NCBI GenBank assembly: GCA_937891825.1
Contig: CALAHN010000136.1
Coordinates: 1-64,000, forward strand
Length of the DNA stretch: 64,000 nucleotides
Origin: an uncultured Alphaproteobacteria bacterium
GTDB taxonomy: Bacteria > Pseudomonadota > Alphaproteobacteria > Bin95
Direction of reading: 5' to 3'
Under the pieces are notes generated by a model. That model saw nothing but the letters and a program-made list of their open reading frames with translations, ran no database searches and had not been told where the DNA came from. A program made the position numbers and the translations under genes. Of the stretch, positions 1-64,000 are shown piece by piece (position 1 is the first letter of the stretch; each line of letters begins with the position of its first letter).

Positions 1-219
1 CAATAGCAGCCAAGTCTTCCAGACGAGAATGCCGAAAACCCTTCCTTTTCCGGAAGGCTTATCGACGCGGCGAAGAGCTTGCGCATCTGTCGCCAAAGCA
101 GGCGTTCGCCGCCAATAGCGCCAAGTTGCGGCGAAAGCCTTGGGTTTCGGTACACCCCAAATTAATGCGGGCTCGGGATACTGCGCGGCGTTGCAAGTTG
201 AATCAGCAGTGAGGCTCGC
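1..219. other. Leader region, no gene seen
   Basis: No reading frame here looks like a protein. A short inverted repeat (CCTTCC / GGAAGG near positions 41-58) is visible, but without a following T-run. The stretch probably holds the promoter of the HD-GYP gene that starts at 220; I cannot pick out convincing -35/-10 boxes. Confidence 0.4.
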
Positions 220-1332
220 ATGTCCGAATTGGTGTCGCCGATCAAAGTGGGGCCAGCGAAAGATGTGTTGCTGCTGCATGACGGCTCGCCGTTCGCCAAG
301 ACTGTCGCGCGGCTGTTGGCGTTGGATTACCGGCTGGGCGGCCACAATCTCGAAAGAGATCCCGCCCCGGCGGCCGTGTCGGCCCAGGCGCTGGTCTGCT
401 GCTTTTCCCGGTTTCGGTCGCGCTATTTGGCGGGGGTTCGCGCGCTGGCCCAGCGGTTCGCCGCGCCGCCGGTCGTGCTGCTGGCGGCCCAGTCCAGTCA
501 GTCGCTTAAACTGGTTGAAGAAATGCCGGGGACAGTCTGTCTGTTCGAGCCGCTGAATTTCGCCACGTTGAAGCAGACCGTCAAACAAGCGCTGAATACG
601 GGGGCGGAAGCGGCGTGGAGCAAGCTCCAGCCGCAGAACCGCCAAGCGCTCCAGGCCTCGTCGCAGAGCTTCCAGTCCTGCTTCGCCGCCAGCGCGCGCG
701 GCGAGCCGCTGCCGGTCGAGCAGGTGTTCGCGGCCTGCCGCGCGGTCAAGGACAGCTTCGCCGGCGCCAATTTCGGCGAATGGTTGAGCGCCCTGCAATT
801 GCACCACGACCGGAGCTACCGGCACAGCATGCTGGTCTGCGCCAGCCTGACCCAGTTCTGCCAGACCCTCGGCGTGCGCGACGCCGACCTGGAGCGGGTG
901 ACGGTCGGCGGGTTCCTGCATGACATCGGCAAATTCAAGGTCCCGCTGGATATCCTCGACAAGCCGGGCGCGCTTGACGCGACGGAGGAGGCAGCGCTGC
1001 AACGCCACCCGAGTTTCTCGCGCGACATCCTGCTCGCCGAGACGGGCCTGGACCCGAGCATCATCGAGATGGCGGTCCAGCATCATGAGAACCTCGACGG
1101 GAGCGGCTACCCGGACGGGCTGACCGGCGAGCAGATCAGCGACCTCGTCCGGCTGACAGCGGTCGCCGACGTTTTCACGCTGCTAACCGAGGACCAGACC
1201 CGCCAAGCCGGGCGCACGCCTGAAGCAGCGCTGGAAGTGATGGCGAACGCCCGCGGGCATCTCGACCTGGAGCTGGTCCGCCGCTTCCGCGCCTTCGTCC
1301 TTGACGGCGGGGCGGACGCTGCCGCCGCCTGA
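220..1332 (+). CDS. HD-GYP domain protein, probable cyclic-di-GMP phosphodiesterase
   Basis: 370 residues. The C-terminal half is an HD-GYP domain: HDIGK at residues 234-238 supplies the metal-binding His-Asp pair, and HHEN...GSGYP at 288-298 completes the signature. Family members hydrolyse cyclic di-GMP (a few use cGAMP) in the cytoplasm. The first ~130 residues start with an alternating strand/helix pattern (KDVLLLHDGSPF) resembling a receiver domain but without the usual acidic pair and phospho-acceptor Asp, so I infer a degenerate, non-phosphorylated sensor domain. The gene stands alone, with remnants of two other genes behind it. The start is ATG; the upstream GAGGCTCGC is only a weak ribosome site. 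The enzyme class is secure, the nucleotide substrate is inferred. Confidence 0.88.
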   Translation: MSELVSPIKVGPAKDVLLLHDGSPFAKTVARLLALDYRLGGHNLERDPAPAAVSAQALVCCFSRFRSRYLAGVRALAQRFAAPPVVLLAAQSSQSLKLVEEMPGTVCLFEPLNFATLKQTVKQALNTGAEAAWSKLQPQNRQALQASSQSFQSCFAASARGEPLPVEQVFAACRAVKDSFAGANFGEWLSALQLHHDRSYRHSMLVCASLTQFCQTLGVRDADLERVTVGGFLHDIGKFKVPLDILDKPGALDATEEAALQRHPSFSRDILLAETGLDPSIIEMAVQHHENLDGSGYPDGLTGEQISDLVRLTAVADVFTLLTEDQTRQAGRTPEAALEVMANARGHLDLELVRRFRAFVLDGGADAAAA

Positions 1333-1351
1333 ACCGGGGCGGCGGCAGCGT

Positions 1352-1592
1352 CTACATCGCGGTCCAGGCCTGATCGACCGGCAGGGCGGCGCCGTTGAAC
1401 GAGCCGCCCTCTGGCCCGGCGAGGAAGGCGACCAGGCCGGCGATTTCTTCCGGGCGGACGAGGCGGCCGGAGGGCTGGCGGCCGCGGAGCGCCAGTTTCG
1501 TGACCTCGGCGGCGGTCTGGCCGCGTCTTTCGGCGGCGCTGGCGATGCGGTCCTCGACAAAGGGGGTGCCGACGAGGCCGGGGCAGATGGCG
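1352..1592 (-). pseudogene. 3' remnant of a duplicated 3-hydroxybutyrate-dehydrogenase-like SDR
   Basis: Read on the minus strand, this stretch encodes the last ~79 residues of the intact SDR at 1715-2503, in frame and with the same length (241 nt against 241 nt, no indel), ending at a TAG at 1352-1354. I see one amino-acid difference (Lys to Arg in AAEKRGQ / AAERRGQ); the remaining differences are synonymous. Homology stops abruptly at 1592, where the sequence switches to a different gene remnant on the plus strand. There is no start codon or N-terminal NAD-binding half, so it cannot make a working enzyme. It is a tandem copy that lost its 5' two thirds. Confidence 0.85.
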
Positions 1593-1694
1593 CCCGAATA
1601 CGCGGACCTGCTCGTCCGCGCCGGCTGGCGGCCCGCTGGCAGCTACCATGCCCCCGGCAGCATCATGGGCGTCATTGAAGGCGTGTGCGGTTAG
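1593..1694 (+). pseudogene. C-terminal remnant of an O-methyltransferase
   Basis: In plus frame from the junction at ~1593 to the TAG at 1692-1694 the translation is about 33 residues including LLVRAGWRPAGSY and SIMGVIEGVCG. This matches in pattern the end of Methyltransf_2-type O-methyltransferases (hydroxyneurosporene / acetylserotonin class), which close with an AGW/AGF helix and a VIEA-like strand. Nothing upstream continues the fold, because the sequence before 1593 is the antisense of the truncated SDR copy. I infer that a deletion fused the two truncated genes. It ends 20 bp before the convergent intact SDR. The family assignment rests on a short stretch. Confidence 0.5.
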
Positions 1695-1714
1695 CGGGCC
1701 GAGGCGGAACAGCT

Positions 1715-2503
1715 TTACATCGCTGTCCACGCCTGATCGACCGGCAGGGCGGCGCCGTTGAATGAGCCGCCTTCCGGGCCGGCCAGGAAGGCGACGAGGC
1801 CGGCGATTTCCTCCGGGCGGACCAGGCGGCCGGAGGGCTGACGGCCGCGGAGCGCCAGTTTGGTGACTTCGGCGGCGGTCTGGCCGCGCTTTTCGGCGGC
1901 GCTGGCGATCCGATCCTCGACGAAGGGCGTGCCGACGAGGCCGGGGCAGATGGCGTTGCAGGTAATTTCCGTCTCCGCGATCTCCAGGGCGACGGCCTTG
2001 GTCAGGCCGACGCAGGCATGCTTCGAGGCGATGTAGGGGGCGGAATTCGGCAGCGCCACCAGCCCGCAGGCGGAGGCGATGTTGACGATCCGCCCCTGGC
2101 CGCGCGCCCGCATGCCTGGCAGCAGCGCCCGGATCAGCAGGAAGGGCGCGGTGACGTTGACAGCCATGGAGAGCGCCCATTTGGCCGGATCGACATCCTC
2201 GACAGCGGCTGGGGGCGTATTGAGGACGCCGGCATTGTTGACCAGCAGGCCGACGCCGCCCAGCACGTCATCCGCCGCGCTTGCGAGCGCCTGCGTCGCC
2301 TGCTCATCGGCCAGATCGGCCGGCAGGACGTGGACAGCGACGCCATAGGCGGACGCCAGCCGGGCGCGCTCGGCCTCGATGGCGGCCGGGTCGCCAAGGC
2401 CGGTCAGGGCGAGCGCCCAACCGTCGCGGGCGAGGCGTTCGGCGATGGTCTGGCCGATGCCGGCGGTAGCGCCGGTGACGAGGGCGGTTCTGGGCACGCT
2501 CAT
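1715..2503 (-). CDS. Short-chain dehydrogenase, 3-hydroxybutyrate dehydrogenase-like
   Basis: 262 residues, the normal classical-SDR length. The NAD-binding motif TGATAGIG lies at 10-17, NNAG near 90, and the catalytic YxxxK is Tyr157/Lys161 (PYIASKH). The C-terminal ALPVDQAWTA end and the ITCNAICPG segment are typical of D-3-hydroxybutyrate dehydrogenases, which interconvert 3-hydroxybutyrate and acetoacetate with NAD; that substrate is inferred from similarity only. It is the last gene of a minus-strand run and overlaps the VOC gene before it by 4 nt (ATGA), implying translational coupling. A near-identical 3' fragment lies just downstream at 1352-1592. Confidence 0.8.
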   Translation of the reverse strand: MSVPRTALVTGATAGIGQTIAERLARDGWALALTGLGDPAAIEAERARLASAYGVAVHVLPADLADEQATQALASAADDVLGGVGLLVNNAGVLNTPPAAVEDVDPAKWALSMAVNVTAPFLLIRALLPGMRARGQGRIVNIASACGLVALPNSAPYIASKHACVGLTKAVALEIAETEITCNAICPGLVGTPFVEDRIASAAEKRGQTAAEVTKLALRGRQPSGRLVRPEEIAGLVAFLAGPEGGSFNGAALPVDQAWTAM

Positions 2504-2889
2504 GGCAGGGGGTTCGCAATCTCGATCAGGTTTTCGTCGGGATCGTACACATAGACCGACCAGAGCTTGCCCGTCGCGCCCGACCGCTCCGAGGGCGGCA
2601 TGATCGGCGCGACGCCTTCCGCCGCGAAATGCGTCAGAATCGCCGCCATCGGCGTCTCGGTCAGGAAGCAGAGGTCGGCCGATCCCGGCGTCGCGTGGCG
2701 GACATTCGGGTCGATCGGGCGGGCGGCTTCATGCAGGTTCAGTTTCTGCTTGCCGAAATGCAGGGCCGTCCGCCCGTCGCCGAACGCGCGCCGCTCCATG
2801 CCGAGCACGCGCTCGTAGAAGCGGCAGGTCGCCTCCAGGTCCCGCACGGTCAGCACGAGATGATCTAGACTGGCGATTTCTATGGACAA
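2500..2889 (-). CDS. VOC (glyoxalase/bleomycin-resistance fold) family protein
   Basis: 129 residues, one glyoxalase/dioxygenase module of two beta-alpha-beta-beta-beta repeats. His10 (LDHLVLTV) and the late Glu in NLIEIANP are the usual metal ligands at the ends of the fold. Known members include glyoxalase I, extradiol dioxygenases and fosfomycin/bleomycin resistance proteins; this sequence belongs to the small 'VOC family virulence-like' group whose substrates are mostly unknown. It is coupled to the SDR (4-nt overlap) and follows the FAD oxidoreductase by 31 nt, so it probably acts in the same small-molecule pathway. No specific reaction can be read from the sequence. Confidence 0.8.
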   Translation of the reverse strand: MSIEIASLDHLVLTVRDLEATCRFYERVLGMERRAFGDGRTALHFGKQKLNLHEAARPIDPNVRHATPGSADLCFLTETPMAAILTHFAAEGVAPIMPPSERSGATGKLWSVYVYDPDENLIEIANPLP

Positions 2890-2920
2890 GGCGGTCGCTC
2901 CCGAAGTGGCGGCGCGAAGC

Positions 2921-4048
2921 TTAATCGAGGAAGCGGTCCGGCGCGACCTTGGCTGCGTCGACCCCCGTGGCCTGAATATCGTCTGGCAGTCCGGCGCCCA
3001 GGGCGGCGGCGGCGGCGGCGCGGCCGAGCGCCTCCGACGTCATCATGCCGAAGCCGCCGAGCCCGGCGAGCCAGATGAAACCCCTGGCGCGCGGGTCCGC
3101 GCCGACGACCGGCAGGCGGTCGCGCATGAAGCAGCGGAGGCCGGCCCAGCGGTGCGTGACGCGGCGGACGGCGAGCGTCGTCGCGCGCTCGACCCGGTCG
3201 ACGCCTTCCGCGACGTCCAGGTCTTCCGGCTGGGCATCGACGGGCGGGCTTGGATGCTCGTCGCAGGGGCTCGCCATGATGCGCCCGGCTTCCGGCTTGA
3301 AATAGAACGCTTCGTCGGCGTCCATGGTCATCGGCCATGGGGCGGGGTCGGTCCCCGCCGGCGCGTCGAAGGTCAGGCAGGTGCGGCGGAGCGGCTGGAT
3401 GCCAAGCCCCCCGAGGCCCGCCGCCGCCGCGACCGCGTCAGCCCAGGCGCCGGCGGCATTGACGACGACCGGGGCCGTGAAGATGCCCGCCGCCGTCTCG
3501 GCCCGCCACTTGCCGTCACGGTAATCCAGTTTCAGCACGCGCGCGTCGGTCACGACCTCGGCCTTGCGGCGCCGGGCGCCTTTGAGGAAGCCCTGATGCA
3601 GGCCGTGGGTGTCGATATCCTGGGCGTCGGGCGCCAGCATGGCGTGGGCGACATAATCGGGATTGAGGCAGGGGACGAGGGCGAGCGCATCCTGGCGCGA
3701 TACTTCGTGGGCGACGCTGTCCCGCACCTGGTCGGCCGTGAACTGGTTGGCGACGGCCGCCTGTTGATCCGCGCGGCCGATGATCAGCAGGCCGCGCGGC
3801 GTCAGGAGCGGCGCGGCGGCGAAGCCATCGGGCGGCGCTTCCAGAAAGGCGCCGGATGCGATGGCGAACCCACGGATCGACGGGTTCCTGTAGCGCTTGG
3901 AATAGAGCGCGGCCGACCGGCCGGATGTGTGATAGCCGGGCTGGCTTTCCGCCTCCAGTATGATCGTGCGGCCATGGGGCGCCAGCCGGTAGGCGGCGGA
4001 GGCGCCGGCGATGCCGCCGCCGACGATCAGGAAATCGGCGTCGCGCAT
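2921..4048 (-). CDS. FAD-dependent amine/D-amino-acid oxidoreductase (DAO family)
   Basis: 375 residues. The N-terminal LIVGGGIAGASAAY (residues 8-20) is the Rossmann dinucleotide motif, followed by an acidic LEAES end for the ribose and the PGYHTSGRSAA segment typical of the D-arginine-dehydrogenase-like branch of the DAO family. A C-terminal FIWLAGLGGFGMM segment is the second FAD-contacting motif. Enzymes of this kind oxidise D-amino acids or secondary amines to imino acids, passing electrons to quinones or oxygen. It starts 7 nt after the RND pump gene ends, in the same minus-strand run. The branch is recognised; the substrate is not. Lengths and motifs look complete. Confidence 0.85.
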   Translation of the reverse strand: MRDADFLIVGGGIAGASAAYRLAPHGRTIILEAESQPGYHTSGRSAALYSKRYRNPSIRGFAIASGAFLEAPPDGFAAAPLLTPRGLLIIGRADQQAAVANQFTADQVRDSVAHEVSRQDALALVPCLNPDYVAHAMLAPDAQDIDTHGLHQGFLKGARRRKAEVVTDARVLKLDYRDGKWRAETAAGIFTAPVVVNAAGAWADAVAAAAGLGGLGIQPLRRTCLTFDAPAGTDPAPWPMTMDADEAFYFKPEAGRIMASPCDEHPSPPVDAQPEDLDVAEGVDRVERATTLAVRRVTHRWAGLRCFMRDRLPVVGADPRARGFIWLAGLGGFGMMTSEALGRAAAAAALGAGLPDDIQATGVDAAKVAPDRFLD

Positions 4049-4055
4049 GGGGCCG

Positions 4056-7000
4056 TTACTCCGCCGCGGCTTTCAGGTCGGCTGGGTCGCCGTCATTGGC
4101 GGCCGCAAGCTTGCGCGCGCGCTGCGCCCGAAGCTCCAGCGGCGCGACCACGAGGCCGAGCAGCGGCGGCACGATCGCCAGCGTCAGGACCGAGGATAGC
4201 GCGAGCCCGCCGATCACCACCGCGCCGAGGCCGCGATAAAGCTCGGAGCTGGCGCCCGGCGCCAGCACCAGGGGCATCATGCCGATCACGCTGGTCAGGG
4301 TCGACATGAAGATCGGGCGAATGCGGTTCCGGGTCGCCTCGACGATGGCGTCGCCGGGCGCCATGCCCTCCAGCCGGATATGCTGCAGGGTCTGGTCGAC
4401 CAGCAGGATGGCGTTGTTGACGACGACGCCGATCAGGATGACGAAGCCCAGCACGGTCAGCATGTCGAGGGTCTGCAGCACCCAGATGTTCAAGACCGCC
4501 AGGGCGAGCACGGCGCCGGCGGTCGCGAGCGGCACTGAGAACAGGATGATCAGCGGATAGATGAAGCTTTCGAACTGCACGGCCATCACCAGGAAGACGA
4601 TGACGAGCGCGATCAGGAGGTCGTAGGACAGCTCCCGCTTGGTCTTGCCGAGCTCGTCCGCCGTGCCGGCGAGGCGGAATTGCACGCCGGCCGGCATGCC
4701 TTCCGCGATGATCGGCGCCAGCACATCCGCCTGGACGATGGCCATCGCTTCCTCGAGCGGCAATTGGGCGCCCGGAATGAAGCTGACGGTGATCGCGCGT
4801 TGGCGTTCCTTGTGGCGGATCTGGATGGGCCCGGTGGTCACGGTCACGTCTGACAGGCTGGAGACCGGCACGATCACGCCGCTTTCGGAGACGATCGGCA
4901 GGTTGGCGATATCCTGGGTCGATTGCACGACGCCGACCTCGCCCTTGATCATCATGTTCAGGCGTTCGGAGCCGATGGTGGTTTCGACGACGCGCATGCC
5001 GTCGTTATAGGCGTCGAGGGTCAGCCCAAGCTCCCGGGCGCTGACGCCATTGTCGGCGAGGCGGATGCGGTCCGGGTATACGCGCACTTCCGGCGCGCCC
5101 AACTCCAGGCTGGGCTGCACCCGGACCTGATGGCCCGCGTTCGATTGCATGAAGATCTGCTTCAACCCCTGGTCGACGCGCTTCGCGACCGCGACGGCGT
5201 CTTCCAGGTTGATGGCCGTCACGTCGATGTCGATGGCGCGCGAGCCGCCGATGCCGCGCCCGAAGACGCTGGAGAGCAGGAAGAAGCCGCGGATATCCGG
5301 GTGATTGCCGACTTCCTGGAACAGGGGGCCGAGCAAGGCCTTGACCCTGGCGGGGTCGGTCGAGCGCGCGATCACGAAGATGCGCTCGCCGAAGGCGACG
5401 AAGTAGAAGTCCTCCATCTTGGGCAGGCCGTCGGCGCTGGGCTCCGGGCCGGTGACCGACGCCCAGCGCGGCCGGGTCGCGCTTTCGAACTGCAGCGCGA
5501 TTTCGGTCGTCGTCGCCAGATTATATCCGGCCGGCGGCGTGATGATGCCGATAATGAGGTTCTTGTTGCCTTCGGGCAGGTAGTCGAGCCGGGGCAGGAA
5601 CAACACGGTGCCGATCAGCGCGACCGCCGTGATCGCGCCGACCCAGATCAGCGCGAAGGCGCGGTTCGCGACCGTGCGGCGGGCGAGGCCGACGAACACG
5701 GCCGCGAAGCCCCGGCCGAAAGCGTCGAGCGGCGGAATCCGGACGACCTTGGCCTCGGCGCCGACCGACCGGGTCAGCAAGCGCTTGCTGAGGGCTGGGA
5801 TCACCGTGATCGCGACCAGCAGCGACAGCAGCACGGAGACCGAGATCGCGACCGCGATATCCCGGAACAACTGGCCGACCTCCAGGTCCGTCACCAGGAC
5901 CGGGATAAAGACGACGACCGTCGTCAGCGCGGAGACGAAAATCGCGCCCCAAACCTGTTTGGCGCCCTCATAGGCCGCCCGGCCAGGGCTCATCCCGCGT
6001 TCGCGGTAGCGGTAGATGTTCTCCAGCACGACGATCGCCGCATCGACGACCATGCCGACTGCGAAGGCGATGCCCGCGAGCGAGATGACGTTGATCGACC
6101 GCCCAAGCGCCGCCATGGCGACGAACGACCCGATGACGGATACCGGGATCGCGATCGCGACAATGACCGTCGGCCGCCAGGATCGGAGGAACAGCAGCAG
6201 CATGATCGACGCGAGGACGCCGCCGACGATGATGTTCGACTGCACCAGACTGATCGCGGACTTGATGTAGACGGTCTCGTCATAGACCTGTTCGAGCACG
6301 AGGCCGCGGGGGTTCAGGACGTCCCGGTTGAGTTCGACGACAGCCTCGCGCAGGGCCTCCATGACGACGATGACGTTGGCGCCGGTTTCCCGGACGGTGG
6401 TGACCGCGAGGCCCGGCGCGCCGTTCCGGCGGATGTAAGCTGTCGGGTCCGAATAGTCGAACTCGACGCGGCCGATGTCGCGGACGGTCACGCGGGCGAC
6501 GGCGCCGGTGACGGGATCGACATTGGAGCGGAGCACGACGGTCTCGACCGCTTCCGGGTCGTTGAGCTCGCCTTCCATCCGGGTCACGTAGCTGCGCTTG
6601 CCCTCGTCCAGTTCGCCGGCGGAGAAGGACGCGTGCTCGGCGCGGAGCGTGTTGACGACATCGTTGATCGTCAGCCGGTATTGGGCGAGCTTCGCGGGGT
6701 TGATGATGACCTGCAGTTCCCGCTTGCCGCCGCCATAGAGGTTCGTCAGCGCGACGCCGGGAACGCGCTCAAAGCGATCCTGCACCGTGTCCTCGATGAA
6801 GTCCCGGTATGTGTGGATCGGCTTGACGTTGCCGGGCAGCCGCTGGACCGAGAACCAGGCGATGGGATTGTCGTCCGCGCCGGCAGTTTTCAGGGTCGGC
6901 TCGTCGGCCTCGTCCGGATAGCCGCTGACCCGGTCGAGGCGGTTCGCCACCAGCAGCAGCGATTTGTCCATGTTGGTCCCGACGGCGAAGGTCAGCCGCA

Positions 7001-7271
7001 CTTCGCCGGAGCCGGCGCGGGAATCGCTTTCCATGTTCTCCAGGCCTTCGACGCCTTTCAGCACCTCCTCCTGGCGATTGACGATCTCGCGTTCGATTTC
7101 CAGCGGCGCGGCGCCGGGCCAGGCCGTGTTGATCGTGACCTGAGGCTTGTTGACCTCGGGGATCAACTGAATCGGGATTGTGGTCAGCGCCAGCGCGCCG
7201 AACAACACGATCAACAGGACGGCCGAAACCGTCGCGACCGGGCGGTCGATGGCGGCGCGGATCAGGTTCAT
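4056..7271 (-). CDS. RND efflux pump, inner-membrane permease (HAE1-type)
   Basis: 1071 residues, full length for an RND permease with 12 membrane helices and two large periplasmic loops. The N-terminus (RPVATVSAVLLIVL) and the repeats DRPV.. / FEAFIYPL are typical. The proton-relay positions differ from AcrB: Asp410 corresponds to AcrB Asp407, but the next residue is Ala411 (AcrB Asp408), and Asn952 (VVVNNAILL) stands where AcrB has Lys940. This D-A/N-N pairing also occurs in other HAE1 branches. The start overlaps the end of the adaptor gene by 4 nt. It would export amphiphilic compounds across the envelope with the adaptor and an outer-membrane channel not encoded here. Confidence 0.93.
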   Translation of the reverse strand: MNLIRAAIDRPVATVSAVLLIVLFGALALTTIPIQLIPEVNKPQVTINTAWPGAAPLEIEREIVNRQEEVLKGVEGLENMESDSRAGSGEVRLTFAVGTNMDKSLLLVANRLDRVSGYPDEADEPTLKTAGADDNPIAWFSVQRLPGNVKPIHTYRDFIEDTVQDRFERVPGVALTNLYGGGKRELQVIINPAKLAQYRLTINDVVNTLRAEHASFSAGELDEGKRSYVTRMEGELNDPEAVETVVLRSNVDPVTGAVARVTVRDIGRVEFDYSDPTAYIRRNGAPGLAVTTVRETGANVIVVMEALREAVVELNRDVLNPRGLVLEQVYDETVYIKSAISLVQSNIIVGGVLASIMLLLFLRSWRPTVIVAIAIPVSVIGSFVAMAALGRSINVISLAGIAFAVGMVVDAAIVVLENIYRYRERGMSPGRAAYEGAKQVWGAIFVSALTTVVVFIPVLVTDLEVGQLFRDIAVAISVSVLLSLLVAITVIPALSKRLLTRSVGAEAKVVRIPPLDAFGRGFAAVFVGLARRTVANRAFALIWVGAITAVALIGTVLFLPRLDYLPEGNKNLIIGIITPPAGYNLATTTEIALQFESATRPRWASVTGPEPSADGLPKMEDFYFVAFGERIFVIARSTDPARVKALLGPLFQEVGNHPDIRGFFLLSSVFGRGIGGSRAIDIDVTAINLEDAVAVAKRVDQGLKQIFMQSNAGHQVRVQPSLELGAPEVRVYPDRIRLADNGVSARELGLTLDAYNDGMRVVETTIGSERLNMMIKGEVGVVQSTQDIANLPIVSESGVIVPVSSLSDVTVTTGPIQIRHKERQRAITVSFIPGAQLPLEEAMAIVQADVLAPIIAEGMPAGVQFRLAGTADELGKTKRELSYDLLIALVIVFLVMAVQFESFIYPLIILFSVPLATAGAVLALAVLNIWVLQTLDMLTVLGFVILIGVVVNNAILLVDQTLQHIRLEGMAPGDAIVEATRNRIRPIFMSTLTSVIGMMPLVLAPGASSELYRGLGAVVIGGLALSSVLTLAIVPPLLGLVVAPLELRAQRARKLAAANDGDPADLKAAAE

Positions 7272-8425
7272 GGCTTCGCCGCCTTCGTGTCGGGCTGCCC
7301 TTCAAGCTTGATCGGTTTGGTCGTATCGACGCTTTCATTGCCGCGGACGACGACGATCTCGCCGGGTTTGAGGCCGTCCAGCACGATGAAGCGCCCGCCG
7401 ATCGCTTCGCCGACGACGACCCAGCGCGTTTCCGGCATGAAGAGGCCGGCCTCTGCGCCAGGGTTCGCGACGATGACATTCGTGCCGGCGCCCTCCCGGA
7501 TGATGGCGTCCTTGTGCACGGTCACGACCGGGCGCGGCGCGGTCGCAGGGATCGCGACGGCGACGGCGGCATTGGTGATGGCGATGGCCTGCAACTCTTG
7601 CGGCAGCGGCCCGAAGCGCACGGCGCGGGTGCGGGAGACGCCGGTTTCCCGCGGCAGCACGGCGCGCACCGGCGCCGTGAAGGTCGCATCGCCGTAGCGC
7701 ACTTCTGCAAGCGCGCCCGGCTGCACGCCGCCCATGCGGTCGGTCGGGGCCTCGGCCTCGATTTCAAGGGCGCGGTCGCCGACCAGCGTCGCCACAGGCT
7801 CGCCGAGGGCGACGAAGCCGCCGACATCGACATGACGCTCGGCGACGACGCCGCCATAGGGCGCGCGCACCTCCGCATAGGCCAGCGCCACGTTCGCCAG
7901 CCGCAAGTCGGCGCGGGCGCGATCGTGGTCGGCCTCCGCGACCTTCACGTCCGCCGCCGCGCGCTCGGCTTCCCGTTGTTTGTCCGACAGCAAAGCTTCG
8001 CTATAGGCGGGCGAACTCTTGAGCCGCGCGAGCCGCGTCGCCGCCTGCTGGGCCAGCCGGAGCGAGGCCTTGGCGCTCTGGATGCGGGCGGCCGCCAGGG
8101 CGACGAAGGCATTCTGCCGCGCCTGTTCGGCCTCCAGCCGGTCGAGCGCCATCCGGATCAGCGGCTGGCCGGCCTCGACCCGGTCGCCGATCTCGAAGAA
8201 GACCTTGTCGACGGCGCCCGCGACCCTGGCCGCGATCGGACCGCCGCGCAGGGAGACGAAACGCCCGACGATCGCCGTCATGTCGCTCGCGATTTCCTCG
8301 CGGACGGCGTCGCCGACCAGGGTCGGCGCCGGGCGTCCGTTCGGCGCCTGCGCCGCAGCGGGCGCGCCGAAACAAGCCGAGGCCAGAATAATCGCGGCCG
8401 CGATGCAGCCCTGTGTAGCGCGCAT
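7268..8425 (-). CDS. RND pump periplasmic adaptor (membrane fusion protein)
   Basis: 385 residues, HlyD/AcrA-type. A signal peptide is visible (AAAIILASACFGAPAAAQA, cleavage after ~residue 26). A first lipoyl half (VGRFVSLRGGPIAARVAGAV), a helical hairpin (~110-165, rich in Ala/Arg/Glu), a second lipoyl half (VRAPYGGVVAERHVDVG) and a beta-barrel follow in the expected order. It forms the periplasmic bridge between the permease encoded directly downstream (4-nt overlap) and an outer-membrane channel elsewhere in the genome. It is the first gene of the minus-strand run that goes on through the oxidoreductase, VOC and SDR genes. No adjacent regulator gene is present. Confidence 0.92.
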   Translation of the reverse strand: MRATQGCIAAAIILASACFGAPAAAQAPNGRPAPTLVGDAVREEIASDMTAIVGRFVSLRGGPIAARVAGAVDKVFFEIGDRVEAGQPLIRMALDRLEAEQARQNAFVALAAARIQSAKASLRLAQQAATRLARLKSSPAYSEALLSDKQREAERAAADVKVAEADHDRARADLRLANVALAYAEVRAPYGGVVAERHVDVGGFVALGEPVATLVGDRALEIEAEAPTDRMGGVQPGALAEVRYGDATFTAPVRAVLPRETGVSRTRAVRFGPLPQELQAIAITNAAVAVAIPATAPRPVVTVHKDAIIREGAGTNVIVANPGAEAGLFMPETRWVVVGEAIGGRFIVLDGLKPGEIVVVRGNESVDTTKPIKLEGQPDTKAAKP

Positions 8426-8501
8426 GGGTTATCAAGCCTGAACCGGGGCCGCTTCAATCGCGGCATTGGCGCTTTAAATCAGGGCGCCAAGGTTAAAACG
8501 T

Positions 8502-9314
8502 CTATTCGCCGCGTGTGTCAGTTTTTGTGAGAATGATCAGCGAGGACTGATTTTTCTGGGAAGACTCGAATCCCAGCGGCCCTTCATGCTGGATCGGATA
8601 GCCCAAATAGCGCACGGCAGGCAGGAGCGTGCGGATATAGTCGTCGCGCACCAACTTCAGGCGTTGCGCGCCGCGCGCATATTCCCAGACGGGTTCGATC
8701 ATCACGACCCGGCTGATCGCGCGGTCCCAAAGCCCGGCCACGGCCTGCACCGCAGCGTATGGGATTTGCTCAAGGCAATGCATGCTGAACACAAGGTCAT
8801 ATTGGGCTTTTTGCGCGTCGGGCGTCGGGTCGGTGATGGATTCGACCCAGGTTTCGATGCCGACCAGACGGTCGCCGAAGTAGTCTCGCGCGACATTGAG
8901 CCGCCCGGAAGAAATATCGATACCCTTCAGGACGATCCGGTCGCCATACCGCTCGGTTAGTTCGATCAGATTGATGCAATTGCCGCAGCCGACCTCCAGG
9001 ATCGAGACGCGGTCTTGCACGGCGAGCAGACCGTCAATCTCGCGGACGATCGGCTCCAGATACTTCATGCGGGCTTCGCGTTCCGTCGCCCAGATATTGC
9101 GCCCGCCGGACCGGCACAAACGCTTGCGATCGTTGTAGTAGTCGCGCTGTTCCTTGGCGTCGATCGCATCGTAGAGATCGCGCGACGTGATCGGAATCTT
9201 CCAGGGGTTCCGCTTGCTCGCGAAATGCGGCAGCAACTTCGCCAGTTGCTCGACGTAGTTCACGCGGTCAAGCAGCCAAGGGAATTGGCCGATGAGCGAA
9301 TGCTTGAGCCCCAT
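8502..9314 (-). CDS. SAM-dependent class I methyltransferase
   Basis: 270 residues. The SAM-binding motif I is ILEVGCGNCIN (about residues 100-110), followed by an acidic GIDIS strand (motif II) and a YDLVFSMHCLEQIP stretch (motif IV/post-IV). The first ~90 residues are a basic helical region of unknown purpose. A good ribosome site (AAGGACATTCG) precedes the ATG. Members of this fold methylate small molecules, sugars or lipids; nothing identifies the target. The gene sits alone between the RND run and the fusion-protein gene, and its upstream region is noticeably more AT-rich than neighbours, which hints at, but does not prove, later acquisition. Confidence 0.75.
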   Translation of the reverse strand: MGLKHSLIGQFPWLLDRVNYVEQLAKLLPHFASKRNPWKIPITSRDLYDAIDAKEQRDYYNDRKRLCRSGGRNIWATEREARMKYLEPIVREIDGLLAVQDRVSILEVGCGNCINLIELTERYGDRIVLKGIDISSGRLNVARDYFGDRLVGIETWVESITDPTPDAQKAQYDLVFSMHCLEQIPYAAVQAVAGLWDRAISRVVMIEPVWEYARGAQRLKLVRDDYIRTLLPAVRYLGYPIQHEGPLGFESSQKNQSSLIILTKTDTRGE

Positions 9315-9521
9315 CGAATGTCCTTTCGACCATGCTCTATCTTATTGATATCGATCTAATTATCCAACTTTAGACGATTCCGCCTAAGGTTGGTTTGATC
9401 TAGGCGCGCCAGTTGCTGGGCCGCTTGTAGCGCCTTGGCCAGCGTTCCGCCAACGCTTTACCCATAATTTTGGATCGAGCAGGCCGCGGAAAAGCTCCGC
9501 GCCCTGATCTATCTTATTGAT
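9315..9521. repeat. Intergenic region with a 13-bp direct repeat
   Basis: The 13-mer CTATCTTATTGAT occurs at 9337-9349 and again at 9509-9521, the second copy abutting the stop codon of the gene that ends at 9522. Both copies are followed by TCTAA-like sequence, so the spacer of ~160 bp is bracketed by similar ends. No gene is evident in the spacer; the longest frame (about 20 codons on the minus strand, ending at 9400) is too short to support. It could be the footprint of a small insertion or duplication. Confidence 0.45.
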
Positions 9522-10976
9522 CTAACCCCGGATCGGTTTCGCCACCGGCACGCTGCCGCGGTCGCCGGAAGCCGACCAGCCGGCGATGATGCCGGAGAAC
9601 ATGCCGGCGCCGCCGCCTGCGCGGACCAGCATCAGGCCGCCGTCCCGGAATTTCTTCACGGTCTTGCCGCGCATGCCGACGCCCAGGCCCTCGGCGATGC
9701 CGTCTTCGCCCTGGATCAGGGGATCGGCCGGGCCGGTGGTCAACGCGGTCAGGCGCGCCAGGAGATCGGCCTTCGACCACCCGGCCGCCTTGAAGGTGCG
9801 TTCATGTTCCGGGCAAACGACGAGGATCGCGTCGGCGGCGGGCCAGGCTTTGACATTGTTGATCGCCTTCAAGCTTGCCGCCATCGACCGGGCGAGGCTT
9901 TCCGGCTCGCGGCTTTTCTGATCGACGACGCCCTGCAGGCCGTAACCGGCGAAAGCCGTCACGACATTGTCGCCCGCCTTGAAGCCGAAATCGGTCGCGA
10001 GCGGCGTCCAGATGGAGCCGGCTTCGTCTTCGCAGAAGCAATAGGAGAGCTTGCCCGGATTGCCGAGCGCCGCGCGGTCGATGCCGCCCGGCTTGCCGCC
10101 GCCGACATTGCGCACGATCAACTGCACCGCACGACCAATGGTCAGGTTGGCGCGGTTGCCCTGGCCGAGCGCATTGTGCTTGCCGTTCATGCCGATGCGC
10201 TGGGCGATCGGGCCGTTCACGATCAGCACCGGCCCGACATACATCGTCGTCGCAAGCACGCCGTGGATGTTGAAGGCCGGATCGAGCACTGCTTCGAGCG
10301 CCGCCAGCACGACCGGGAAATACTCAGGCTTGCACCCGGCCATGACCGCATTGATCGCGGCTTTCTCGACCGAGCAGGGATCGAGGTTCGGGGGCACGAT
10401 GCCGACGATCTCGTCCGCCGCCCTGGACGTTCCTTCCAGCATGGCGAGCACGCGGGCTTCCGTCGGCGGGGTGACAGGCAGGCCGTCGGACCAGCCGCGC
10501 TCGAACGCCGCTTCGATCGGGTCCTCGGCGCTGCCGAGATCGATGCGCCGGGCATTGAGCCCGGTCTCGCCATAGCGGATCCTGAGCAGTCGGTTGGCCG
10601 CCGGTTCGACATTGGCGGCGCCGCAGCCGGGCCGGGTCGGCGGCAGGTCGAGGCCGACGGGCTGGCCCGCGACGCGCGCCCATTCCGCCCGGTCCCAGCC
10701 ATATGTCCGGTCGACTTCCCGCCCGCCTTCGACCCGAACCAGCGTCGGCACGATTTCGACGTTGAGGCGGTAGGAGGCGTCGAGGTCGCGGTCGTCGCGG
10801 ACGGCCTTGACCGCTTCCGGGAAGGTCGGGTCGTCCTGGCTGTAGACCGTGACGGCGCCGCTCGCCTGCAAGCCCGCGAGGACCGGGCCGACCAGATCGC
10901 AGGTCGGGCAATCCCGCTTGACGACCGCGATCAGGCCGTCGCCCGCCGCGCTGAAAATCGATGCCGCATCCGCCAT
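9522..10976 (-). CDS. Thioredoxin-like domain fused to a large domain of unknown function
   Basis: 484 residues from the ATG at 10976, which has a GGAG ribosome site 8 nt upstream; an ATG 60 nt earlier lacks one. Residues 1-~115 look thioredoxin-like: VVKRDCPTC puts a CxxC at 23-26, followed by a helix and a cis-Pro-like VPTLVR strand. The remaining ~360 residues include ERGWSDGLPVTPPTE, NAVMAGCKPEYFPVV and YVGPVLIVNGPIAQRIGMN. I recall this domain from proteins that sit beside, or are annotated with, the 'UGSC (seleno)protein' family, but I cannot verify that and no reaction is known to me. Soluble, no signal peptide. A redox role through CPTC is inference. Confidence 0.7.
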   Translation of the reverse strand: MADAASIFSAAGDGLIAVVKRDCPTCDLVGPVLAGLQASGAVTVYSQDDPTFPEAVKAVRDDRDLDASYRLNVEIVPTLVRVEGGREVDRTYGWDRAEWARVAGQPVGLDLPPTRPGCGAANVEPAANRLLRIRYGETGLNARRIDLGSAEDPIEAAFERGWSDGLPVTPPTEARVLAMLEGTSRAADEIVGIVPPNLDPCSVEKAAINAVMAGCKPEYFPVVLAALEAVLDPAFNIHGVLATTMYVGPVLIVNGPIAQRIGMNGKHNALGQGNRANLTIGRAVQLIVRNVGGGKPGGIDRAALGNPGKLSYCFCEDEAGSIWTPLATDFGFKAGDNVVTAFAGYGLQGVVDQKSREPESLARSMAASLKAINNVKAWPAADAILVVCPEHERTFKAAGWSKADLLARLTALTTGPADPLIQGEDGIAEGLGVGMRGKTVKKFRDGGLMLVRAGGGAGMFSGIIAGWSASGDRGSVPVAKPIRG

Positions 10977-11060
10977 GGCGCGCTCCGTTAAGCAGTTCCG
11001 GCTTGAGTATCGCGCGGTCGGGGCGCGCCTGTCCATGAAGGGCGCGCATGGGGCAGGGCG

Positions 11061-11858
11061 TCAGGCAAGGCGGCGGCGGCCGCGGGCGGCGCGGAGGACC
11101 GTCAGACCGAGGTTCCAGCCGACGCAAAGCGCCAGGGCCGAGCCGAGCGCCAGGCCCGAGCCGTGCAGCGGGGGGAGGACGGTCAAGGCCGTCAACGCCA
11201 GCACGAAGCCGATCATCCCCGGGATGCCGTTCGCCAGGATCGCCGAACAGGCGCCGCCGCCGGACCGGGCATAGACCACGACCGACATGCTGAGCCAGAT
11301 GACGGGGATGACGGCCGCGACCCCGGCCACGGTCGGGCCAAGCAGGCGCCCGGCGGTCAGCGCCGCCGCGATCACGGCGACGACCGCCGCCACCCGAAGC
11401 GCGATATCGAAGAGGCCGCGCCGGCGCCGGATCGCCGCCCCGCCCGCCCGAAGCGGCGCTGAAAGCGGCAGGCAAACGCCATAGGCCAGGACGTTCGCCA
11501 GAAGCGCCGCGGCGAGGCCGATGTCGAGATAGAGGAACAGCGCCGCCGCCCCAAGCCAGACCGGAAACGCCGCCGCGATCGCCGCAAGGATGCCGTGCCG
11601 GCGGACGACGAGCGCCGCGACCAGCAGAAAGGGCGCGACGGCGGCGTTCAGGGCGAGCGCCATCAGCGCGCTTTTTGCCAGGAACGCCGGGCCATGCTCC
11701 ATGGCGAGAAACAGAAAGGCGGGACCGGCGGAAATCGGCAGCGCCGCGATCATCGCGCCGATGAAGGCGCCCGCCCGCTCGGCGATCAGCGTCGCCAGCA
11801 GCACGACGGCCGCCGTCGCCGCCAGTTTTACGGCGAACGCCAGGTCCAGGAATTCCAA
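11061..11858 (-). CDS. Unknown integral membrane protein, about 8-9 helices
   Basis: 265 residues, almost entirely hydrophobic segments rich in Ala, Leu and Val separated by short charged loops (for example RRHG near 90 and RAGGAAIRRRRG near 145). The AALPISAGPAFLFLA and NGIPGMIGFVLALTAL segments contain helix-breaking Gly/Pro pairs in the middle of membrane helices, in equivalent places of the two halves, suggesting an internally duplicated transporter or exporter. I do not recognise the family. It lies 82 nt after the alcohol dehydrogenase gene and could be the last gene of that minus-strand run, or a separate unit preceding the thioredoxin-like fusion gene. Confidence 0.6.
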   Translation of the reverse strand: MEFLDLAFAVKLAATAAVVLLATLIAERAGAFIGAMIAALPISAGPAFLFLAMEHGPAFLAKSALMALALNAAVAPFLLVAALVVRRHGILAAIAAAFPVWLGAAALFLYLDIGLAAALLANVLAYGVCLPLSAPLRAGGAAIRRRRGLFDIALRVAAVVAVIAAALTAGRLLGPTVAGVAAVIPVIWLSMSVVVYARSGGGACSAILANGIPGMIGFVLALTALTVLPPLHGSGLALGSALALCVGWNLGLTVLRAARGRRRLA

Positions 11859-11940
11859 GGGGGCGGCTCCCGTTCAGATCGAGGCGCGTCCAGGCGGCCG
11901 CGCCGCAAGGCGGATCGGACGATCGGCTTCGATATTGGTT

Positions 11941-12975
11941 TCAGGCGGTCAGCAGGATCGGCTTCAGGGCGCGGCCGGCGACGATGGCCTCGAAGCCCTC
12001 CACCGCGCGGTCGAGCGGCAGGATCGGGTCCGCCAGCATCGCGATATCGACGCGCTTGTCGGCCAAAAGCTCGACCGCCAGGTCCCAGTCCTGCCAGAGC
12101 CGCCGGCCATGGATGCCATAGATCGAGACGCCCGTGCGCAGCAGCGCGTTGACGTCGAGCGCATGGGGCGCGTTCGGGCCGGCGACGAGGCGGATGTCGG
12201 CCATCCGGTCGGCCGAGGCCAGGACGGCGTCCAGCCCCGCCGCGACGCCGGAATATTCGATGGCGACATCGACGCCGAAGCCGTCGCCCAGGGCTTTCGC
12301 GGCGGCGACCACGTCCGCATTGGCGGGATCGACGGTCGCGTCCGCGCCCATCTGGCCCGCCAGCTTCAGGCGGAGCGGGTTCGGGTCCGCCGCCAGGATG
12401 CGCCGGGCGCCGAGCGCCCGGGCGGCGGCGACGGTCATCAGGCCGATGGGGCCGCAGCCGTTGATCAGCACGGTCTTGCCGGCGACGCCGCGCTGGGCCA
12501 TGCAGGCATGCACCGCGATGCCGAAAGGCTCGATCATGGCGGCGGTCCGGTCGTCCAGCCGGTCCGGCACCGGCCGGGCGATCTGGGCCGGGACCGTGAC
12601 CCAATCCGCGAACCCGCCGTCGATGGAAATGCCGGGATAGGCCAGGCTGGCGCAAAGATGGGCGTCGCCCCGGCGGCAATACCGGCACTGGCCGCAGAAG
12701 ATGTGGGATTCCAGGCTGACCCGGTCGCCGACCGCGAGGCCGGACACGCCGGCGCCGAGCTCCTCGATCCGGCCGGTCGCCTCATGCCCCAGGATCCGGG
12801 GCGGGGCGACGCGCGGCCGCATCCGGGGCGTCCAGTTGTAGATCGCCATGTCGGTGCCGCAGATGCCCGCGGCCGCGACGCGGATCAGGACTTCGCCCGG
12901 CCCGGCCGACGGCTTCGGCGCATCGATCATGCCCACACTGGCTTCGGCTTTGGCGAGTTTCGCGAGCGCGCGCAT
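11941..12975 (-). CDS. Zinc-dependent alcohol dehydrogenase (threonine dehydrogenase-like MDR)
   Basis: 344 residues, medium-chain dehydrogenase. Catalytic-zinc residues are in GICGTD (~38-43) and GHEATGRIEELG (~63); the structural zinc site is CGQCRYCRRGDAHLC (~94-108). The cofactor motif is GCGPIGLM (~170). The IEPFGIAVHA and SIYGIHGRRLWQDW segments resemble L-threonine 3-dehydrogenase and sugar-alcohol dehydrogenases, so it oxidises a secondary alcohol with NAD(P); the substrate is not readable. It follows the oxygenase beta subunit by 14 nt, suggesting it dehydrogenates a downstream or cis-diol product in the same catabolic operon. Complete at both ends. Confidence 0.85.
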   Translation of the reverse strand: MRALAKLAKAEASVGMIDAPKPSAGPGEVLIRVAAAGICGTDMAIYNWTPRMRPRVAPPRILGHEATGRIEELGAGVSGLAVGDRVSLESHIFCGQCRYCRRGDAHLCASLAYPGISIDGGFADWVTVPAQIARPVPDRLDDRTAAMIEPFGIAVHACMAQRGVAGKTVLINGCGPIGLMTVAAARALGARRILAADPNPLRLKLAGQMGADATVDPANADVVAAAKALGDGFGVDVAIEYSGVAAGLDAVLASADRMADIRLVAGPNAPHALDVNALLRTGVSIYGIHGRRLWQDWDLAVELLADKRVDIAMLADPILPLDRAVEGFEAIVAGRALKPILLTA

Positions 12976-12989
12976 GGGCCGGCGTCTCC

Positions 12990-13517
12990 TCAGACGTTGT
13001 AGATGTCGAGCGGGATATCGACCCGGTCGTTCAGGAACGTGATGTGCTTCCGGCCGATCTTCAGCGTCCCGTCGGGCTCGCGGATCAGCGTGTAGTCATA
13101 ACGCCCGCCATGGCTGCGCGGCCCCTTGCGGTCAGCGTATTGATGGACGGTCCAACTGCAGGTCGCCTCGATGCGCGGGCCGGCGGCATTGAGGATCAGC
13201 ACATTGCCGATGACGTGGGCGCTCCGCGGCATCGGCGTCGAGGCATAGCTGTCGCGGGTATTGATCCGGTAGACGCGGTCGTCGAGGCCGGTCTTGTCGG
13301 GAAAGTGGATCAGGTAAAGCTCCTGGGTCGGGTCGGTCGCGAGCGTCGTCTCGTCGATCCAGGCGGGGATCGCGAATTCGGCGTCGTCCCGGAACAGGGC
13401 GAGCCAGTCCTCAAAGCGGCGCATGTCGAGCAGATAGGCGTCCTGGTAGATCAGCCGCTCGACCTCGTGTTGCAGTTTCAGGTCGGCGTCGGTGACCGAG
13501 CTTGCAAGAGCGTTCAT
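12990..13517 (-). CDS. Ring-hydroxylating dioxygenase, small (beta) subunit
   Basis: 175 residues, the usual size of the beta subunit in Rieske oxygenases such as benzoate and anthranilate dioxygenases. It has the SnoaL/NTF2-like cone fold: EVERLIYQDAYLLDMRRFEDWL forms the first helices, followed by RYDYTLIREPDGTLKIGRK in the late strands and a VDIPLDIYNV end characteristic of the family. Its role is structural, stabilising the alpha hexamer or trimer. It overlaps the alpha-subunit gene by 4 nt, so the two products are made in step. No substrate specificity resides in this subunit. Confidence 0.88.
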   Translation of the reverse strand: MNALASSVTDADLKLQHEVERLIYQDAYLLDMRRFEDWLALFRDDAEFAIPAWIDETTLATDPTQELYLIHFPDKTGLDDRVYRINTRDSYASTPMPRSAHVIGNVLILNAAGPRIEATCSWTVHQYADRKGPRSHGGRYDYTLIREPDGTLKIGRKHITFLNDRVDIPLDIYNV

Positions 13518-14851
13518 GGCCGGGCCGCCATCAGGTCGCGCCAGCGGCGATACTGGCCAAGGAAGATCGTCTCCAGGTCCCAGGGCGTATTGCGGCCGAC
13601 GGGGCTGATGTCGATCGTCCGGGCATGGGGGTCGGGGCCGGACGCCGCCGTCGCCATGCCGCGGTCGAACGGCGACCAGCGGGCGAGGCGGCCGCCGACG
13701 CCGGCCTGCGTATCCTCGAGCGCCACGGAATCGTCCGGCGTGGCGAGGCCGCTCGTCAGGAAGAAGTCCCGGAATTTATTCAGGCGGGCGGTCCGCGCCT
13801 GCCGGCTCTCGCCCCTGGGCGCGATGCAATAGACGCGGATTTCGGTGCGGTCGGGGCCGAGCGGGCGGATGATCCGGATCTGGGTCGAGGATTGATCCAT
13901 CAAAAACAGGTTCGGATAGAGCAGCAGGTTGCGGCCGCGCCCGACCATCCAGTTCCATTTGTCCTGGCCGACGATGGGCAGCAGCCGGTCCTTGGCCTCA
14001 TAAAGCGGCGCCGCCTCGGGCGCGCCCCGGTCGGACCAGATCACGTTGTGGCCGTTGCCAAGGTCGTAGCAGGCGGTTTCGACCGCGCCGTCGTCGAAGC
14101 GGGCGTTCTCGGTCAGCTTCATGCCGGAAGCGCCGGAAAGCTCGTTCCGGCGGCGCACCGTCTGCGCGAAATTGCGGTGGACGACGCCGACATGATAGCC
14201 GTCGACGCCGTTCTCGACCTGGAGCTTCCAGTTGCAGTCGACGATATAGGCGGCCGAGCCCGGCAGCACTTCCATGCCCTCAGGCGACTGGTCCGCCAGC
14301 ATGTCGATGAACGGCCTGGCGTCGCCCAGATGCTCGGACAGCGGCGGGGCGTCCGGGTTCAGGCTGGCGAAGACGAAGCCCTTGTAGCTCTCGACATGGG
14401 GAATTGCGGTCAGGTTGTAGCAGGCCTTGTCGACGCCGTTCGGAAAGCCGATCGCCTCGTCCTTGATGCGGACGCACTGGCCGTCGGACTTGAAGGTCCA
14501 GCCGTGATAGCGGCAGACCAGAATGCGGGCGTTGCCCTGGCGGCTCGCGGTCAGAAGCGCGCCGCGATGGGAGCAGGCATTGATGACGCCGGCGACGCGG
14601 CCATCGTCCAGCCGGTTGATGATGACCGGCTGGCGGCCGATCTCGGTCCAGAGGTAATCGCCGGGCTTCGCGATCTGGCTCTCGTGGGCGACATAGAGCC
14701 AGGTCGTCTCGAAGATGCGCTCCATCTCCGCTGCATAGACGGCCGGGTCGTCATACATGCGCCGGTCGATCCGGAAGGCGCCGTCGCTGGCGCGGTCGTC
14801 GACCATCTCGGCGAAGGCATGGCCCGTCTTGGGGCCGCTGGCGTCGGGCAT
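13514..14851 (-). CDS. Ring-hydroxylating dioxygenase, large (alpha) subunit, Rieske type
   Basis: 445 residues. The Rieske [2Fe-2S] ligands are Cys93/His95 (ACSHRG) and Cys113/His116 (CRYHGW). The mononuclear iron site is in NGVDGYHVGVVH (two His spaced by four residues), with a later Asp in LFLMDQSS. The layout resembles AntA/BenA-type benzoate and anthranilate dioxygenases, which insert two oxygen atoms into an aromatic ring using electrons from a reductase. No reductase or ferredoxin gene is adjacent, so that component must be encoded elsewhere. Gene order on the minus strand is MFS, EthD, alpha, beta, alcohol dehydrogenase with gaps of 11-14 nt. Aromatic-acid substrate is inferred from the family. 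Confidence 0.9.
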   Translation of the reverse strand: MPDASGPKTGHAFAEMVDDRASDGAFRIDRRMYDDPAVYAAEMERIFETTWLYVAHESQIAKPGDYLWTEIGRQPVIINRLDDGRVAGVINACSHRGALLTASRQGNARILVCRYHGWTFKSDGQCVRIKDEAIGFPNGVDKACYNLTAIPHVESYKGFVFASLNPDAPPLSEHLGDARPFIDMLADQSPEGMEVLPGSAAYIVDCNWKLQVENGVDGYHVGVVHRNFAQTVRRRNELSGASGMKLTENARFDDGAVETACYDLGNGHNVIWSDRGAPEAAPLYEAKDRLLPIVGQDKWNWMVGRGRNLLLYPNLFLMDQSSTQIRIIRPLGPDRTEIRVYCIAPRGESRQARTARLNKFRDFFLTSGLATPDDSVALEDTQAGVGGRLARWSPFDRGMATAASGPDPHARTIDISPVGRNTPWDLETIFLGQYRRWRDLMAARP

Positions 14852-14862
14852 CGAGCGTCTCC

Positions 14863-15201
14863 TCAGGCGTCGTCGATAATCACTTCTTCCTTGATCACGA
14901 AGGTCTTGATCTGGCCGATGATCAGCGCGCCGTCGGCGAACAGGCGCTGCGCTTCCGGCGAGGCGCTGGCTTTCGCCATGCTCGCCTCGTCATCGTACCA
15001 GAGCTCCGCGATGCCATCGACCTGGATGTCGGTCGTCTGGATGTCGGAGCGTTCGGACTCGGACTGGATATGGCTCTGTACATAGCGGCGGAGGCCCGGC
15101 ACGCCGATGGCGAGCGGGCCGTGGATTTCGCGCCAGTGCTTCACGAATTCCTCGTGGGTCAGGTGCGGTTTCCGGGTCAGCAGGGAGATGCGCTTGATCA
15201 T
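14863..15201 (-). CDS. EthD-domain protein
   Basis: 112 residues, one ferredoxin-like alpha-beta barrel half typical of EthD proteins: it starts MIKRISLLTRKPHLTHEEF, then KHWREIHGPLA with the conserved His, and a Trp-containing strand (AELWYDD). The original EthD is needed for ethyl tert-butyl ether degradation by a P450 system; other members act in polyketide and aromatic-compound metabolism, some as small lyases or cyclases. Here it sits between the MFS transporter and the oxygenase alpha subunit, 11 nt from each, so it likely handles an intermediate of the same catabolic route. No catalytic mechanism is readable. Confidence 0.82.
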   Translation of the reverse strand: MIKRISLLTRKPHLTHEEFVKHWREIHGPLAIGVPGLRRYVQSHIQSESERSDIQTTDIQVDGIAELWYDDEASMAKASASPEAQRLFADGALIIGQIKTFVIKEEVIIDDA

Positions 15202-15212
15202 TCCGATATCCT

Positions 15213-16466
15213 TCAGGCAGGGGCGGCGGCGGCGGCGGGCGGCGCGCCAAGATAGCGCTTTGCCCGCAGGAACAGCCAGACCGCGATGGCGAGGTTCAGG
15301 ACGTTCCAGCCGATGCCGTTCAGCACGGCGGCCTCATAGCTGCCGGTCCAGTCGTGGATTGCGCCCGAAAGCCAGCCGCCGAACGCCATGCCGAACAGCG
15401 TGAAGCTCATGACCGTGCCGATGCGCCAGCCCGCATCCTTCGCCGGGAAGGCGCCGCGCACGATCATGGCATAGGAGGGCACGATGCCGCCCTGGCTCAA
15501 CCCGAACAGGAACGACACCACGTAGAGCGGATAGAGGTCGTCGAACGGCAGGAACAGCATCAGCGCCAGCATCTGCAGGAACGATCCCAGGATCAGCGTG
15601 CGGAAGCCGCCGATCTTGTCTGAGATCCAGCCCGAGAGCAGGCGGCTGGCGACGCCCGCGGCCATCATCAGCGCCAGCATGTTGGCGCCGTGGACAGCGC
15701 CGAGGCCAAGGTCCGAGCAATAGGCCACGATGTGGACCTGGGGCATCGCCATCGCGACGCAGCAGGCGACGCCGGCGCAGCAAAGCGCGCCCTGCACGGT
15801 TTCCCGGTGCAGGCCGAACGGCCGCTTCGGCGCCGGAACCGTCCGCGCCTGGGACTCGATCGAAAGCGCCAGCGCCGGCCTTCGCAGCATCAGCGTCAGG
15901 GGCGGCATGGCGGTCAGGCAGAAGCAGCCGATCAGGAACAGCGCGTCCCGCCAGCCGACAGCGTCGATCAGCGCCTGGACGATCGGCGGCCAGATCGCGC
16001 CGGCGACATAATTGCCCGAGATCACGATGCCGATGGCGAAGCCGCGCCGCTTCTCGAACCAGAGCGAGGCGTCGGCGACCAGCGGCGAGAATGTCGCGGC
16101 CGCGCCGAGCAAGCCGATCGGCAGGCCGAACGCCAGGGCGTAGACCCAGAACGATCCCGCCATTGAGGCCATGATGAAGCCGGCGCCATAGATCAGGCTG
16201 GCGATAAAAATCGTCCGCGCCGTGCCGAACCGGGCGGTCGCCCAGCCATAGGCGATGCCGCCCGCGCCGAAGCCGATGGTGAAGAGCGTGTAGGGCAATG
16301 AGGCCTCGCCGCGGCTCAGGCCGAATTCCGTCGCGACCGGCAACAGCGCGACCGTGCAGGCGAACATGCCGAACCCGCCGAGCGTCATCAGCGCAAGGGC
16401 GGCCCACAGGCGCATCCAGGCATAGGCGCCGTCCGGCTCGGACGAGGCGAATAGGGAAGGAGACAT
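15213..16466 (-). CDS. MFS transporter, probable organic-acid uptake
   Basis: 417 residues from the ATG at 16466 (MSPSLFASS); longer starts would run into the divergent crotonase gene. Twelve hydrophobic helices are visible in two six-helix halves, with the MFS loop motif GWATARFGTART after helix 2 and GWISDKIGGFRT in the equivalent place of the second half. It resembles the OFA/MCT-like and aromatic-acid branches that bring carboxylates in with protons. As the first gene of the oxygenase run it probably imports the substrate. A 127-bp gap to the divergent crotonase gene at 16594 must carry both promoters. The transported compound is unknown. Confidence 0.83.
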   Translation of the reverse strand: MSPSLFASSEPDGAYAWMRLWAALALMTLGGFGMFACTVALLPVATEFGLSRGEASLPYTLFTIGFGAGGIAYGWATARFGTARTIFIASLIYGAGFIMASMAGSFWVYALAFGLPIGLLGAAATFSPLVADASLWFEKRRGFAIGIVISGNYVAGAIWPPIVQALIDAVGWRDALFLIGCFCLTAMPPLTLMLRRPALALSIESQARTVPAPKRPFGLHRETVQGALCCAGVACCVAMAMPQVHIVAYCSDLGLGAVHGANMLALMMAAGVASRLLSGWISDKIGGFRTLILGSFLQMLALMLFLPFDDLYPLYVVSFLFGLSQGGIVPSYAMIVRGAFPAKDAGWRIGTVMSFTLFGMAFGGWLSGAIHDWTGSYEAAVLNGIGWNVLNLAIAVWLFLRAKRYLGAPPAAAAAPA

Positions 16467-16593
16467 CGGCGGCGGCTCGAACTTTGCGGGGAGCGGGAGA
16501 GTGTACCGGCCGGCGCCTGAACGCAATTGCCGCTCGTCACCGGCGACGCAGGGGCTATGCTGCTCGGCAACCGGACCCAATGGAGCAAGCAGC

Positions 16594-17367
16594 ATGGCAG
16601 GCGCAATTCACCGCGAACGCGACGACCGCGGCGTCGAGACGCTTTGGATCGACAATCAGGCGCACCGCAACACCCTCAACAATGTGCTGATCGACGCGCT
16701 CGCGGCCGCGATCCGGGATGCGGGCGCGGATCGCGGCTGCCGGGCCATCGTGATCCGCGGCAAGGGCGGCATTTTCTGCGCCGGGCGGGAATTGCGCGAT
16801 CTGGCGGCCTTGCTCGACGCCGATATCGGCACAATCGCGGACACGTATCACAAGCTCCGTCTCCTGAACGAAGCCCTGCATCTCTGCCCGGTCCCGACGA
16901 TCGCGATGATCCAGCGCTATGCCTTCGGCGCCGGCGCGACGCTCGCCAGTTGGTGCGATATCGCCGTCGCCGAGACGACCGCCCTGATGGCCTATCCCGA
17001 AGTCCGGCATGGCATTGTGCCGTCGCCCATCGTCATGGCCCTGATGCGGGGCGTGCCCCGGAAATCCGCGCTGGAGCTGATCCTGACCGGCCGCCGGATC
17101 GACGGCGCCGAGGCGGCCCATCTCAACATCATCACCCGCGCCGTTCCGCCGGACGCGCTCGAAGCGTCGGTTGAAGCGACGGTCGCCGACATCCTGAAAG
17201 GCAGCGCCGACGCGATCCGCCGCACCAAGGAGTTTATCGTCCATGCGGAGGACGCCAGCATCCGCGCCGCGATGATCAGCGCCGTCGATAGCATCTCCAT
17301 CGGCCTGACCGCGCCGGAAACCCGCAAGCGCATCACGGCTTTTCTCGCGGGCGAACGACCGGCCTAG
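16594..17367 (+). CDS. Crotonase-fold protein (enoyl-CoA hydratase/isomerase family), atypical active site
   Basis: 257 residues from the ATG at 16594, preceded by GGAGCAAGCAGC. The oxyanion-hole segments are present (IFCAGRELRDL and AFGAGATLASW). In hydratases the second segment carries a catalytic Glu (GGGxELA); here that position is Thr, while the second Glu is kept in AYPEVRHGIVPS. That pattern fits isomerases, hydrolases or other crotonases better than a plain hydratase. It is transcribed away from the MFS/oxygenase run and could act on CoA esters formed from its products. Complete at both ends. Confidence 0.82.
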   Translation: MAGAIHRERDDRGVETLWIDNQAHRNTLNNVLIDALAAAIRDAGADRGCRAIVIRGKGGIFCAGRELRDLAALLDADIGTIADTYHKLRLLNEALHLCPVPTIAMIQRYAFGAGATLASWCDIAVAETTALMAYPEVRHGIVPSPIVMALMRGVPRKSALELILTGRRIDGAEAAHLNIITRAVPPDALEASVEATVADILKGSADAIRRTKEFIVHAEDASIRAAMISAVDSISIGLTAPETRKRITAFLAGERPA

Positions 17368-17420
17368 CGAGTTTCGCCGTCGTCATACTAAGCTTGCGCA
17401 TCCCACCTGTTGGAGCCGCC

Positions 17421-19085
17421 ATGACCCTCGTCGTCGATCCGATCACCACGTCCGTCATCCAGCACCGGCTGACCGCCATCGTCGAGGAAATGGGCGAGGC
17501 GATGCTGCGCACCTCCTATTCCCAGATCCTGAATTCCAGCCGGGATTTTTCAGCCGCCATCGTCGACCGGGATTGCCAGTTGGCGGCTCAGGCGGAGCAT
17601 ATTCCCGTCCATGTCGGCGCCATGCCCTGGGCTGCCAAGGCGGTGTCGGACTACTTCGGCGACGACGTGCATCCGGGCGATCTGTTCCTGGTCAACGATC
17701 CCTATCTCGGCTTCGGCAGCCACCTGCCGGATGTGACGGTGTTCGCGCCGGTATTCGTCGAAGGCGAGGTCGCGTTCTGGACGATCAACCGCGCCCATCA
17801 CAGCGACATCGGCGGATCGACCCACGGCGCCTATAACCCGTCGGCCACGGAAATCTTCCATGAGGGGCTGCGCATCCCGCCGCTTCGCCTCTGGGACAAG
17901 GGCAAGCCGAAGCGGGACCTGCTCGACATGCTGGCGGCGAACGTCCGCCATCCCCGCGATTTCAAGGGCGATCTCGCGGCGCAGATCGGCTCGGTCAAGC
18001 TCGGCGAGCGCCGGCTGGAAGCGCTGGTCGCAAGCTTCGGGGCCGAAGTGACCCTCCAGGCCTGCCGGCAGATCCTCGACGGCGCCGAGCGTCAGGCCCG
18101 CGCCGAGATCGAGACCTGGAAGGACGGCGTCTACCACGGCGAAGCGGCGCTCGATGACGACGGCCACGGCCGCCACGACATCACGATCCGCGCGACCGTC
18201 ACGGTCAAAGGCTCCGACGTCGAGGTCGATCTGACGGCGTCCGACCCCGAGAGCACGGCGTTCGTGAATTCCTCCTTCGCCAACATGCGCTCGGCCTGCG
18301 CGCAGACGCTGGCCTATCTGATCGATCCCTCGATCCCGAAGAACGCCGGCGCCTTCCGGCCGCTCACTGTCAAGGCGAAGCGCGGCACCATCGTCTGGGC
18401 GAACGACGGCCTGCCGGTCACGATGTGCACCAGCCATTGCTCCAACGAAATCATCGAGGCGATCATCGTGGCGCTCGCCGGCGCGTGCCCGGACAAGGCG
18501 ATGGGCGGATGGGGCCGACGCTTGCGGATCGCGATCAAGGGCGAGGACCCGCGCAACGGCAAGACCTTCATCTGGCACATGTTCCATGCCCGCCCTGGCG
18601 GCGGGGCGTCGCCGGGCGGCGACGGCTGGCACAATTCCGGCGAATGGCATTCGGCGGGCGGCTTGAAGTTCGGCAGCGTCGAGGTCGCGGAAGCGCGCTT
18701 CCCGCTGCATTTCCGCCGCCATGAATTCCGCCCGGATTCCGGCGGCGACGGCCAATATCGCGGCGGCGCGGGGGTGGATATGGAAATGGTGGTCGAGACG
18801 GAAAAGCCCGCCGTCGCCAACACCGCCGGCGACGGCCTGCGCCACGGCGCGCGCGGCATCCTTGGCGGCGCCGATGGCGCGCCGCACGATTATCGCCAGC
18901 AAAGCGCCGATGGGCGGGAGATCAAGTTGCCAAGCAAGGCGACGGGCCTGCCGGTCGCGCCGGGCGATGTCTTCATCGTCCATTCAGGCGGCGGCGGCGG
19001 CTGGGGCGACCCGGCAAAGCGCACGGCGGCGGCCCATGCGGCCGACCGCGCCGACGGTTTCGTCGTCGCCGGGGGGAAAGCCTGA
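17421..19085 (+). CDS. hyuB: Hydantoinase B / oxoprolinase family subunit
   Basis: 554 residues from the ATG at 17421 (TTGGAG ribosome site 6 nt upstream). Typical HyuB features: an N-terminal TTSVIQHRLTAIVEEMGEA helix, a HIPVHVGAMPWA segment, PGDLFLVNDPYLG and the Gly-rich C-terminal VHSGGGGGWGDP. Together with HyuA it forms ATP-dependent enzymes such as N-methylhydantoinase, 5-oxoprolinase or acetophenone/acetone carboxylases, which hydrolyse or carboxylate via a phosphorylated intermediate. The stop overlaps the HyuA start by 1 nt (TGATG). The precise reaction cannot be told from either subunit alone. Confidence 0.9.
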   Translation: MTLVVDPITTSVIQHRLTAIVEEMGEAMLRTSYSQILNSSRDFSAAIVDRDCQLAAQAEHIPVHVGAMPWAAKAVSDYFGDDVHPGDLFLVNDPYLGFGSHLPDVTVFAPVFVEGEVAFWTINRAHHSDIGGSTHGAYNPSATEIFHEGLRIPPLRLWDKGKPKRDLLDMLAANVRHPRDFKGDLAAQIGSVKLGERRLEALVASFGAEVTLQACRQILDGAERQARAEIETWKDGVYHGEAALDDDGHGRHDITIRATVTVKGSDVEVDLTASDPESTAFVNSSFANMRSACAQTLAYLIDPSIPKNAGAFRPLTVKAKRGTIVWANDGLPVTMCTSHCSNEIIEAIIVALAGACPDKAMGGWGRRLRIAIKGEDPRNGKTFIWHMFHARPGGGASPGGDGWHNSGEWHSAGGLKFGSVEVAEARFPLHFRRHEFRPDSGGDGQYRGGAGVDMEMVVETEKPAVANTAGDGLRHGARGILGGADGAPHDYRQQSADGREIKLPSKATGLPVAPGDVFIVHSGGGGGWGDPAKRTAAAHAADRADGFVVAGGKA

Positions 19086-21133
19086 TGTTCAAGATCGGCA
19101 TAGACGTCGGCGGGACGTTCACGGACCTCGTCGCGGTTGACCCCAAGGGCGCCGTGACGCTCGCCAAGGCGGCGTCGACGCCCGAGGATCAGTCCATCGG
19201 CGTGATGGACGGGCTGGCGCGACTGGCGGAACGGCTCGGCCTCGATCTTCCTGGCCTGTTCGGCCAGACGGAGCGGATCGTCCATGGCGCGACGGTCGCG
19301 ACCAACGCGCTGCTGGAGCGCAAGGGCGCCAAGGTCGGCCTGCTGACGACCGAAGGCCACCGGGATGTCCTGGAGATGCGCGAGGGCCTGAAGCCCGACC
19401 GCTACAATCTCCGCATGCCGCCGACGCCGCCCCTGATCCCGCGCCGGCGGCGGCTCGGCGTCAAGGAACGGATGCGGCCGGATGGCGCGATCGAGATCGC
19501 GCTGGATCAAGGCTCCCTCGACGCGGCGATCCAGACGCTGCGGGCGGAAGGCGTCGATTCGGTCGCGATCTGCTACCTGCATGCCTACAAGGACCCGGTC
19601 CACGAGCGCGCCAGCGCCGCCGCCGTCACGGCCGCCCTGCCGAACGCCTATGTGACGATTTCGTCGGACGTGCTGCCGCAGATCAAGGAATTCGAGCGGG
19701 TCTCGACGACCGCGGTCAACGCCTATGTCGGCCCGGCGGTCGGCCGCTATCTCTCCAATCTGGAGACGCGCCTCCAGGATGCCGGCTATAGCGGGCCGGT
19801 CCTGATCATCCTGTCCCACGGCGGCGTCGCGCCGGTCCGGGATACGGTCAGGCTCGCGGCTGGAACGGTGCTGTCCGGCCCGGCCGGCGGCGTCGCGGGC
19901 GCACGGCGTTCGGCGGCGCTCCTGGGCGCGCCGGACCTCATCCCGTTCGACATGGGCGGCACCTCGACCGACATCTCCCTGATCTCCGGCGGCGAGGCCG
20001 CGCTCTCATCGGACCGCGGCGTCGCGGGCGAGCGGGTGGCGTTGCCGTCGCTCGATATCGTCTCGATCGCGTCCGGCGGCGGCTCGATCGCGCGGGTCGA
20101 TCCGGGCGGCGTCCTGCATGTCGGCCCGGAAAGCGCCGGCGCCCAGCCGGGTCCCGCCTGCTACGGACGGGGCGGCACGGAGCCGACAGTGACCGACGCC
20201 AGCGTCGTCTTAGGCTTGCTGGATGCGGAGAACTTCCTCGGCGGCGCCGTGAAACTGGACAAGGCGGCGGCCGAGCGCGCCATCGACGGCCTCGCGTCGA
20301 CGCTTGGCGTCGACCGGATGACGGCGGCCGAAGGCGTGCATCGGGTCATCAACACGACGATGGCGGAAGGCGTGCGCCTGGTCTCCGTCCGGCGCGGCGT
20401 CGATCCGCGCAGGTTCGCGCTCCTCTCCTTCGGCGGCGCCGCCGGCGTCCACATCACGGAAATCGCGCGGGGGCTGGAGGTGCGTCGGGTGTTCGCGCCG
20501 CGCGTCGCCTCGGTGCTGTCGGCCTGGGGCATGCTCGCGACGGACCTCCGGTTCGAAGCGTCCCGCAGCCATATCGGCGATGCGGGCGCGCTCGACGCCG
20601 GGGCCTTGCGCGCGCTCTTCGCGGACCTGGACGCGCTGGCGCGGGCCAGGCTCGCCAAGGCCGGTTTTACCGGCGCCGTCGAGGTGCGCCCCTCCGCCGA
20701 CATGCGCTACGGCGAGCAGATCTTCGAGATCGACGTCAACCTGACCGGCCTGGATTTCCACGCGGCCGACCTGATGGACCAGTTGGCGGCGCGCTTCCAT
20801 GCCCGGCATGAGGAGCTTTTCACCTATTGCCTGCCGGATCAGGGGCCGGTGCTGGTCAACGCCCGCGCCGCCGCCATCGGCATCCTGCCGGAACTGCCGC
20901 AGGAGCCCTCGGCGCCGGCGGGCGACCCGGCGCCGGCGCGCGGGTCGCGGTCGATCTTCATGAACGGCGCTCCGGTCGATGCGCCGGTCTACGATTTCGA
21001 CGCGCTCGCCCCCGGCCAGCAGATCGACGGCCCGGCCGTCGTCGAGTCGGAGACCACGACCGTCGTGCTGCGTCCGGGCGACCGGGCGACGACGACGCCG
21101 TTCCGGTGGCTCGATATCGCCGTCGGTCAATAA
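19085..21133 (+). CDS. hyuA: Hydantoinase A / oxoprolinase family subunit
   Basis: 682 residues. The N-terminus MFKIGIDVGGTFTDLVAVD is the ATP-binding ASKHA phosphate-1 loop; ILSHGGVAPV and FDMGGTSTDISLISGG follow in the second half of the actin-like core, and an LLSFGGAAGVH segment near 460 matches the family. It phosphorylates the substrate for the partner subunit encoded immediately upstream. The downstream deacetylase gene starts 23 nt later, so a three-gene operon is likely. Length and domain order are as in N-methylhydantoinase HyuA and the alpha subunits of acetophenone carboxylase. Substrate not determinable. Confidence 0.9.
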   Translation: MFKIGIDVGGTFTDLVAVDPKGAVTLAKAASTPEDQSIGVMDGLARLAERLGLDLPGLFGQTERIVHGATVATNALLERKGAKVGLLTTEGHRDVLEMREGLKPDRYNLRMPPTPPLIPRRRRLGVKERMRPDGAIEIALDQGSLDAAIQTLRAEGVDSVAICYLHAYKDPVHERASAAAVTAALPNAYVTISSDVLPQIKEFERVSTTAVNAYVGPAVGRYLSNLETRLQDAGYSGPVLIILSHGGVAPVRDTVRLAAGTVLSGPAGGVAGARRSAALLGAPDLIPFDMGGTSTDISLISGGEAALSSDRGVAGERVALPSLDIVSIASGGGSIARVDPGGVLHVGPESAGAQPGPACYGRGGTEPTVTDASVVLGLLDAENFLGGAVKLDKAAAERAIDGLASTLGVDRMTAAEGVHRVINTTMAEGVRLVSVRRGVDPRRFALLSFGGAAGVHITEIARGLEVRRVFAPRVASVLSAWGMLATDLRFEASRSHIGDAGALDAGALRALFADLDALARARLAKAGFTGAVEVRPSADMRYGEQIFEIDVNLTGLDFHAADLMDQLAARFHARHEELFTYCLPDQGPVLVNARAAAIGILPELPQEPSAPAGDPAPARGSRSIFMNGAPVDAPVYDFDALAPGQQIDGPAVVESETTTVVLRPGDRATTTPFRWLDIAVGQ

Positions 21134-21156
21134 TTCGGGATAGAGGGAGCGCGAAC

Positions 21157-22047
21157 ATGGCGGAGTTGGAGCCCTGGCAGTGGCCGGAAAGCACGTGGCG
21201 GCCGATCGTCGAGAAAGTCCGGGCGGGCCGCAGCCTGGCGCCCGCCGCCTGGCCCGGCGGCGCCCGCGTCGCGGTGGCGCTTTCCTTCGACAGCGATCAC
21301 GAGACGACGACGCTGCGCTGGGGCTCGGACTCGCCGGGCACGCTTTCCGCCAATCAGTATGGCGCCCGCAAGGGCATCCCGCGCATTCTGGACTTCCTGA
21401 AGCGGCACGACATTCCCGCCAGTTTCTATGTGCCCGGCGTCACCGCCCTGCTGCATCCGGACGAGCAGCGGCGGATTATCGATGCAGGCCACGAGATCGG
21501 CATTCATTCGTGGATCCACGAAATGAACTCGACCCTGCCGCCCAGGGACGAACGCGAAATCCAGATGCGCGCCGCCGATACCCTGGAACAGGTATGCGGC
21601 GTCCGCCCGGTCGGCATCCGTACGCCAAGCTGGGATTTCAGCCCCGTCACCCTCGCGATCACGCGGGAGATGGGCTTGCTCTACGACTCGTCCCTGATGG
21701 CCGACGACGAGCCCTATGAGCTGGTCGAGGACGGCGAGCCGACCGGCATCGTCGAAATCCCGGTCGAATGGATCCGGGACGACATGCCCTATTTCTCCTT
21801 CGACTTCCGCCGCCAGTCCCGCCCGCACACGCCCCCCGGCGGCGCGCTCGAAATCTTCAAGGCGGAGTTCGACGCGGCCTACCGGGAAGGCGGCTTGTTC
21901 CAACTGACCATGCACCCCCACATCATCGGCCACCGCTCGCGCATGGCGATGCTGGACCAACTGGCCGAATACATCAGAGGCCACCACAAGGTCTGGTTCG
22001 GAACCCACGCCGCCGTGGCGCGCTGGTGTTTGAACCCGGTGGGGTGA
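21157..22047 (+). CDS. Polysaccharide deacetylase (NodB-fold), PuuE/HP0310-like
   Basis: 296 residues from the ATG at 21157, with GAGGGAGC 6-12 nt upstream. NodB motifs: ALSFDSDHE (motif 1; the second Asp of the usual TFDDG is Ser-Asp), GHEIGIHSWIH (motif 2, metal His pair), RTPSWDFS (motif 3) and the late MHPHIIGH. This branch includes peptidoglycan deacetylase HP0310 and the cofactor-free allantoinase PuuE, which acts on a ring amide. Given two hydantoinase subunits just upstream, a cyclic amide substrate is more likely than a polysaccharide; that is inference. No signal peptide, so it is cytoplasmic. It ends 9 bp before the convergent tRNA gene. Confidence 0.85.
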   Translation: MAELEPWQWPESTWRPIVEKVRAGRSLAPAAWPGGARVAVALSFDSDHETTTLRWGSDSPGTLSANQYGARKGIPRILDFLKRHDIPASFYVPGVTALLHPDEQRRIIDAGHEIGIHSWIHEMNSTLPPRDEREIQMRAADTLEQVCGVRPVGIRTPSWDFSPVTLAITREMGLLYDSSLMADDEPYELVEDGEPTGIVEIPVEWIRDDMPYFSFDFRRQSRPHTPPGGALEIFKAEFDAAYREGGLFQLTMHPHIIGHRSRMAMLDQLAEYIRGHHKVWFGTHAAVARWCLNPVG

Positions 22048-22056
22048 GGGGGGATT

Positions 22057-22130
22057 TGGAGCGGGTAGAGAGAATCGAACTCTCGCGTTCAGCTTGGGAA
22101 GCTGACAGGCTACCATTACATCATACCCGC
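22057..22130 (-). tRNA. tRNA-Gly, anticodon CCC
   Basis: On the minus strand a full cloverleaf can be drawn. The 7-bp acceptor stem is GCGGGTA/TACCCGC. The anticodon stem is TCAGC/GCTGA with loop TTCCCAA, giving anticodon CCC. The T arm is GAGAG-TTCGATT-CTCTC. Discriminator T is followed by a genomically encoded CCA (22057-22059). The D stem is weak (one mismatch, one wobble) but the GG of the D loop is present. The gene is convergent with the deacetylase gene. I see no integrase or repeated 3' end nearby that would mark a genomic island. Confidence 0.95.
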
Positions 22131-22289
22131 GCGGACGCTGTTGTATCCCATGGGCTGGCGGGGCGTCCAGCCTTCTCAGGCGCCCCGCCCCCTCCACCTC
22201 ACCAGACTGTCATTTTGGGATTGGGCCGGGGCTTGGTAGAACGGCGGCAGCATCGTTTTTCCCCGCCGCCCGTGAGGCTTTCGATCGCC

Positions 22290-23252
22290 ATGCCTGACTC
22301 CTTTCCGCCCGCGCGCCCGACGCTGCCCATCGATCCCGCGAAGTTCAAGGACCCGGCCGTCACGGCGGACGGCAGCGCGCGCGCCGTCGTGCCGCTCGAT
22401 GGGCTGACGACCCTCTGGTTCAATACCGGAACCCTCTGCAATATCGCCTGCGCCAACTGCTATATCGACAGCAGCCCGACCAACGACCAGTTGGAATATC
22501 TGCCGCTCGCCGATGTCCGGATGAAGCTGGATGAAATCCGGGCGGACGGACTGCCGGTCACGGAGATCGGTTTGACCGGCGGCGAGCCGTTCATGAACCC
22601 GGATATTCTGGCGATGCTGGCGCTGATTCTGGACCGGGGCTTCAAGTGTCTCGTGCTGACCAACGCCATGCGGCCGATGCAGCGGCACTTCGAAGCGCTT
22701 CGGGGCCTGATCGACGCCTATCCGGGGCAGATGACGCTCCGCGTCAGCCTCGACCATTATACCAGCGAGCTGCACCAGGCCGTGCGCGGGGCGAATACCT
22801 GGGCGCCGGCCATCCGGGGCCTGCGGCAACTGGCGGCGACGGGCTGCGGCCTGCATGTGGCGGGCCGCCTCTGCTGGGACGAGGCCGAAGCCGAGGCGCG
22901 GGCGGGCTTCGGCGGGCTGTTCAAGCAGCTCGATCTCGCCATCGATGCAGAGAATCCGGCCGAACTCGTGCTGTTCCCGGAAATGGACGCGGCCGTCGAC
23001 GTGCCGGAGATCACGACCGCCTGCTGGGGCATCCTGGATATCGCGCCGTCCTCCGTCATGTGCGCGTCCCAGCGCATGGTCGTGAAGCACAAGGGCCGGG
23101 ACCGGGCTTCGGTCGTCGCCTGCACGCTCATTCCCTATGACCCGGCCTTCGACCTTGGCGCGACGCTTGCCGAGGCCGCGCGGCCGGTCGCCTTGAACCA
23201 TCCCCATTGCGCCCGGTTCTGCGTGCTCGGCGGCGCGTCCTGCACGGGATGA
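22290..23252 (+). CDS. Radical SAM protein of unknown target
   Basis: 320 residues from ATG 22290. CNIACANCY (about residues 50-58) is the CxxxCxxC motif that binds the SAM-cleaving 4Fe-4S cluster; IGLTGGEPFMNP is the GGE motif for SAM. A C-terminal cysteine group (HCARFCVLGGASC) resembles the start of a SPASM/twitch-type auxiliary cluster site. Upstream lie 159 bp and the tRNA; downstream the leuD gene begins 89 nt later. No peptide precursor is seen next to it, so a RiPP role cannot be argued. Known relatives with CYIDSSPTNDxL are uncharacterised as far as I know. Confidence 0.8.
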   Translation: MPDSFPPARPTLPIDPAKFKDPAVTADGSARAVVPLDGLTTLWFNTGTLCNIACANCYIDSSPTNDQLEYLPLADVRMKLDEIRADGLPVTEIGLTGGEPFMNPDILAMLALILDRGFKCLVLTNAMRPMQRHFEALRGLIDAYPGQMTLRVSLDHYTSELHQAVRGANTWAPAIRGLRQLAATGCGLHVAGRLCWDEAEAEARAGFGGLFKQLDLAIDAENPAELVLFPEMDAAVDVPEITTACWGILDIAPSSVMCASQRMVVKHKGRDRASVVACTLIPYDPAFDLGATLAEAARPVALNHPHCARFCVLGGASCTG

Positions 23253-23341
23253 GGCGGGCGGTCGGGGATGATCGGGGGTGGACGGGGCGGCGCGGACGCG
23301 GTTTGATCGGGCAGTCACGATCAGAAAGCAGGCTCGCCCCC

Positions 23342-23971
23342 ATGCCGATGCGCGCATTTGAAACCGGAAGCTTCGCCGCAGCGCCCCTGGACATCGCCAA
23401 TGTCGATACAGATCAACTGATCCCTGCTCGGTTCCTGAAACGGCCGCGCGACGCCCGATATCCCGAATATCTGTTCCATGACGTCCGCCGCACGGCCGCG
23501 GGCGAACAGGACCCCGATTTCATCCTGAACCGCGCGCCCTGGGACACGGCGGAAGTGCTGGTGGCGGACCGGAATTTCGGCTGCGGCTCCAGCCGCGAGG
23601 CGGCGGTCTATGTGCTGGTCGACAGCGGCTTCCGCGCCGTCATCGCGCCAAGCTTCGGCGATATCTTCTATTCGAACGCCATGAAGAACGGTTTCCTGCC
23701 GATCCGCCTGGACGCGGCCGCCTGCGCGGGCTTGCGGCAAGCGCTGGCGGAGCGCCAGGGCGGCGAGATCGCCATCGACCTCAAGGCCCAGACCGTGACG
23801 GGGCCGGACGGGTCCGTGCATCGCTTCGAGATATCCGCCTTCCACAAGCATTGCCTGCTGGAGGGCCTGGACGACATCGGCTTCACGCTCGCCCAGCAAG
23901 CGAAGATCGACGCGGCGGACGCCCGGCGGGATGCGGCGACGCCCTGGTTCAAACCGGCGAGCGCGGTGTGA
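23342..23971 (+). CDS. leuD: 3-isopropylmalate dehydratase small subunit
   Basis: 209 residues from the ATG at 23342; usual LeuD length is about 200. NVDTDQLIPARFLKR (about 18-32) and NFGCGSSREAAVYVL (about 75-89) are the family signatures, the latter forming the substrate loop of the aconitase swivel domain. LeuD pairs with LeuC to isomerise 2-isopropylmalate in leucine biosynthesis. No leuC is in this window, so either its partner is elsewhere or this is a second copy used in another hydro-lyase. The end overlaps the next gene (GTGA). The neighbouring leucine-dehydrogenase-like gene supports a link to branched-chain amino acids. Confidence 0.88.
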   Translation: MPMRAFETGSFAAAPLDIANVDTDQLIPARFLKRPRDARYPEYLFHDVRRTAAGEQDPDFILNRAPWDTAEVLVADRNFGCGSSREAAVYVLVDSGFRAVIAPSFGDIFYSNAMKNGFLPIRLDAAACAGLRQALAERQGGEIAIDLKAQTVTGPDGSVHRFEISAFHKHCLLEGLDDIGFTLAQQAKIDAADARRDAATPWFKPASAV

Positions 23972-25017
23972 GCGTTTTCTCCGCGCCCGATTTCCGCGGC
24001 CACGAACAGATCGTCTTCGTCAGCGAGCCGGCCTCGGGGCTGAAGGCCATCATCGCGATCCACAGCACCCGGCGCGGGCCGTCGCTCGGCGGTTGCCGGT
24101 TCTGGGCCTATCCGACCGAAGACGCGGCGATCGCCGACGCGCTCCGCCTGTCGCGCGGCATGACCTACAAGTCGGCGCTGGCGCAATTGCCGCTGGGCGG
24201 CGGCAAATGCGTCGTGCTGGGCGGCGCGGCGGAGGTGAAGACGCCGGACCTGCTGCGCGCGCTCGGCAAAGCCATCGACCGGCTGGGCGGGCGCTATATC
24301 ACGGCCGAGGATATCGGCGTGAAGCCGGAGGATCTGCGGCTGGTGGCGGAGGCGACGCCCCATGTGGCGGGGCTGCCGGAAACCTCGGGCGATCCCTCGC
24401 CGATGACGGCGCTTGGGGTGTTCGCCGGGATCGAGGCGGCCGTGCGCCACCGGCTTGGCGCGGAAAGCGTGGGGGGCTTGACGGTCGCGATCCAGGGCCT
24501 CGGCGCCGTCGGCCGGTCGCTCGCGGAGCAGGCGCACGCGGCGGGCGCGCGGCTCGTTGTCGCCGATATTCGCCAGGACGCGGTCGACGCGGCCGTCAGG
24601 GAATTGGGCGCTGTCCCTGTCCCCGTTGATGCGATTGTCGCGGCAGAGGCGGACGTGTTCGCGCCCTGCGCGCTTGGCGCCATATTGAATGACGCGACGA
24701 TCCCCAGCTTGCGTTGCGCGATCGTCGCCGGGTCGGCCAATAATCAACTGGCGCGGGCGGAGCATGGGCAAGCCCTTAAAGGCCGCGATATCCTCTATGC
24801 GCCAGACTATGCTATAAATGCTGGCGGCATCATCAATATCGCCCATGAAGATCGTCGAACGGGCGGTTATGATCGGGCGGGCGCGTTGGTCGCCGTGCAT
24901 CGCATAGGCGCGACTCTCAGAGACATCTTTAGTCGCGCCGAACAGGAAGACCGCCCTACCAGTGAAATAGCCGACGTCATGGCGGAAGAACGTTTGGCAG
25001 AAGGACCAGTTACTTGA
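23968..25017 (+). CDS. Leu/Phe/Val-type amino acid dehydrogenase
   Basis: 349 residues from the GTG at 23968, which overlaps the leuD stop by 4 nt (GTGA). The length fits leucine/phenylalanine dehydrogenases rather than the longer glutamate enzymes. RGMTYKSALAQLPLGGGK holds the two catalytic lysines; SDPS-like GDPSPMTALGV and the GLGAVGRSLAEQ Rossmann motif with acidic VVADIR follow. It reversibly deaminates a branched-chain or aromatic amino acid to the 2-oxo acid with NAD. The gene behind it starts inside its stop (TTGA), so translation of leuD, this gene and the unknown gene is probably coupled. Confidence 0.88.
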   Translation: MSVFSAPDFRGHEQIVFVSEPASGLKAIIAIHSTRRGPSLGGCRFWAYPTEDAAIADALRLSRGMTYKSALAQLPLGGGKCVVLGGAAEVKTPDLLRALGKAIDRLGGRYITAEDIGVKPEDLRLVAEATPHVAGLPETSGDPSPMTALGVFAGIEAAVRHRLGAESVGGLTVAIQGLGAVGRSLAEQAHAAGARLVVADIRQDAVDAAVRELGAVPVPVDAIVAAEADVFAPCALGAILNDATIPSLRCAIVAGSANNQLARAEHGQALKGRDILYAPDYAINAGGIINIAHEDRRTGGYDRAGALVAVHRIGATLRDIFSRAEQEDRPTSEIADVMAEERLAEGPVT

Positions 25018-25493
25018 GCATCAATCAAACCCGCATTCTGGCGTTGATCGCCGAGACCAGAGATTCATCCAAGCTGCGCAGACTGATGGAAAACGCCGAG
25101 CGTCTTGGCGAAACGGATGTCTATGAGGCCGCGTTCGACCGTTTGGTCAATTTAATGCCGACATCCGGCCTGGACCCGCTCGACCGGGAATACTGGCGCA
25201 TGATCAACGCCTTCGAACATGTCCTGCGCCTGGCGCGCGGCAAGTCCGTGCCGATGACGCGGACCCGGCAGAAGGTGGAGAAGCTCGGCGCGCAGAAGGC
25301 GCTTGAAGAATTCGCGCCCGGCAAGCCGGAGACCGAAGGCTTCGCGCTCCTGATCGAGCAGGGCCGCCCGGACCTGACGAGCGAGGCGATCATCCTGCGC
25401 AATATCGGCCTGTTCGAGGCCGACGTCAGCCTCGCCGCCCGGCAACGGCTTGAAGCCGCGGGCGTCGATGTGTCGACCTTGAAGGCGGCCTGA
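25014..25493 (+). CDS. Unknown 159-residue protein coupled to the dehydrogenase
   Basis: I do not recognise this protein. It starts at a TTG overlapping the dehydrogenase stop by 4 nt (TTGA). It is soluble and helical, with no signal peptide. An N-terminal helix SINQTRILALIAETRDSSKL leads to a 'DVYEAAFDRLVNL' helix, a basic segment (RTRQKVEKLGAQKAL) that could contact nucleic acid or a partner, and a C-terminal EAIILRNIGLFEADV helix. Codon use and GC fit the neighbours, so it looks native. Its position suggests it is made with, and may modulate, the amino-acid dehydrogenase, but that is inference only. Confidence 0.75.
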   Translation: MSINQTRILALIAETRDSSKLRRLMENAERLGETDVYEAAFDRLVNLMPTSGLDPLDREYWRMINAFEHVLRLARGKSVPMTRTRQKVEKLGAQKALEEFAPGKPETEGFALLIEQGRPDLTSEAIILRNIGLFEADVSLAARQRLEAAGVDVSTLKAA

Positions 25494-25530
25494 TCCGCCA
25501 GTTCGATGGGATTGAGGGGACGGGACCGTC

Positions 25531-26154
25531 ATGCTTGATTTTTATTTCTCCCCCGGCAGTTGCGCGCTCGCCTCGCACATCGCGCTTGAGGAAGCGGGGG
25601 CCGAGTATCGCGGCCATCGGGTCGACTTCGGCCAGAACCAGCAGCAAAGCCCGGCGTTCCTGAAGGTCAATCCGAAGGGCCGCGTGCCTGCGCTCGCGAC
25701 CCCGGAGGGCATCCTGACGGAAACGCCCGCCATGCTGGTCTATATCGCCCAGACCCATCCGGCCGCCGAATTGGCCGCGATGGACGATCCGTTCGCTTTC
25801 GCGCGGCTCCAGGCGTTCAACAGCTATCTGGCCTCGACCGCGCATGTCGCCCATGCCCACAAGGGCCGGGGCAAGCGCTGGGCCGATACGCCGGAAGCGA
25901 TCGCGGATATGCAGCGCAAGGTGCCGGAAACGATGGCCGCCGTCTTCGCCTATATCGAGGACCATGCCTTCGTCGGCCCCTATGCGATGGGCGCGGCCTA
26001 CTCGGTCGCCGACGCCTATCTCTACACCGTGGCGCGCTGGCTGGAGGGTGACGGCGTGGCGGTTGCGCAATTCCCGAAGGTCGCGCGACATCTGGCGATG
26101 ATGGCGGAGCGGCCGGCGGTGCAGGCGGCGCTCAAGGCCGAAGGGCTGGCCTGA
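25531..26154 (+). CDS. Glutathione S-transferase, beta-class-like
   Basis: 207 residues. The N-terminal thioredoxin-like domain begins MLDFYFSPGSCALA, with Cys11 at the position of the catalytic cysteine of bacterial beta-class GSTs; VNPKGRVPAL carries the cis-Pro and TETPAMLVYI the glutathione Ser/Glu contact (Thr-Glu-Thr here). The C-terminal helical domain has the YSVADAYLY capping motif. It conjugates or reduces electrophiles with glutathione. It starts 37 nt after the unknown gene and may be in the same transcript. The substrate is not known. Confidence 0.9.
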   Translation: MLDFYFSPGSCALASHIALEEAGAEYRGHRVDFGQNQQQSPAFLKVNPKGRVPALATPEGILTETPAMLVYIAQTHPAAELAAMDDPFAFARLQAFNSYLASTAHVAHAHKGRGKRWADTPEAIADMQRKVPETMAAVFAYIEDHAFVGPYAMGAAYSVADAYLYTVARWLEGDGVAVAQFPKVARHLAMMAERPAVQAALKAEGLA

Positions 26155-26236
26155 CGCGGCGACCGCCGCCTGGATTTCCAAGACCGGCGATGTCGGCTAG
26201 CGTTCCGAGTGAATTCTGGAAAAGGACCGCGCCGCC

Positions 26237-27376
26237 ATGACATCCACTTCGCCGCTGCAGGGCTTCGTCGTCGTCGAGCTTGGGCACAATGTCGCCGGGC
26301 CGGTCGGCGGGCAGATCCTGGCCGAGCTCGGCGCCAAGGTCATCAAGGTCGAGGACCCCGGCAAGGGCGACGCCGCCCGCCACTGGCCGCCGGTGGTCGA
26401 CGGCATCTCGACGGTCTATCGCTCGCTGAACCGCTCCAAGGCCGGGGTCACGGTCGATTTTCAGGACCCGGTCGAGCTGGCCGGTCTGAAAGCGCTGATC
26501 CTGGACGAGGCGGACGTGGTCATCCAGAACCTGCGGCCCGGCGTCGTCGAGCGGTTCGGCCTGGACGCCAGGACCCTGCGCGCCGTCAAGCCAGCCCTGG
26601 TCTATTGCAATATCGGGGCCTATGGCGCTGTCGGCCCGATGGCGGGCAAGCCGGGCTACGACGTGCTGATGCAAGGCTATGCCGGCCTGATGAGCGTGCA
26701 GGGCGAGCCGGGCGGGCCGCCGATGCGCGCCGGCGCCTCGATCAACGATATCGGCACCGGCATGTGGGCGGCGCTTTCGGTGCAGGCAGCATTGCTGGAG
26801 CGCTCGCGGACCGGCGAGGGCGGCGTGATCGACCTCTCGCTCTATGAGACGGGCGTCGCCTGGATCGCGCTGCATCTCGGCACCTATTTCGCGACAGGCC
26901 GCAATGAGGGCAAGCAAGGCTCCGGCAATGCCTATATCACCCCATATCAGGCCTTCCGGGCGCGCGACGGGCACATGATGATCGGCGCCGCCAACGACGT
27001 GCTGTTCGCCAAGACGGCCGAGGCGCTGGGCCGGCCGGAATGGATCACGGACCCGAAATATCTGCGGAATGCCGACCGGGTCGCGGCGCGCCATGAACTC
27101 GTGCCGTTGATCGAGGCGGAACTGGCGCGGGACGATGTCATGAACTGGGTGCAAACATTCGATGCCGTCGGCGTGCCGGCCTGCCCGATCCGGAGCGTCG
27201 AAGAAGTGGCGGATTGCCCGCAGACGGCCGCGCTCGGCCTCGCGCAACAGGCACCCGACGATCCAAGCGTCCGCTCGATCGGGCTGCCGCTCAGCCTGGA
27301 CGGCGAACGCCCGCCGATGCGGAAATCGCCGCCGTCGCTCGGCCGGGACAACCGCGCGATTTTCGGGCGGGACTGA
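26237..27376 (+). CDS. CaiB/BaiF-type (class III) CoA-transferase
   Basis: 379 residues. LQGFVVVELGHNVAGPVGGQILAELGA is the family N-terminus; the catalytic Asp is in QGYAGLMSVQGEPGG.. / NDIGTGMWAALS, and PYQAFRARDGHMMIGA follows. Class III transferases move CoA between carboxylic acids without a ping-pong thioester to Glu, as in carnitine, formyl/oxalate and bile-acid metabolism. It is the last plus-strand gene of this block and ends 15 bp before the convergent P450 gene. The acyl substrate cannot be named; nearby CoA-linked genes (crotonase, SDRs) suggest acid activation. Confidence 0.88.
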   Translation: MTSTSPLQGFVVVELGHNVAGPVGGQILAELGAKVIKVEDPGKGDAARHWPPVVDGISTVYRSLNRSKAGVTVDFQDPVELAGLKALILDEADVVIQNLRPGVVERFGLDARTLRAVKPALVYCNIGAYGAVGPMAGKPGYDVLMQGYAGLMSVQGEPGGPPMRAGASINDIGTGMWAALSVQAALLERSRTGEGGVIDLSLYETGVAWIALHLGTYFATGRNEGKQGSGNAYITPYQAFRARDGHMMIGAANDVLFAKTAEALGRPEWITDPKYLRNADRVAARHELVPLIEAELARDDVMNWVQTFDAVGVPACPIRSVEEVADCPQTAALGLAQQAPDDPSVRSIGLPLSLDGERPPMRKSPPSLGRDNRAIFGRD

Positions 27377-27395
27377 CCGACGGCGCGCCGGTCAG
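27373..27395. terminator. Shared hairpin between convergent stop codons
   Basis: CTGACCG (27373-27379) and CGGTCAG (27389-27395) form a 7-bp stem with a 9-nt loop, lying across the end of the CoA-transferase gene and the end of the P450 gene. It has no T-run on either strand, so it may only slow polymerase or stabilise both mRNA ends; a bidirectional terminator role is inferred from position. Confidence 0.4.
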
Positions 27396-28648
27396 GCGGC
27401 CGTCACGCGCATCGGCACGATGCGGGGGCCGCGCACCTGGCCGCCCGCCCAGCGCACGGCGTCCGGATCGCTGACAGCGAAGTCGCCGATGCGCTGGAAC
27501 CAGACGCGCAGCGCCACGTCCATCTCCATCCGCGCCAGGTTCGATCCGGCGCAGCGATGGATGCCGACGCCGAAGGCGATGTGGCGGTTATGGGTCCGGT
27601 CGAGGACCACTTCGTCCGGCTGCTCGAACACGGCAGGGTCGCGATTGGCGGCCGGGAAATTCATGATGACCTTTTCGCCGGGCGCCATTTCGGCCGCGCC
27701 GAAGGCGACCGGCTCCAGCACGCGCCGGGCCATCACGACCGGCGAATAGAACCGCAGCAGCTCCTCGATCGCGGTCGGGTAAAGGTCGGGCTCGGCATAC
27801 ATGCGCTTGCGGTCGCTCTCCGTCATGCCGAAATGCCAGAGGGCGGCGCCGATCGAACTCCAGGTCGTGTCGATGCCGGCGACCAGCAGCAGGTAGCAGA
27901 CGCCGACGATGGTGTAGTCGCTCAGGCGTTTGCCCTCGACCTCGGCAGTCATCAGGGCCGAGATCGCGTCGTCCCGCAGGCCGTCGCGCCGCTCGTCGAT
28001 CATCGCCTGGAAGAAATCCCGGATGTGCCGCCGGTTGGCCATGCGAGCTTCGGGGTTGGTCTGGCCTTCTTCCAGCACGCCGCGCACCCATTCGACGAAC
28101 TCGTCGGCGCGGGCGGGGTCGATGCCGATGATATGGGCGATCACCCGGGGCGGGATCTGCTGGGCATAGTCGACGGCGGCGTCGGCCTTGCCTGTCGCGA
28201 TGAAGCGGTCGATCAGGTCGTTCGCCAATTGCTCGGTAAAGGGCCGGTAGCGCTCGACCGCATGGGGCGAAAAGAGCGGCAGGATCAGTTGCTTGAAGGG
28301 CTTGTGCTCCGGCGCGTCGGATGAGATCGGCGGCAGTTCTGAGCCAAATTCCTTCACCTCCGCGATCAGCATTTCCCGCAGCTCCGGCGCTGGCGGAATG
28401 ACGCCCGGCGAGCGGTTGGAGAGGGTCGGCGCGGCGCGGGCCATGTCGCGCACGTCCGCATAGGTCGTCGGCAGCCAGGCGCCGCCCCAGCGGGTCGTGT
28501 GCGCGATCGGGCAGCGCTCCCTGAGGTCGCGCCATACGGGCGCCGGGTCCTTGATATAGTCTGGGTCCATCACGTCGAAATCGGTCGCCCAATCCTGGAC
28601 CGGGCAGCCTTCGCGGGGGCGCATGTCGCGGGGGTCGCGTTCCGTCAT
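27392..28648 (-). CDS. Cytochrome P450
   Basis: 418 residues from the ATG at 28648, which has a strong GAGGAGG ribosome site; an earlier ATG lacks one. P450 hallmarks: AGIDTTW in helix I (oxygen activation), EELLR in helix K (ExxR), and AFGVGIHRCAGSN with the haem-ligating Cys366. It is a soluble bacterial class I enzyme and needs a ferredoxin; the [3Fe-4S] ferredoxin gene lies 4 nt upstream in the same direction. It hydroxylates an unidentified hydrophobic compound. No dedicated ferredoxin reductase is adjacent. Gene order P450-ferredoxin-LLM enzyme suggests one oxidative route. Confidence 0.92.
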   Translation of the reverse strand: MTERDPRDMRPREGCPVQDWATDFDVMDPDYIKDPAPVWRDLRERCPIAHTTRWGGAWLPTTYADVRDMARAAPTLSNRSPGVIPPAPELREMLIAEVKEFGSELPPISSDAPEHKPFKQLILPLFSPHAVERYRPFTEQLANDLIDRFIATGKADAAVDYAQQIPPRVIAHIIGIDPARADEFVEWVRGVLEEGQTNPEARMANRRHIRDFFQAMIDERRDGLRDDAISALMTAEVEGKRLSDYTIVGVCYLLLVAGIDTTWSSIGAALWHFGMTESDRKRMYAEPDLYPTAIEELLRFYSPVVMARRVLEPVAFGAAEMAPGEKVIMNFPAANRDPAVFEQPDEVVLDRTHNRHIAFGVGIHRCAGSNLARMEMDVALRVWFQRIGDFAVSDPDAVRWAGGQVRGPRIVPMRVTAA

Positions 28649-28652
28649 CGCG

Positions 28653-28853
28653 TCAATCCTCCTCAACGATCCGGATCGCAAATTCAGGACAATTGGCGAT
28701 CGCCAGATCGGCTTTGTCTTCCAGGCCAGGCGGCACCCGACCGTCGTTCAGGGCCTTGGCCAGGCCAAGATCGTCGACCTCGAACAATTCCGGCGCCAGC
28801 GCGAAGCAGCGGTTGTGGCCTTCGCATTTCTCCGCGTCGACACAAATGCGCAT
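28653..28853 (-). CDS. [3Fe-4S]-type ferredoxin with a His in the cluster motif, P450 partner
   Basis: 66 residues. Cluster residues are Cys10, Cys16 and Cys55, and position 13 is His (CEGHNRC), giving CxxHxxC...CP instead of the CxxCxxC of 4Fe-4S ferredoxins. This variant is known for ferredoxins that serve bacterial P450s and usually holds a 3Fe-4S cluster. Acidic overall (ELFEVDD), as expected for docking to a P450. It ends 4 nt before the P450 start and begins 14 nt after the LLM gene, so all three are probably co-transcribed. Function as the P450's electron donor is well supported by context. Confidence 0.9.
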   Translation of the reverse strand: MRICVDAEKCEGHNRCFALAPELFEVDDLGLAKALNDGRVPPGLEDKADLAIANCPEFAIRIVEED

Positions 28854-28867
28854 AGTGGCGGGGTCCT

Positions 28868-29704
28868 TCAGATCAACTTCGCGAGCTTGTCGAGCAGCGG
28901 CAGGATTTCGTCGCGCGGGGCTGAGGGCAGGTCGAACGTGACCCTAGCGACCCCGGCGTTCTTCAGGGGCGTCAGTTCCTCGGGCTTCGGCCGAGCCGCG
29001 AAGACGCTGACTTCGATGTCATCGGGATTGCGCCCGGCCTCGGCCGCCATCTGGCGGAAATGCGGAATCTGCCCCGCGATATCGACGCCCCGGCCGCCGC
29101 CGAGCGGGATCCAGCCGTCGCCGAAGCGAATGGCGCGGCGGGCGCCGAAGGGGAAGGCGCCGCCGACGATCACGGGCGGATGCGGCGTCTGGACGGGCTT
29201 CGGCCAGGTCATCATCTCGCCAAACTTGACGAACTCGCCCTCATATTGCGGCTTGGACTGGGTCCAGATCGCCTTCATCGCCTCGACCCGCTCGCGCATC
29301 AGGCGGAAGCGGCTTTTCGGCTCCGTCCCATGGTCCGCCATTTCTTCCTCGTTCCACCCGGCGCCGACGCCGAAGAGAAAGCGGCCATTCGATAGCCGGT
29401 CGATGGTGGCGACTTCCTTCGCTGTCTGGATCGGATCGCGCTGCACCACGAGGCAGATGCCGGTGCCGAGTTTCAGGGTCGTGGTGACGCCGGCCAGAAC
29501 GCCGAGCGTCACGAACGGGTCCATCACGTCATAGTATTTCTTCGGCAGGTCGCCGCCGCCCGGCCAGGCCGAAACGCGCGGCAGCGGGATGTGGCTGTGT
29601 TCCGGCAGCCACAGCGATTCGAAGCCGCGCTCCTCCAGGGCTGGGCCAAGCTCCTGGGGCGAGATCGAATAGTCGGTGAAGAAGATGTGCGCGCCGATAT
29701 GCAT
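28868..29704 (-). CDS. LLM-class (luciferase-like) oxidoreductase, F420 or FMN dependent
   Basis: 278 residues, the TIM-barrel of the bacterial-luciferase family: MHIGAHIFFTDYSIS, LWLPEHSHIPLPR, LGTGICLVVQRDPIQTAKEVAT with the usual non-prolyl cis segment, and GRFLFGVGAGWNEEEM. It matches the subgroup often annotated 'F420-dependent LLM class', where NEEE/N residues contact the flavin or deazaflavin. Whether this organism makes F420 cannot be decided from the window. It lies upstream of the ferredoxin-P450 pair and may start that transcript. Reaction unknown. Confidence 0.85.
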   Translation of the reverse strand: MHIGAHIFFTDYSISPQELGPALEERGFESLWLPEHSHIPLPRVSAWPGGGDLPKKYYDVMDPFVTLGVLAGVTTTLKLGTGICLVVQRDPIQTAKEVATIDRLSNGRFLFGVGAGWNEEEMADHGTEPKSRFRLMRERVEAMKAIWTQSKPQYEGEFVKFGEMMTWPKPVQTPHPPVIVGGAFPFGARRAIRFGDGWIPLGGGRGVDIAGQIPHFRQMAAEAGRNPDDIEVSVFAARPKPEELTPLKNAGVARVTFDLPSAPRDEILPLLDKLAKLI

Positions 29705-29782
29705 GAAGCCCAGGTCCCCGACCGTTTTGAAAACTCGCAGCCGACAACCTAGCGCGACAAACCGCCGCTTTGGAAGATGCCT

Positions 29783-30988
29783 TTATCCGGCGATGGCGCG
29801 CGCGAGGCGGGCGACGCCTTCCTCGATCTCGTCCGGTTCGGCGAGGGAGAAGCTGAGGCGCATGGTTTCGCTGCCGGAACCGTCGGCGAAGAACGCCTGA
29901 CCCGGCACGAACGCCACCCGCTCCCGCTTGACCGCCCGTTCCAGGAGCGCGCGGCCGTCAAGGCCCGGCGGACCTTCGACCCAGACGAACATCCCGCCCT
30001 CGGGCCGGCTCCAGCGAAATCCCTTCGGCATATGCCGGCCAAGCGCGTCCAGCATTGCATCCCGGCGGGCGCGGTAGGCGGCGCGCACTTTCTTCACCTG
30101 ATCGTCGAACACGGCGACCGCCACCCTGGCGATCGCCATCTGGTTCAAGGTGGCGGAATGCAGGTCGGAGGCCTGCTTCACCAGCACCAGCTTCTCGATC
30201 AGCGTGGCGGAGGCGCAGACCCAGCCGACGCGGAGGCCCGGCGACAAGGTCTTGGAAAAGGTGCCGCAGAAAATAACGCGGGAATTGTCGATCCCGCCCT
30301 TCGCAGCGGCGTCGAGCGCCAGGAGCGACGGCAAGGGCTCGCCCTCGTAGCGCAGTTCGGAATAGGCCGCGTCTTCGATCACGGCCGCGCCGGCGGCTTC
30401 GGCGCGCGCCAGCACCGCCCGGCGTTCGGCGAGCGTCAGGGTCTCGCCGGTCGGGTTGGCGAAATCCGGCACAATATAGGCGAACTTGGCGCGGCCGCCG
30501 CTGTCCGGCAGGGCCGGCGCCGGCGCATTGCCTCGCGGATCGAGGCGCACGTAGGTCGGCTCATAGGCGTTGAACGCCTGCAATGCGCCCAGATATGTAG
30601 GCCAGGCCACCAGCGCCGGGTCGCCCGGCGACAGGAACAGACGGCCCAGGAACTCCAGCCCTTGCTGGGAGCCGTTGGTGATCAGGATATGCTTCGGCGC
30701 GCACGGGACGCCGAGCCGGCCCATGTAATCCGCAATCCAGCTCCGCAGCTCCGGCGAGCCGTCGCTGACGGAATATTGCAGCGCCTGCTTGGCGGAGAGG
30801 TCGGTCCCGAGCGCCGCCCCATAGGCATGCTGGAAGGCCTCGATCGGAAACAGATCCGGGTCCGGAATGCCGCCGGCGAAGGAAATGATGTCCGGCTGCT
30901 CAAGCAGCTTCAGCAGTTCGCGGATTTCGGAAGCGCCCATGCGCTGGGCGCGGCCGGCATAGACGCTGGACCAATCGAAAGACGACAT
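29783..30988 (-). CDS. PLP-dependent aminotransferase, class I/II (2-aminoadipate transaminase-like)
   Basis: 401 residues. FAGGIPDPDLFP near residue 37 and LQYSVSDGSPELR are typical of the LysN/MocR-core subgroup. PDFANPTGETL contains the Asn that hydrogen-bonds PLP, and FCGTFSKTLSPGLRVGWV carries the Schiff-base lysine in SKT. It lacks the N-terminal winged-helix domain of MocR regulators, so it is a free enzyme. It transfers amino groups from 2-aminoadipate, branched-chain or aromatic amino acids to 2-oxoglutarate or pyruvate. A 24-nt gap separates it from the Mth938-like gene upstream. Substrate is inferred from the subgroup. Confidence 0.88.
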   Translation of the reverse strand: MSSFDWSSVYAGRAQRMGASEIRELLKLLEQPDIISFAGGIPDPDLFPIEAFQHAYGAALGTDLSAKQALQYSVSDGSPELRSWIADYMGRLGVPCAPKHILITNGSQQGLEFLGRLFLSPGDPALVAWPTYLGALQAFNAYEPTYVRLDPRGNAPAPALPDSGGRAKFAYIVPDFANPTGETLTLAERRAVLARAEAAGAAVIEDAAYSELRYEGEPLPSLLALDAAAKGGIDNSRVIFCGTFSKTLSPGLRVGWVCASATLIEKLVLVKQASDLHSATLNQMAIARVAVAVFDDQVKKVRAAYRARRDAMLDALGRHMPKGFRWSRPEGGMFVWVEGPPGLDGRALLERAVKRERVAFVPGQAFFADGSGSETMRLSFSLAEPDEIEEGVARLARAIAG

Positions 30989-31012
30989 GAAATTGGAACT
31001 CTGGATAGGGGT

Positions 31013-31390
31013 TCAAGCCACAGGGATCAGCGCGGCGGCGACCCTGCGATCTTCCGCCATCAGCACATTATATGTCCGGCAAGCAGCCCCGGTGTCCATA
31101 GGCTCTACGACAAGGCCTTTGGCGCGGAGCGCATCGCGGAGCGTGCGCGGCGGAAGCACCGCCCGGGGGCCGCAGCCGAGCAGCAGCACATCGGCCAGAT
31201 TGTCCTGGCACAGCGCGTCGAAGCTGGCGAAATCGACTTCGGCCCAGGTCGTCGGCGCCCAGGGCAGCACCCGATCCGGCAGCACGATCACCGGGCCGGT
31301 ATAGCGCACGCCGGAGATGTGGAAGCGCATCTCGCCATAAGTCTCGATGACCTTACGGCCCGCCGGGATGACAGGCGAGATGTCCGCCAT
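31013..31390 (-). CDS. Mth938-like (DUF498) protein, NDUFAF3-fold
   Basis: 125 residues. FHISGVRYTGPVIVLPDRVLPW is the family core, followed by a Rossmann-like DVLLLGCGP and an AACRTYNVLMAEDRRVAAALIPV ending. The mitochondrial member NDUFAF3 is a complex I assembly factor, and in alphaproteobacteria this gene is often found beside secDF, as here: its start overlaps the secF stop by 1 nt (positions 31390). The bacterial protein's job is not established; a role in membrane insertion or respiratory assembly is suggested by the linkage. Complete. Confidence 0.85.
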   Translation of the reverse strand: MADISPVIPAGRKVIETYGEMRFHISGVRYTGPVIVLPDRVLPWAPTTWAEVDFASFDALCQDNLADVLLLGCGPRAVLPPRTLRDALRAKGLVVEPMDTGAACRTYNVLMAEDRRVAAALIPVA

Positions 31391-32343
31391 CAGTCGCGGC
31401 CGGCCTCTGTGATGGCCTCGGCGCCGGGGTTGGGCGCCGGGCGCGTATACCGCACGTCGCGCATGTGGAGCAGCAGACAGGTCGCGACGAAGATCGTCGA
31501 ATAGGTGCCGACGGCAATGCCCCAGATAAGCGCGTAGGTGAAATTGCGGATCACCTCGCCGCCGAACAGCGCGAGCGCCACGAGGGCCAGCACCGTCGTC
31601 AAGCTGGTCATCACGGTGCGGGACAGGGTTTCATTGACGCTGCGGTTCAAGAGGGCGGCGATCGGCTCCTGCTTGTAGCGCCGCAGGTTCTCGCGCACCC
31701 GGTCGAAGATGACGACGGTGTCGTTGATCGAATAGCCGGCGATGGTCAGCAAGGCGGCGACGGTCGCCAGATTGAACTCCCAGCCCGTGACGGCGAAGAG
31801 CCCGATCGTCATGATCACGTCATGCAGCAGGGCGACAAGGCCCGCGATCCCGAACTGCCACTCGAACCGGAACCAGATGTAGGCGACGATGCCCAGCATC
31901 GCGAGCACCACGGCGATGATCCCGACTTCCTTCAACTCCTCGCCGACGGTCGGACCGATGAATTCCGTGCGCCGGAACTCGACGCCCTCGCCCAGCACGG
32001 CCTTGACGGCGTTGATGGCGGCGGTCTGGTCTTCCGACTCCCCGGCCTGCTTCTGAATGCGGATCAGGATATCGGTCGGTTCGCCGAATTCCTGGATGGT
32101 GACTTCGCCGAGGCCGAGGCCGGCGACCTTGGTCCGGAGGTCGGCGACCGCCGGCGGCTGCTGGAACCGCGCCTCCAGAAGCGCGCCGCCCCGGAAATCG
32201 ATGCCGAGATTGAGGCCCAGCATCAGCGTCACGACGATCGCGCCGACGACGCCCAAAAGCGAAAAGGCGTAGGCGAAGCGCCGGGCTTCAACGATCTTGA
32301 AAGTCGGGCGCGCGGAGAAAAAGCGAAACGGGATCAAAGCCAT
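31390..32343 (-). CDS. secF: Protein translocase subunit SecF
   Basis: 317 residues with six membrane helices and one periplasmic loop. LNLGIDFRGGALLEA is the conserved D(F)xGG segment after helix 1; VVIFDRVREN near the fourth-fifth helix region is the SecF signature, where an Asp/Arg pair lies in the proton path. With SecD it forms the proton-driven complex that helps pull preproteins out of SecYEG on the periplasmic side. It follows secD by 13 nt. All key segments are present; typical length. Confidence 0.96.
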   Translation of the reverse strand: MALIPFRFFSARPTFKIVEARRFAYAFSLLGVVGAIVVTLMLGLNLGIDFRGGALLEARFQQPPAVADLRTKVAGLGLGEVTIQEFGEPTDILIRIQKQAGESEDQTAAINAVKAVLGEGVEFRRTEFIGPTVGEELKEVGIIAVVLAMLGIVAYIWFRFEWQFGIAGLVALLHDVIMTIGLFAVTGWEFNLATVAALLTIAGYSINDTVVIFDRVRENLRRYKQEPIAALLNRSVNETLSRTVMTSLTTVLALVALALFGGEVIRNFTYALIWGIAVGTYSTIFVATCLLLHMRDVRYTRPAPNPGAEAITEAGRD

Positions 32344-32356
32344 GGTCTTTTCTCCC

Positions 32357-33928
32357 TTAGATCGAAACGGTTTTGCGGCGGTTGCCGGCGCGCAGCCATG
32401 TCACCACCATCAGGCGCGTCACCCAGATCGCCGTAAACAGCGAGGTGATGATGCCGACGGTCAGGGTGACGGAAAATCCGCGGATCGGCCCGGTTCCCAT
32501 GGCGAAGAGAATGACCGCCGCGATCAGCGTCGTGACCTGGCTGTCGATGATCGAGGATAGCGCGCGTCGGTAGCCGGCATCGATCGCCGCCACGGTGGAC
32601 TGCCCGGACGCGAGTTCCTCCCGGATGCGCTCGAAGATCAGGACATTGGCGTCGACCGCCATGCCGATGGTCAGGACGATGCCGGCGATGCCGGGCAGGG
32701 TCAGCGTCGCCTGGAGCGCCGAGAGGATGCCGATGATCATGGCGCCGTTCAGGAAAAGCGCGAGGCCGGCGAAGACGCCGAAGAGACCATAGGACAGCGA
32801 CATGAACACGGCGACGCCGACGAAGGCGACAATGCAGGCGATCTTGCCGGCTTCGACTGAATCCTTGCCGAGGCCCGGGCCGACGCTCGATTCCTGGATC
32901 ACCTCAATCGGCGCCGGCAGCGCGCCGGAGCGCAGGAGCAGGGAAAGCGTCTGGGTTTCCGCGACGCTGAACTGGCCGGTGATGATGCCGTTCGCGCCGA
33001 TCGCGGCCTGGATGGTCGGCGCGCTGATCACCTTGTTATCGAGCACGATGGCGAGCGGCTCGCCGATATGCTTGCCCGTCAGGTCGAAGAACTGCCGGGC
33101 GCCGGTCGCATTGAAGCGGAACGAGACGACCGGACGGCTATCCTGGAAGGACGGCTGCGCGTCGACCAGAAGGTCACCCGCGACGCGCGGCGACGTCCGC
33201 ACCACATATCGCTGGGTCTGGCCCGGCCGCTCGTTGGCGGCCTCGAGGATCTCGAAGCCTGGCCGCGGCACGAAGGTCGACGTATCGGCCGACGCATCGA
33301 CAAGGCGGAACGCCAGTTGGGCCGTCGTGCCGAGAATTTCCTTCAGCCGCTCGGGATCGTCGAAGCCCGGGACCTGAACGACCACCCGGTTGTCGCCCTG
33401 CCGCTGAATGATCGGCTCCTTGGTGCCAAGGGAGTCGATCCGGCGCCGGACGATTTCGATCGTCTGGGTCAGGATTGAGCGGCGCAGCGCCTCTTCATCG
33501 CTTTCCGCGAACCCGACGACGATGTCGCCGTTATCGCCGACCGTAATGCGGGCGGATGGATCGGTATCCTGGATCAGGTCGGCCGCGCGTTCGGCATCGG
33601 CCGGGTCCAGCGTGCGGAACTTGACCGATGCGCCGAGGCGCTCCGGCGCCGACCGCCGGATCTCGCTGCCGCGGAGGGCGCTGCGGATCGAATCCTCGAA
33701 AGCGGCGGCGCGGGCGCGGACGCCCTCGTCGATATCGACTTCAAGCAGAAGATGCGAGCCGCCCTGGAGGTCCAGCCCCAGGCTGACCGTCTTGTACGGC
33801 AGCCAGGATGGCACGCTGGGATCGACCTCCGCCGTCGCGCTCCGCCAGAAATTCGGCGCGCTATAGGCGATGCCGAGCGCGCAAAGCAGCGCGATCAGCA
33901 CGATCTTCCATTTTTCGATATAGAGCAT
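32357..33928 (-). CDS. secD: Protein translocase subunit SecD
   Basis: 523 residues. Helix 1 (KIVLIALLCALGIAYSAPNF) is followed by SLGLDLQGGSHLLLEVD, the conserved DLQGG motif, then the large periplasmic P1 domain and five further helices. IGMAVDANVLIFERIREEL carries the conserved acidic residue of the proton relay. It is the partner of SecF downstream and of YajC upstream (30-nt gap). Shorter than the E. coli protein (615) but normal for alphaproteobacteria. No frameshift or anomaly seen. Confidence 0.96.
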   Translation of the reverse strand: MLYIEKWKIVLIALLCALGIAYSAPNFWRSATAEVDPSVPSWLPYKTVSLGLDLQGGSHLLLEVDIDEGVRARAAAFEDSIRSALRGSEIRRSAPERLGASVKFRTLDPADAERAADLIQDTDPSARITVGDNGDIVVGFAESDEEALRRSILTQTIEIVRRRIDSLGTKEPIIQRQGDNRVVVQVPGFDDPERLKEILGTTAQLAFRLVDASADTSTFVPRPGFEILEAANERPGQTQRYVVRTSPRVAGDLLVDAQPSFQDSRPVVSFRFNATGARQFFDLTGKHIGEPLAIVLDNKVISAPTIQAAIGANGIITGQFSVAETQTLSLLLRSGALPAPIEVIQESSVGPGLGKDSVEAGKIACIVAFVGVAVFMSLSYGLFGVFAGLALFLNGAMIIGILSALQATLTLPGIAGIVLTIGMAVDANVLIFERIREELASGQSTVAAIDAGYRRALSSIIDSQVTTLIAAVILFAMGTGPIRGFSVTLTVGIITSLFTAIWVTRLMVVTWLRAGNRRKTVSI

Positions 33929-33958
33929 ACGCCCGCCCGCTTTCAGATAGGCGCCCGA

Positions 33959-34351
33959 TCAGCGCTTGAAGAGCCCGCCGAGAAGGCCGCCGCTTTTGCC
34001 GTCTTCGTTCGCGGCAGGGGGCGGCGCGCCGCCCGGAGGCGCGGACTTGGTCACGACCTGGGTAATGGTCTCGCGGACGACCTTCACCCGGACATTCTCG
34101 GCGATCTCGACCTCGACTTCGCCGTCTTCCGGCGCCTTCGAGACCTTGCCGACAATGCCGCCGGCGGTCACGACCCGGTCGCCGCGGCGCAATTGCTGCA
34201 CCATCTCGCGATGTTGCTTCGCCCGCTTTTGCTGCGGCCGGATCAACAGGAAATAGAAGACGACGAAAATCAGAACAAATGGCAGGAACGCCGTAATGCC
34301 GTCGCCGCCGCCGCCGAAGCCCTGCGCGTAGGCAGGGGGGAAAAAATTCAC
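33959..34351 (-). CDS. yajC: Preprotein translocase auxiliary subunit YajC
   Basis: 130 residues. A single N-terminal membrane helix (FLPFVLIFVVFYFLLIRPQQKR) is followed by a small beta domain with RGDRVVTAGGIVGKV, the family signature, and a Lys/Gly-rich end. YajC binds the SecDF complex and AcrB-type pumps in E. coli. It is the first gene of the yajC-secD-secF-Mth938 run. The sequence upstream (to 34531) is shared with the divergent MscS gene. Function is known from E. coli; its importance there is minor. Confidence 0.93.
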   Translation of the reverse strand: MNFFPPAYAQGFGGGGDGITAFLPFVLIFVVFYFLLIRPQQKRAKQHREMVQQLRRGDRVVTAGGIVGKVSKAPEDGEVEVEIAENVRVKVVRETITQVVTKSAPPGGAPPPAANEDGKSGGLLGGLFKR

Positions 34352-34531
34352 CGTTCGCTCTCCCGAAAACTGTTCGCCGTCTCAGGCGTTGAGACAGACC
34401 TTCCGATATAGAGACGCGAAGGCCCGGACGCAACCGAAGCTGCGCCCATTCGGGCCGCAAACCTTGCGCCTCGGGCGTCGGCGTCCTAATCCTCACCCCT
34501 GTTCGACGCCCGCAACGGAGAGACATCGCCC
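34352..34531. promoter_or_regulatory. Divergent intergenic region with a small inverted repeat
   Basis: This 180-bp gap separates the divergent yajC and MscS genes, so it should carry both promoters. GTCTCA (34379-34384) and TGAGAC (34390-34395) form a 6-bp inverted repeat with a 5-nt centre, a possible operator; no regulator is encoded nearby. I cannot place promoter boxes with confidence. Confidence 0.3.
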
Positions 34532-36802
34532 GTGCGCACCTGGTTTTTTGCGCTTTGCCTGCTGCTGCTCGCCGGTTTGACGGCGATAGCGCCGACCGTC
34601 GCGTCCGCCCAGGCCCCAGCCCCAGCCCCAGACGCCGCCGCCGCCTCAGCTGCGACGCCGACCGCCGCAGAGCAGGCCCAGGCCCTGGCGGAGGCCCTGA
34701 AGGACCCAATCGTCCGCGAAGCCTTGATCCGGGAGTTGGAACGGGCAGGCGCGCCGGCGGCGGAAGCCGAAGATGGGCCGCGGGCGCCGGACGCCGAAAC
34801 GGCGCCGGTATCCTTCGGCCGCCGGATTGCCGAGGCGACCCAGGGCGCGGCGGAAGGGATCGCCGGCGGCGTGACCCAATTTCTACGCGGCCTCGCCAGC
34901 GCGCCCGCGGTTTTCGCCAATTTCTCCGGCGCGGAGGTTGCGGTTCTCTATGAGGCGCTGCTGGAGCTGGCGTTGATTATCGCCATCACCGTCAGCGCGT
35001 TCTTCGTTCTCCGAACGGTCGGCAAGCGATTCGACCGGCGCATGGGCGCCCGGGCAGAGGCGGTCGGCCTGTTGCGCACGAGCGTTCTCGTCCTGGCGTC
35101 GTTTTCGGCGGATGTGCTTGTGGTGCTGGGCGCCTGGGCGCTCGGCTATCTGCTGGCGGTCGCCGCGATCGGCGAATTCGGCCAGATCGGCATTCGCCAG
35201 ACGCTCTATCTGAATGCGTTCCTGGTCGTCGAGTGCGTCAAGGTGGGGTTGCGCCTGGTGCTGTCGCCGACGACGACGGCGCTCCGGCCGATCGCCATCC
35301 CCGATCGCGCAGCCAAGATCCTGAACATCTGGCTCAGCGTCGTCGTCAGCCTCCTGGGCTATGGCCAGTTGCTGGTCGTGCCGATTGTCGCCCAGCACGT
35401 CTCCTGGTCGGCCGGACAGTCGGTCGACGTCGTCATCTCGATGCTCGCCGTGCTGACCCTCGCGGCGCTGGTCCTGTCCAGTCGGAAGTCGGTCTCGCGC
35501 TGGTTGCTGGAAGACAGGAACATGGCCCAGGGCGCCGGTCTGTATCAAACCATGGGCCGCTACTGGCATGTGCCGGTCCTGCTATATCTCCTCGCATTGC
35601 TGTCGATTGTCGCCGCCCGGCCGGATGGGGTCCTGCTGCCGGTGCTCGGCGCGTCGCTTCAGATCGTCGGGGCGATCGTCTTCGGCTCGATCGTCGTGAC
35701 CGGCATTTCCCGCTCGATCCAGCGCGGCGTGCATCTGCCCGAAAACGTCGCCCGGCGCCTGCCCGCGCTCGAGACCCGCCTCAACCGGTTGGCGCCTCTG
35801 GCCCTTTCCGGCATCCGCCTGCTGATCCTGACCTGCGTGCTGCTGTTCGCGCTGCATACGATCGGCGCGATCGACATGCGGTCCTGGCTGGAGAGCCAGG
35901 TCGGCGTCACGGTGACCGGGCGGCTGATCAGCGTCGCCCTGTTGCTTGCCGGGGCGATCCTGGTCTGGCTGGCGGTCTCCTCCTGGATCGACTATCGGCT
36001 CAACCCGGATTTCGGCAGCGTTCCGTCGACGCGGGAACAGACCTTGCTCGCCCTGGCGCGGAATGCGCTCACCATCGCCATGATCGCGATCACGTTGATG
36101 TTCGTGCTGTCGGAACTGGGGGTCGATATCGCGCCCTTGATCGCGTCCGCCGGCGTCATCGGCCTCGCGATCGGCTTCGGGGCGCAGAAGCTGGTGCAGG
36201 ACATCATCACCGGCATCTTCATCCAGTTCGAAAATGCCATGAATGTCGGCGATATCGTGACGACTGGCGGCACGACTGGCACGGTGGAGCGGCTGACGAT
36301 CCGCTCGGTCAGTCTGCGCGACCTGCATGGGGCCTTCCACATCATCCCGTTTTCGTCGGTCGATCAGGTGACGAACTTCAACCGGGGCTTCGGCCAGTAT
36401 GTCTGCGATATGGGCATCGCCTACCGGGAGAATATCGACGAGGCCAAGCAGGCCATGTTCGACGCCTTCGAGGAACTGCGCGCCCAACCGGAATGGGCGC
36501 CGGATATCCTGGAGGACATGATGTGGTTCGGCGTCGTCCAGTTCGGCGACAATGCAGTGGTGCTGCGGTCGCGCATCAAGTGCGTCGCCGGCAAGCAATT
36601 CCCGATCGGCCGCGCCTATAACGCGATCCTGAAGCGCATCTTCGACGAGCGCGGCATCGAAATCCCGTTCCCGCATCGGACGATCTATTTCGGCGAGGAC
36701 AAGAACGGGAACGCGCCCGCCGGGCGACTGGCGATCACGAGGGCGGATAGGGCGCCCGCCAAGCCGAAACCGGATGACGGGACCGAAGCGGCCGGCCGCT
36801 GA
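34532..36802 (+). CDS. MscS-family mechanosensitive channel, large form
   Basis: 756 residues from a GTG start. A signal peptide (FFALCLLLLAGLTAIAPTVASA) is followed by an Ala/Pro-rich periplasmic segment, then about ten membrane helices. The pore helix and lining are in APLIASAGVIGLAIGFGAQKLVQDIITGIFIQFENAMNVGD, spelled here in pieces: GVIGLAIGFGAQ is the TM3 pore helix and QFENAMNVGD starts the cytoplasmic beta domain. YbiO-type members gate solute efflux under osmotic downshock. It stands alone between yajC (divergent) and ispE (convergent). The extended N-terminal half is typical of large MscS paralogues. Confidence 0.9.
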   Translation: MRTWFFALCLLLLAGLTAIAPTVASAQAPAPAPDAAAASAATPTAAEQAQALAEALKDPIVREALIRELERAGAPAAEAEDGPRAPDAETAPVSFGRRIAEATQGAAEGIAGGVTQFLRGLASAPAVFANFSGAEVAVLYEALLELALIIAITVSAFFVLRTVGKRFDRRMGARAEAVGLLRTSVLVLASFSADVLVVLGAWALGYLLAVAAIGEFGQIGIRQTLYLNAFLVVECVKVGLRLVLSPTTTALRPIAIPDRAAKILNIWLSVVVSLLGYGQLLVVPIVAQHVSWSAGQSVDVVISMLAVLTLAALVLSSRKSVSRWLLEDRNMAQGAGLYQTMGRYWHVPVLLYLLALLSIVAARPDGVLLPVLGASLQIVGAIVFGSIVVTGISRSIQRGVHLPENVARRLPALETRLNRLAPLALSGIRLLILTCVLLFALHTIGAIDMRSWLESQVGVTVTGRLISVALLLAGAILVWLAVSSWIDYRLNPDFGSVPSTREQTLLALARNALTIAMIAITLMFVLSELGVDIAPLIASAGVIGLAIGFGAQKLVQDIITGIFIQFENAMNVGDIVTTGGTTGTVERLTIRSVSLRDLHGAFHIIPFSSVDQVTNFNRGFGQYVCDMGIAYRENIDEAKQAMFDAFEELRAQPEWAPDILEDMMWFGVVQFGDNAVVLRSRIKCVAGKQFPIGRAYNAILKRIFDERGIEIPFPHRTIYFGEDKNGNAPAGRLAITRADRAPAKPKPDDGTEAAGR

Positions 36803-36826
36803 AGCCGCGCGCGCCTCGGCTGCCAG

Positions 36827-37708
36827 TCAGACCCGGTTCAGGCAGGCGGGCTGGACCCACCATCCAGGACGCGCCCGCCGGAGGGCCTTCGCCGCCAGGC
36901 GCGCGGCCTCGGCCGTCGGGTGCAGGGCGAAACAGGTGGCGCCCGAGCCGCTCATGCCGGCGAAGAGCGCGCCGGGCGCCAGCGCTTCCAGCGTGCATAC
37001 GATGCCGGGGGCGACGGTCGTCGCGGCCGCAGTCAGGTCATTGCCGAAAATCCGGAGGTCGACCGCCAGCGCTGCCGGCGTGTCATAGCGCTTGGCCAGA
37101 GCTGCGGGTTCGGAGAACTTCCCCCGACGCGCCTGGAAGACGGCTGGCGTCGCTACAGGCGCGCCGCAATTGGCCAGCACGGCCGGGAGCGGCGGGAGAT
37201 GGGGGGCAGGTCCCAACGTTTCGCCAATGCCGCCGACGCGGGCCGGAGCGCCGCCGAGGCACATCGGCACATCGGCGCCGAGCGTCAGCGCCAGGGCGGC
37301 AAGGTCGGGATCGTCCTCGGGCATGCCCGCCAGCGCCGCCATCAGGCGGAGCACGGCCGCGGCGTCCGCCGATCCGCCGCCGATGCCGGAAGCGACGGGC
37401 AGGCGCTTCCAGAGGCGAATGTCGACGGCCGTCCCGCCGAAGCGGCCGATGAACCGCTCCGCCGCCTGAACGACGAGATTATCGGGCGTCGCGGTCCCTG
37501 CGAGCGCAGGCCCGAACGGCCCGGAAACCTGAAGCTTCGTCGTCCGTCCCGGCCGGAGCGCGATATGGTCGCCGATGTCGGCGAACGCGACGAGGCTGTC
37601 GAGCAGGTGGTAACCGTCGGCCCGCCTGCCGACGACCCGCAGGCCGAGATTGATCTTGGCCTGCGCCCTGGTCAGGCGCCAGGGCCCGGCCTCAGCCGCC
37701 CTTGCCAT
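36827..37708 (-). CDS. ispE: 4-diphosphocytidyl-2-C-methyl-D-erythritol kinase
   Basis: 293 residues from the ATG at 37708; a start at 37756 is possible but adds a basic Arg/Lys tail (RRRKAQPRNR) absent from the family and increases overlap with the TPR gene to 65 nt. AKINLGLRVVGRRADGYH is the N-terminal signature and LPVASGIGGGSADAAA the GHMP-kinase phosphate loop. It phosphorylates CDP-ME in the non-mevalonate isoprenoid pathway. A late GMSGSGATCF is the third conserved motif. It overlaps the end of the TPR gene by 17 nt, which suggests co-transcription. Essential housekeeping enzyme in such bacteria. Confidence 0.92.
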   Translation of the reverse strand: MARAAEAGPWRLTRAQAKINLGLRVVGRRADGYHLLDSLVAFADIGDHIALRPGRTTKLQVSGPFGPALAGTATPDNLVVQAAERFIGRFGGTAVDIRLWKRLPVASGIGGGSADAAAVLRLMAALAGMPEDDPDLAALALTLGADVPMCLGGAPARVGGIGETLGPAPHLPPLPAVLANCGAPVATPAVFQARRGKFSEPAALAKRYDTPAALAVDLRIFGNDLTAAATTVAPGIVCTLEALAPGALFAGMSGSGATCFALHPTAEAARLAAKALRRARPGWWVQPACLNRV

Positions 37709-39401
37709 CCGGTTTCGCGGCTGGGCTTTGCGGCGCCGAAGCTTCCGGGCAACCATCGAGGCCGCATTTCAGCTTTTCCTCGATGACCGGGATCAGTTTT
37801 TCCTCTGGCTTGAACGACAGCGCCCGGCGCCATTGGAACCGAGCTTCGCGGGTGCGGCCGACTTGCCAGTAGGCGTCGCCCAGATGTTCGTTGATGACGG
37901 GGTCGAGCGGCTGCAGCGCTACGGCTTTCTCCAGGGTCGCGGCCGCCTCGACATAATCGCCCGAGCGATATTGCGCCCAGCCCAGGCTGTCGCGGATAAA
38001 GCCGTCCTCCGGGCGGAGTTCGACGGCGCGCGCGACCATGCCGCGGGCTCGCTCAAGATGCTCGCCCCGGTCGACCCAGGTGTAGCCGAGATAGTTCAGC
38101 ACCAGCGGCTCATCGCCCAGGGTCTCGAGGGCGGCCAGGAAATCCTGTTCCGCGCCCGCCCAGTCGCCGGACCGCTCCAGCGCGACGCCGCGGGCATAGC
38201 GCAGCCAGCCGTCGTCGGGCCCAAGCCCGCCCTTGCGGGTTATCGCCTTGTTGTAGGCCGCGACGGCTTCAGGAAAGCGCATGGCGCCGCGGAGCATGTG
38301 GCCAAGCTGGATCGCCGGCTCCGCCTCATCGGGGGCCGCGGCCACGACGGCTTCCAGCGCGGCCACGGCCAGGTCGACATCGCCGGCGTCATCCAGGCTC
38401 TGGGCGGCGCGCATGGGCGCGCGCCAGGCATAATCGCCGACCGTCGGCACGGCCGCATAGGCTTTGGCCGCTCCTGCATGGTCGCCAAGGGCTTCCAGGG
38501 TCTGGGCGATCGTGAACAGGGTCGCCGGCTCGTCGTCGCGAAGGACGGCGGAGAGCTGGGCATAGATCAGGGCCTGGGGATATTGCCGGTCCGAGTACAA
38601 GCTGCCGGCAAAATTGTAGAACGCCTCGGCGAGGCCTGCAGCGGGGGTTCGGGCGATCAGGCCGACTGCATCCGTATCGTCGGCGTTCACGGCGCCCGGC
38701 GCGGCTTTCGCGAAGGTTTCCGCCGCCAGGTCCGCCATGCCATTCCGCTTGTAGAAGCCGGCGACGACCTGAACCAGGCGCGGGGAGGGCGTGCGCTCCT
38801 CGGCGGCCGCCGCCGCCATGGCTTCCTCATACATCCAGCGCGCGACGTCGATGCGGCCGGATTGCTCGGCCATCAGGCCGGCATGCATCACCAGCAGCAC
38901 CTTCAGGCCCTGCATGTCCTTGGCGGAGTCGGTCAAAAGCTTGGCGCCGGCGTCGACTTCTCCCGCGCCGGCCTTGGCCCAGGCTTGCGCCAGCAGCGCC
39001 ACGACCGTGGACAGGCCGTTCTCGCGCGCGGCGTCCGCCAACGCCGCGGCGCCGGCGAAGTCGCCAGCGACGAAGCGCGACGTCAAGCGGATCAGGCCGA
39101 CCGGGAAATTGTCGTCGCCGGCCGACGCCAGCGCTTCCGCGCCCGGCTCTGCCGCCTTGAAGTCGCCGTCGGCGATCTGCAGGCGCACGACCCGCCGCCG
39201 CAGCGCCGGCGTCGCGGGCGCAAGCTCAAGGGCGCGGCCAAGCTCCCGAACCGCAACCGACCCATCGCCCCGCCGTTCGGCGATATGTCCGGCGAGGTAG
39301 GAGCCGGAAAAGCCGTCCGGCGGCGCCTCGACCGCCTGGGCGGCGAAGGCCGTCGAGGCGGCGAGGACGATCACGCTGGTTCGCAACATTGCTCGGTTCA
39401 T
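37692..39401 (-). CDS. Exported tetratricopeptide-repeat protein
   Basis: 569 residues. A signal peptide (VIVLAASTAFAAQA, cleaved about residue 23) is followed by a long series of ~34-residue helical hairpins with TPR spacing, e.g. FPEAVAAYNKAITRKGG, AEQDFLAALETLGDEPLVLNYLGY and DYVEAAATLEKAVALQPLDP. It therefore works in the periplasm, or as a lipid-free envelope protein, as a protein-binding scaffold; I see no enzymatic domain. In alphaproteobacteria a TPR gene of this kind commonly lies between the ETF-QO and ispE genes, as here. Gap to the ETF-QO gene is 6 nt. Exact partner unknown. Confidence 0.82.
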   Translation of the reverse strand: MNRAMLRTSVIVLAASTAFAAQAVEAPPDGFSGSYLAGHIAERRGDGSVAVRELGRALELAPATPALRRRVVRLQIADGDFKAAEPGAEALASAGDDNFPVGLIRLTSRFVAGDFAGAAALADAARENGLSTVVALLAQAWAKAGAGEVDAGAKLLTDSAKDMQGLKVLLVMHAGLMAEQSGRIDVARWMYEEAMAAAAAEERTPSPRLVQVVAGFYKRNGMADLAAETFAKAAPGAVNADDTDAVGLIARTPAAGLAEAFYNFAGSLYSDRQYPQALIYAQLSAVLRDDEPATLFTIAQTLEALGDHAGAAKAYAAVPTVGDYAWRAPMRAAQSLDDAGDVDLAVAALEAVVAAAPDEAEPAIQLGHMLRGAMRFPEAVAAYNKAITRKGGLGPDDGWLRYARGVALERSGDWAGAEQDFLAALETLGDEPLVLNYLGYTWVDRGEHLERARGMVARAVELRPEDGFIRDSLGWAQYRSGDYVEAAATLEKAVALQPLDPVINEHLGDAYWQVGRTREARFQWRRALSFKPEEKLIPVIEEKLKCGLDGCPEASAPQSPAAKPDGKGG

Positions 39402-39407
39402 GGCTGC

Positions 39408-41054
39408 TCACATATTCGGGTAATTGGGACCGCCGCCGCCTTCTGGCGTGACCCAGACGATATTCTGTGTCGGATCCTTGATGTCGCAAGTCTTGCAGTG
39501 CACGCAGTTCTGGGCGTTGATCTGCAGCCTCGGCTTGCCGGCTTCCTCAACGATTTCATAGACGCCGGCTGGGCAGTAGCGCTGCTCCGGCGCGTCATAG
39601 AGCGCGAGGTTGACGTCGATCGGCACCGAAGCATCCTTCAGCGTGAGGTGGACCGGCTGGTCTTCCTCATGGTTCGTGCTCGAAAGGTAGACGGACGATG
39701 GTTTATCGAAGGTGACGACGCCATCGTATTTCGGATAGTCGATCCTCTTGAACTGAGTCTTCGGCTTCAAGGCGCCATGGTCCGTGCCGTGATGGCTGAG
39801 GGTCCAGGGCGCGCGGCCGCGGAGCAGCAACTGGTCGAAGCCGGCATAGAGCGTGCCCGCGATCATGCCCCACTTGAACGCCGGACGGACGTTGCGGGCG
39901 CGCCGGAGTTCCACATGCAGCCAGGACGCCCGGTAGCGGTCCGGGTAGGCTGTCAACTCATCATGGCCCTCACGGCCCTCGGCGATGGCCGCGAACGCGG
40001 CTTCGGCCGCGAGCATGCCGGACTTCATGGCGGCATGGCTGCCCTTGATGCGCGGCATGTTGAGGAATCCGGCGTCGCAGCCGATCAGGCAGCCGCCGGG
40101 GAAGACCAGCTTCGGCAGGGACTGCACGCCGCCTTCGTTCAGCGCCCGGGAGCCATAGGCGATGCGCTTGCCGCCTTCCAGCGTGCGCCGGATCAGCGGA
40201 TGCGACTTGTAGCGCTGGAATTCGTCATAGGGCGACAGATAAGGGTTCTGGTAATCCAGGCCGACGACATAGCCGATCGCCACCTGATTGTTCTCCAGAT
40301 GATAGAGGAAAGATCCGCCATAGGTCCGGCGGTCCATGGGATATCCTGCCGTGTGCATCACCAGGCCTTGCTGGTGCTTTTCCGGCTCGACCTCCCACAG
40401 TTCCTTGATGCCGATGCCATAGGTCTGCGGCTGGACATCCTTGCGGAGGTTGAATTTCTCCATCAGGCGCTTGCCGAGATGGCCGCGCACGCCTTCCGCG
40501 AAGAACGTATACTTGGCGTGCAGCTCGATGCCCGGCTCATGATTGCCCTTGGGCTGGCCGTCCTTGCCGATGCCCATGTCGCCCGTCGCGACGCCTTTTA
40601 CCGAACCGTCGTCGTGATACAGGATCTCGCCGGCGGCGAAGCCCGGATAGATTTCGACGCCCAGGCCTTCCGCCTGCTCCGCCAGCCAGCGGCAGACATT
40701 GCCCAGGCTGACGATGAAATTCCCGTGGTTCTTCATCGCCGGAATCATGGCGATATTGGGCACCCGCCAACCGCCGCCCTTGCTGTCGAGGAAATAGAAC
40801 TTGTCGTCCGTGACAGGCGTGTTCAGCGGCGCGCCGAGGTCTTTCCAGTCCGGCAGCAATTCGTTGAGCGCGCGGGGATCGAGCACGGCGCCGGACAGGA
40901 TGTGCGCGCCGATCTCGGAGCCTTTTTCCAGGACGCAGACACTGATCTCGCTGTCATTCTCGGCTGCAAGCTGCTTCAGCCGGATCGCCGCTGACAGCCC
41001 AGCCGGGCCGCCGCCCACGATAACGACATCGAATTCCATGCTTTCACGTTCCAT
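39408..41054 (-). CDS. Electron transfer flavoprotein-ubiquinone oxidoreductase
   Basis: 548 residues from the ATG at 41054 (GAGAGG ribosome site); an ATG 15 nt later is also possible. [17 protein letters not shown] is the FAD motif; the middle contains the ubiquinone-binding and amphipathic membrane-dipping region ([16 protein letters not shown]), and the C-terminal cluster site is [13 protein letters not shown] with a further Cys in YCPAGVYE. It passes electrons from acyl-CoA and other dehydrogenases via ETF to ubiquinone in the inner membrane. Highly conserved with mitochondrial ETFDH. No ETF genes are next to it. Confidence 0.95.
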
Positions 41055-41127
41055 ATGGGCAAATCCTCTCAACACGCCTAACGTCCCACGAGAATCAGAA
41101 AGATAGGCCAGGAGTTCCAAGCGCGCC

Positions 41128-41961
41128 ATGGCGCATTCGAACATTGCCCCGACTTTGACCCGCGCCGAACTGCTCGCGATGCTGCGCTGGCAGGCGGACG
41201 CCGGCGTGGACGAAGCGGTCGGGCCGGCGCCATGGAACCGCTTCGCTGAAGCGCCGGCCACGGCCGCGACGCCTGCCGCCGACGCCAATGCCGAGGCCAG
41301 CGCCGCCCGGACAGCGCGGCGGCCCGCCCCTGCCGCCGCCGCGCCGGCGCTGTCCGTCGGCGCGCTTGACGATTGCGCCGATCTCGGGAGCTTGCGCGCC
41401 CGGCTCGACGCCTTCGATGGCGGCCAGTTGCAGCGTTTCGCCACGAATACCGTCTTCGGCGACGGCGCGGCAGGCGCTCGGGTCATGCTGGTCGGGGAGG
41501 CGCCCGGCGCCGAGGAAGACCGTCAGGGCGTGCCCTTCGTCGGCCCGAGCGGCAAGCTGCTCGACCGGATGCTGGCGTCGATCGGCCTTGTGCGGTCCGA
41601 CGTCTATATCGCCAACACGCTCTATTGGCGCCCGCCCGGCAACCGGACCCCGACGCCGGAAGAGCGCAACGCCACCCTGCCGTTCCTGATGCGGCAGATC
41701 GAGCTTGTCGGCCCGAAGGTGGTCGTGGCGCTTGGCGGCCCGGCGGCGCAGACCTTGCTGAACGAAACCCAGGGCATTACGCGGCTGCGCGGCCGCTGGT
41801 TCGATTTCAGGACCCGCGCCGGCGCGGCGGGCGGCCTGGCATGCCCGGCGCTGCCGACGTTCCACCCGGCCTTCCTGCTGCGCCAGCCGGCTCAGAAGCG
41901 GCAGGTCTGGCAGGACCTGCGCGCCATCCGCGCAAAACTGGATGCGCTTGGCGGCGCCTGA
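41128..41961 (+). CDS. Uracil-DNA glycosylase family 4-like, without iron-sulfur cysteines
   Basis: 277 residues. The first ~80 are Ala/Pro-rich and low in structure. The catalytic domain has [18 protein letters not shown] (motif A of family 4) and [11 protein letters not shown] (the HPA motif with the catalytic His). Family 4 enzymes carry four cysteines for a 4Fe-4S cluster; here the protein contains only two Cys (DDCAD and LACPA), and the two positions normally seen as CRPPGN and the CLPF-type helix read YWRPPGN and NATLPFL. It would remove uracil from DNA by a fold without the cluster, or have changed role. Starts 73 nt from the divergent ETF-QO. Confidence 0.8.
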
Positions 41962-41972
41962 CTGACCGCGGC

Positions 41973-43409
41973 TCAGGCGGCGGCCGTGCCGCCGATCGTG
42001 ACCCCTTCCATCAGCAGCGTCGGCTGGCCGACGCCGACCGGCACGCCCTGTCCGGACTTGCCGCAGACGCCGATGCCGGCGTCCAGCGCCAGGTCGTTCC
42101 CGATCATCCTGACCTGCCGCATGGAGGCAGGGCCGTCGCCGATCAGCGTCGCGCCCTTGATCGGCGCGCCAATCTTGCCGTTCTCGATCATGTAGGCCTC
42201 GGAGGCCGCGAAGACATACTTGCCGCTGGTGATGTCGACCTGCCCGCCGCCGAAATTCGTCGCGTAAACGCCTTTCTTGACCGACGCGAGGATCTCCGCC
42301 GGATCCCGGTCGCCGGCGAGCATGAAGGTGTTGGTCATGCGCGGCATCGGTTGATGGGCATAAGATTGGCGCCGGCCGTTGCCGGTCGCCGCCACGCCCA
42401 TCAGGCGGGCGTTCATCCTGTCCTGCATGTAGCCGACGAGACGGCCATCCTCGATCAGGACATTGCGCTGGGTCGGCGTGCCTTCGTCGTCGAAGGCGAG
42501 CGAACCGCGTCGGTCCGCGATCGAACCGTCGTCGACGACCGTCACGCCTTTCGCCGCCACCATTTCGCCCATCATGCCGGAAAACGCCGACGAGCCCTTG
42601 CGGTTGAAGTCGCCTTCAAGGCCGTGGCCGACGGCCTCGTGCAGCATGACGCCCGGCCAGCCGGGGCCAAGCACCACGGTCATTTCGCCCGCCGGGGCCG
42701 GCACGGCCTCCAGCCGGACCAGCGCCTGGCGCAAGGCTTCGTCGGCGGAAGCGCGCCATTGTGCTTCCGTCAGGAATTCCGCGAGCGGCACGCGGCCGCC
42801 CCGCCCGTCGGAGCCGGTCTCCATGCGGTCGCCGCGCTTCACCGTAACCTGCACGTTCACCCGGACGAGGGGGCGCAGATCGGAAGCTTCGCGCCCGTCG
42901 GCCTGCAGGATGCGGATCGCCTGGAGTTCGGCGGAAATCGAAGCCGAAACCTGGGCGACCGCAGGGTCCTTCGCGCGGAGATAGGCGTCGATCTGCTCCA
43001 GCACGCCGACCTTTGCGGAGAAACCGGGCGTCGCCGTCGGGTCGTCGTGGGCATAGAGCGTGCGATTCGCCGGCGCCGGGCTCGCGGCGAGCACGCCGCT
43101 CCGGCCCTTGCCGGCCTCCCTGGCGGTTTCGGCCGCGCGCTCAAGCGCCCGGTCCGAGAGTTCGGCGCCATGGGCATATGCGGCAAATTCGCCGGAGACC
43201 GCGCGCATGCCGAAGCCTTGGGAAACGGAATGGGCGGCGGTGCGCAATTGCCCGTCGTCGAAGGCCAGCATTTCCGACACGCGCCGTTCCAGGAAAAGCT
43301 CGCCGTCGTCGGCGCCGGCCAGGCCTTCGCTAAGCCGCCGCCGGGCTTGGGCATGGCTTAATTCGGTCTCGCCGAAAAACAGGCGGTCGGTCTCCAGAAT
43401 CGGGTCCAT
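41973..43409 (-). CDS. tldD: Metalloprotease TldD
   Basis: 478 residues from the ATG at 43409; the E. coli protein is 481. HEAVGHGLEGD (His257, Glu258, His261) is the zinc-binding motif. The protein heterodimerises with TldE (PmbA) to degrade unfolded peptides and process microcins and CcdA; the partner gene is not in the window. Upstream in-frame codons to 43517 lack a start with a ribosome site, whereas GGAG lies before 43409. Convergent with the glycosylase gene (11-bp gap) and divergent from ctaC. Confidence 0.93.
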   Translation of the reverse strand: MDPILETDRLFFGETELSHAQARRRLSEGLAGADDGELFLERRVSEMLAFDDGQLRTAAHSVSQGFGMRAVSGEFAAYAHGAELSDRALERAAETAREAGKGRSGVLAASPAPANRTLYAHDDPTATPGFSAKVGVLEQIDAYLRAKDPAVAQVSASISAELQAIRILQADGREASDLRPLVRVNVQVTVKRGDRMETGSDGRGGRVPLAEFLTEAQWRASADEALRQALVRLEAVPAPAGEMTVVLGPGWPGVMLHEAVGHGLEGDFNRKGSSAFSGMMGEMVAAKGVTVVDDGSIADRRGSLAFDDEGTPTQRNVLIEDGRLVGYMQDRMNARLMGVAATGNGRRQSYAHQPMPRMTNTFMLAGDRDPAEILASVKKGVYATNFGGGQVDITSGKYVFAASEAYMIENGKIGAPIKGATLIGDGPASMRQVRMIGNDLALDAGIGVCGKSGQGVPVGVGQPTLLMEGVTIGGTAAA

Positions 43410-43626
43410 GCGGCGGTGCTCCAGTCGGCGTGCGGGAATGATCGTAAGGGTAAGGATAGTGCGTCGGGCGGCGGGGGAAATACAGGCAGGGCGCGCTGCG
43501 CAGAAGTTAAGCGACAACCGGTCGCATAGGTTCCCAGAAGTGCATGGATAGTGTAGCTAGTCCAAGATCGTGGCTAACCGTCGACGGCGGGCGTGACGCT
43601 TGACCGATGCGAGCGAGGCAGAAGTG

Positions 43627-46157
<2,531 letters not shown>

Positions 46158-46191
46158 CCCCGCGCGGCATAGAGGACAACGCCACACCGCC

Positions 46192-47100
46192 ATGTCGGAT
46201 ATAGCAACATCATCGCTGACGGCCGTTCGGGACATCGAGCCAGGCGTGCGTGACTTCGTGGCGCTTCTGAAGCCGCGGGTGATGTCGCTTGTCGTGTTCT
46301 CCGGGGCTGTCGGCGTGGCGCTGGCGCCGGGCGACATCCACCCGGTGATCGCCATGGTCGCCATCCTGTGCATCGCGGTCGGCGCCGGCGCTTCCGGCGC
46401 GATCAACATGTGGTTCGATTCCGACATTGACGCCGTGATGGCGCGGACCCAGTCCCGCCCGATCCCGGCGGGCCGCATGCCGCGCGACGCGGCCCTGGCG
46501 TTCGGCTGCATCCTGGCGGCCGGATCGGTCGGGCTGATGGCGGTTGCGGTCAATTTCGCGGCGGCCGGCCTGCTCGCCTTCACGATCCTGTTCTATGTGC
46601 TGGTCTACACGATGTGGCTGAAGCGCCTGACGCCGCAGAACATCGTGATCGGCGGCGCCGCCGGCGCCTTCCCGCCGATGATCGGCTGGGCCGCGGTCAC
46701 GGGCGATATCGGTCTGGGCGGCGTCGTGCTGTTCCTGATCATCTTCTTCTGGACGCCGCCGCATTTCTGGGCGCTGGCGCTGTATCGCTGCGGCGACTAC
46801 GCCAAGGCCGGCGTGCCGATGCTGCCGGTCGTCGCCGGCAGGGACGAAACCCGCAAGCAGATCCTGATCTACAGTCTGATCGTCGCCCCGCTCGGCGTCG
46901 TTCCGGCGGTGATGGGCTTGGCGAGCTTGTACTATGGCGGGTTCGCGGCCCTGCTGGGGCTGGGCTTCGTCGGTCTGGCGGCGCGGCTGTACCGGTCCGA
47001 TTCCGATCGTCATGCGAAGGGCCTGTTCGGGTTCTCGATCCTTTACCTGTTCCTGCTGCTTGCCGGCCTTCTGGTCGATCATAGTGTGGGGATCCTCTGA
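46192..47100 (+). CDS. ctaB: Protohaem IX farnesyltransferase (haem O synthase)
   Basis: 302 residues, UbiA-type with about nine membrane helices. [21 protein letters not shown] carries the first DxxxD prenyl-diphosphate-binding motif and RRLTPQN-like [19 protein letters not shown] the second loop. It adds the farnesyl chain to haem B, giving haem O, precursor of haem A for subunit I. Its stop overlaps the next small gene by 1 nt (TGATG-like overlap at 47100). Standard length. Sits between the catalytic subunits and the copper chaperone, as usual in alphaproteobacteria. Confidence 0.95.
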
Positions 47101-47279
47101 TGCCATTGGCGAACCCCGGGAACCGCGCCGAAATCGCTCCGCGCAATACGGCGCTCCATCGGCGCAAGCGCGCGCGCAATCTGGCAATTCTGCTGGCGCT
47201 CGCGGCGTTGATCGCGATCTTCTATCTCGTGACCATCGTGCGCATTCAAAGCGGCATGGCCGCGGGCGGCGTGTCGTGA
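47100..47279 (+). CDS. Small single-span membrane protein, CoxF-like
   Basis: 59 residues. The ATG at 47100 overlaps the ctaB stop by 1 nt, and its TGA overlaps the ctaG GTG start by 4 nt (GTGA), so it is translationally coupled on both sides. A basic N-terminal half (TALHRRKRARN) precedes one membrane helix (LAILLALAALIAIFYLVTI) and a short tail, giving an N-in topology by the positive-inside rule. Proteins of this size and place are known in alphaproteobacterial oxidase operons (coxF/CtaG-preceding gene) and are thought to act in assembly; function is not established. Easily missed because of its length. Confidence 0.75.
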   Translation: MPLANPGNRAEIAPRNTALHRRKRARNLAILLALAALIAIFYLVTIVRIQSGMAAGGVS

Positions 47280-47845
47280 GCCGCGAGGCCGTCACAGCCC
47301 GCAATCGCAGCCTTGGCTATGTGCTCGCCAGCGTCGTCGTCCTGATGGTCGGCCTGGCCTATGCCTCGGTCCCGCTCTACGATCTGTTCTGCCGCGTGAC
47401 CGGCTATGGCGGCACGACCCAGCGCGCCGACGCGGCGCCCAGCGCCGCCGCCGCCCGGACGATGACCGTGCGCTTCAACGCCGATGTCGATCCCAATCTG
47501 CCGTGGCGCTTCTATCCGGTCGTCAATGCGGTGAACGTGCATGTCGGCGAGGAAAAGCTGGCGTTCTTTCAGGCGGTGAATGATGCGTCGGTTCCCGTTA
47601 CCGGCACGGCGGTCTTCAACGTGACGCCGCAGAAGGCCGGGGCCTACTTCAACAAGATCCAGTGCTTCTGCTTCGACAAGCAGGTGCTGCAGCCCGGCCA
47701 GACCATGGATTTCCCGGTCAGTTTCTTCGTCGATCCCGACATTGCGTCCGATCCGAACCTGGATGACGTGAAAACCATCACATTGTCCTATACCTTCTTC
47801 ACCGCCCGTGAGGCCGACGCGCCGCGCGCGGCCTTACAGAACTAA
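47276..47845 (+). CDS. ctaG: Cytochrome oxidase copper chaperone CtaG (Cox11)
   Basis: 189 residues from the GTG at 47276, coupled to the preceding small gene. One N-terminal membrane helix (YVLASVVVLMVGLAYASVPLY) with the LFCRVTGYGGT segment, then an Ig-like domain with the copper-binding CFCF pair (KIQCFCFDKQ). It inserts copper into the CuB site of subunit I on the periplasmic side. All conserved cysteines are there (LFC, CFCF). Followed by ctaE after 36 nt. Typical Cox11 length. Confidence 0.95.
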   Translation: MSREAVTARNRSLGYVLASVVVLMVGLAYASVPLYDLFCRVTGYGGTTQRADAAPSAAAARTMTVRFNADVDPNLPWRFYPVVNAVNVHVGEEKLAFFQAVNDASVPVTGTAVFNVTPQKAGAYFNKIQCFCFDKQVLQPGQTMDFPVSFFVDPDIASDPNLDDVKTITLSYTFFTAREADAPRAALQN

Positions 47846-47881
47846 CCGGCACGCAACCCGCCGCCTTGAGGAGCCGACCCG

Positions 47882-48679
47882 ATGGCCGATAGTCACGCAG
47901 TAGCCAAGCAACCGTTCCACTTGGTCGATCCAAGCCCGTGGCCGCTGTTCGGCGCGCTCGCGGCGCTGCTGCTGGCCTCCGGCGCGCTCGTCGTCATGCG
48001 CATGGACAATTACTGGCTCCTGGCGCTCGGCGTGCTGAGCGTGATCGGCGTCATGATCGGCTGGTGGCGCGACGTCATCAAGGAAGCGGAGCATCAGGGC
48101 CATCACACCAAGGCGGTGCAGATCGGCCTGCGCTATGGCATGGCGCTGTTTATCGCGTCGGAGGTGATGTTCTTCTCGGCGTTCTTCTGGGCCTATTTCG
48201 ACGCCAGCCTCTATCCGAAGGAAGCGACCGGCTTCCAATGGCCGCCGGTCGGCGTCGAAACCTTCGACGCCTTCGATCTGCCGCTGCTCAACACGATGAT
48301 CCTGTTGCTCTCCGGCTGCACGGTCACCTGGGCGCACCATGCGCTGCTGCACGGCAACCGCAAGGATTTCATCACCGGGCTGGCGTTGACGGTGCTGCTC
48401 GGCATGTTCTTCACGGCGCTGCAGGCGTTCGAATACAGCCACGCGGCGTTCGGCTTGCGGGAAGGCATTTATCCCTCGACCTTCTACATGGCGACGGGCT
48501 TCCATGGCTTCCATGTGCTGATCGGCACGATCTTCCTGGCGGTCTGCCTGTTCCGCGGCATGAACGGCCACTTCAAGTCCGACCAGCATTTCGGCTTCGA
48601 AGCTGCGGCCTGGTATTGGCATTTCGTCGACGTGGTCTGGCTGTTCCTGTTTGTCTGTGTCTACATCTGGGGCGGCTGA
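47882..48679 (+). CDS. ctaE: Cytochrome c oxidase subunit III
   Basis: 265 residues with seven membrane helices. AVAKQPFHLVDPSPWP is the conserved N-terminus, and EVMFFSAFFWAYFDASL holds the conserved Glu of the proton-uptake region; YWHFVDVVWLFLF ends the protein. It stabilises subunit I and sustains proton pumping. It binds no metal. GAGGAGCC precedes the ATG. The downstream DUF983 gene starts 13 nt later. Confidence 0.95.
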   Translation: MADSHAVAKQPFHLVDPSPWPLFGALAALLLASGALVVMRMDNYWLLALGVLSVIGVMIGWWRDVIKEAEHQGHHTKAVQIGLRYGMALFIASEVMFFSAFFWAYFDASLYPKEATGFQWPPVGVETFDAFDLPLLNTMILLLSGCTVTWAHHALLHGNRKDFITGLALTVLLGMFFTALQAFEYSHAAFGLREGIYPSTFYMATGFHGFHVLIGTIFLAVCLFRGMNGHFKSDQHFGFEAAAWYWHFVDVVWLFLFVCVYIWGG

Positions 48680-48692
48680 GGGGGCGGCCGCC

Positions 48693-49010
48693 ATGGCGGC
48701 CCGCTGCCCGCGCTGCCACGAAGGCAAGCTCTTCGCCGGATTGCTGGAGATCACGCCGACCTGTCCGGTCTGCGGGCTCGATCTCAGCGCCCATGACGCC
48801 GCCGACGGCCCGGCGGTCTTCGTGATCTTTATCGTCGGCGCGCTCTCGGTCATCGGCGCGCTGACCTTCGAAGCCATCGCCTCGCCGCCTTACTGGATGC
48901 ATTTCGCGATCTGGCCCGTCGTCGTGATCGCGGCGACCCTCGGCCTGCTGCGGCCGCTGAAAGCCAAGTTCGTCGAGATCCAGTATCGCCGCCGGTCGAC
49001 CCAGCTTTAG
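48693..49010 (+). CDS. DUF983 family membrane protein
   Basis: 105 residues from the ATG at 48693 (GGGGGCGG upstream); the longer frame from 48651 would overlap ctaE by 29 nt and adds a tail without family similarity. Two CxxC pairs (ARCPRC and PTCPVC) form a probable zinc or copper site in the cytoplasmic N-terminal part, followed by two membrane helices (VFVIFIVGALSVIGAL and MHFAIWPVVVIAATLG). It is common next to oxidase subunit III in alphaproteobacteria; role unknown, possibly in assembly. Ends 23 nt before the SURF1 gene. Confidence 0.85.
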   Translation: MAARCPRCHEGKLFAGLLEITPTCPVCGLDLSAHDAADGPAVFVIFIVGALSVIGALTFEAIASPPYWMHFAIWPVVVIAATLGLLRPLKAKFVEIQYRRRSTQL

Positions 49011-49033
49011 CGGTCGAACGGGCGCCGAAGCAC

Positions 49034-49732
49034 ATGCCCATCCGCAAGACCGTCGCAGTCGTCGCCGTGCTCGGCGCGTTCGCCGTGCTGGTCGGGCTCG
49101 GCCTCTGGCAACTGGATCGCCGCGCCTGGAAGCAGGAGCGGATTGCGGCCGCGGCCGCGGGGCTCGAGGCGGCGCCCTTGGCGCTGGCGGAAGCCGCGCC
49201 CGATCCCGGCGCGGTCTGGCGGCGCGCCGCCCTGACGGCGACGACCATCCCCGCCGGCAGGGTCGAAATCGGCCCCAAGACCGTTCAAGGCAAGGTCGGC
49301 ATGGACCATGCGCTCCCGGCCCGCCTGGCCAATGGCGATATCGTGATTGTCGTGCTGGGCTTCGTCGCAAACGATGCGCCGGCCTCAACGCGGCCGACGC
49401 CGCCCGATGGCCACTTCGCCGCCGCCGGCGTTCTGACCCGTCCGGAGCGGCCCTCGCGCATGATGCCGGACAATCGCCCACCCGATAGCTGGCTCTGGCT
49501 GGAGCCGCGCGCCATTGCGGCGGCGGCGGGCCTCGACCCGGATCGGACGTCGCCCCTGGCCCTCCGGCTGGAGCCGCCATGGCCCGGTTTCCAGGGCGAG
49601 GCCGTTCGCCCTAATCTCCCGGACAATCACCTGCAATATGCCTTTACCTGGTTCGGACTGGCGGGCGCATTGGCCGGCGTCGCCGCCATCGGAGTCTGGC
49701 GGCGGCGGCGGCCGGGTCAGCGTCAGCCGTAG
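49034..49732 (+). CDS. surf1: SURF1 family protein, haem-copper oxidase assembly
   Basis: 232 residues. Two membrane helices flank a periplasmic domain: TVAVVAVLGAFAVLVGLGLWQLDR (with the conserved LGxWQxxR) at the start and YAFTWFGLAGALAGVAA near the end, which contains the family's HLQYAxTWF motif. It binds haem A and helps insert it into subunit I. It is the last gene of the oxidase operon and overlaps the convergent aminopeptidase gene by 10 bp. Typical size, no damage seen. Confidence 0.93.
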   Translation: MPIRKTVAVVAVLGAFAVLVGLGLWQLDRRAWKQERIAAAAAGLEAAPLALAEAAPDPGAVWRRAALTATTIPAGRVEIGPKTVQGKVGMDHALPARLANGDIVIVVLGFVANDAPASTRPTPPDGHFAAAGVLTRPERPSRMMPDNRPPDSWLWLEPRAIAAAAGLDPDRTSPLALRLEPPWPGFQGEAVRPNLPDNHLQYAFTWFGLAGALAGVAAIGVWRRRRPGQRQP

Positions 49733-51099
49733 CGCCGCCGCAGCATTTCGAACAGCGCGTGGGCGGACTGGGTTTCGCCGCCTTGCGGCCGGCCGGGCGT
49801 GGTCGCCTGGTTCCAGCCCATCATGTCGATATGCGCCCAGGGGGCCGTATCCTCGGCGAAGGCATGGAGGTAGAGCGCCGCCGTGATCGCGCCGCCGAAG
49901 CCGCCCGAGGAGACGTTATTCAGGTCCGCGACCTCGCTGTCGAGCATCTTCTTGTAGGGCTGATGCAGCGGCAGCCGCCACAGGGGATCGTCGGCGGCGA
50001 GGCCGGCCGCCAGGATGTCGTTCGCCAGCGCATCGTCGTTCGCGAACAGCGCCGGCAAGCTCGGCCCAAGGGCGACGCGGGCGGCGCCGGTCAGGGTGGC
50101 GCAGTCGATGACGACGTCGGGCTTGTCCTCCATGGCGAGCGTCAGCGCGTCGCAGAGGACGAGGCGGCCTTCGGCGTCGGTATTGCCGATTTCGACCGTC
50201 AGCCCCTTCCGGGTCGTGATCACGTCGCGCGGCCGGAAGGCATTGCCGGAAACGCTGTTCTCAACGGCGGGGATCAGCACGCGCAGGCGGACATTCAGGC
50301 CCGTTCCCATGATCATCGCCGCGACCGCCAGGACATTGGCGGCGCCGCCCATGTCCTTCTTCATGTTCAGCATGCCGGTCGCCGGCTTGAGGTCGAGGCC
50401 GCCGGTATCGAAGCAGACGCCCTTGCCGACCAGCGTCACTTTCGGCGCGGCTGCGTCGCCCCAGGTCATGTCGATCAGCCGCGGCGCCCGGTCGCTGGCG
50501 CGGCCGACGGCGTGGATGGTCGGGAAATTCTGTTTCAACAGATCGTCGCCGACCGTGATCTTGATTTTCGCCTTATGGGTCTTCGCCAGCGCTTTCGCCG
50601 CGGCCGCCAGTTCTTCAGGCCCCATGTCGTTGGCCGGCGTATTGATGAGATCGCGGCCGAGCGCCACGCCGGCGACGATCGCCTCCGCCAGGCCCCGGTC
50701 GGCGCCCTTCGGCCAGACCAGCCTGGCCTTGCCGCGCGGCTTCTTGGCATAGCGGTCGAAGGCGTAGGCCCCGAGCGCCCAGGCGACCGCCGCCCGCGTC
50801 GCCTGAGCCGAGGTCAACGGCGTGCGGATCGCGTAGTCGCCTTCCGGCAAGGCGCGCGAGCCGCCGCCAAGGCCCCAGACGGCATCCAGGTCGGGGACGC
50901 CCAGCGCGGCCGATCCAATGCCGCCCTTGCCGTCCGGGATCAGCGTCTTGGCGCCCGTGCCGGCGTCGAAGCGCACGGCCTTGACCCAGGCCTGCCCGGC
51001 CGCGTCCAGGCTATCGCGCCAAGCCGCGAAGCCGTCCTTCGCGACGACATCGAGCGGGATCGCAGACTTCGAGGACTTCTTGAGGCTATCGAGCGGCAT
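49723..51099 (-). CDS. pepA: Leucyl aminopeptidase, M17 family
   Basis: 458 residues. The two-metal active site is in VGKGVCFDTGGLDLKP (Lys and Asp), MKKDMGGAANV and NTDAEGRLVLCDAL (Asp, Glu, Arg), all family signatures. It removes N-terminal residues from peptides in the cytoplasm. It follows the HAD gene by 20 nt on the minus strand, so it may be the distal end of the transhydrogenase transcript. The C-terminus overlaps the SURF1 gene end by 10 bp in convergent orientation. Confidence 0.95.
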   Translation of the reverse strand: MPLDSLKKSSKSAIPLDVVAKDGFAAWRDSLDAAGQAWVKAVRFDAGTGAKTLIPDGKGGIGSAALGVPDLDAVWGLGGGSRALPEGDYAIRTPLTSAQATRAAVAWALGAYAFDRYAKKPRGKARLVWPKGADRGLAEAIVAGVALGRDLINTPANDMGPEELAAAAKALAKTHKAKIKITVGDDLLKQNFPTIHAVGRASDRAPRLIDMTWGDAAAPKVTLVGKGVCFDTGGLDLKPATGMLNMKKDMGGAANVLAVAAMIMGTGLNVRLRVLIPAVENSVSGNAFRPRDVITTRKGLTVEIGNTDAEGRLVLCDALTLAMEDKPDVVIDCATLTGAARVALGPSLPALFANDDALANDILAAGLAADDPLWRLPLHQPYKKMLDSEVADLNNVSSGGFGGAITAALYLHAFAEDTAPWAHIDMMGWNQATTPGRPQGGETQSAHALFEMLRRRYG

Positions 51100-51119
51100 G
51101 GGTCGGGGGGTCCTTCGGA

Positions 51120-51830
51120 TCAGCTCATTTCAACGGCGGCGGCGAACGCCTGCATGGTGGGGAAGGTCCAGTCGGTCTTCGGCTGGTCGCTGACGGCTTT
51201 CGTCGCGCCGCCGCCCGCGCCTTCGCGCCGGTCGATCCAGCAGGTCGCGAAGCCTTGCCGGGTCGCTTCCTGGTGATCGTGGAACAGAGATTGCGCGACA
51301 TGCAGCACCTTGTCCTTCGCGATGCCGACCTCCGCCAGCCGGTTGGCCATATGGGTAAAGTTCGTCGGGTTCGGCTTGTAGGAGCCGATTTCCTGGGCGG
51401 TGAAGACATAATCGAACGGCGCTTCCAGGCGCTTGGCGCTTTCGCAGAAACTGGCGACATCGACATTCGACAGGATCACCAGCTTGAAATGCCGCTTGAG
51501 TTGGACGAGCGCCGCGGCGCTGTCGGGAAAGGGCGGCCACTGGGGCACGGACCCGCCGAAGGCCGCCGCCTCCTCGGGCGTCGCTTCGGCGCCGAGGCGC
51601 AAGGCAAGATCGGGGAACAGGTCCGCCAGCAGGCGGGGATAGAGTTTTGCCGGCGTCGCCGCCTGGGCGGCCGATTCGACTTCGCCGAAGGCCGCGAGCG
51701 CCGTGTCGCGGTCGATGCCGATGTCGGTCCTGAGCAGCCAGGGCTGCATGCCCTTCCAGATCCCGGTCTCCCAGTCGATCAGGGTGCCGTAGCAATCGAA
51801 GGACAGGGCCTCGAAGTCTTTAAAGTTCAT
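51120..51830 (-). CDS. Haloacid dehalogenase type II (HAD superfamily)
   Basis: 236 residues. FDCYGTLIDWE puts the nucleophilic Asp at residue 12; ILSNVD is motif II and GSYKPNP with the lysine is motif III, while the acidic pair follows further on. Type II enzymes hydrolyse L-2-haloacids via an Asp ester; related members act on other small substrates. Four nt separate it from pntB, hence shared transcription is likely, but I see no functional link to NADPH supply. The 'FDCYGTLIDW' start is characteristic of the type II branch. Substrate not proven. Confidence 0.85.
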   Translation of the reverse strand: MNFKDFEALSFDCYGTLIDWETGIWKGMQPWLLRTDIGIDRDTALAAFGEVESAAQAATPAKLYPRLLADLFPDLALRLGAEATPEEAAAFGGSVPQWPPFPDSAAALVQLKRHFKLVILSNVDVASFCESAKRLEAPFDYVFTAQEIGSYKPNPTNFTHMANRLAEVGIAKDKVLHVAQSLFHDHQEATRQGFATCWIDRREGAGGGATKAVSDQPKTDWTFPTMQAFAAAVEMS

Positions 51831-51834
51831 GGGT

Positions 51835-53226
51835 CTAGAACGCTTTCACGATATCTTCGCACATGGTCTTGGCGTCGCCGAACAGCATCATGGTATTATC
51901 ATTGTAGAACAGGGGATTGTCGACGCCCGCATAGCCCGTCGCCATGGAGCGTTTGACGAACATGACCATGCCGGAGCGTTCCACGTCCAGCACCGGCATG
52001 CCGTAGATCGGGCTTGAGGGATCGTTCTTGGCGGATGGGTTCGTCGTGTCGTTCGCCCCGATCACGAAGGCCACGTCGTTCGTGGCGAAGTCGCGGTTGA
52101 TGTCGTCCATCTCCACAACGTCCTCATAGGGCACGTTCGCTTCGGCCAGCAGCACGTTCATGTGGCCGGGCATCCGGCCCGCGACCGGGTGAATGGCGTA
52201 ACGCACGCGCACGCCTTCCCGCTTCAGCAGGTCGACCATCTCACGCAGGGCATGCTGCGCCTGGGCGACCGCCATGCCGTAGCCCGGCACTATGATGACC
52301 GAGCCGGCATTGCGCAGCATGAAAGCCGCGTCGTCGGCATTGCCGCTCTTGACCGTGCCGGCGGGCGCGGCGGCGCCAGGCCCAGCATGGGCCGTCTCGC
52401 CGCCGAAGCCGCCTAGCAGGACCGAGATCAGGTCGCGGTTCATGCCCTTGCACATGATGTAGGACAGAATGCCGCCCGACGCCCCGACCAGCGCGCCGGT
52501 CACGATCAGCAGCGGATTGTCGAGCGTGAACCCGATGCCGCAGGACGCCCAGCCGGACAGCGAGTTCAGGACCGAAATCACCACCGGCATGTCGGCCCCG
52601 CCGATCGGCAGCACGACCATGGCGCCCCAGACCAGGAACAGCGCCGTCATGCCCCAGAACGCGCCCTCGCTGCCCCAGCCCGCGAAGGCCAGGGTCGCGA
52701 AGACGGCGGTGAGGCCAAGCAGGCCGTTGACCGCCCGCTGGCCTGGGAACACCAGCGGACTGCCGGTCATCAGGCCCTGCAGCTTGGCGAAGGCGACGAT
52801 GGAGCCGGTGAACGTTACGGCGCCGATCAACGCGGAGAGCGCGATCTCGATCAGCGCCTGCAAGCCCATGGCTGCGCCGGACGACATGCCATACAGCGAG
52901 GGATCGTGCAGCGTCGCGCCGGAGATCAGCACGGCCGCCAGGCCGACGAAGCTGTTGAAGATCGCGACCATCTGCGGCAGGTCGGTGATCTTCACCTTGA
53001 GCGCGATGAAGGCGCCGATGGCCCCGCCGATGACGATGCCGGCGAACACGAACAGCCATGTGGATATCTGCGGCAGCAGCAGGGTCGCGGCGCCTGCGAT
53101 CGCCATGCCGACGATGCCGATCAGGTTGCCGGTGCGCGCCGTCTCCGGGCTGGCGAGCCCGCGGATCGCCAGAACGAAGCAGATCGCTGAGACGAGATAG
53201 GCGTATGAGGTGAAATCGCCGTTCAT
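51835..53226 (-). CDS. pntB: NAD(P) transhydrogenase beta subunit
   Basis: 463 residues. Nine membrane helices (domain II part) begin [22 protein letters not shown] and end before the NADP-binding domain III, which has [13 protein letters not shown] and GANDTTNP motifs. Using the proton gradient, the complex reduces NADP with NADH. Start overlaps pntAB by 4 nt. The arrangement of three separate genes is typical of alphaproteobacteria such as Rhodospirillum. Confidence 0.96.
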
Positions 53227-53672
53227 CGCGCCGCCCCCGTCTTGGCCTTCGTCTTGAACATCGCCAGCATGCGGTGGGTGATGATGAAGCCGCCGAAGAT
53301 ATTGATCGCCGCCAGGATGATCGCGGCGAAGCCCATCAACTTCGAGACGCCGAGGAGCGCCGGGCCGGCCGCCACCATCGCGCCCAGGATAACCACCCCG
53401 GAAATCGCGTTGGCGACCGACATCAAGGGCGCATGCAGCGCCGGCGTGACTTTCCAGACGACGTAGTAGCCGACGAAACAGGCGAGGGCGAAAACGGTCA
53501 GCCCGAAAATCATCGGGTCGGCCCCGAGGATGCCGGAGTTGGAATCGAGCGCGGTCGCCTGATTGGCGAGCGACGCGGACTCATTGGCGAGGCGCTGGGC
53601 TTCCGCCGCCAGATCGTTCATCCGGTTGGCGATGCCGGCCGCATCGTTCGCGATATCCGTGGGATTGCTCAT
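53223..53672 (-). CDS. pntAB: NAD(P) transhydrogenase alpha subunit, membrane part
   Basis: 149 residues. A variable N-terminal helical part ([17 protein letters not shown]-like) precedes about four membrane helices ([54 protein letters not shown]). It corresponds to the C-terminal membrane segment of the fused E. coli PntA. Overlaps pntAA and pntB by 4 nt each, supporting strict co-translation of the three subunits. Confidence 0.94.
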
Positions 53673-54808
53673 GGGGTCTGGCCTTCCTTGGGCGCGAGTT
53701 GCGGGTGAACGACGGCGCCGCCGCGCGCGATCAGCGCGCCCTTGACGATCTCATCGTCCCAGTTGACGGCGAGCGCCTTGGCCTCCGCGTCGATCAACGG
53801 CGTCAGGAAGTTCACGACGTTGCGGGCATAGAGGTTGCTGGCGTCATAGGCGACCGCGCTTGGCAGGTCGGACTGGCCGATGATCGACACGCCGCCGACA
53901 TCGACGGTCTCGCCCGAGATCGAGCCTTCGACATTGCCGCCCGAGGACGCCGCCAGATCGATCAGGATCGAGCCAGGGCGCATCGCCGCTATCATGTCGG
54001 CGGGAACAAGGCGCGGCGCGGCGCGGCCGGGGATCTGCGCTGTCGTGATGCAGATGTCGGTGCGCGCCAGGGTTTCCTGCAGTTTCGCGGCCTGCCGGCG
54101 CTTGTAATCCTCGCTCATTTCCTTGGCGTAGCCGCCGGCGCCGTCGCCGGACTCGGCGGCCTCGACGGTGACGAAGGTCGCGCCCAGGCTTTCGACCTGC
54201 TCGCGGGCGGCGTCGCGGACGTCCATGGCGGATACGACCGCGCCGAGCCGCCGCGCCGTCGCGATCGCCTGCAGGCCCGCGACGCCGGCGCCCAGCACCA
54301 GAACCCGCGCCGGCGAAACCGTGCCCGCCGCAGTCACCATCATCGGAAAGGCCCGCTTGAAGCGGCTGGCGGCATGGATGACCGCGGCATATCCGGCGAG
54401 GTTGGCCTGGCTCGACAGCGCGTCCATGGTCTGGGCGCGGCTGATGCGCGGCACGAATTCAAAGGTGAAGGCGGCGACGCCGGCGGCGGCATAGGCCTCG
54501 ATCCGGGCGCGGTCGCTATGGGGATCGAGCAATCCGAGCAGTACGGCGTCGGGCCGCATCCTGGCGACCAGCTCCGGCGCCGGCGGGCGGACGCAGGCGA
54601 CGATATCCGCCGTGCTCCATCCGGTTTCGGCATCGACGATCGCGGCATCGACGGCGGCGTAAGCTGCATCGGGCAGATCGGCCCCCGCCCCTGCGTCGGT
54701 TTCAATTGCGACAGAGAGGCCGGTCGGCGACAGGCGTTTGATCGCGTCCGGCGTCAGCGCCACGCGGCGCTCGCCCGTCAGGGTTTCTTTTGGCGCGAAT
54801 AGCAGCAT
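53669..54808 (-). CDS. pntAA: NAD(P) transhydrogenase alpha subunit, NAD-binding part
   Basis: 379 residues, the soluble domain [17 protein letters not shown] is the start shared with alanine dehydrogenase, and [22 protein letters not shown] is the NAD-binding Rossmann motif. [13 protein letters not shown] and [14 protein letters not shown] are conserved around the nicotinamide. It faces the cytoplasm and binds NADH for hydride transfer to the beta subunit. First gene of the run; a short gap upstream separates it from the divergently unrelated, same-strand SDHAF4-like gene. Confidence 0.95.
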
Positions 54809-54880
54809 GACCCCTCCTCCGCTTCCGGAAGAGCACAGTATAGTCCGGCGGCGCTGCGGTACACAGCGGCAAGCGGCGCC

Positions 54881-55069
54881 TCAGAAATCGACGCAGCGTC
54901 CATTGACGGACCAATCGCCGAATCGGGTCGGCTCCGGCCCCTTGGGACCGCCGATTTCCTTGACCGGCTGGACCGCTTGCGGCGGCTGCGGGGCTGTCGG
55001 GTCATCCGCGGGGGGCACGTCGGGCGTCGTGTCGTCGGCTCGGGCGGGCGCTTTGGAATTCTCTGTCAT
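54881..55069 (-). CDS. DUF1674 / SDHAF4-like protein
   Basis: 62 residues from the ATG at 55069. The N-terminal half is disordered (Pro, Asp, Thr-rich) and the C-terminal GGPKGPEPTRFGDW...GRCVDF is the family motif. The mitochondrial SDHAF4 helps mature the flavinated SdhA subunit of complex II. No succinate dehydrogenase gene is in the window. No clear ribosome site precedes the ATG, so translation may start at an upstream ATG at 55183, which would add residues unlike the family. A promoter is shared with the divergent rph within 129 bp. Confidence 0.85.
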   Translation of the reverse strand: MTENSKAPARADDTTPDVPPADDPTAPQPPQAVQPVKEIGGPKGPEPTRFGDWSVNGRCVDF

Positions 55070-55198
55070 GAGGGCGGATTTAAAGGACCGATGCGGCCGC
55101 GCCAAGGTCCCGCGACAATTATTTGTTAGGATATCCGCGGCCGCGCTGGTATCGCTTCGCTTGAGCGGAGCGGGGGCTCTCAACCAGAGGTAGAATTC

Positions 55199-55921
55199 AT
55201 GCGTCCATCAGGCCGGCAAAGCGACGAACTGCGATCCATCGCGCTGGAAACCAATTGGAGCAAGCATGCCGAGGGCGCCTGTCTGGCCCGGTTCGGCGAT
55301 ACCCACGTGCTTTGCACCGCATCGGTCGAAAGTCGTGTGCCGCCGTTCCTCCGGAATTCGGGCCAGGGTTGGGTCACGGCGGAGTATGGCATGCTGCCGC
55401 GCTCGACCCATACCCGCTCCGCCCGCGAGGCGGCGCGCGGCAAGCAATCCGGCCGCACCCAGGAAATTCAGCGCCTGATCGGACGGTCGCTGCGCTCGGT
55501 CACGGACCTCAAGGCCCTTGGCGAAGTCCAGATCAGCATCGACTGCGACGTGCTGCAGGCGGACGGCGGCACCCGGACGGCCGCGATCACCGGCGGCTAC
55601 GTGGCGCTCGCGCTTGCTTGCCGGCATCTCCAGAAGATCGGCGTCGTCAAGCGCGATCCGCTGATCGGCCAGGTCGCGGCGGTCTCCAGCGGCATCTACC
55701 AGGGCGCATGCGTGCTCGATCTGGACTATGCCGAGGATTCGAATGCGGAAGCCGACGCGAATTTCGTGATTACCGGATCGGGCCAATTGGTCGAGGTGCA
55801 GGGCACGGCGGAAGGCGCGCCGTTCAGCCGGGCGCAGTTCGGGACCTTGATGGATCTGGCTGAGGCGGGCATCGGGGAATTGTGCAAGGCCCAGCGCGCG
55901 GCAATTGAAGCAGCCGTGTGA
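55199..55921 (+). CDS. rph: Ribonuclease PH
   Basis: 240 residues. [28 protein letters not shown] starts the family fold (given here in pieces); [17 protein letters not shown] and [14 protein letters not shown] hold the phosphate and RNA contacts. It trims tRNA 3' ends with phosphate. A TAGAG-like ribosome site precedes the ATG. It overlaps rdgB by 1-4 nt, and the rph-rdgB-hemW order is common in alphaproteobacteria. Complete. Confidence 0.97.
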
Positions 55922-56532
55922 TGCTGAAGCAGCGGAAACGCCTGGCGGCCGGCGATAAACTGGTCGTCGCCTCCCACAATCCCGGAAAAGTCCGCGAGAT
56001 CGAGGAATTGCTGGCGCCATTTGGCGTCAAAACCCTGGCGGCGTCGGCGCTCGGCTTGCCCGAGCCCGAGGAGACCGGCGATACCTTTGAAGCGAATGCC
56101 CGCCTGAAGGCCGTCGCGGCCGCCGAAGCGAGCGGCTATCCGGCGCTGGCCGACGATTCCGGCTTTTGCGTCGCGGCGCTTGGCGGCGCGCCAGGCATCT
56201 ATTCCGCCCGCTGGGCTGGCCCGGAGAAGGACTTTGCCGTCGCCATGGAACGCCTGAATGCCGAAATGGGCGATGCGGCGGACCGTACCGCCTGGTTCGT
56301 CTGCGCGCTGGCCGTCGCGATCCCCGGCGAACCGCCATTGACCTTCCGGGGCGAAGTTTGGGGTGAGGCGGTCTGGCCGCCGAAGGGGAGCTTCGGTTTC
56401 GGTTATGACCCGATGTTCCGACCCGGCGGGCATTCCCTGACCTTCGGCGAGCTTTCGCCGATCGCCAAGCATGCCATGAGCCATCGCGCGCATGCCTTCC
56501 GGCTGTTCGTCGACGCTTTCCTGAAGCGTTGA
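55921..56532 (+). CDS. rdgB: Non-canonical purine NTP pyrophosphatase (ITPase/XTPase)
   Basis: 203 residues from ATG 55921 (a GTG 3 nt earlier gives the alternative start). [17 protein letters not shown] is the Ham1 N-terminus, [24 protein letters not shown] the catalytic segment (Asp-Ser-Gly), and GFGYDPMF plus SHRAHAF the C-terminal motifs. It removes dITP, XTP and ITP from the nucleotide pool. Translationally coupled to rph; the hemW start is 2 nt after its stop. Confidence 0.96.
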
Positions 56533-56533
56533 C

Positions 56534-57712
56534 GTGACGGGAGCAGCCGGCACTGGGGCGGGCGGCGGGTTCGGCCTCTATGTGCACTGGCCGTTCTGCC
56601 AGTCGAAATGCCCCTATTGCGACTTCAACAGCCATGTCCGCGATCAGGTCGACCATGGCCGCTGGCGCGCGGCGCTGGTCCGTGAGATCGAGGCGTTCGC
56701 GGCGCTCGCCCCTCTGGGCAGGCTGGACGCCATCTTCTTCGGCGGCGGCACGCCATCCCTGATGGCGCCGGATACGGTCGCGGCCGTGCTCGATGCGGCT
56801 CGGCGCGCCTGGGGTTTCGCCAATCACATCGAGATCACGCTTGAAGCCAATCCAGGCTCGGTCGAGGCCGGGCGTCTGGAAGCTTACGCGGCGGCGGGCG
56901 TCAATCGGGTCTCGCTCGGCGTCCAGGCGATGTCGGATGCCGACCTCAGGTTTCTCGGCCGTCGGCATACGGCGGCGGAAGCGCGGGCCGCCCTTTCGGT
57001 CGCGGCCGCCACATTCCCCCGGTTCTCGTTCGACCTGATTTATGCCCGCCCCGGACAGACCGTGGCCGCATGGCGGGCGGAGCTCGAAGCGGCGCTGGCG
57101 CTCGCGGGCGACCATCTTTCGGTCTATCAGCTCACCATCGAGCCCGGCACGGCGTTTCACGGCGCGCACGCGCGCGGCGCCTTCGTCATGCCGGAGGAAG
57201 GCGTCACGGCCGATCTTTTCGAGGCGACGCAGGGCCTGCTCGGGGATGCTGGCCTGCCCGCCTATGAAATCTCGAACCATGCGCGCCCTGGCTCGGAATC
57301 CCGGCATAATCTGATCTACTGGCGCGGCGGCGATTGGGTCGGCGTCGGGCCAGGCGCCCACGGACGGCTGCCGATCGCCGGCCGCCGCATGGCGCTCGCC
57401 CAGGTCAGGACGCCCGAAGCATGGCTCGGCCGGGTCGAGCGCGACGGCAGGGCGACGACGACGGCCCAGCCGCTGACGCCCGCCGATATCGCGGCCGAAG
57501 CCTTGATGATGGGACTGCGGCTGGTCGAAGGCGTCGACCGGGAACGGTTCCGCGCCGCGACCGGGGGCGAAGTCGTGGACTTCGTCGACCTTCGCGGCCT
57601 GCAGCGGCTGATCGCGGGCGGGTTCGTTCGCATGGATGAAACGGCGATCGCCGCGACGGCCGCCGGCCGCCAGCGGCTGAACGCCGTTCTGGGCTTGCTG
57701 CTTCCAGGGTGA
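56534..57712 (+). CDS. hemW: Haem chaperone HemW (radical SAM, coproporphyrinogen-III-oxidase-like)
   Basis: 392 residues from a GTG start. YVHWPFCQSKCPYCDFNS has the CxxxCxxCxF motif, the phenylalanine in the last position distinguishing HemW from true HemN (which has CxxxCxxCxC). FFGGGTPSL is the SAM-binding GGGTP. A C-terminal HemN-type domain follows (GGEVVDFVDLRGLQRL). HemW transfers haem to membrane targets such as respiratory complexes in bacteria. It is the third gene of the rph-rdgB-hemW run. Confidence 0.94.
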   Translation: MTGAAGTGAGGGFGLYVHWPFCQSKCPYCDFNSHVRDQVDHGRWRAALVREIEAFAALAPLGRLDAIFFGGGTPSLMAPDTVAAVLDAARRAWGFANHIEITLEANPGSVEAGRLEAYAAAGVNRVSLGVQAMSDADLRFLGRRHTAAEARAALSVAAATFPRFSFDLIYARPGQTVAAWRAELEAALALAGDHLSVYQLTIEPGTAFHGAHARGAFVMPEEGVTADLFEATQGLLGDAGLPAYEISNHARPGSESRHNLIYWRGGDWVGVGPGAHGRLPIAGRRMALAQVRTPEAWLGRVERDGRATTTAQPLTPADIAAEALMMGLRLVEGVDRERFRAATGGEVVDFVDLRGLQRLIAGGFVRMDETAIAATAAGRQRLNAVLGLLLPG

Positions 57713-57758
57713 CGCCCTGATACTGTCCCGGCCCGAACGCCAGGAAAGAACGCCGCCC

Positions 57759-58526
57759 ATGCCAGTCGACCTTACCCGCCGCGACGAGATCGCGGTCATC
57801 ACCCTGAACCGGCCCGAAGCCCTGAACGCGCTGAGCTTCCAGATCGTCCGGGAGATCGGCGCCGCGATCGACGCCGCCGCCGCGTCCGACGCCCGCGCCC
57901 TGGTCATCACCGGGACGGGGGAGAAGGCGTTCTGCGCTGGCGCGGATATTTCCGAACTGATGGGCCGCTCGGTCGCCGACGTGCGCGAGGGCGCCCGTCG
58001 CGGGCAGATGACCTTCGCCAAGCTGGATGAACTTTCGATCCCCTCCGTCGCCGCGTTGAACGGCTTCGCCCTTGGCGGCGGGCTGGAGCTGGCGCTGGCC
58101 TGCACCTTCCGGGTAGCCCAGCCGAAAGCCCGGATGGGGCTGCCGGAAATCAAGCTGGGGCTGATCCCCGGCTATGGCGGGACCCAGCGGCTGCCGCGCC
58201 ATGTCGGCGAAGCGCGGGCGATGGAATTGATCCTGACCGGCCGGTTTGCCGACGCCGAAGAGGCGCTGCGCATCGGCTTGATCTCCAGGATCGTCGAAGG
58301 CGACCTGCTGGACGGCGCCTGCGCTTTCGCGCGCACGTTCTCCGGGTTCAGTCTGGCGGCGTTGAAGCTGGCGCGGGAGGCGACGCGCCGCGCGCTTGAC
58401 GTCGGTCTGGACGAGGGTCTGAAGATCGAGGCGGACCTGAACGCGCTCTCGTTCTTTCTGGAGGACGCCCAGGAAGGGACAACTGCTTTCCTCGCCAAGC
58501 GCCCCGCCGTCTTCAAGGACCGCTAG
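57759..58526 (+). CDS. Enoyl-CoA hydratase
   Basis: 255 residues, ribosome site AGGAAAG 9 nt before ATG. Both catalytic glutamates are present in the normal motifs, LGGGLELALAC and GLPEIKLGLIPG, and the oxyanion hole is in AFCAGADISEL. It adds water to trans-2-enoyl-CoA in fatty-acid or related catabolism. The next gene, an SDR, starts 2 nt after its stop, suggesting they act together. Contrast with the atypical crotonase at 16594. Substrate range is unknown. Confidence 0.9.
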   Translation: MPVDLTRRDEIAVITLNRPEALNALSFQIVREIGAAIDAAAASDARALVITGTGEKAFCAGADISELMGRSVADVREGARRGQMTFAKLDELSIPSVAALNGFALGGGLELALACTFRVAQPKARMGLPEIKLGLIPGYGGTQRLPRHVGEARAMELILTGRFADAEEALRIGLISRIVEGDLLDGACAFARTFSGFSLAALKLAREATRRALDVGLDEGLKIEADLNALSFFLEDAQEGTTAFLAKRPAVFKDR

Positions 58527-58528
58527 GC

Positions 58529-59275
58529 GTGACCGCGGAACAGCGGGTCGCCGTGGTCACTGGCGCCAGCCGCGGCATCGGCTCGACCGTCGCCGCCGCC
58601 CTGGCGGCGAGGGGCTTTCGGGTCGCTTGCCTGTCGCGCAAGGGCTTGGGGCCGGAAGACCGGGACCGTCCGGCCGATGAAGCGGCGCTTTCGGCCGATT
58701 TCGCCTGCGATGTGACGGATGACGCGGCGATCGCCAGCGCGCTCAAGGCGGCGCACGGGCGCTTCGGGCGGATCGACGTGCTGGTCAACAATGCCGGCGT
58801 GCATGACGAGGGCAAAAGCGCCGAGTTCACGACCGCGGCGTTCGAGGCGCTGATGCGGACGAACGCCACAAGCGTCTTCGTCGCAAGCCGCGAGGCTTAT
58901 CCCTATCTGGCGGAGACGCGCGGCCTGATCGTCAACATGGGCAGTTATTACGACAAGCTCGGCGTGCGGTTTCACGTCGCGTATTGCGCGTCCAAGGCGG
59001 CGGTCGCGGCGATCGGGCGCTGCCTGGCGGTCGAATGGGCGAAGGCCGGCGTTCGGGTCGTCACGGTCGCCCCCGGCTTTATCGGCACCGACCTGAACCA
59101 GAGCCATATGGCGAACGCGCGCTTCAGGGACTTCATCACCCGCCGCATCCCGTCCGGCGAAATCGGGCGGCCGGAGGAAGTTGGGGCCCTGGTCGCCATG
59201 CTCGCGGCCGAGAACCTGCAATTCCTGAATGGCGAAACGATCTATCTGGATGGCGGGCAGGGCATGAACCACTGA
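58529..59275 (+). CDS. Short-chain dehydrogenase/reductase (3-ketoacyl reductase-like)
   Basis: 248 residues from a GTG start 2 nt after the hydratase stop. VVTGASRGIGSTVAAAL at the N-terminus is the NADPH motif (TGxxxGIG); NNAGVHDEG and the VAYCASKAAVAAIGR helix with Tyr-xxx-Lys (YCASK) complete the active site. The C-terminal FLNGETIYLDGGQGMNH is common in FabG-like proteins. It reduces or oxidises a keto/hydroxy group. Whether it is FabG-type or catabolic cannot be decided. Convergent with the photolyase gene (15-bp gap). Confidence 0.87.
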   Translation: MTAEQRVAVVTGASRGIGSTVAAALAARGFRVACLSRKGLGPEDRDRPADEAALSADFACDVTDDAAIASALKAAHGRFGRIDVLVNNAGVHDEGKSAEFTTAAFEALMRTNATSVFVASREAYPYLAETRGLIVNMGSYYDKLGVRFHVAYCASKAAVAAIGRCLAVEWAKAGVRVVTVAPGFIGTDLNQSHMANARFRDFITRRIPSGEIGRPEEVGALVAMLAAENLQFLNGETIYLDGGQGMNH

Positions 59276-59290
59276 CCGGGCGCCGCGGCC

Positions 59291-60754
59291 TTAGTCAGAG
59301 GCGTCCCTGGTCGCGGCGAAGCCCGCCAGGGCGCGGGCGCGGGCGGCCTTGTGGTCCACAATCGGCTCGGGATATGTGACGCCGAGGGTCACCCCGGCCG
59401 CCTCCAGCACGGCCGCCGGCGCGGTCCACGGCGCATGGATATGGCGGTCGGGCAATCCGGCGAGTTCCGGGACCCATCGGCGGACATAGGCGCCGTCGGC
59501 GTCGAATTTCTCGCCCTGGGTCATCGGATTGAAGATCCTGAAATACGGTGCGGCGTCGGCGCCGGAGCCGGCGGTCCATTGCCAGTTGGCCGGATTGCTG
59601 GCGACATCGGCGTCGACCAGCGTATCCCAGAACCAGGCTTCGCCCTGGCGCCAGTCGATCGCCAGATGCTTGGTCAGGAAGGAGGCCGTTATCATCCGCG
59701 CGCGGTTGTGCATCCATCCCGTCGTCCAGAGCTGCCGCATCGCGGCGTCGACGATCGGATAGCCGGTCCGGCCGCGCCGCCATGCGGCAAAATCCGCCTT
59801 GGACGCGCGCCAGGGGAAGGCGTCGAAGCGGGACTGAAAATTCTTCCCCGCAAGGTCCGGGGCATGAAAGAGCAAGTGATTGCAGAAATCGCGCCAGTAT
59901 AATTCCCGCTCGAAACATTCGAAGTCGCTGTCAAGCGCGCCGCCGGCCTGACCGGCATGGGCTGCGGCGGCGAACTGCAATTGCCGCGGACTGATCTCGC
60001 CAAACCGCAAAGCCGGGGAAAGCGCCGAACCGAAGCGCCCATTAAGCTGGTTCCGCCCGCCTGCGTAGCCCGCGAAGCCGTCGTCCAGAAACGCGCGGAG
60101 ACGGGATTGCGCCGCAACTTCGCCGTGGTCCCAGGCCTCGCGAAGGCCGCCCGCCCAGTCTGGCCTGGCAGGCAGCAGATCCCAGTCGTTCAGGTCGTCG
60201 CTCGCAGGCGGCGGGAGGGTCCAGGCGGGCGCGGGCGGCGGCGGCGGCAAGGGCTGCGCCGCATGGCCGCCCGCCGCCTCCCGGGCGGCTTTGCAGAACG
60301 GCGTGAACACCTTGTAATAGCCGCCGGAGCCGGTCGTGAGCGCGAACGGCTCGATCAGCAGCGATCCCGGATACGACTTGACATCGACGCCGCTGGCCGC
60401 GAGCGCCGCCTTCAGACTGCGATCGATGGCGACGGCGGCCGGTTCATAGCGCCGGGACCAGAAGACGCAGCGCGCATCAAGCTCATGGATGACCCGTCCG
60501 ACTGTCTCGGCGCCGCCGCCGCGGCGCAGGATCAGCGGAATGTTCAGGTCGGCCAGGCGCGCTTCCAGGGCCGTGAGCGCGCCATGCAGCTTCCAGCGCG
60601 CCGCCGCGCCGGGGGGGCGCGGTCCGGAATCGGCATCGTCCAGGACATACAGCGCCCTGACCGGCAGTCCCGTCGCCACGGCGGCGCTTAAGCCAAGATT
60701 GTCGCTTGTGCGAAGGTCGTTTCGGAACCACATCAGGCTGCAGGAACGGGACAT
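59291..60754 (-). CDS. phrB: Deoxyribodipyrimidine photolyase, class I
   Basis: 487 residues. MWFRNDLRTSDNLGLSAA starts the antenna domain; the FAD domain has the WRDFCNHLLFHAPDL region, GYPIVDAAMRQLWTTGWMHNRARM and the final WDTLVDADVASNPANWQWTAGSG, all signatures of class I CPD photolyases. It repairs UV dimers in light. No SOS-type or light-regulator box is apparent in the 349 bp upstream. Standard length for the family. Confidence 0.95.
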   Translation of the reverse strand: MSRSCSLMWFRNDLRTSDNLGLSAAVATGLPVRALYVLDDADSGPRPPGAAARWKLHGALTALEARLADLNIPLILRRGGGAETVGRVIHELDARCVFWSRRYEPAAVAIDRSLKAALAASGVDVKSYPGSLLIEPFALTTGSGGYYKVFTPFCKAAREAAGGHAAQPLPPPPPAPAWTLPPPASDDLNDWDLLPARPDWAGGLREAWDHGEVAAQSRLRAFLDDGFAGYAGGRNQLNGRFGSALSPALRFGEISPRQLQFAAAAHAGQAGGALDSDFECFERELYWRDFCNHLLFHAPDLAGKNFQSRFDAFPWRASKADFAAWRRGRTGYPIVDAAMRQLWTTGWMHNRARMITASFLTKHLAIDWRQGEAWFWDTLVDADVASNPANWQWTAGSGADAAPYFRIFNPMTQGEKFDADGAYVRRWVPELAGLPDRHIHAPWTAPAAVLEAAGVTLGVTYPEPIVDHKAARARALAGFAATRDASD

Positions 60755-60956
60755 TGGCGATCGGGCTTTCGGGCGAGCGTAGAGCGTCGTCCGGTTTACG
60801 CAGCAGTTGCGGAATCGGATGTTCGCGCCAGAATCGAACGGCGCGGCCCCAGCTAAGGCGATAGCGCGAATCGATAGACAGGATGCAAATTGATTGCGAT
60901 TTATGATTGTTTAAATAAATGAAGTTATTCTCTTGATAGAATGTCACGATAAATGC

Positions 60957-60985
60957 TTGACGTTTCGCTGTTACATAAGTAATTG
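60957..60985 (+). promoter_or_regulatory. Candidate sigma-70 promoter of the XRE gene
   Basis: TTGACG at 60957-60962 and TAATTG at 60980-60985 are separated by 17 bp, the best spacing for vegetative sigma factor. The transcript would start near 60992, giving a ~110-nt leader containing the inverted repeat. The -10 box is weak in its last base. Not tested against other candidates in this AT-rich stretch. Confidence 0.35.
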
Positions 60986-61042
60986 CGACGCACATTTGCT
61001 CTAGGTGACCTGTAGAATGCGCTGCGGTATCTTGGAGAAATG

Positions 61043-61065
61043 CATGATGATATGAAGTCATCATG
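61043..61065. promoter_or_regulatory. Inverted repeat, possible operator or mRNA hairpin
   Basis: CATGATGA (61043-61050) and TCATCATG (61058-61065) are perfect 8-bp inverted arms around a 7-nt centre. They lie 38 bp before the GTG start of the XRE gene, downstream of the candidate promoter. XRE regulators commonly bind such dyads to repress themselves; that function here is inferred. Confidence 0.45.
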
Positions 61066-61103
61066 AGGATAAGTCAGAAAAGCAGCGGTATGGGAGAATA
61101 TAT

Positions 61104-61559
61104 GTGACCGAGGAACCTAAGCGCCGCAAACAGCGCAAGACGCGCGGAAAGCCGACTTGGATCGATGTTCATGTCGGCCAGCGGGTCCGCAAGCGGCGGA
61201 CATTGCTGGGATATAGCCAGGAACGCTTGGCGGAAGCGCTCAACCTGACCTTTCAACAGGTGCAGAAATATGAACGCGGCGCGAATCGCGTCGGCGCGGG
61301 CCGTCTGTATGAGCTATCGAAGGCGCTCGATGTGCCGGTGACCTATTTCTTCGAAGAATTGCCCGATGCGCCCGAGGGCGCTCCGTCCGGCCCGGCGATG
61401 CAGGAAGCGGCCCAACGCCAGTATGACGCCGATCCGATGGCGCAGCGCGAGACGCTGTTGCTGGTCCGCGCCTATTACAAAATTGCCGACCCGGCCGTGC
61501 GCCGCCGCTTGCTCGACCTCATCCGGTCGATGGGCCGGGGCGAAGAAGACGACGAATAA
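61104..61559 (+). CDS. XRE-family helix-turn-helix transcriptional regulator
   Basis: 151 residues from a GTG start with GGGAGA 8 nt upstream. A basic N-terminal tail (PKRRKQRKTRGK) leads into a Cro/CI-type HTH of five helices: VGQRVRKRRTLLGYSQERLAEAL, FQQVQKYERGANRV (recognition helix region) and LYELSKALDVPVTYFFEELP. The type with this RRxxLGYSQE-xQVQKYExGxNRV pattern is common in alphaproteobacteria. The C-terminal ~60 residues are helical and acidic, perhaps for dimerisation. An intrinsic terminator follows at 61617. It stands alone; target genes cannot be named, though its own inverted repeat is a candidate. Confidence 0.9.
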   Translation: MTEEPKRRKQRKTRGKPTWIDVHVGQRVRKRRTLLGYSQERLAEALNLTFQQVQKYERGANRVGAGRLYELSKALDVPVTYFFEELPDAPEGAPSGPAMQEAAQRQYDADPMAQRETLLLVRAYYKIADPAVRRRLLDLIRSMGRGEEDDE

Positions 61560-61578
61560 GCCCGCGCCAGCGTCGCCA

Positions 61579-61601
61579 CGCCTGCTTGCTTGAAGCAGGC
61601 G
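61579..61601 (+). repeat. 9-bp hairpin downstream of the XRE gene
   Basis: CGCCTGCTT (61579-61587) and AAGCAGGCG (61593-61601) form a 9-bp stem with a 5-nt loop, 20 bp after the stop. It is followed by GC-rich sequence rather than a T-run, so it is not by itself an intrinsic terminator. It could help shield the transcript end before the next hairpin. Confidence 0.5.
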
Positions 61602-61616
61602 GCGGCGTTGCTTTGC

Positions 61617-61652
61617 AAGCCGCCCCTGGCCGTCCGCCATGGGCGGCTTTTT
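61617..61652 (+). terminator. Intrinsic (Rho-independent) terminator of the XRE gene
   Basis: AAGCCGCCC (61617-61625) pairs with GGGCGGCTT (61641-61649), a 9-bp GC-rich stem with a 15-nt loop, and the second arm runs into TTTTT (61648-61652). It lies 58 bp after the XRE stop and before the ribosome site of the SDR gene. This is the clearest intrinsic terminator in the window. Confidence 0.8.
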
Positions 61653-61780
61653 GCCGTCGAACGACGTCCTCGCGACGATTGCCACCCAGTTCCCCATCGG
61701 TCTACCCTCTGACGCGAAGGCGCGCCGGCACGATCTGAAGCGTCGGCGGCTTCTATTTCGGGATGGAGGGAACACAGCGA

Positions 61781-62704
61781 ATGGCTGATGGGATGCTCGA
61801 GGGCAAGGTTGTCCTCGTAACAGGCGCGGGACGTGGCATTGGCGCGGAAGTCGCCAAGCTTGCGGCCGCGGAAGGCGCCAAGGTCGTGGTCAACGATCTG
61901 GGCGGCGCGGTCGATGGCGGCGGCGCCGATGCGACGCCGGCGCAGGAGATCGTCGCGGCGATCGAGGCCGCGGGCGGCGAGGCGGTCGTCAACGGCGACA
62001 GCGTCGCGGATTTCAAGGCCGCGAAGGGCATGGTTCAGCAGGCGGTCGACGCCTTCGGCAAGATCGACGGCGTCGTTAATGTCGCGGGCATCCTCCGCGA
62101 CGTCATCTTCCACAAGATGACCCAGGACGATTGGCATGCGGTGATCAACGTGCACCTGAAGGGCACGTTCAATGTTTCCCGCGCGGCGGCCGATCATTTT
62201 CGCGCGCAGGAATCTGGCGCGATGGTGCACTTCACCTCGACCTCGGGCCTGATCGGCAATTTCGGCCAGGCGAACTATGCGGCGGCGAAGCTCGGCATCG
62301 TCGGCCTGTCGAAGTCGATCGCCCTCGACATGGCGCGCTTCGGCGTCCGGTCGAACTGCATGTCGCCGTTCGCGTGGAGCCGGATGATCGGGACGATCCC
62401 TTCGAACTCGCCCGAACAGGAAGCCCGGCTCGCGAAGATCAAGCGGATGACGCCGGCGCAGATCGCGCCGATGTGCGTTTACCTCCTGTCCGATGCGGCG
62501 AAGGCGATGGGCGTCACGGCCCAGATTTTCGGCAGCCGGATGAACGAGCAGGTCCTGTTCGGCCAGAACCGGCCGCTCCGCTCGATCCATCGCGCGGAAG
62601 GCTGGACGCCACGCTCGATCCATGAGGAAGGCATGCCGGCCCTGAAGCCGAGCTTCATTCCCATGGACCGCTCGGCGGACGCCTTTAGCTGGGACCCGAT
62701 CTGA
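61781..62704 (+). CDS. HSD17B4-type short-chain dehydrogenase (first of a tandem pair)
   Basis: 307 residues from ATG 61781 (GGAGGGAA upstream); an ATG at 61763 is possible. GRGIGAEVAKLAAAEGA and VVVNDLGGAVDGG match the N-terminal (3R)-hydroxyacyl-CoA dehydrogenase domain of HSD17B4/MFE-2, including the long insertion in the cofactor loop. Tyr and Lys of the active site are in NYAAAKLGIVG. NVAGIL replaces the usual NNAG, as in that subgroup. About 55 residues beyond the usual SDR end (WTPRSIHEEGMPAL...) are shared with the next gene. It probably acts on hydroxyacyl-CoA or steroid-like substrates; no hydratase domain is attached. Confidence 0.87.
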   Translation: MADGMLEGKVVLVTGAGRGIGAEVAKLAAAEGAKVVVNDLGGAVDGGGADATPAQEIVAAIEAAGGEAVVNGDSVADFKAAKGMVQQAVDAFGKIDGVVNVAGILRDVIFHKMTQDDWHAVINVHLKGTFNVSRAAADHFRAQESGAMVHFTSTSGLIGNFGQANYAAAKLGIVGLSKSIALDMARFGVRSNCMSPFAWSRMIGTIPSNSPEQEARLAKIKRMTPAQIAPMCVYLLSDAAKAMGVTAQIFGSRMNEQVLFGQNRPLRSIHRAEGWTPRSIHEEGMPALKPSFIPMDRSADAFSWDPI

Positions 62705-62765
62705 GCCAGAGGGCTGAGACGGACCCGAGATCGACTTACACGGTTTGAGAAGAGGATTTGGACCC

Positions 62766-63686
62766 ATGGCAAACGGGGTTCTGCAAGACAAAGTGGTGCT
62801 GGTGAACGGCGCCGGCCGGGGCATCGGCGCGGAGATCGCAAAGCTGGCGGCGGCGGAAGGCGCCAAGGTCGTCGTGAACGATCTTGGCGCGGCCGTCGAC
62901 GGCCGCAGCAATGCCGACATCGGCCCCGCCCAGCAGGTTGTGAAGGACATCGAAGCGGCCGGCGGCGAAGCTGTCGTCAATGGCGGCGATATTTCCAAGT
63001 GGGACGACGCACAGGCGATGGTGCAGCAGGCGGTCGATACATTCGGCAAGATCGACGGCATCGTGAATGTGGCGGGCATCCTGCGCGACGTCATCTTCCA
63101 CAAGATGACGGAAGACGATTGGGACGCCGTCATCAATGTCCACCTGAACGGCTACTACAACGTCGCCCGCGCGGCGGCCGAGCATTTCCGCCAGCAGGAA
63201 TCCGGCGCGATGGTGCACTTCACCTCGACGTCGGGCCTGCACGGCAATGTCGGGCAGGCGAACTATGCAGCGGCGAAGCTGGGCATCGTCGGCCTATCGA
63301 AGTCGATCGCGCTCGACATGTCTCGCTTCGGGGTCCGGTCGAATATCGTCTCCCCGTCCGCCTTCACCCGCATGATCGAGACGATCCCGATCAAGGGACC
63401 AGAAGGCGAGGCGCGCCGGCGCCGGCAGGAAGCGATGACGCCGCAGAAGATCGCGGCGCCGTCGGTTTACTTGCTGTCGGATTTGGCGAAGGACGTGACC
63501 GGGCAAATCTTCTATGTTCGCTCGAACGAAATCATGCTGATGAGCCATCACCGGCCTGTCCGCACGGTGCACCGGAGCGATGGCTGGACGCCGCAGAACA
63601 TTCATGAGCACTGCATGCCCGCTTTCAAGCAGCACTTCGCGCCGAACGACCGTTCGGCCGACTACTACGTCTGGGATCCGGTCTAA
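62766..63686 (+). CDS. HSD17B4-type short-chain dehydrogenase (second of a tandem pair)
   Basis: 306 residues from ATG 62766, with AAGAGGATTTG upstream. It is a close paralogue of the preceding gene: both have GRGIGAE.AKLAAAEGAKV, NVAGILRDVIFHKMT, ESGAMVHFTSTSGL and the same C-terminal extension with HRP.RTVHR.DGWTP (first copy: NRPLRSIHRAEGWTP). The cofactor loop, active-site Tyr-Lys (NYAAAKLGIVG) and length agree. The spacer is 61 nt, so one transcript is likely. Differences cluster in the 210-245 substrate-cap region, suggesting the two accept different substrates. A perfect 12-bp hairpin follows its stop. Confidence 0.87.
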   Translation: MANGVLQDKVVLVNGAGRGIGAEIAKLAAAEGAKVVVNDLGAAVDGRSNADIGPAQQVVKDIEAAGGEAVVNGGDISKWDDAQAMVQQAVDTFGKIDGIVNVAGILRDVIFHKMTEDDWDAVINVHLNGYYNVARAAAEHFRQQESGAMVHFTSTSGLHGNVGQANYAAAKLGIVGLSKSIALDMSRFGVRSNIVSPSAFTRMIETIPIKGPEGEARRRRQEAMTPQKIAAPSVYLLSDLAKDVTGQIFYVRSNEIMLMSHHRPVRTVHRSDGWTPQNIHEHCMPAFKQHFAPNDRSADYYVWDPV

Positions 63687-63692
63687 CCCAAC

Positions 63693-63720
63693 CGCCTTCT
63701 GGCGGCCTCGCCAGAAGGCG
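63693..63720 (+). terminator. Perfect 12-bp hairpin after the SDR pair
   Basis: CGCCTTCTGGCG (63693-63704) and CGCCAGAAGGCG (63709-63720) form a perfect 12-bp stem with a GCCT loop, 6 bp after the stop codon. There is no T-run, so Rho-independent termination is uncertain; it may act in mRNA stability or as a Rho-assisted end. Confidence 0.5.
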
Positions 63721-63738
63721 GGCGCCATCTCGAACGGC

Positions 63739-63747
63739 GGGGGGGGG
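63739..63747 (+). repeat. Nine-G homopolymer
   Basis: Nine consecutive G residues lie just before the partial binding-protein gene. Such tracts can slip in replication or be miscounted in assembly. No ATG, GTG or TTG lies between the hairpin and this tract on the plus strand. Confidence 0.7.
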
Positions 63748-63804
63748 CTGCGCACGCGCCCGGACGGGCGGTGCGCCCGGCTTCGGCGCTGCGGCATCGG
63801 CGCT

Positions 63805-64000
63805 TTGGCGGTCTGGGCATGCGCCTGGGCCGCCGCCGTTCTGCCGGCCGCGGCCGATGAGCCGCCGGCGCGGGCGCATATCGGCTACGGCGCCGACCAC
63901 CCCCTGACGCAAAGCGGCTGGCGCGCGTTCGCCGACCGGTTGGGCCGGGAGAAATCGGCGCCGAAGCTCAGCCTGTTTCTGAACGGCCCGCCGCCGGACG
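63805..64000 (+). CDS. Partial TRAP-transporter binding protein (DctP-like), cut by the window edge
   Basis: From the TTG at 63805 the frame is open to the end of the window (65 codons). It starts with a signal-peptide-like stretch, then HIGYGADHPLTQSGWRAFA and LSLFLNGPPPD, which resemble the start of DctP-type periplasmic binding proteins of TRAP transporters. In-frame codons upstream of the TTG (RLRRCGIGA) would make a better charged n-region but offer no conventional start codon, so the true start is uncertain; the nine-G tract upstream may hide a frameshift. The rest of the gene lies beyond 64000. Confidence 0.5.
   Translation, partial: MAVWACAWAAAVLPAAADEPPARAHIGYGADHPLTQSGWRAFADRLGREKSAPKLSLFLNGPPPD

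Follow-up and report, generated by a model that had tools for sequence, protein, structure and literature searches.

Our analysis revealed that the protein encoded at positions 9522-10976 of the window (the whole stretch of DNA analysed, 64,000 nucleotides) belongs to a family that is very likely the partner of UGSC (PF24696 / NF041046). The two families share the same genomes and the same operons, and sometimes the same polypeptide. We lean towards a reductase that depends on selenocysteine, with UGSC (PF24696) as one subunit and the window protein, fused to thioredoxin, as the large one. The partnership is carried by the genomics; the chemistry and the substrate of UGSC and of the C-terminal domain of the window protein (C-domain) we infer. 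The question of function becomes testable now that UGSC has a near-obligate partner, a probable source of electrons and remote kin in PrdB of D-proline reductase and GrdB of glycine reductase (PF07355).

UGSC was reported in a 2008 ocean survey as fused to a conserved domain, Unknown_1, and a thioredoxin-like fold was guessed for it (PMC2398784). Unknown_1 is likely the C-domain described here; in contrast to the present account, the survey passages on UGSC and Unknown_1 do not mention the thioredoxin fusion, the operon or a mechanism (PMC2398784). UGSC is named in a 2026 review, which describes what such families do as largely uncharacterised (PMC13188914). Our literature search, whose coverage left aside preprints and most subscription papers, found no functional study of UGSC.

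The gene and its two domains

The frame at 9522-10976 shows coding-like codon use, its product shares 51-67% identity with the best 80 of 580 confirmed relatives, and another genome of the genus carries an orthologue (79% across 472 residues of a translated match), all of which indicates a real gene and not a chance frame. The open frame reaches 11036, and the first residues of relatives agree with a start at 10976. The best 80 of the 580 represent the window protein's own thioredoxin-fused clade rather than the whole family. A sequence-only reading had described the frame, the CPTC and several further motifs, and all of them are present in the translation; its coordinates stand, and the strand, which it had left unsaid, is minus. 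In the 484-residue protein the motifs fall at residues 23-26 (CPTC), 162-173 (WSDGLPVTPPTE), 213-215 (AGC), 253-264 (VNGPIAQRIGMN) and 313-315 (CFC). The features are as follows.

9522-10976, minus strand: gene for the thioredoxin-C-domain protein, 484 aa; ATG at 10976, stop codon 9522-9524
10662-10976, minus strand: N-terminal thioredoxin-fold domain, residues 1-105 (AlphaFold2 pLDDT 93, structure match and profile matches)
10899-10910, minus strand: CPTC redox motif, residues 23-26 (from sequence; CxTC in 77/80 relatives)
10620-10628, minus strand: GCG (C118) in the linker, near-invariant in the thioredoxin-fused alignment
9525-10529, minus strand: C-domain, about residues 150-484, the UGSC partner domain; no Pfam/NCBIfam family
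10458-10493, minus strand: WSDGLPVTPPTE motif, residues 162-173; D164, G165 and P167 in 163/163 C-domains
10332-10340, minus strand: AGC motif; C215 in 159/163, a candidate active-site cysteine
10185-10220, minus strand: VNGPIAQRIGMN motif, residues 253-264; G255 in 163/163
10029-10040, minus strand: C313-x-x-E316; C313 in 153/163 and E316 in 163/163, candidate active-site cysteine and acid

The AlphaFold2 model of the whole protein is confident (mean pLDDT 93.1, pTM 0.89), residues 106-484 included. Residues 1-105 of the model adopt a thioredoxin fold (VIA-align; best match 3ios, Z 9.8, 104 residues aligned, rmsd 2.6), with the CxxC where a helix begins behind the first strand (C23-C26; strand 14-19, helix 24-28). 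A profile of 81 relatives gave weak matches to solved thioredoxins over this part (best E 0.0011), and in Pfam it stays below the gathering cut-offs (Thioredoxin_2 13 bits versus 27, TraF 15.6 versus 23). The arm shares with thioredoxin the fold, the CxTC and a VPT conserved before the last strands, and differs from it in its covalent link to the C-domain, found in a single clade. The thioredoxin-like N-terminus with CPTC proposed from the sequence is thus a true thioredoxin fold, and its motif is conserved in the thioredoxin-fused clade. The exceptions among the best 80 are L097 and L102, which are devoid of the thioredoxin domain, and L067, in which the motif is missing. A quick tree was built from 112 of the 163 C-domain rows; in it, the thioredoxin-fused proteins make up 43 of the 44 rows of one clade with support 100, which points to one fusion event; the arm is absent from 69 of the 112 rows.

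The C-domain matched no family in Pfam or NCBIfam profile scans, and thus no characterised one, in agreement with the earlier view that the second domain has no assigned reaction. Foldseek searches of the thioredoxin-containing model against the PDB and viral models returned, among the matches listed, only thioredoxin-domain hits. Plasmid-borne C-domains from Roseovarius, Arthrobacter, haloarchaea and others are annotated as hypothetical proteins, and UGSC adjoins several of them. Among the 163 distinct C-domains (of 192 matches), D164, G165, P167, G214, G255, R282 and E316 are invariant, and together with C215 and C313 these residues are candidates for the active site, judging from conservation. 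The cysteine motifs emphasised earlier hold in part: the cysteine of AGC and the first one of CFC are kept widely, whereas Ala commonly replaces the last cysteine of CFC (consensus FCFAEDE), the GCG is near-invariant only in the aligned thioredoxin-fused set and the others named are not family-wide.

Partnership with UGSC

Of 289 Alphaproteobacteria genomes, 28 encode the C-domain, and these are precisely the 28 that encode UGSC (Fisher 1.5e-39, a value that ignores shared ancestry). UGSC lies within 300 nt of a C-domain gene in 67 of 76 cases in this set, always on the same strand, with the C-domain first in 45 of these close pairs and UGSC first in 22; the other 9 of the 76 have no C-domain within that distance. 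Conversely, 24 of 91 C-domains have no UGSC within 300 nt, many of them being tandem second copies. The link is specific, since the PF07355 selenoprotein family, present in 31 of the 289 genomes, shares only 20 with the 28 of UGSC.

A similar arrangement was observed in the thioredoxin-fused clade, whose hosts belong to Pseudomonadota, Actinomycetota, Chloroflexota, Acidobacteriota, Myxococcota and others. Among the best 80 of 580 relatives, a same-strand UGSC is found in 79 loci, in 77 of them within 265 nt downstream; in two of the remaining loci it lies 3.9 and 4.9 kb away, and in one the contig ends. Furthermore, in six of six fused clusters checked, a single frame spans UGSC and the C-domain; its one TGA falls in the UGSC motif, and it contains no further stop. 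The window protein itself does not match the UGSC profiles (PF24696 / NF041046), which makes it a partner and not a member, that is, the other subunit. The association with UGSC put forward in the earlier reading is correct and very strong.

Selenocysteine in UGSC

A single TGA interrupts 75 of 76 UGSC matches in the 289 Alphaproteobacteria genomes, and U stands in the UGSC motif of all 78 untruncated UGSC proteins encoded at the best 80 of 580 loci. A tRNA-Sec was detected with 71.5 bits. After the TGA, the same six-pair hairpin can be formed in 39 of 39 UGSC genes (every second one of the 78), with 234 of 234 cells paired; one pair has changed on both sides, and slid controls reached 0-57%. 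The position of this hairpin resembles that of a bacterial SECIS. Comparative sequence evidence establishes the TGA of UGSC as a conserved, hairpin-backed selenocysteine codon. In the best 80 of 580 loci, selA adjoins the C-domain/UGSC pair in 7, and genes of selB type, named by sequence start only, are found in 8.

The UGSC proteins of haloarchaea (Natrinema), Arthrobacter, Roseovarius and Variovorax carry CGSC instead of UGSC, an exchange of Sec and Cys as expected of a catalytic residue. Two plasmid fusions, in Vibrio and Sporomusa, carry MGTS, with Met at the Sec/Cys position; not every member therefore depends on catalytic selenium, and in these two, possibly a different, selenium-free branch, the exchange speaks against chemistry by selenium or a thiol. 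Both (L205 of Vibrio europaeus and L206 of Sporomusa termitida) adjoin aconitase X/DUF126 genes.

The window copy and its probable cognate UGSC

Seven C-domain genes and five UGSC genes (NF041046/PF24696) are encoded in the window's genome. All five UGSC proteins match PF24696 with 106-185 bits versus a cut-off of 25, each with one in-frame TGA. Those on contigs C4, C112 and C104 adjoin a C-domain gene, that on C12 lies 88 nt upstream of one, and the fifth stands alone (G000:C72:35787-36284). No UGSC was found beside the window copy. The window C-domain is closest to those at loci L031-L037, all with UGSC downstream, and the lone UGSC on C72 is closest to the UGSC genes of L031-L036 (59-66% identity). 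As an internal control, both members of the C4 pair point to a different set, with L087-L101 among the best. Since the window C-domain and the C72 UGSC share their nearest loci and the same split recurs in a second genome of the genus (G080:C14 and C146), we infer that the two are cognate, with their genes at separate sites. An adjacent UGSC has likely been lost from the window copy, and that on C72 is its likely partner.

These data bear on the possibility closest to the earlier view, namely that the redox enzyme is complete in the window protein itself, UGSC being no more than a gene often met in the same operon. The solitary position of the window copy and several others, and the C-domains in the Alphaproteobacteria that have no close UGSC, speak for it. 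The identical phyletic distribution of the two families, their fusions, and the lone C72 UGSC that mirrors the kinship of the window copy speak against it, and we regard it as very improbable; it was set aside in view of the distribution and the fusions. Because the most reactive residue, the selenocysteine, is on the separate UGSC protein, the window protein is probably not self-contained. Of the proposed new redox enzyme, the thioredoxin arm, the unmatched domain and the selenium link via UGSC are retained, while its self-sufficiency is unlikely.

UGSC fold and relation to PrdB/GrdB

The AlphaFold2 model of UGSC (pLDDT 94.1) has an alternating alpha/beta architecture in which Sec lies between strand 84-90 and helix 93-108. 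Its best solved matches are receiver- or flavodoxin-like, headed by 8s7v_H (Z 12.2, 131 residues aligned, 3.0 A), and many solved chains are found near Z 9-10. The model supports a flavodoxin-like fold with selenocysteine at the helix start. The thioredoxin fold guessed in 2008 is not supported by the model, with its alternating strands and helices; the 50 matches listed include no thioredoxin chain.

Profile-profile comparison (hhalign) of UGSC with a PrdB-type profile gave a score of 35.7 (P 1.2e-4, probability 55%); the two Sec positions coincide in the alignment, as does the ExxGIP element that follows. The highest score among sixty column-shuffled profiles was 20.8, and the reversed profile scored 13.1; these, rather than another Rossmann-like family, served as decoys. 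The UGSC profile comprised 96 rows (5 from the window's genome, 78 from the best-80 loci, 4 Cys forms and the 9 of 30 further loci that passed the filter). The PrdB profile comprised 17 of 32 PF07355 loci, read through one in-frame TGA; the others were lost to the frame rule or had no readable UxxC. A direct Pfam scan of the five UGSC proteins from the window's genome gave no PF07355 row at E up to 10, and the relation is therefore one of remote kinship and not of membership. The comparison supports UGSC as a remote relative of PrdB/GrdB subunits, judged by profiles; kinship to the Prd/Grd systems rests on this one result, as there is no direct match of UGSC to PF07355 or of the C-domain to PF09338. 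In both systems Sec belongs to a UxxC placed where a strand turns into a helix, and the partner subunit is separate. UGSC differs in being a 170-residue single domain with no direct PF07355 match, and its partner is not of the PF09338 type. The hosts of UGSC and the C-domain, from their taxa, we take to be largely aerobic rather than Stickland fermenters.

In glycine reductase, electrons are fed from NADPH through thioredoxin reductase and thioredoxin; the Sec of PrdB has been described as attacking the substrate carbon, and the pyruvoyl group of PrdA/GrdE derives from Cys (PMC3091704, PMC10298544). The system could accordingly be conceived as a true Stickland-type reductase, in which the C-domain acts as a functional GrdE/PrdA with a cysteine-derived pyruvoyl, e.g., from C215. 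We consider this improbable: the Sec-on-Sec profile match, the thioredoxin supply of glycine reductase and the Cys origin of the PrdA/GrdE pyruvoyl (PMC3091704, PMC10298544) are in its favour, whereas the C-domain has no PF09338 (GrdE/PrdA) match (E up to 1 for the window protein, up to 10 for five paralogues), C215 is missing in 4 of 163 C-domains and is followed in the model by helix H217-230. In hhalign, neither UGSC nor PrdB matched the profile of the window protein (scores 12.8 and 16.8).

Electron supply and gene neighbours

Genes for thioredoxin reductase accompany several clusters. The order trxB-trxA-Cdomain-UGSC was found in a row in Arthrobacter sp. ERGS1:01 and Cdomain-UGSC-trxB in Roseovarius THAF8, and trxB lies near the C-domain/UGSC pair in Variovorax SRS16. 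In total, trxB-like genes were found in 10 of 40 other clusters, at the C12 tandem of the window's genome and in 4 of the best 80 (of 580) thioredoxin-fused loci, and a separate trxA in only 1 of 134 loci scanned. The window's genome (4.3 Mb) has only two TrxB-like matches above 95 bits, one of them the C12 gene. Quite probably, UGSC and the C-domain together form a reductase fed by thioredoxin. The scarcity of trxA, and of trxB-like genes at the thioredoxin-fused loci, counts against this reading, as do the missing UGSC beside the window copy and the varied neighbours of the clusters.

The neighbours otherwise differ between clusters, and no single pathway context emerged among the top 25 families listed per tally (28 of 44 loci scanned for the non-thioredoxin clusters). 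Transporters, CoA-transferases and amidohydrolases, rather than stress genes, are frequent among the families listed. This bears on another explanation, namely a stress-defence enzyme of the thiol/selenol peroxidase or disulfide reductase type, in which the Sec of UGSC would reduce peroxides or disulfides, with the C-domain as scaffold and thioredoxin for recycling. Sec/Cys with thioredoxin wiring is typical of such systems, thiol oxidoreductases account for most selenoprotein families in one marine survey (PMC2398784), and a work cited in the literature has a peroxidase activity of GrdB as its title; however, these neighbours, the up to seven C-domain paralogues per genome, which suggest substrate diversity, and the non-thioredoxin fold of the UGSC model make the peroxidase or disulfide reductase unlikely.

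In the thioredoxin-fused clade, the neighbours included thiolase (10), alpha/beta hydrolase (8) and SelA (7) among 149 proteins scanned; thiolase, the commonest family, follows the pair in 10 of the best 80 (of 580) loci (e.g., L054, L056 and L067). A gene annotated as phosphosulfolactate synthase lies near the UGSC/C-domain pair on plasmids of Arthrobacter (L201) and Natrinema (L202); its presence in an actinobacterium and a haloarchaeon is a hint of organosulfur substrates. Organo-metal chemistry, which had also been proposed, was dropped: the neighbour families listed (top 25 per tally) include no mer-type gene and no other neighbour in its support.

Proposed mechanism

The reductase composed of UGSC and the C-domain may work like glycine/proline reductase, with the window protein as the subunit for substrate and electron transfer. 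Electrons would pass from NADPH to thioredoxin reductase and on to thioredoxin, which is built in within the thioredoxin-fused clade. The C-domain may bind and activate the substrate near the invariant D164, R282 and E316 and the cysteines C215 and C313. The selenolate of UGSC would then attack the substrate and cleave a bond between carbon and a heteroatom, in the way put forward for the glycine and D-proline reductases. The product would be released by the resolving cysteine, the last C of UGSC, and the CPTC would re-reduce the selenenyl-sulfide. Different C-domain paralogues, seven in the window's genome, might serve different substrates.

Bond cleavage of the Grd/Prd kind, drawn by analogy, is a plausible proposal that we put forward tentatively. 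With slightly more reserve, UGSC and the C-domain may make up a family of selenoenzymes that had gone unrecognised, fed by thioredoxin and related, in a minimal form, to the Stickland reductases; it would have moved into largely aerobic bacteria and, as a Cys form, into haloarchaea. Its many paralogous complexes per genome would each act on a different substrate by reductive carbon-heteroatom cleavage, the thioredoxin-fused clade carrying its own donor. If such chemistry holds true, an enzyme type known from strict anaerobes would be widespread in other bacteria and would reach archaea.

Further observations in the window and its genome

The window neighbourhood, with Rieske dioxygenase subunits, a zinc alcohol dehydrogenase and an EthD protein, looks catabolic, though it need not belong to the thioredoxin-C-domain gene. 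At 17421-21133 on the plus strand, near the opposite-strand Rieske dioxygenase genes, two lookalikes of hydantoinase B and A were recognised by eye. Elsewhere in the genome, a molybdopterin oxidoreductase gene lies directly upstream of a C-domain-UGSC pair (L016, 6655-10578, G000:C104). On C48 (L030), a PF07355 frame ends right after the profile match. The frames of two other PF07355 (PrdB-type) genes, at L028 and L029 (G000:C44 and C152), also break at a TGA that is followed by PxC (UPNC and UPVC), and the proteins at L028 and L029 are likely further selenoproteins.
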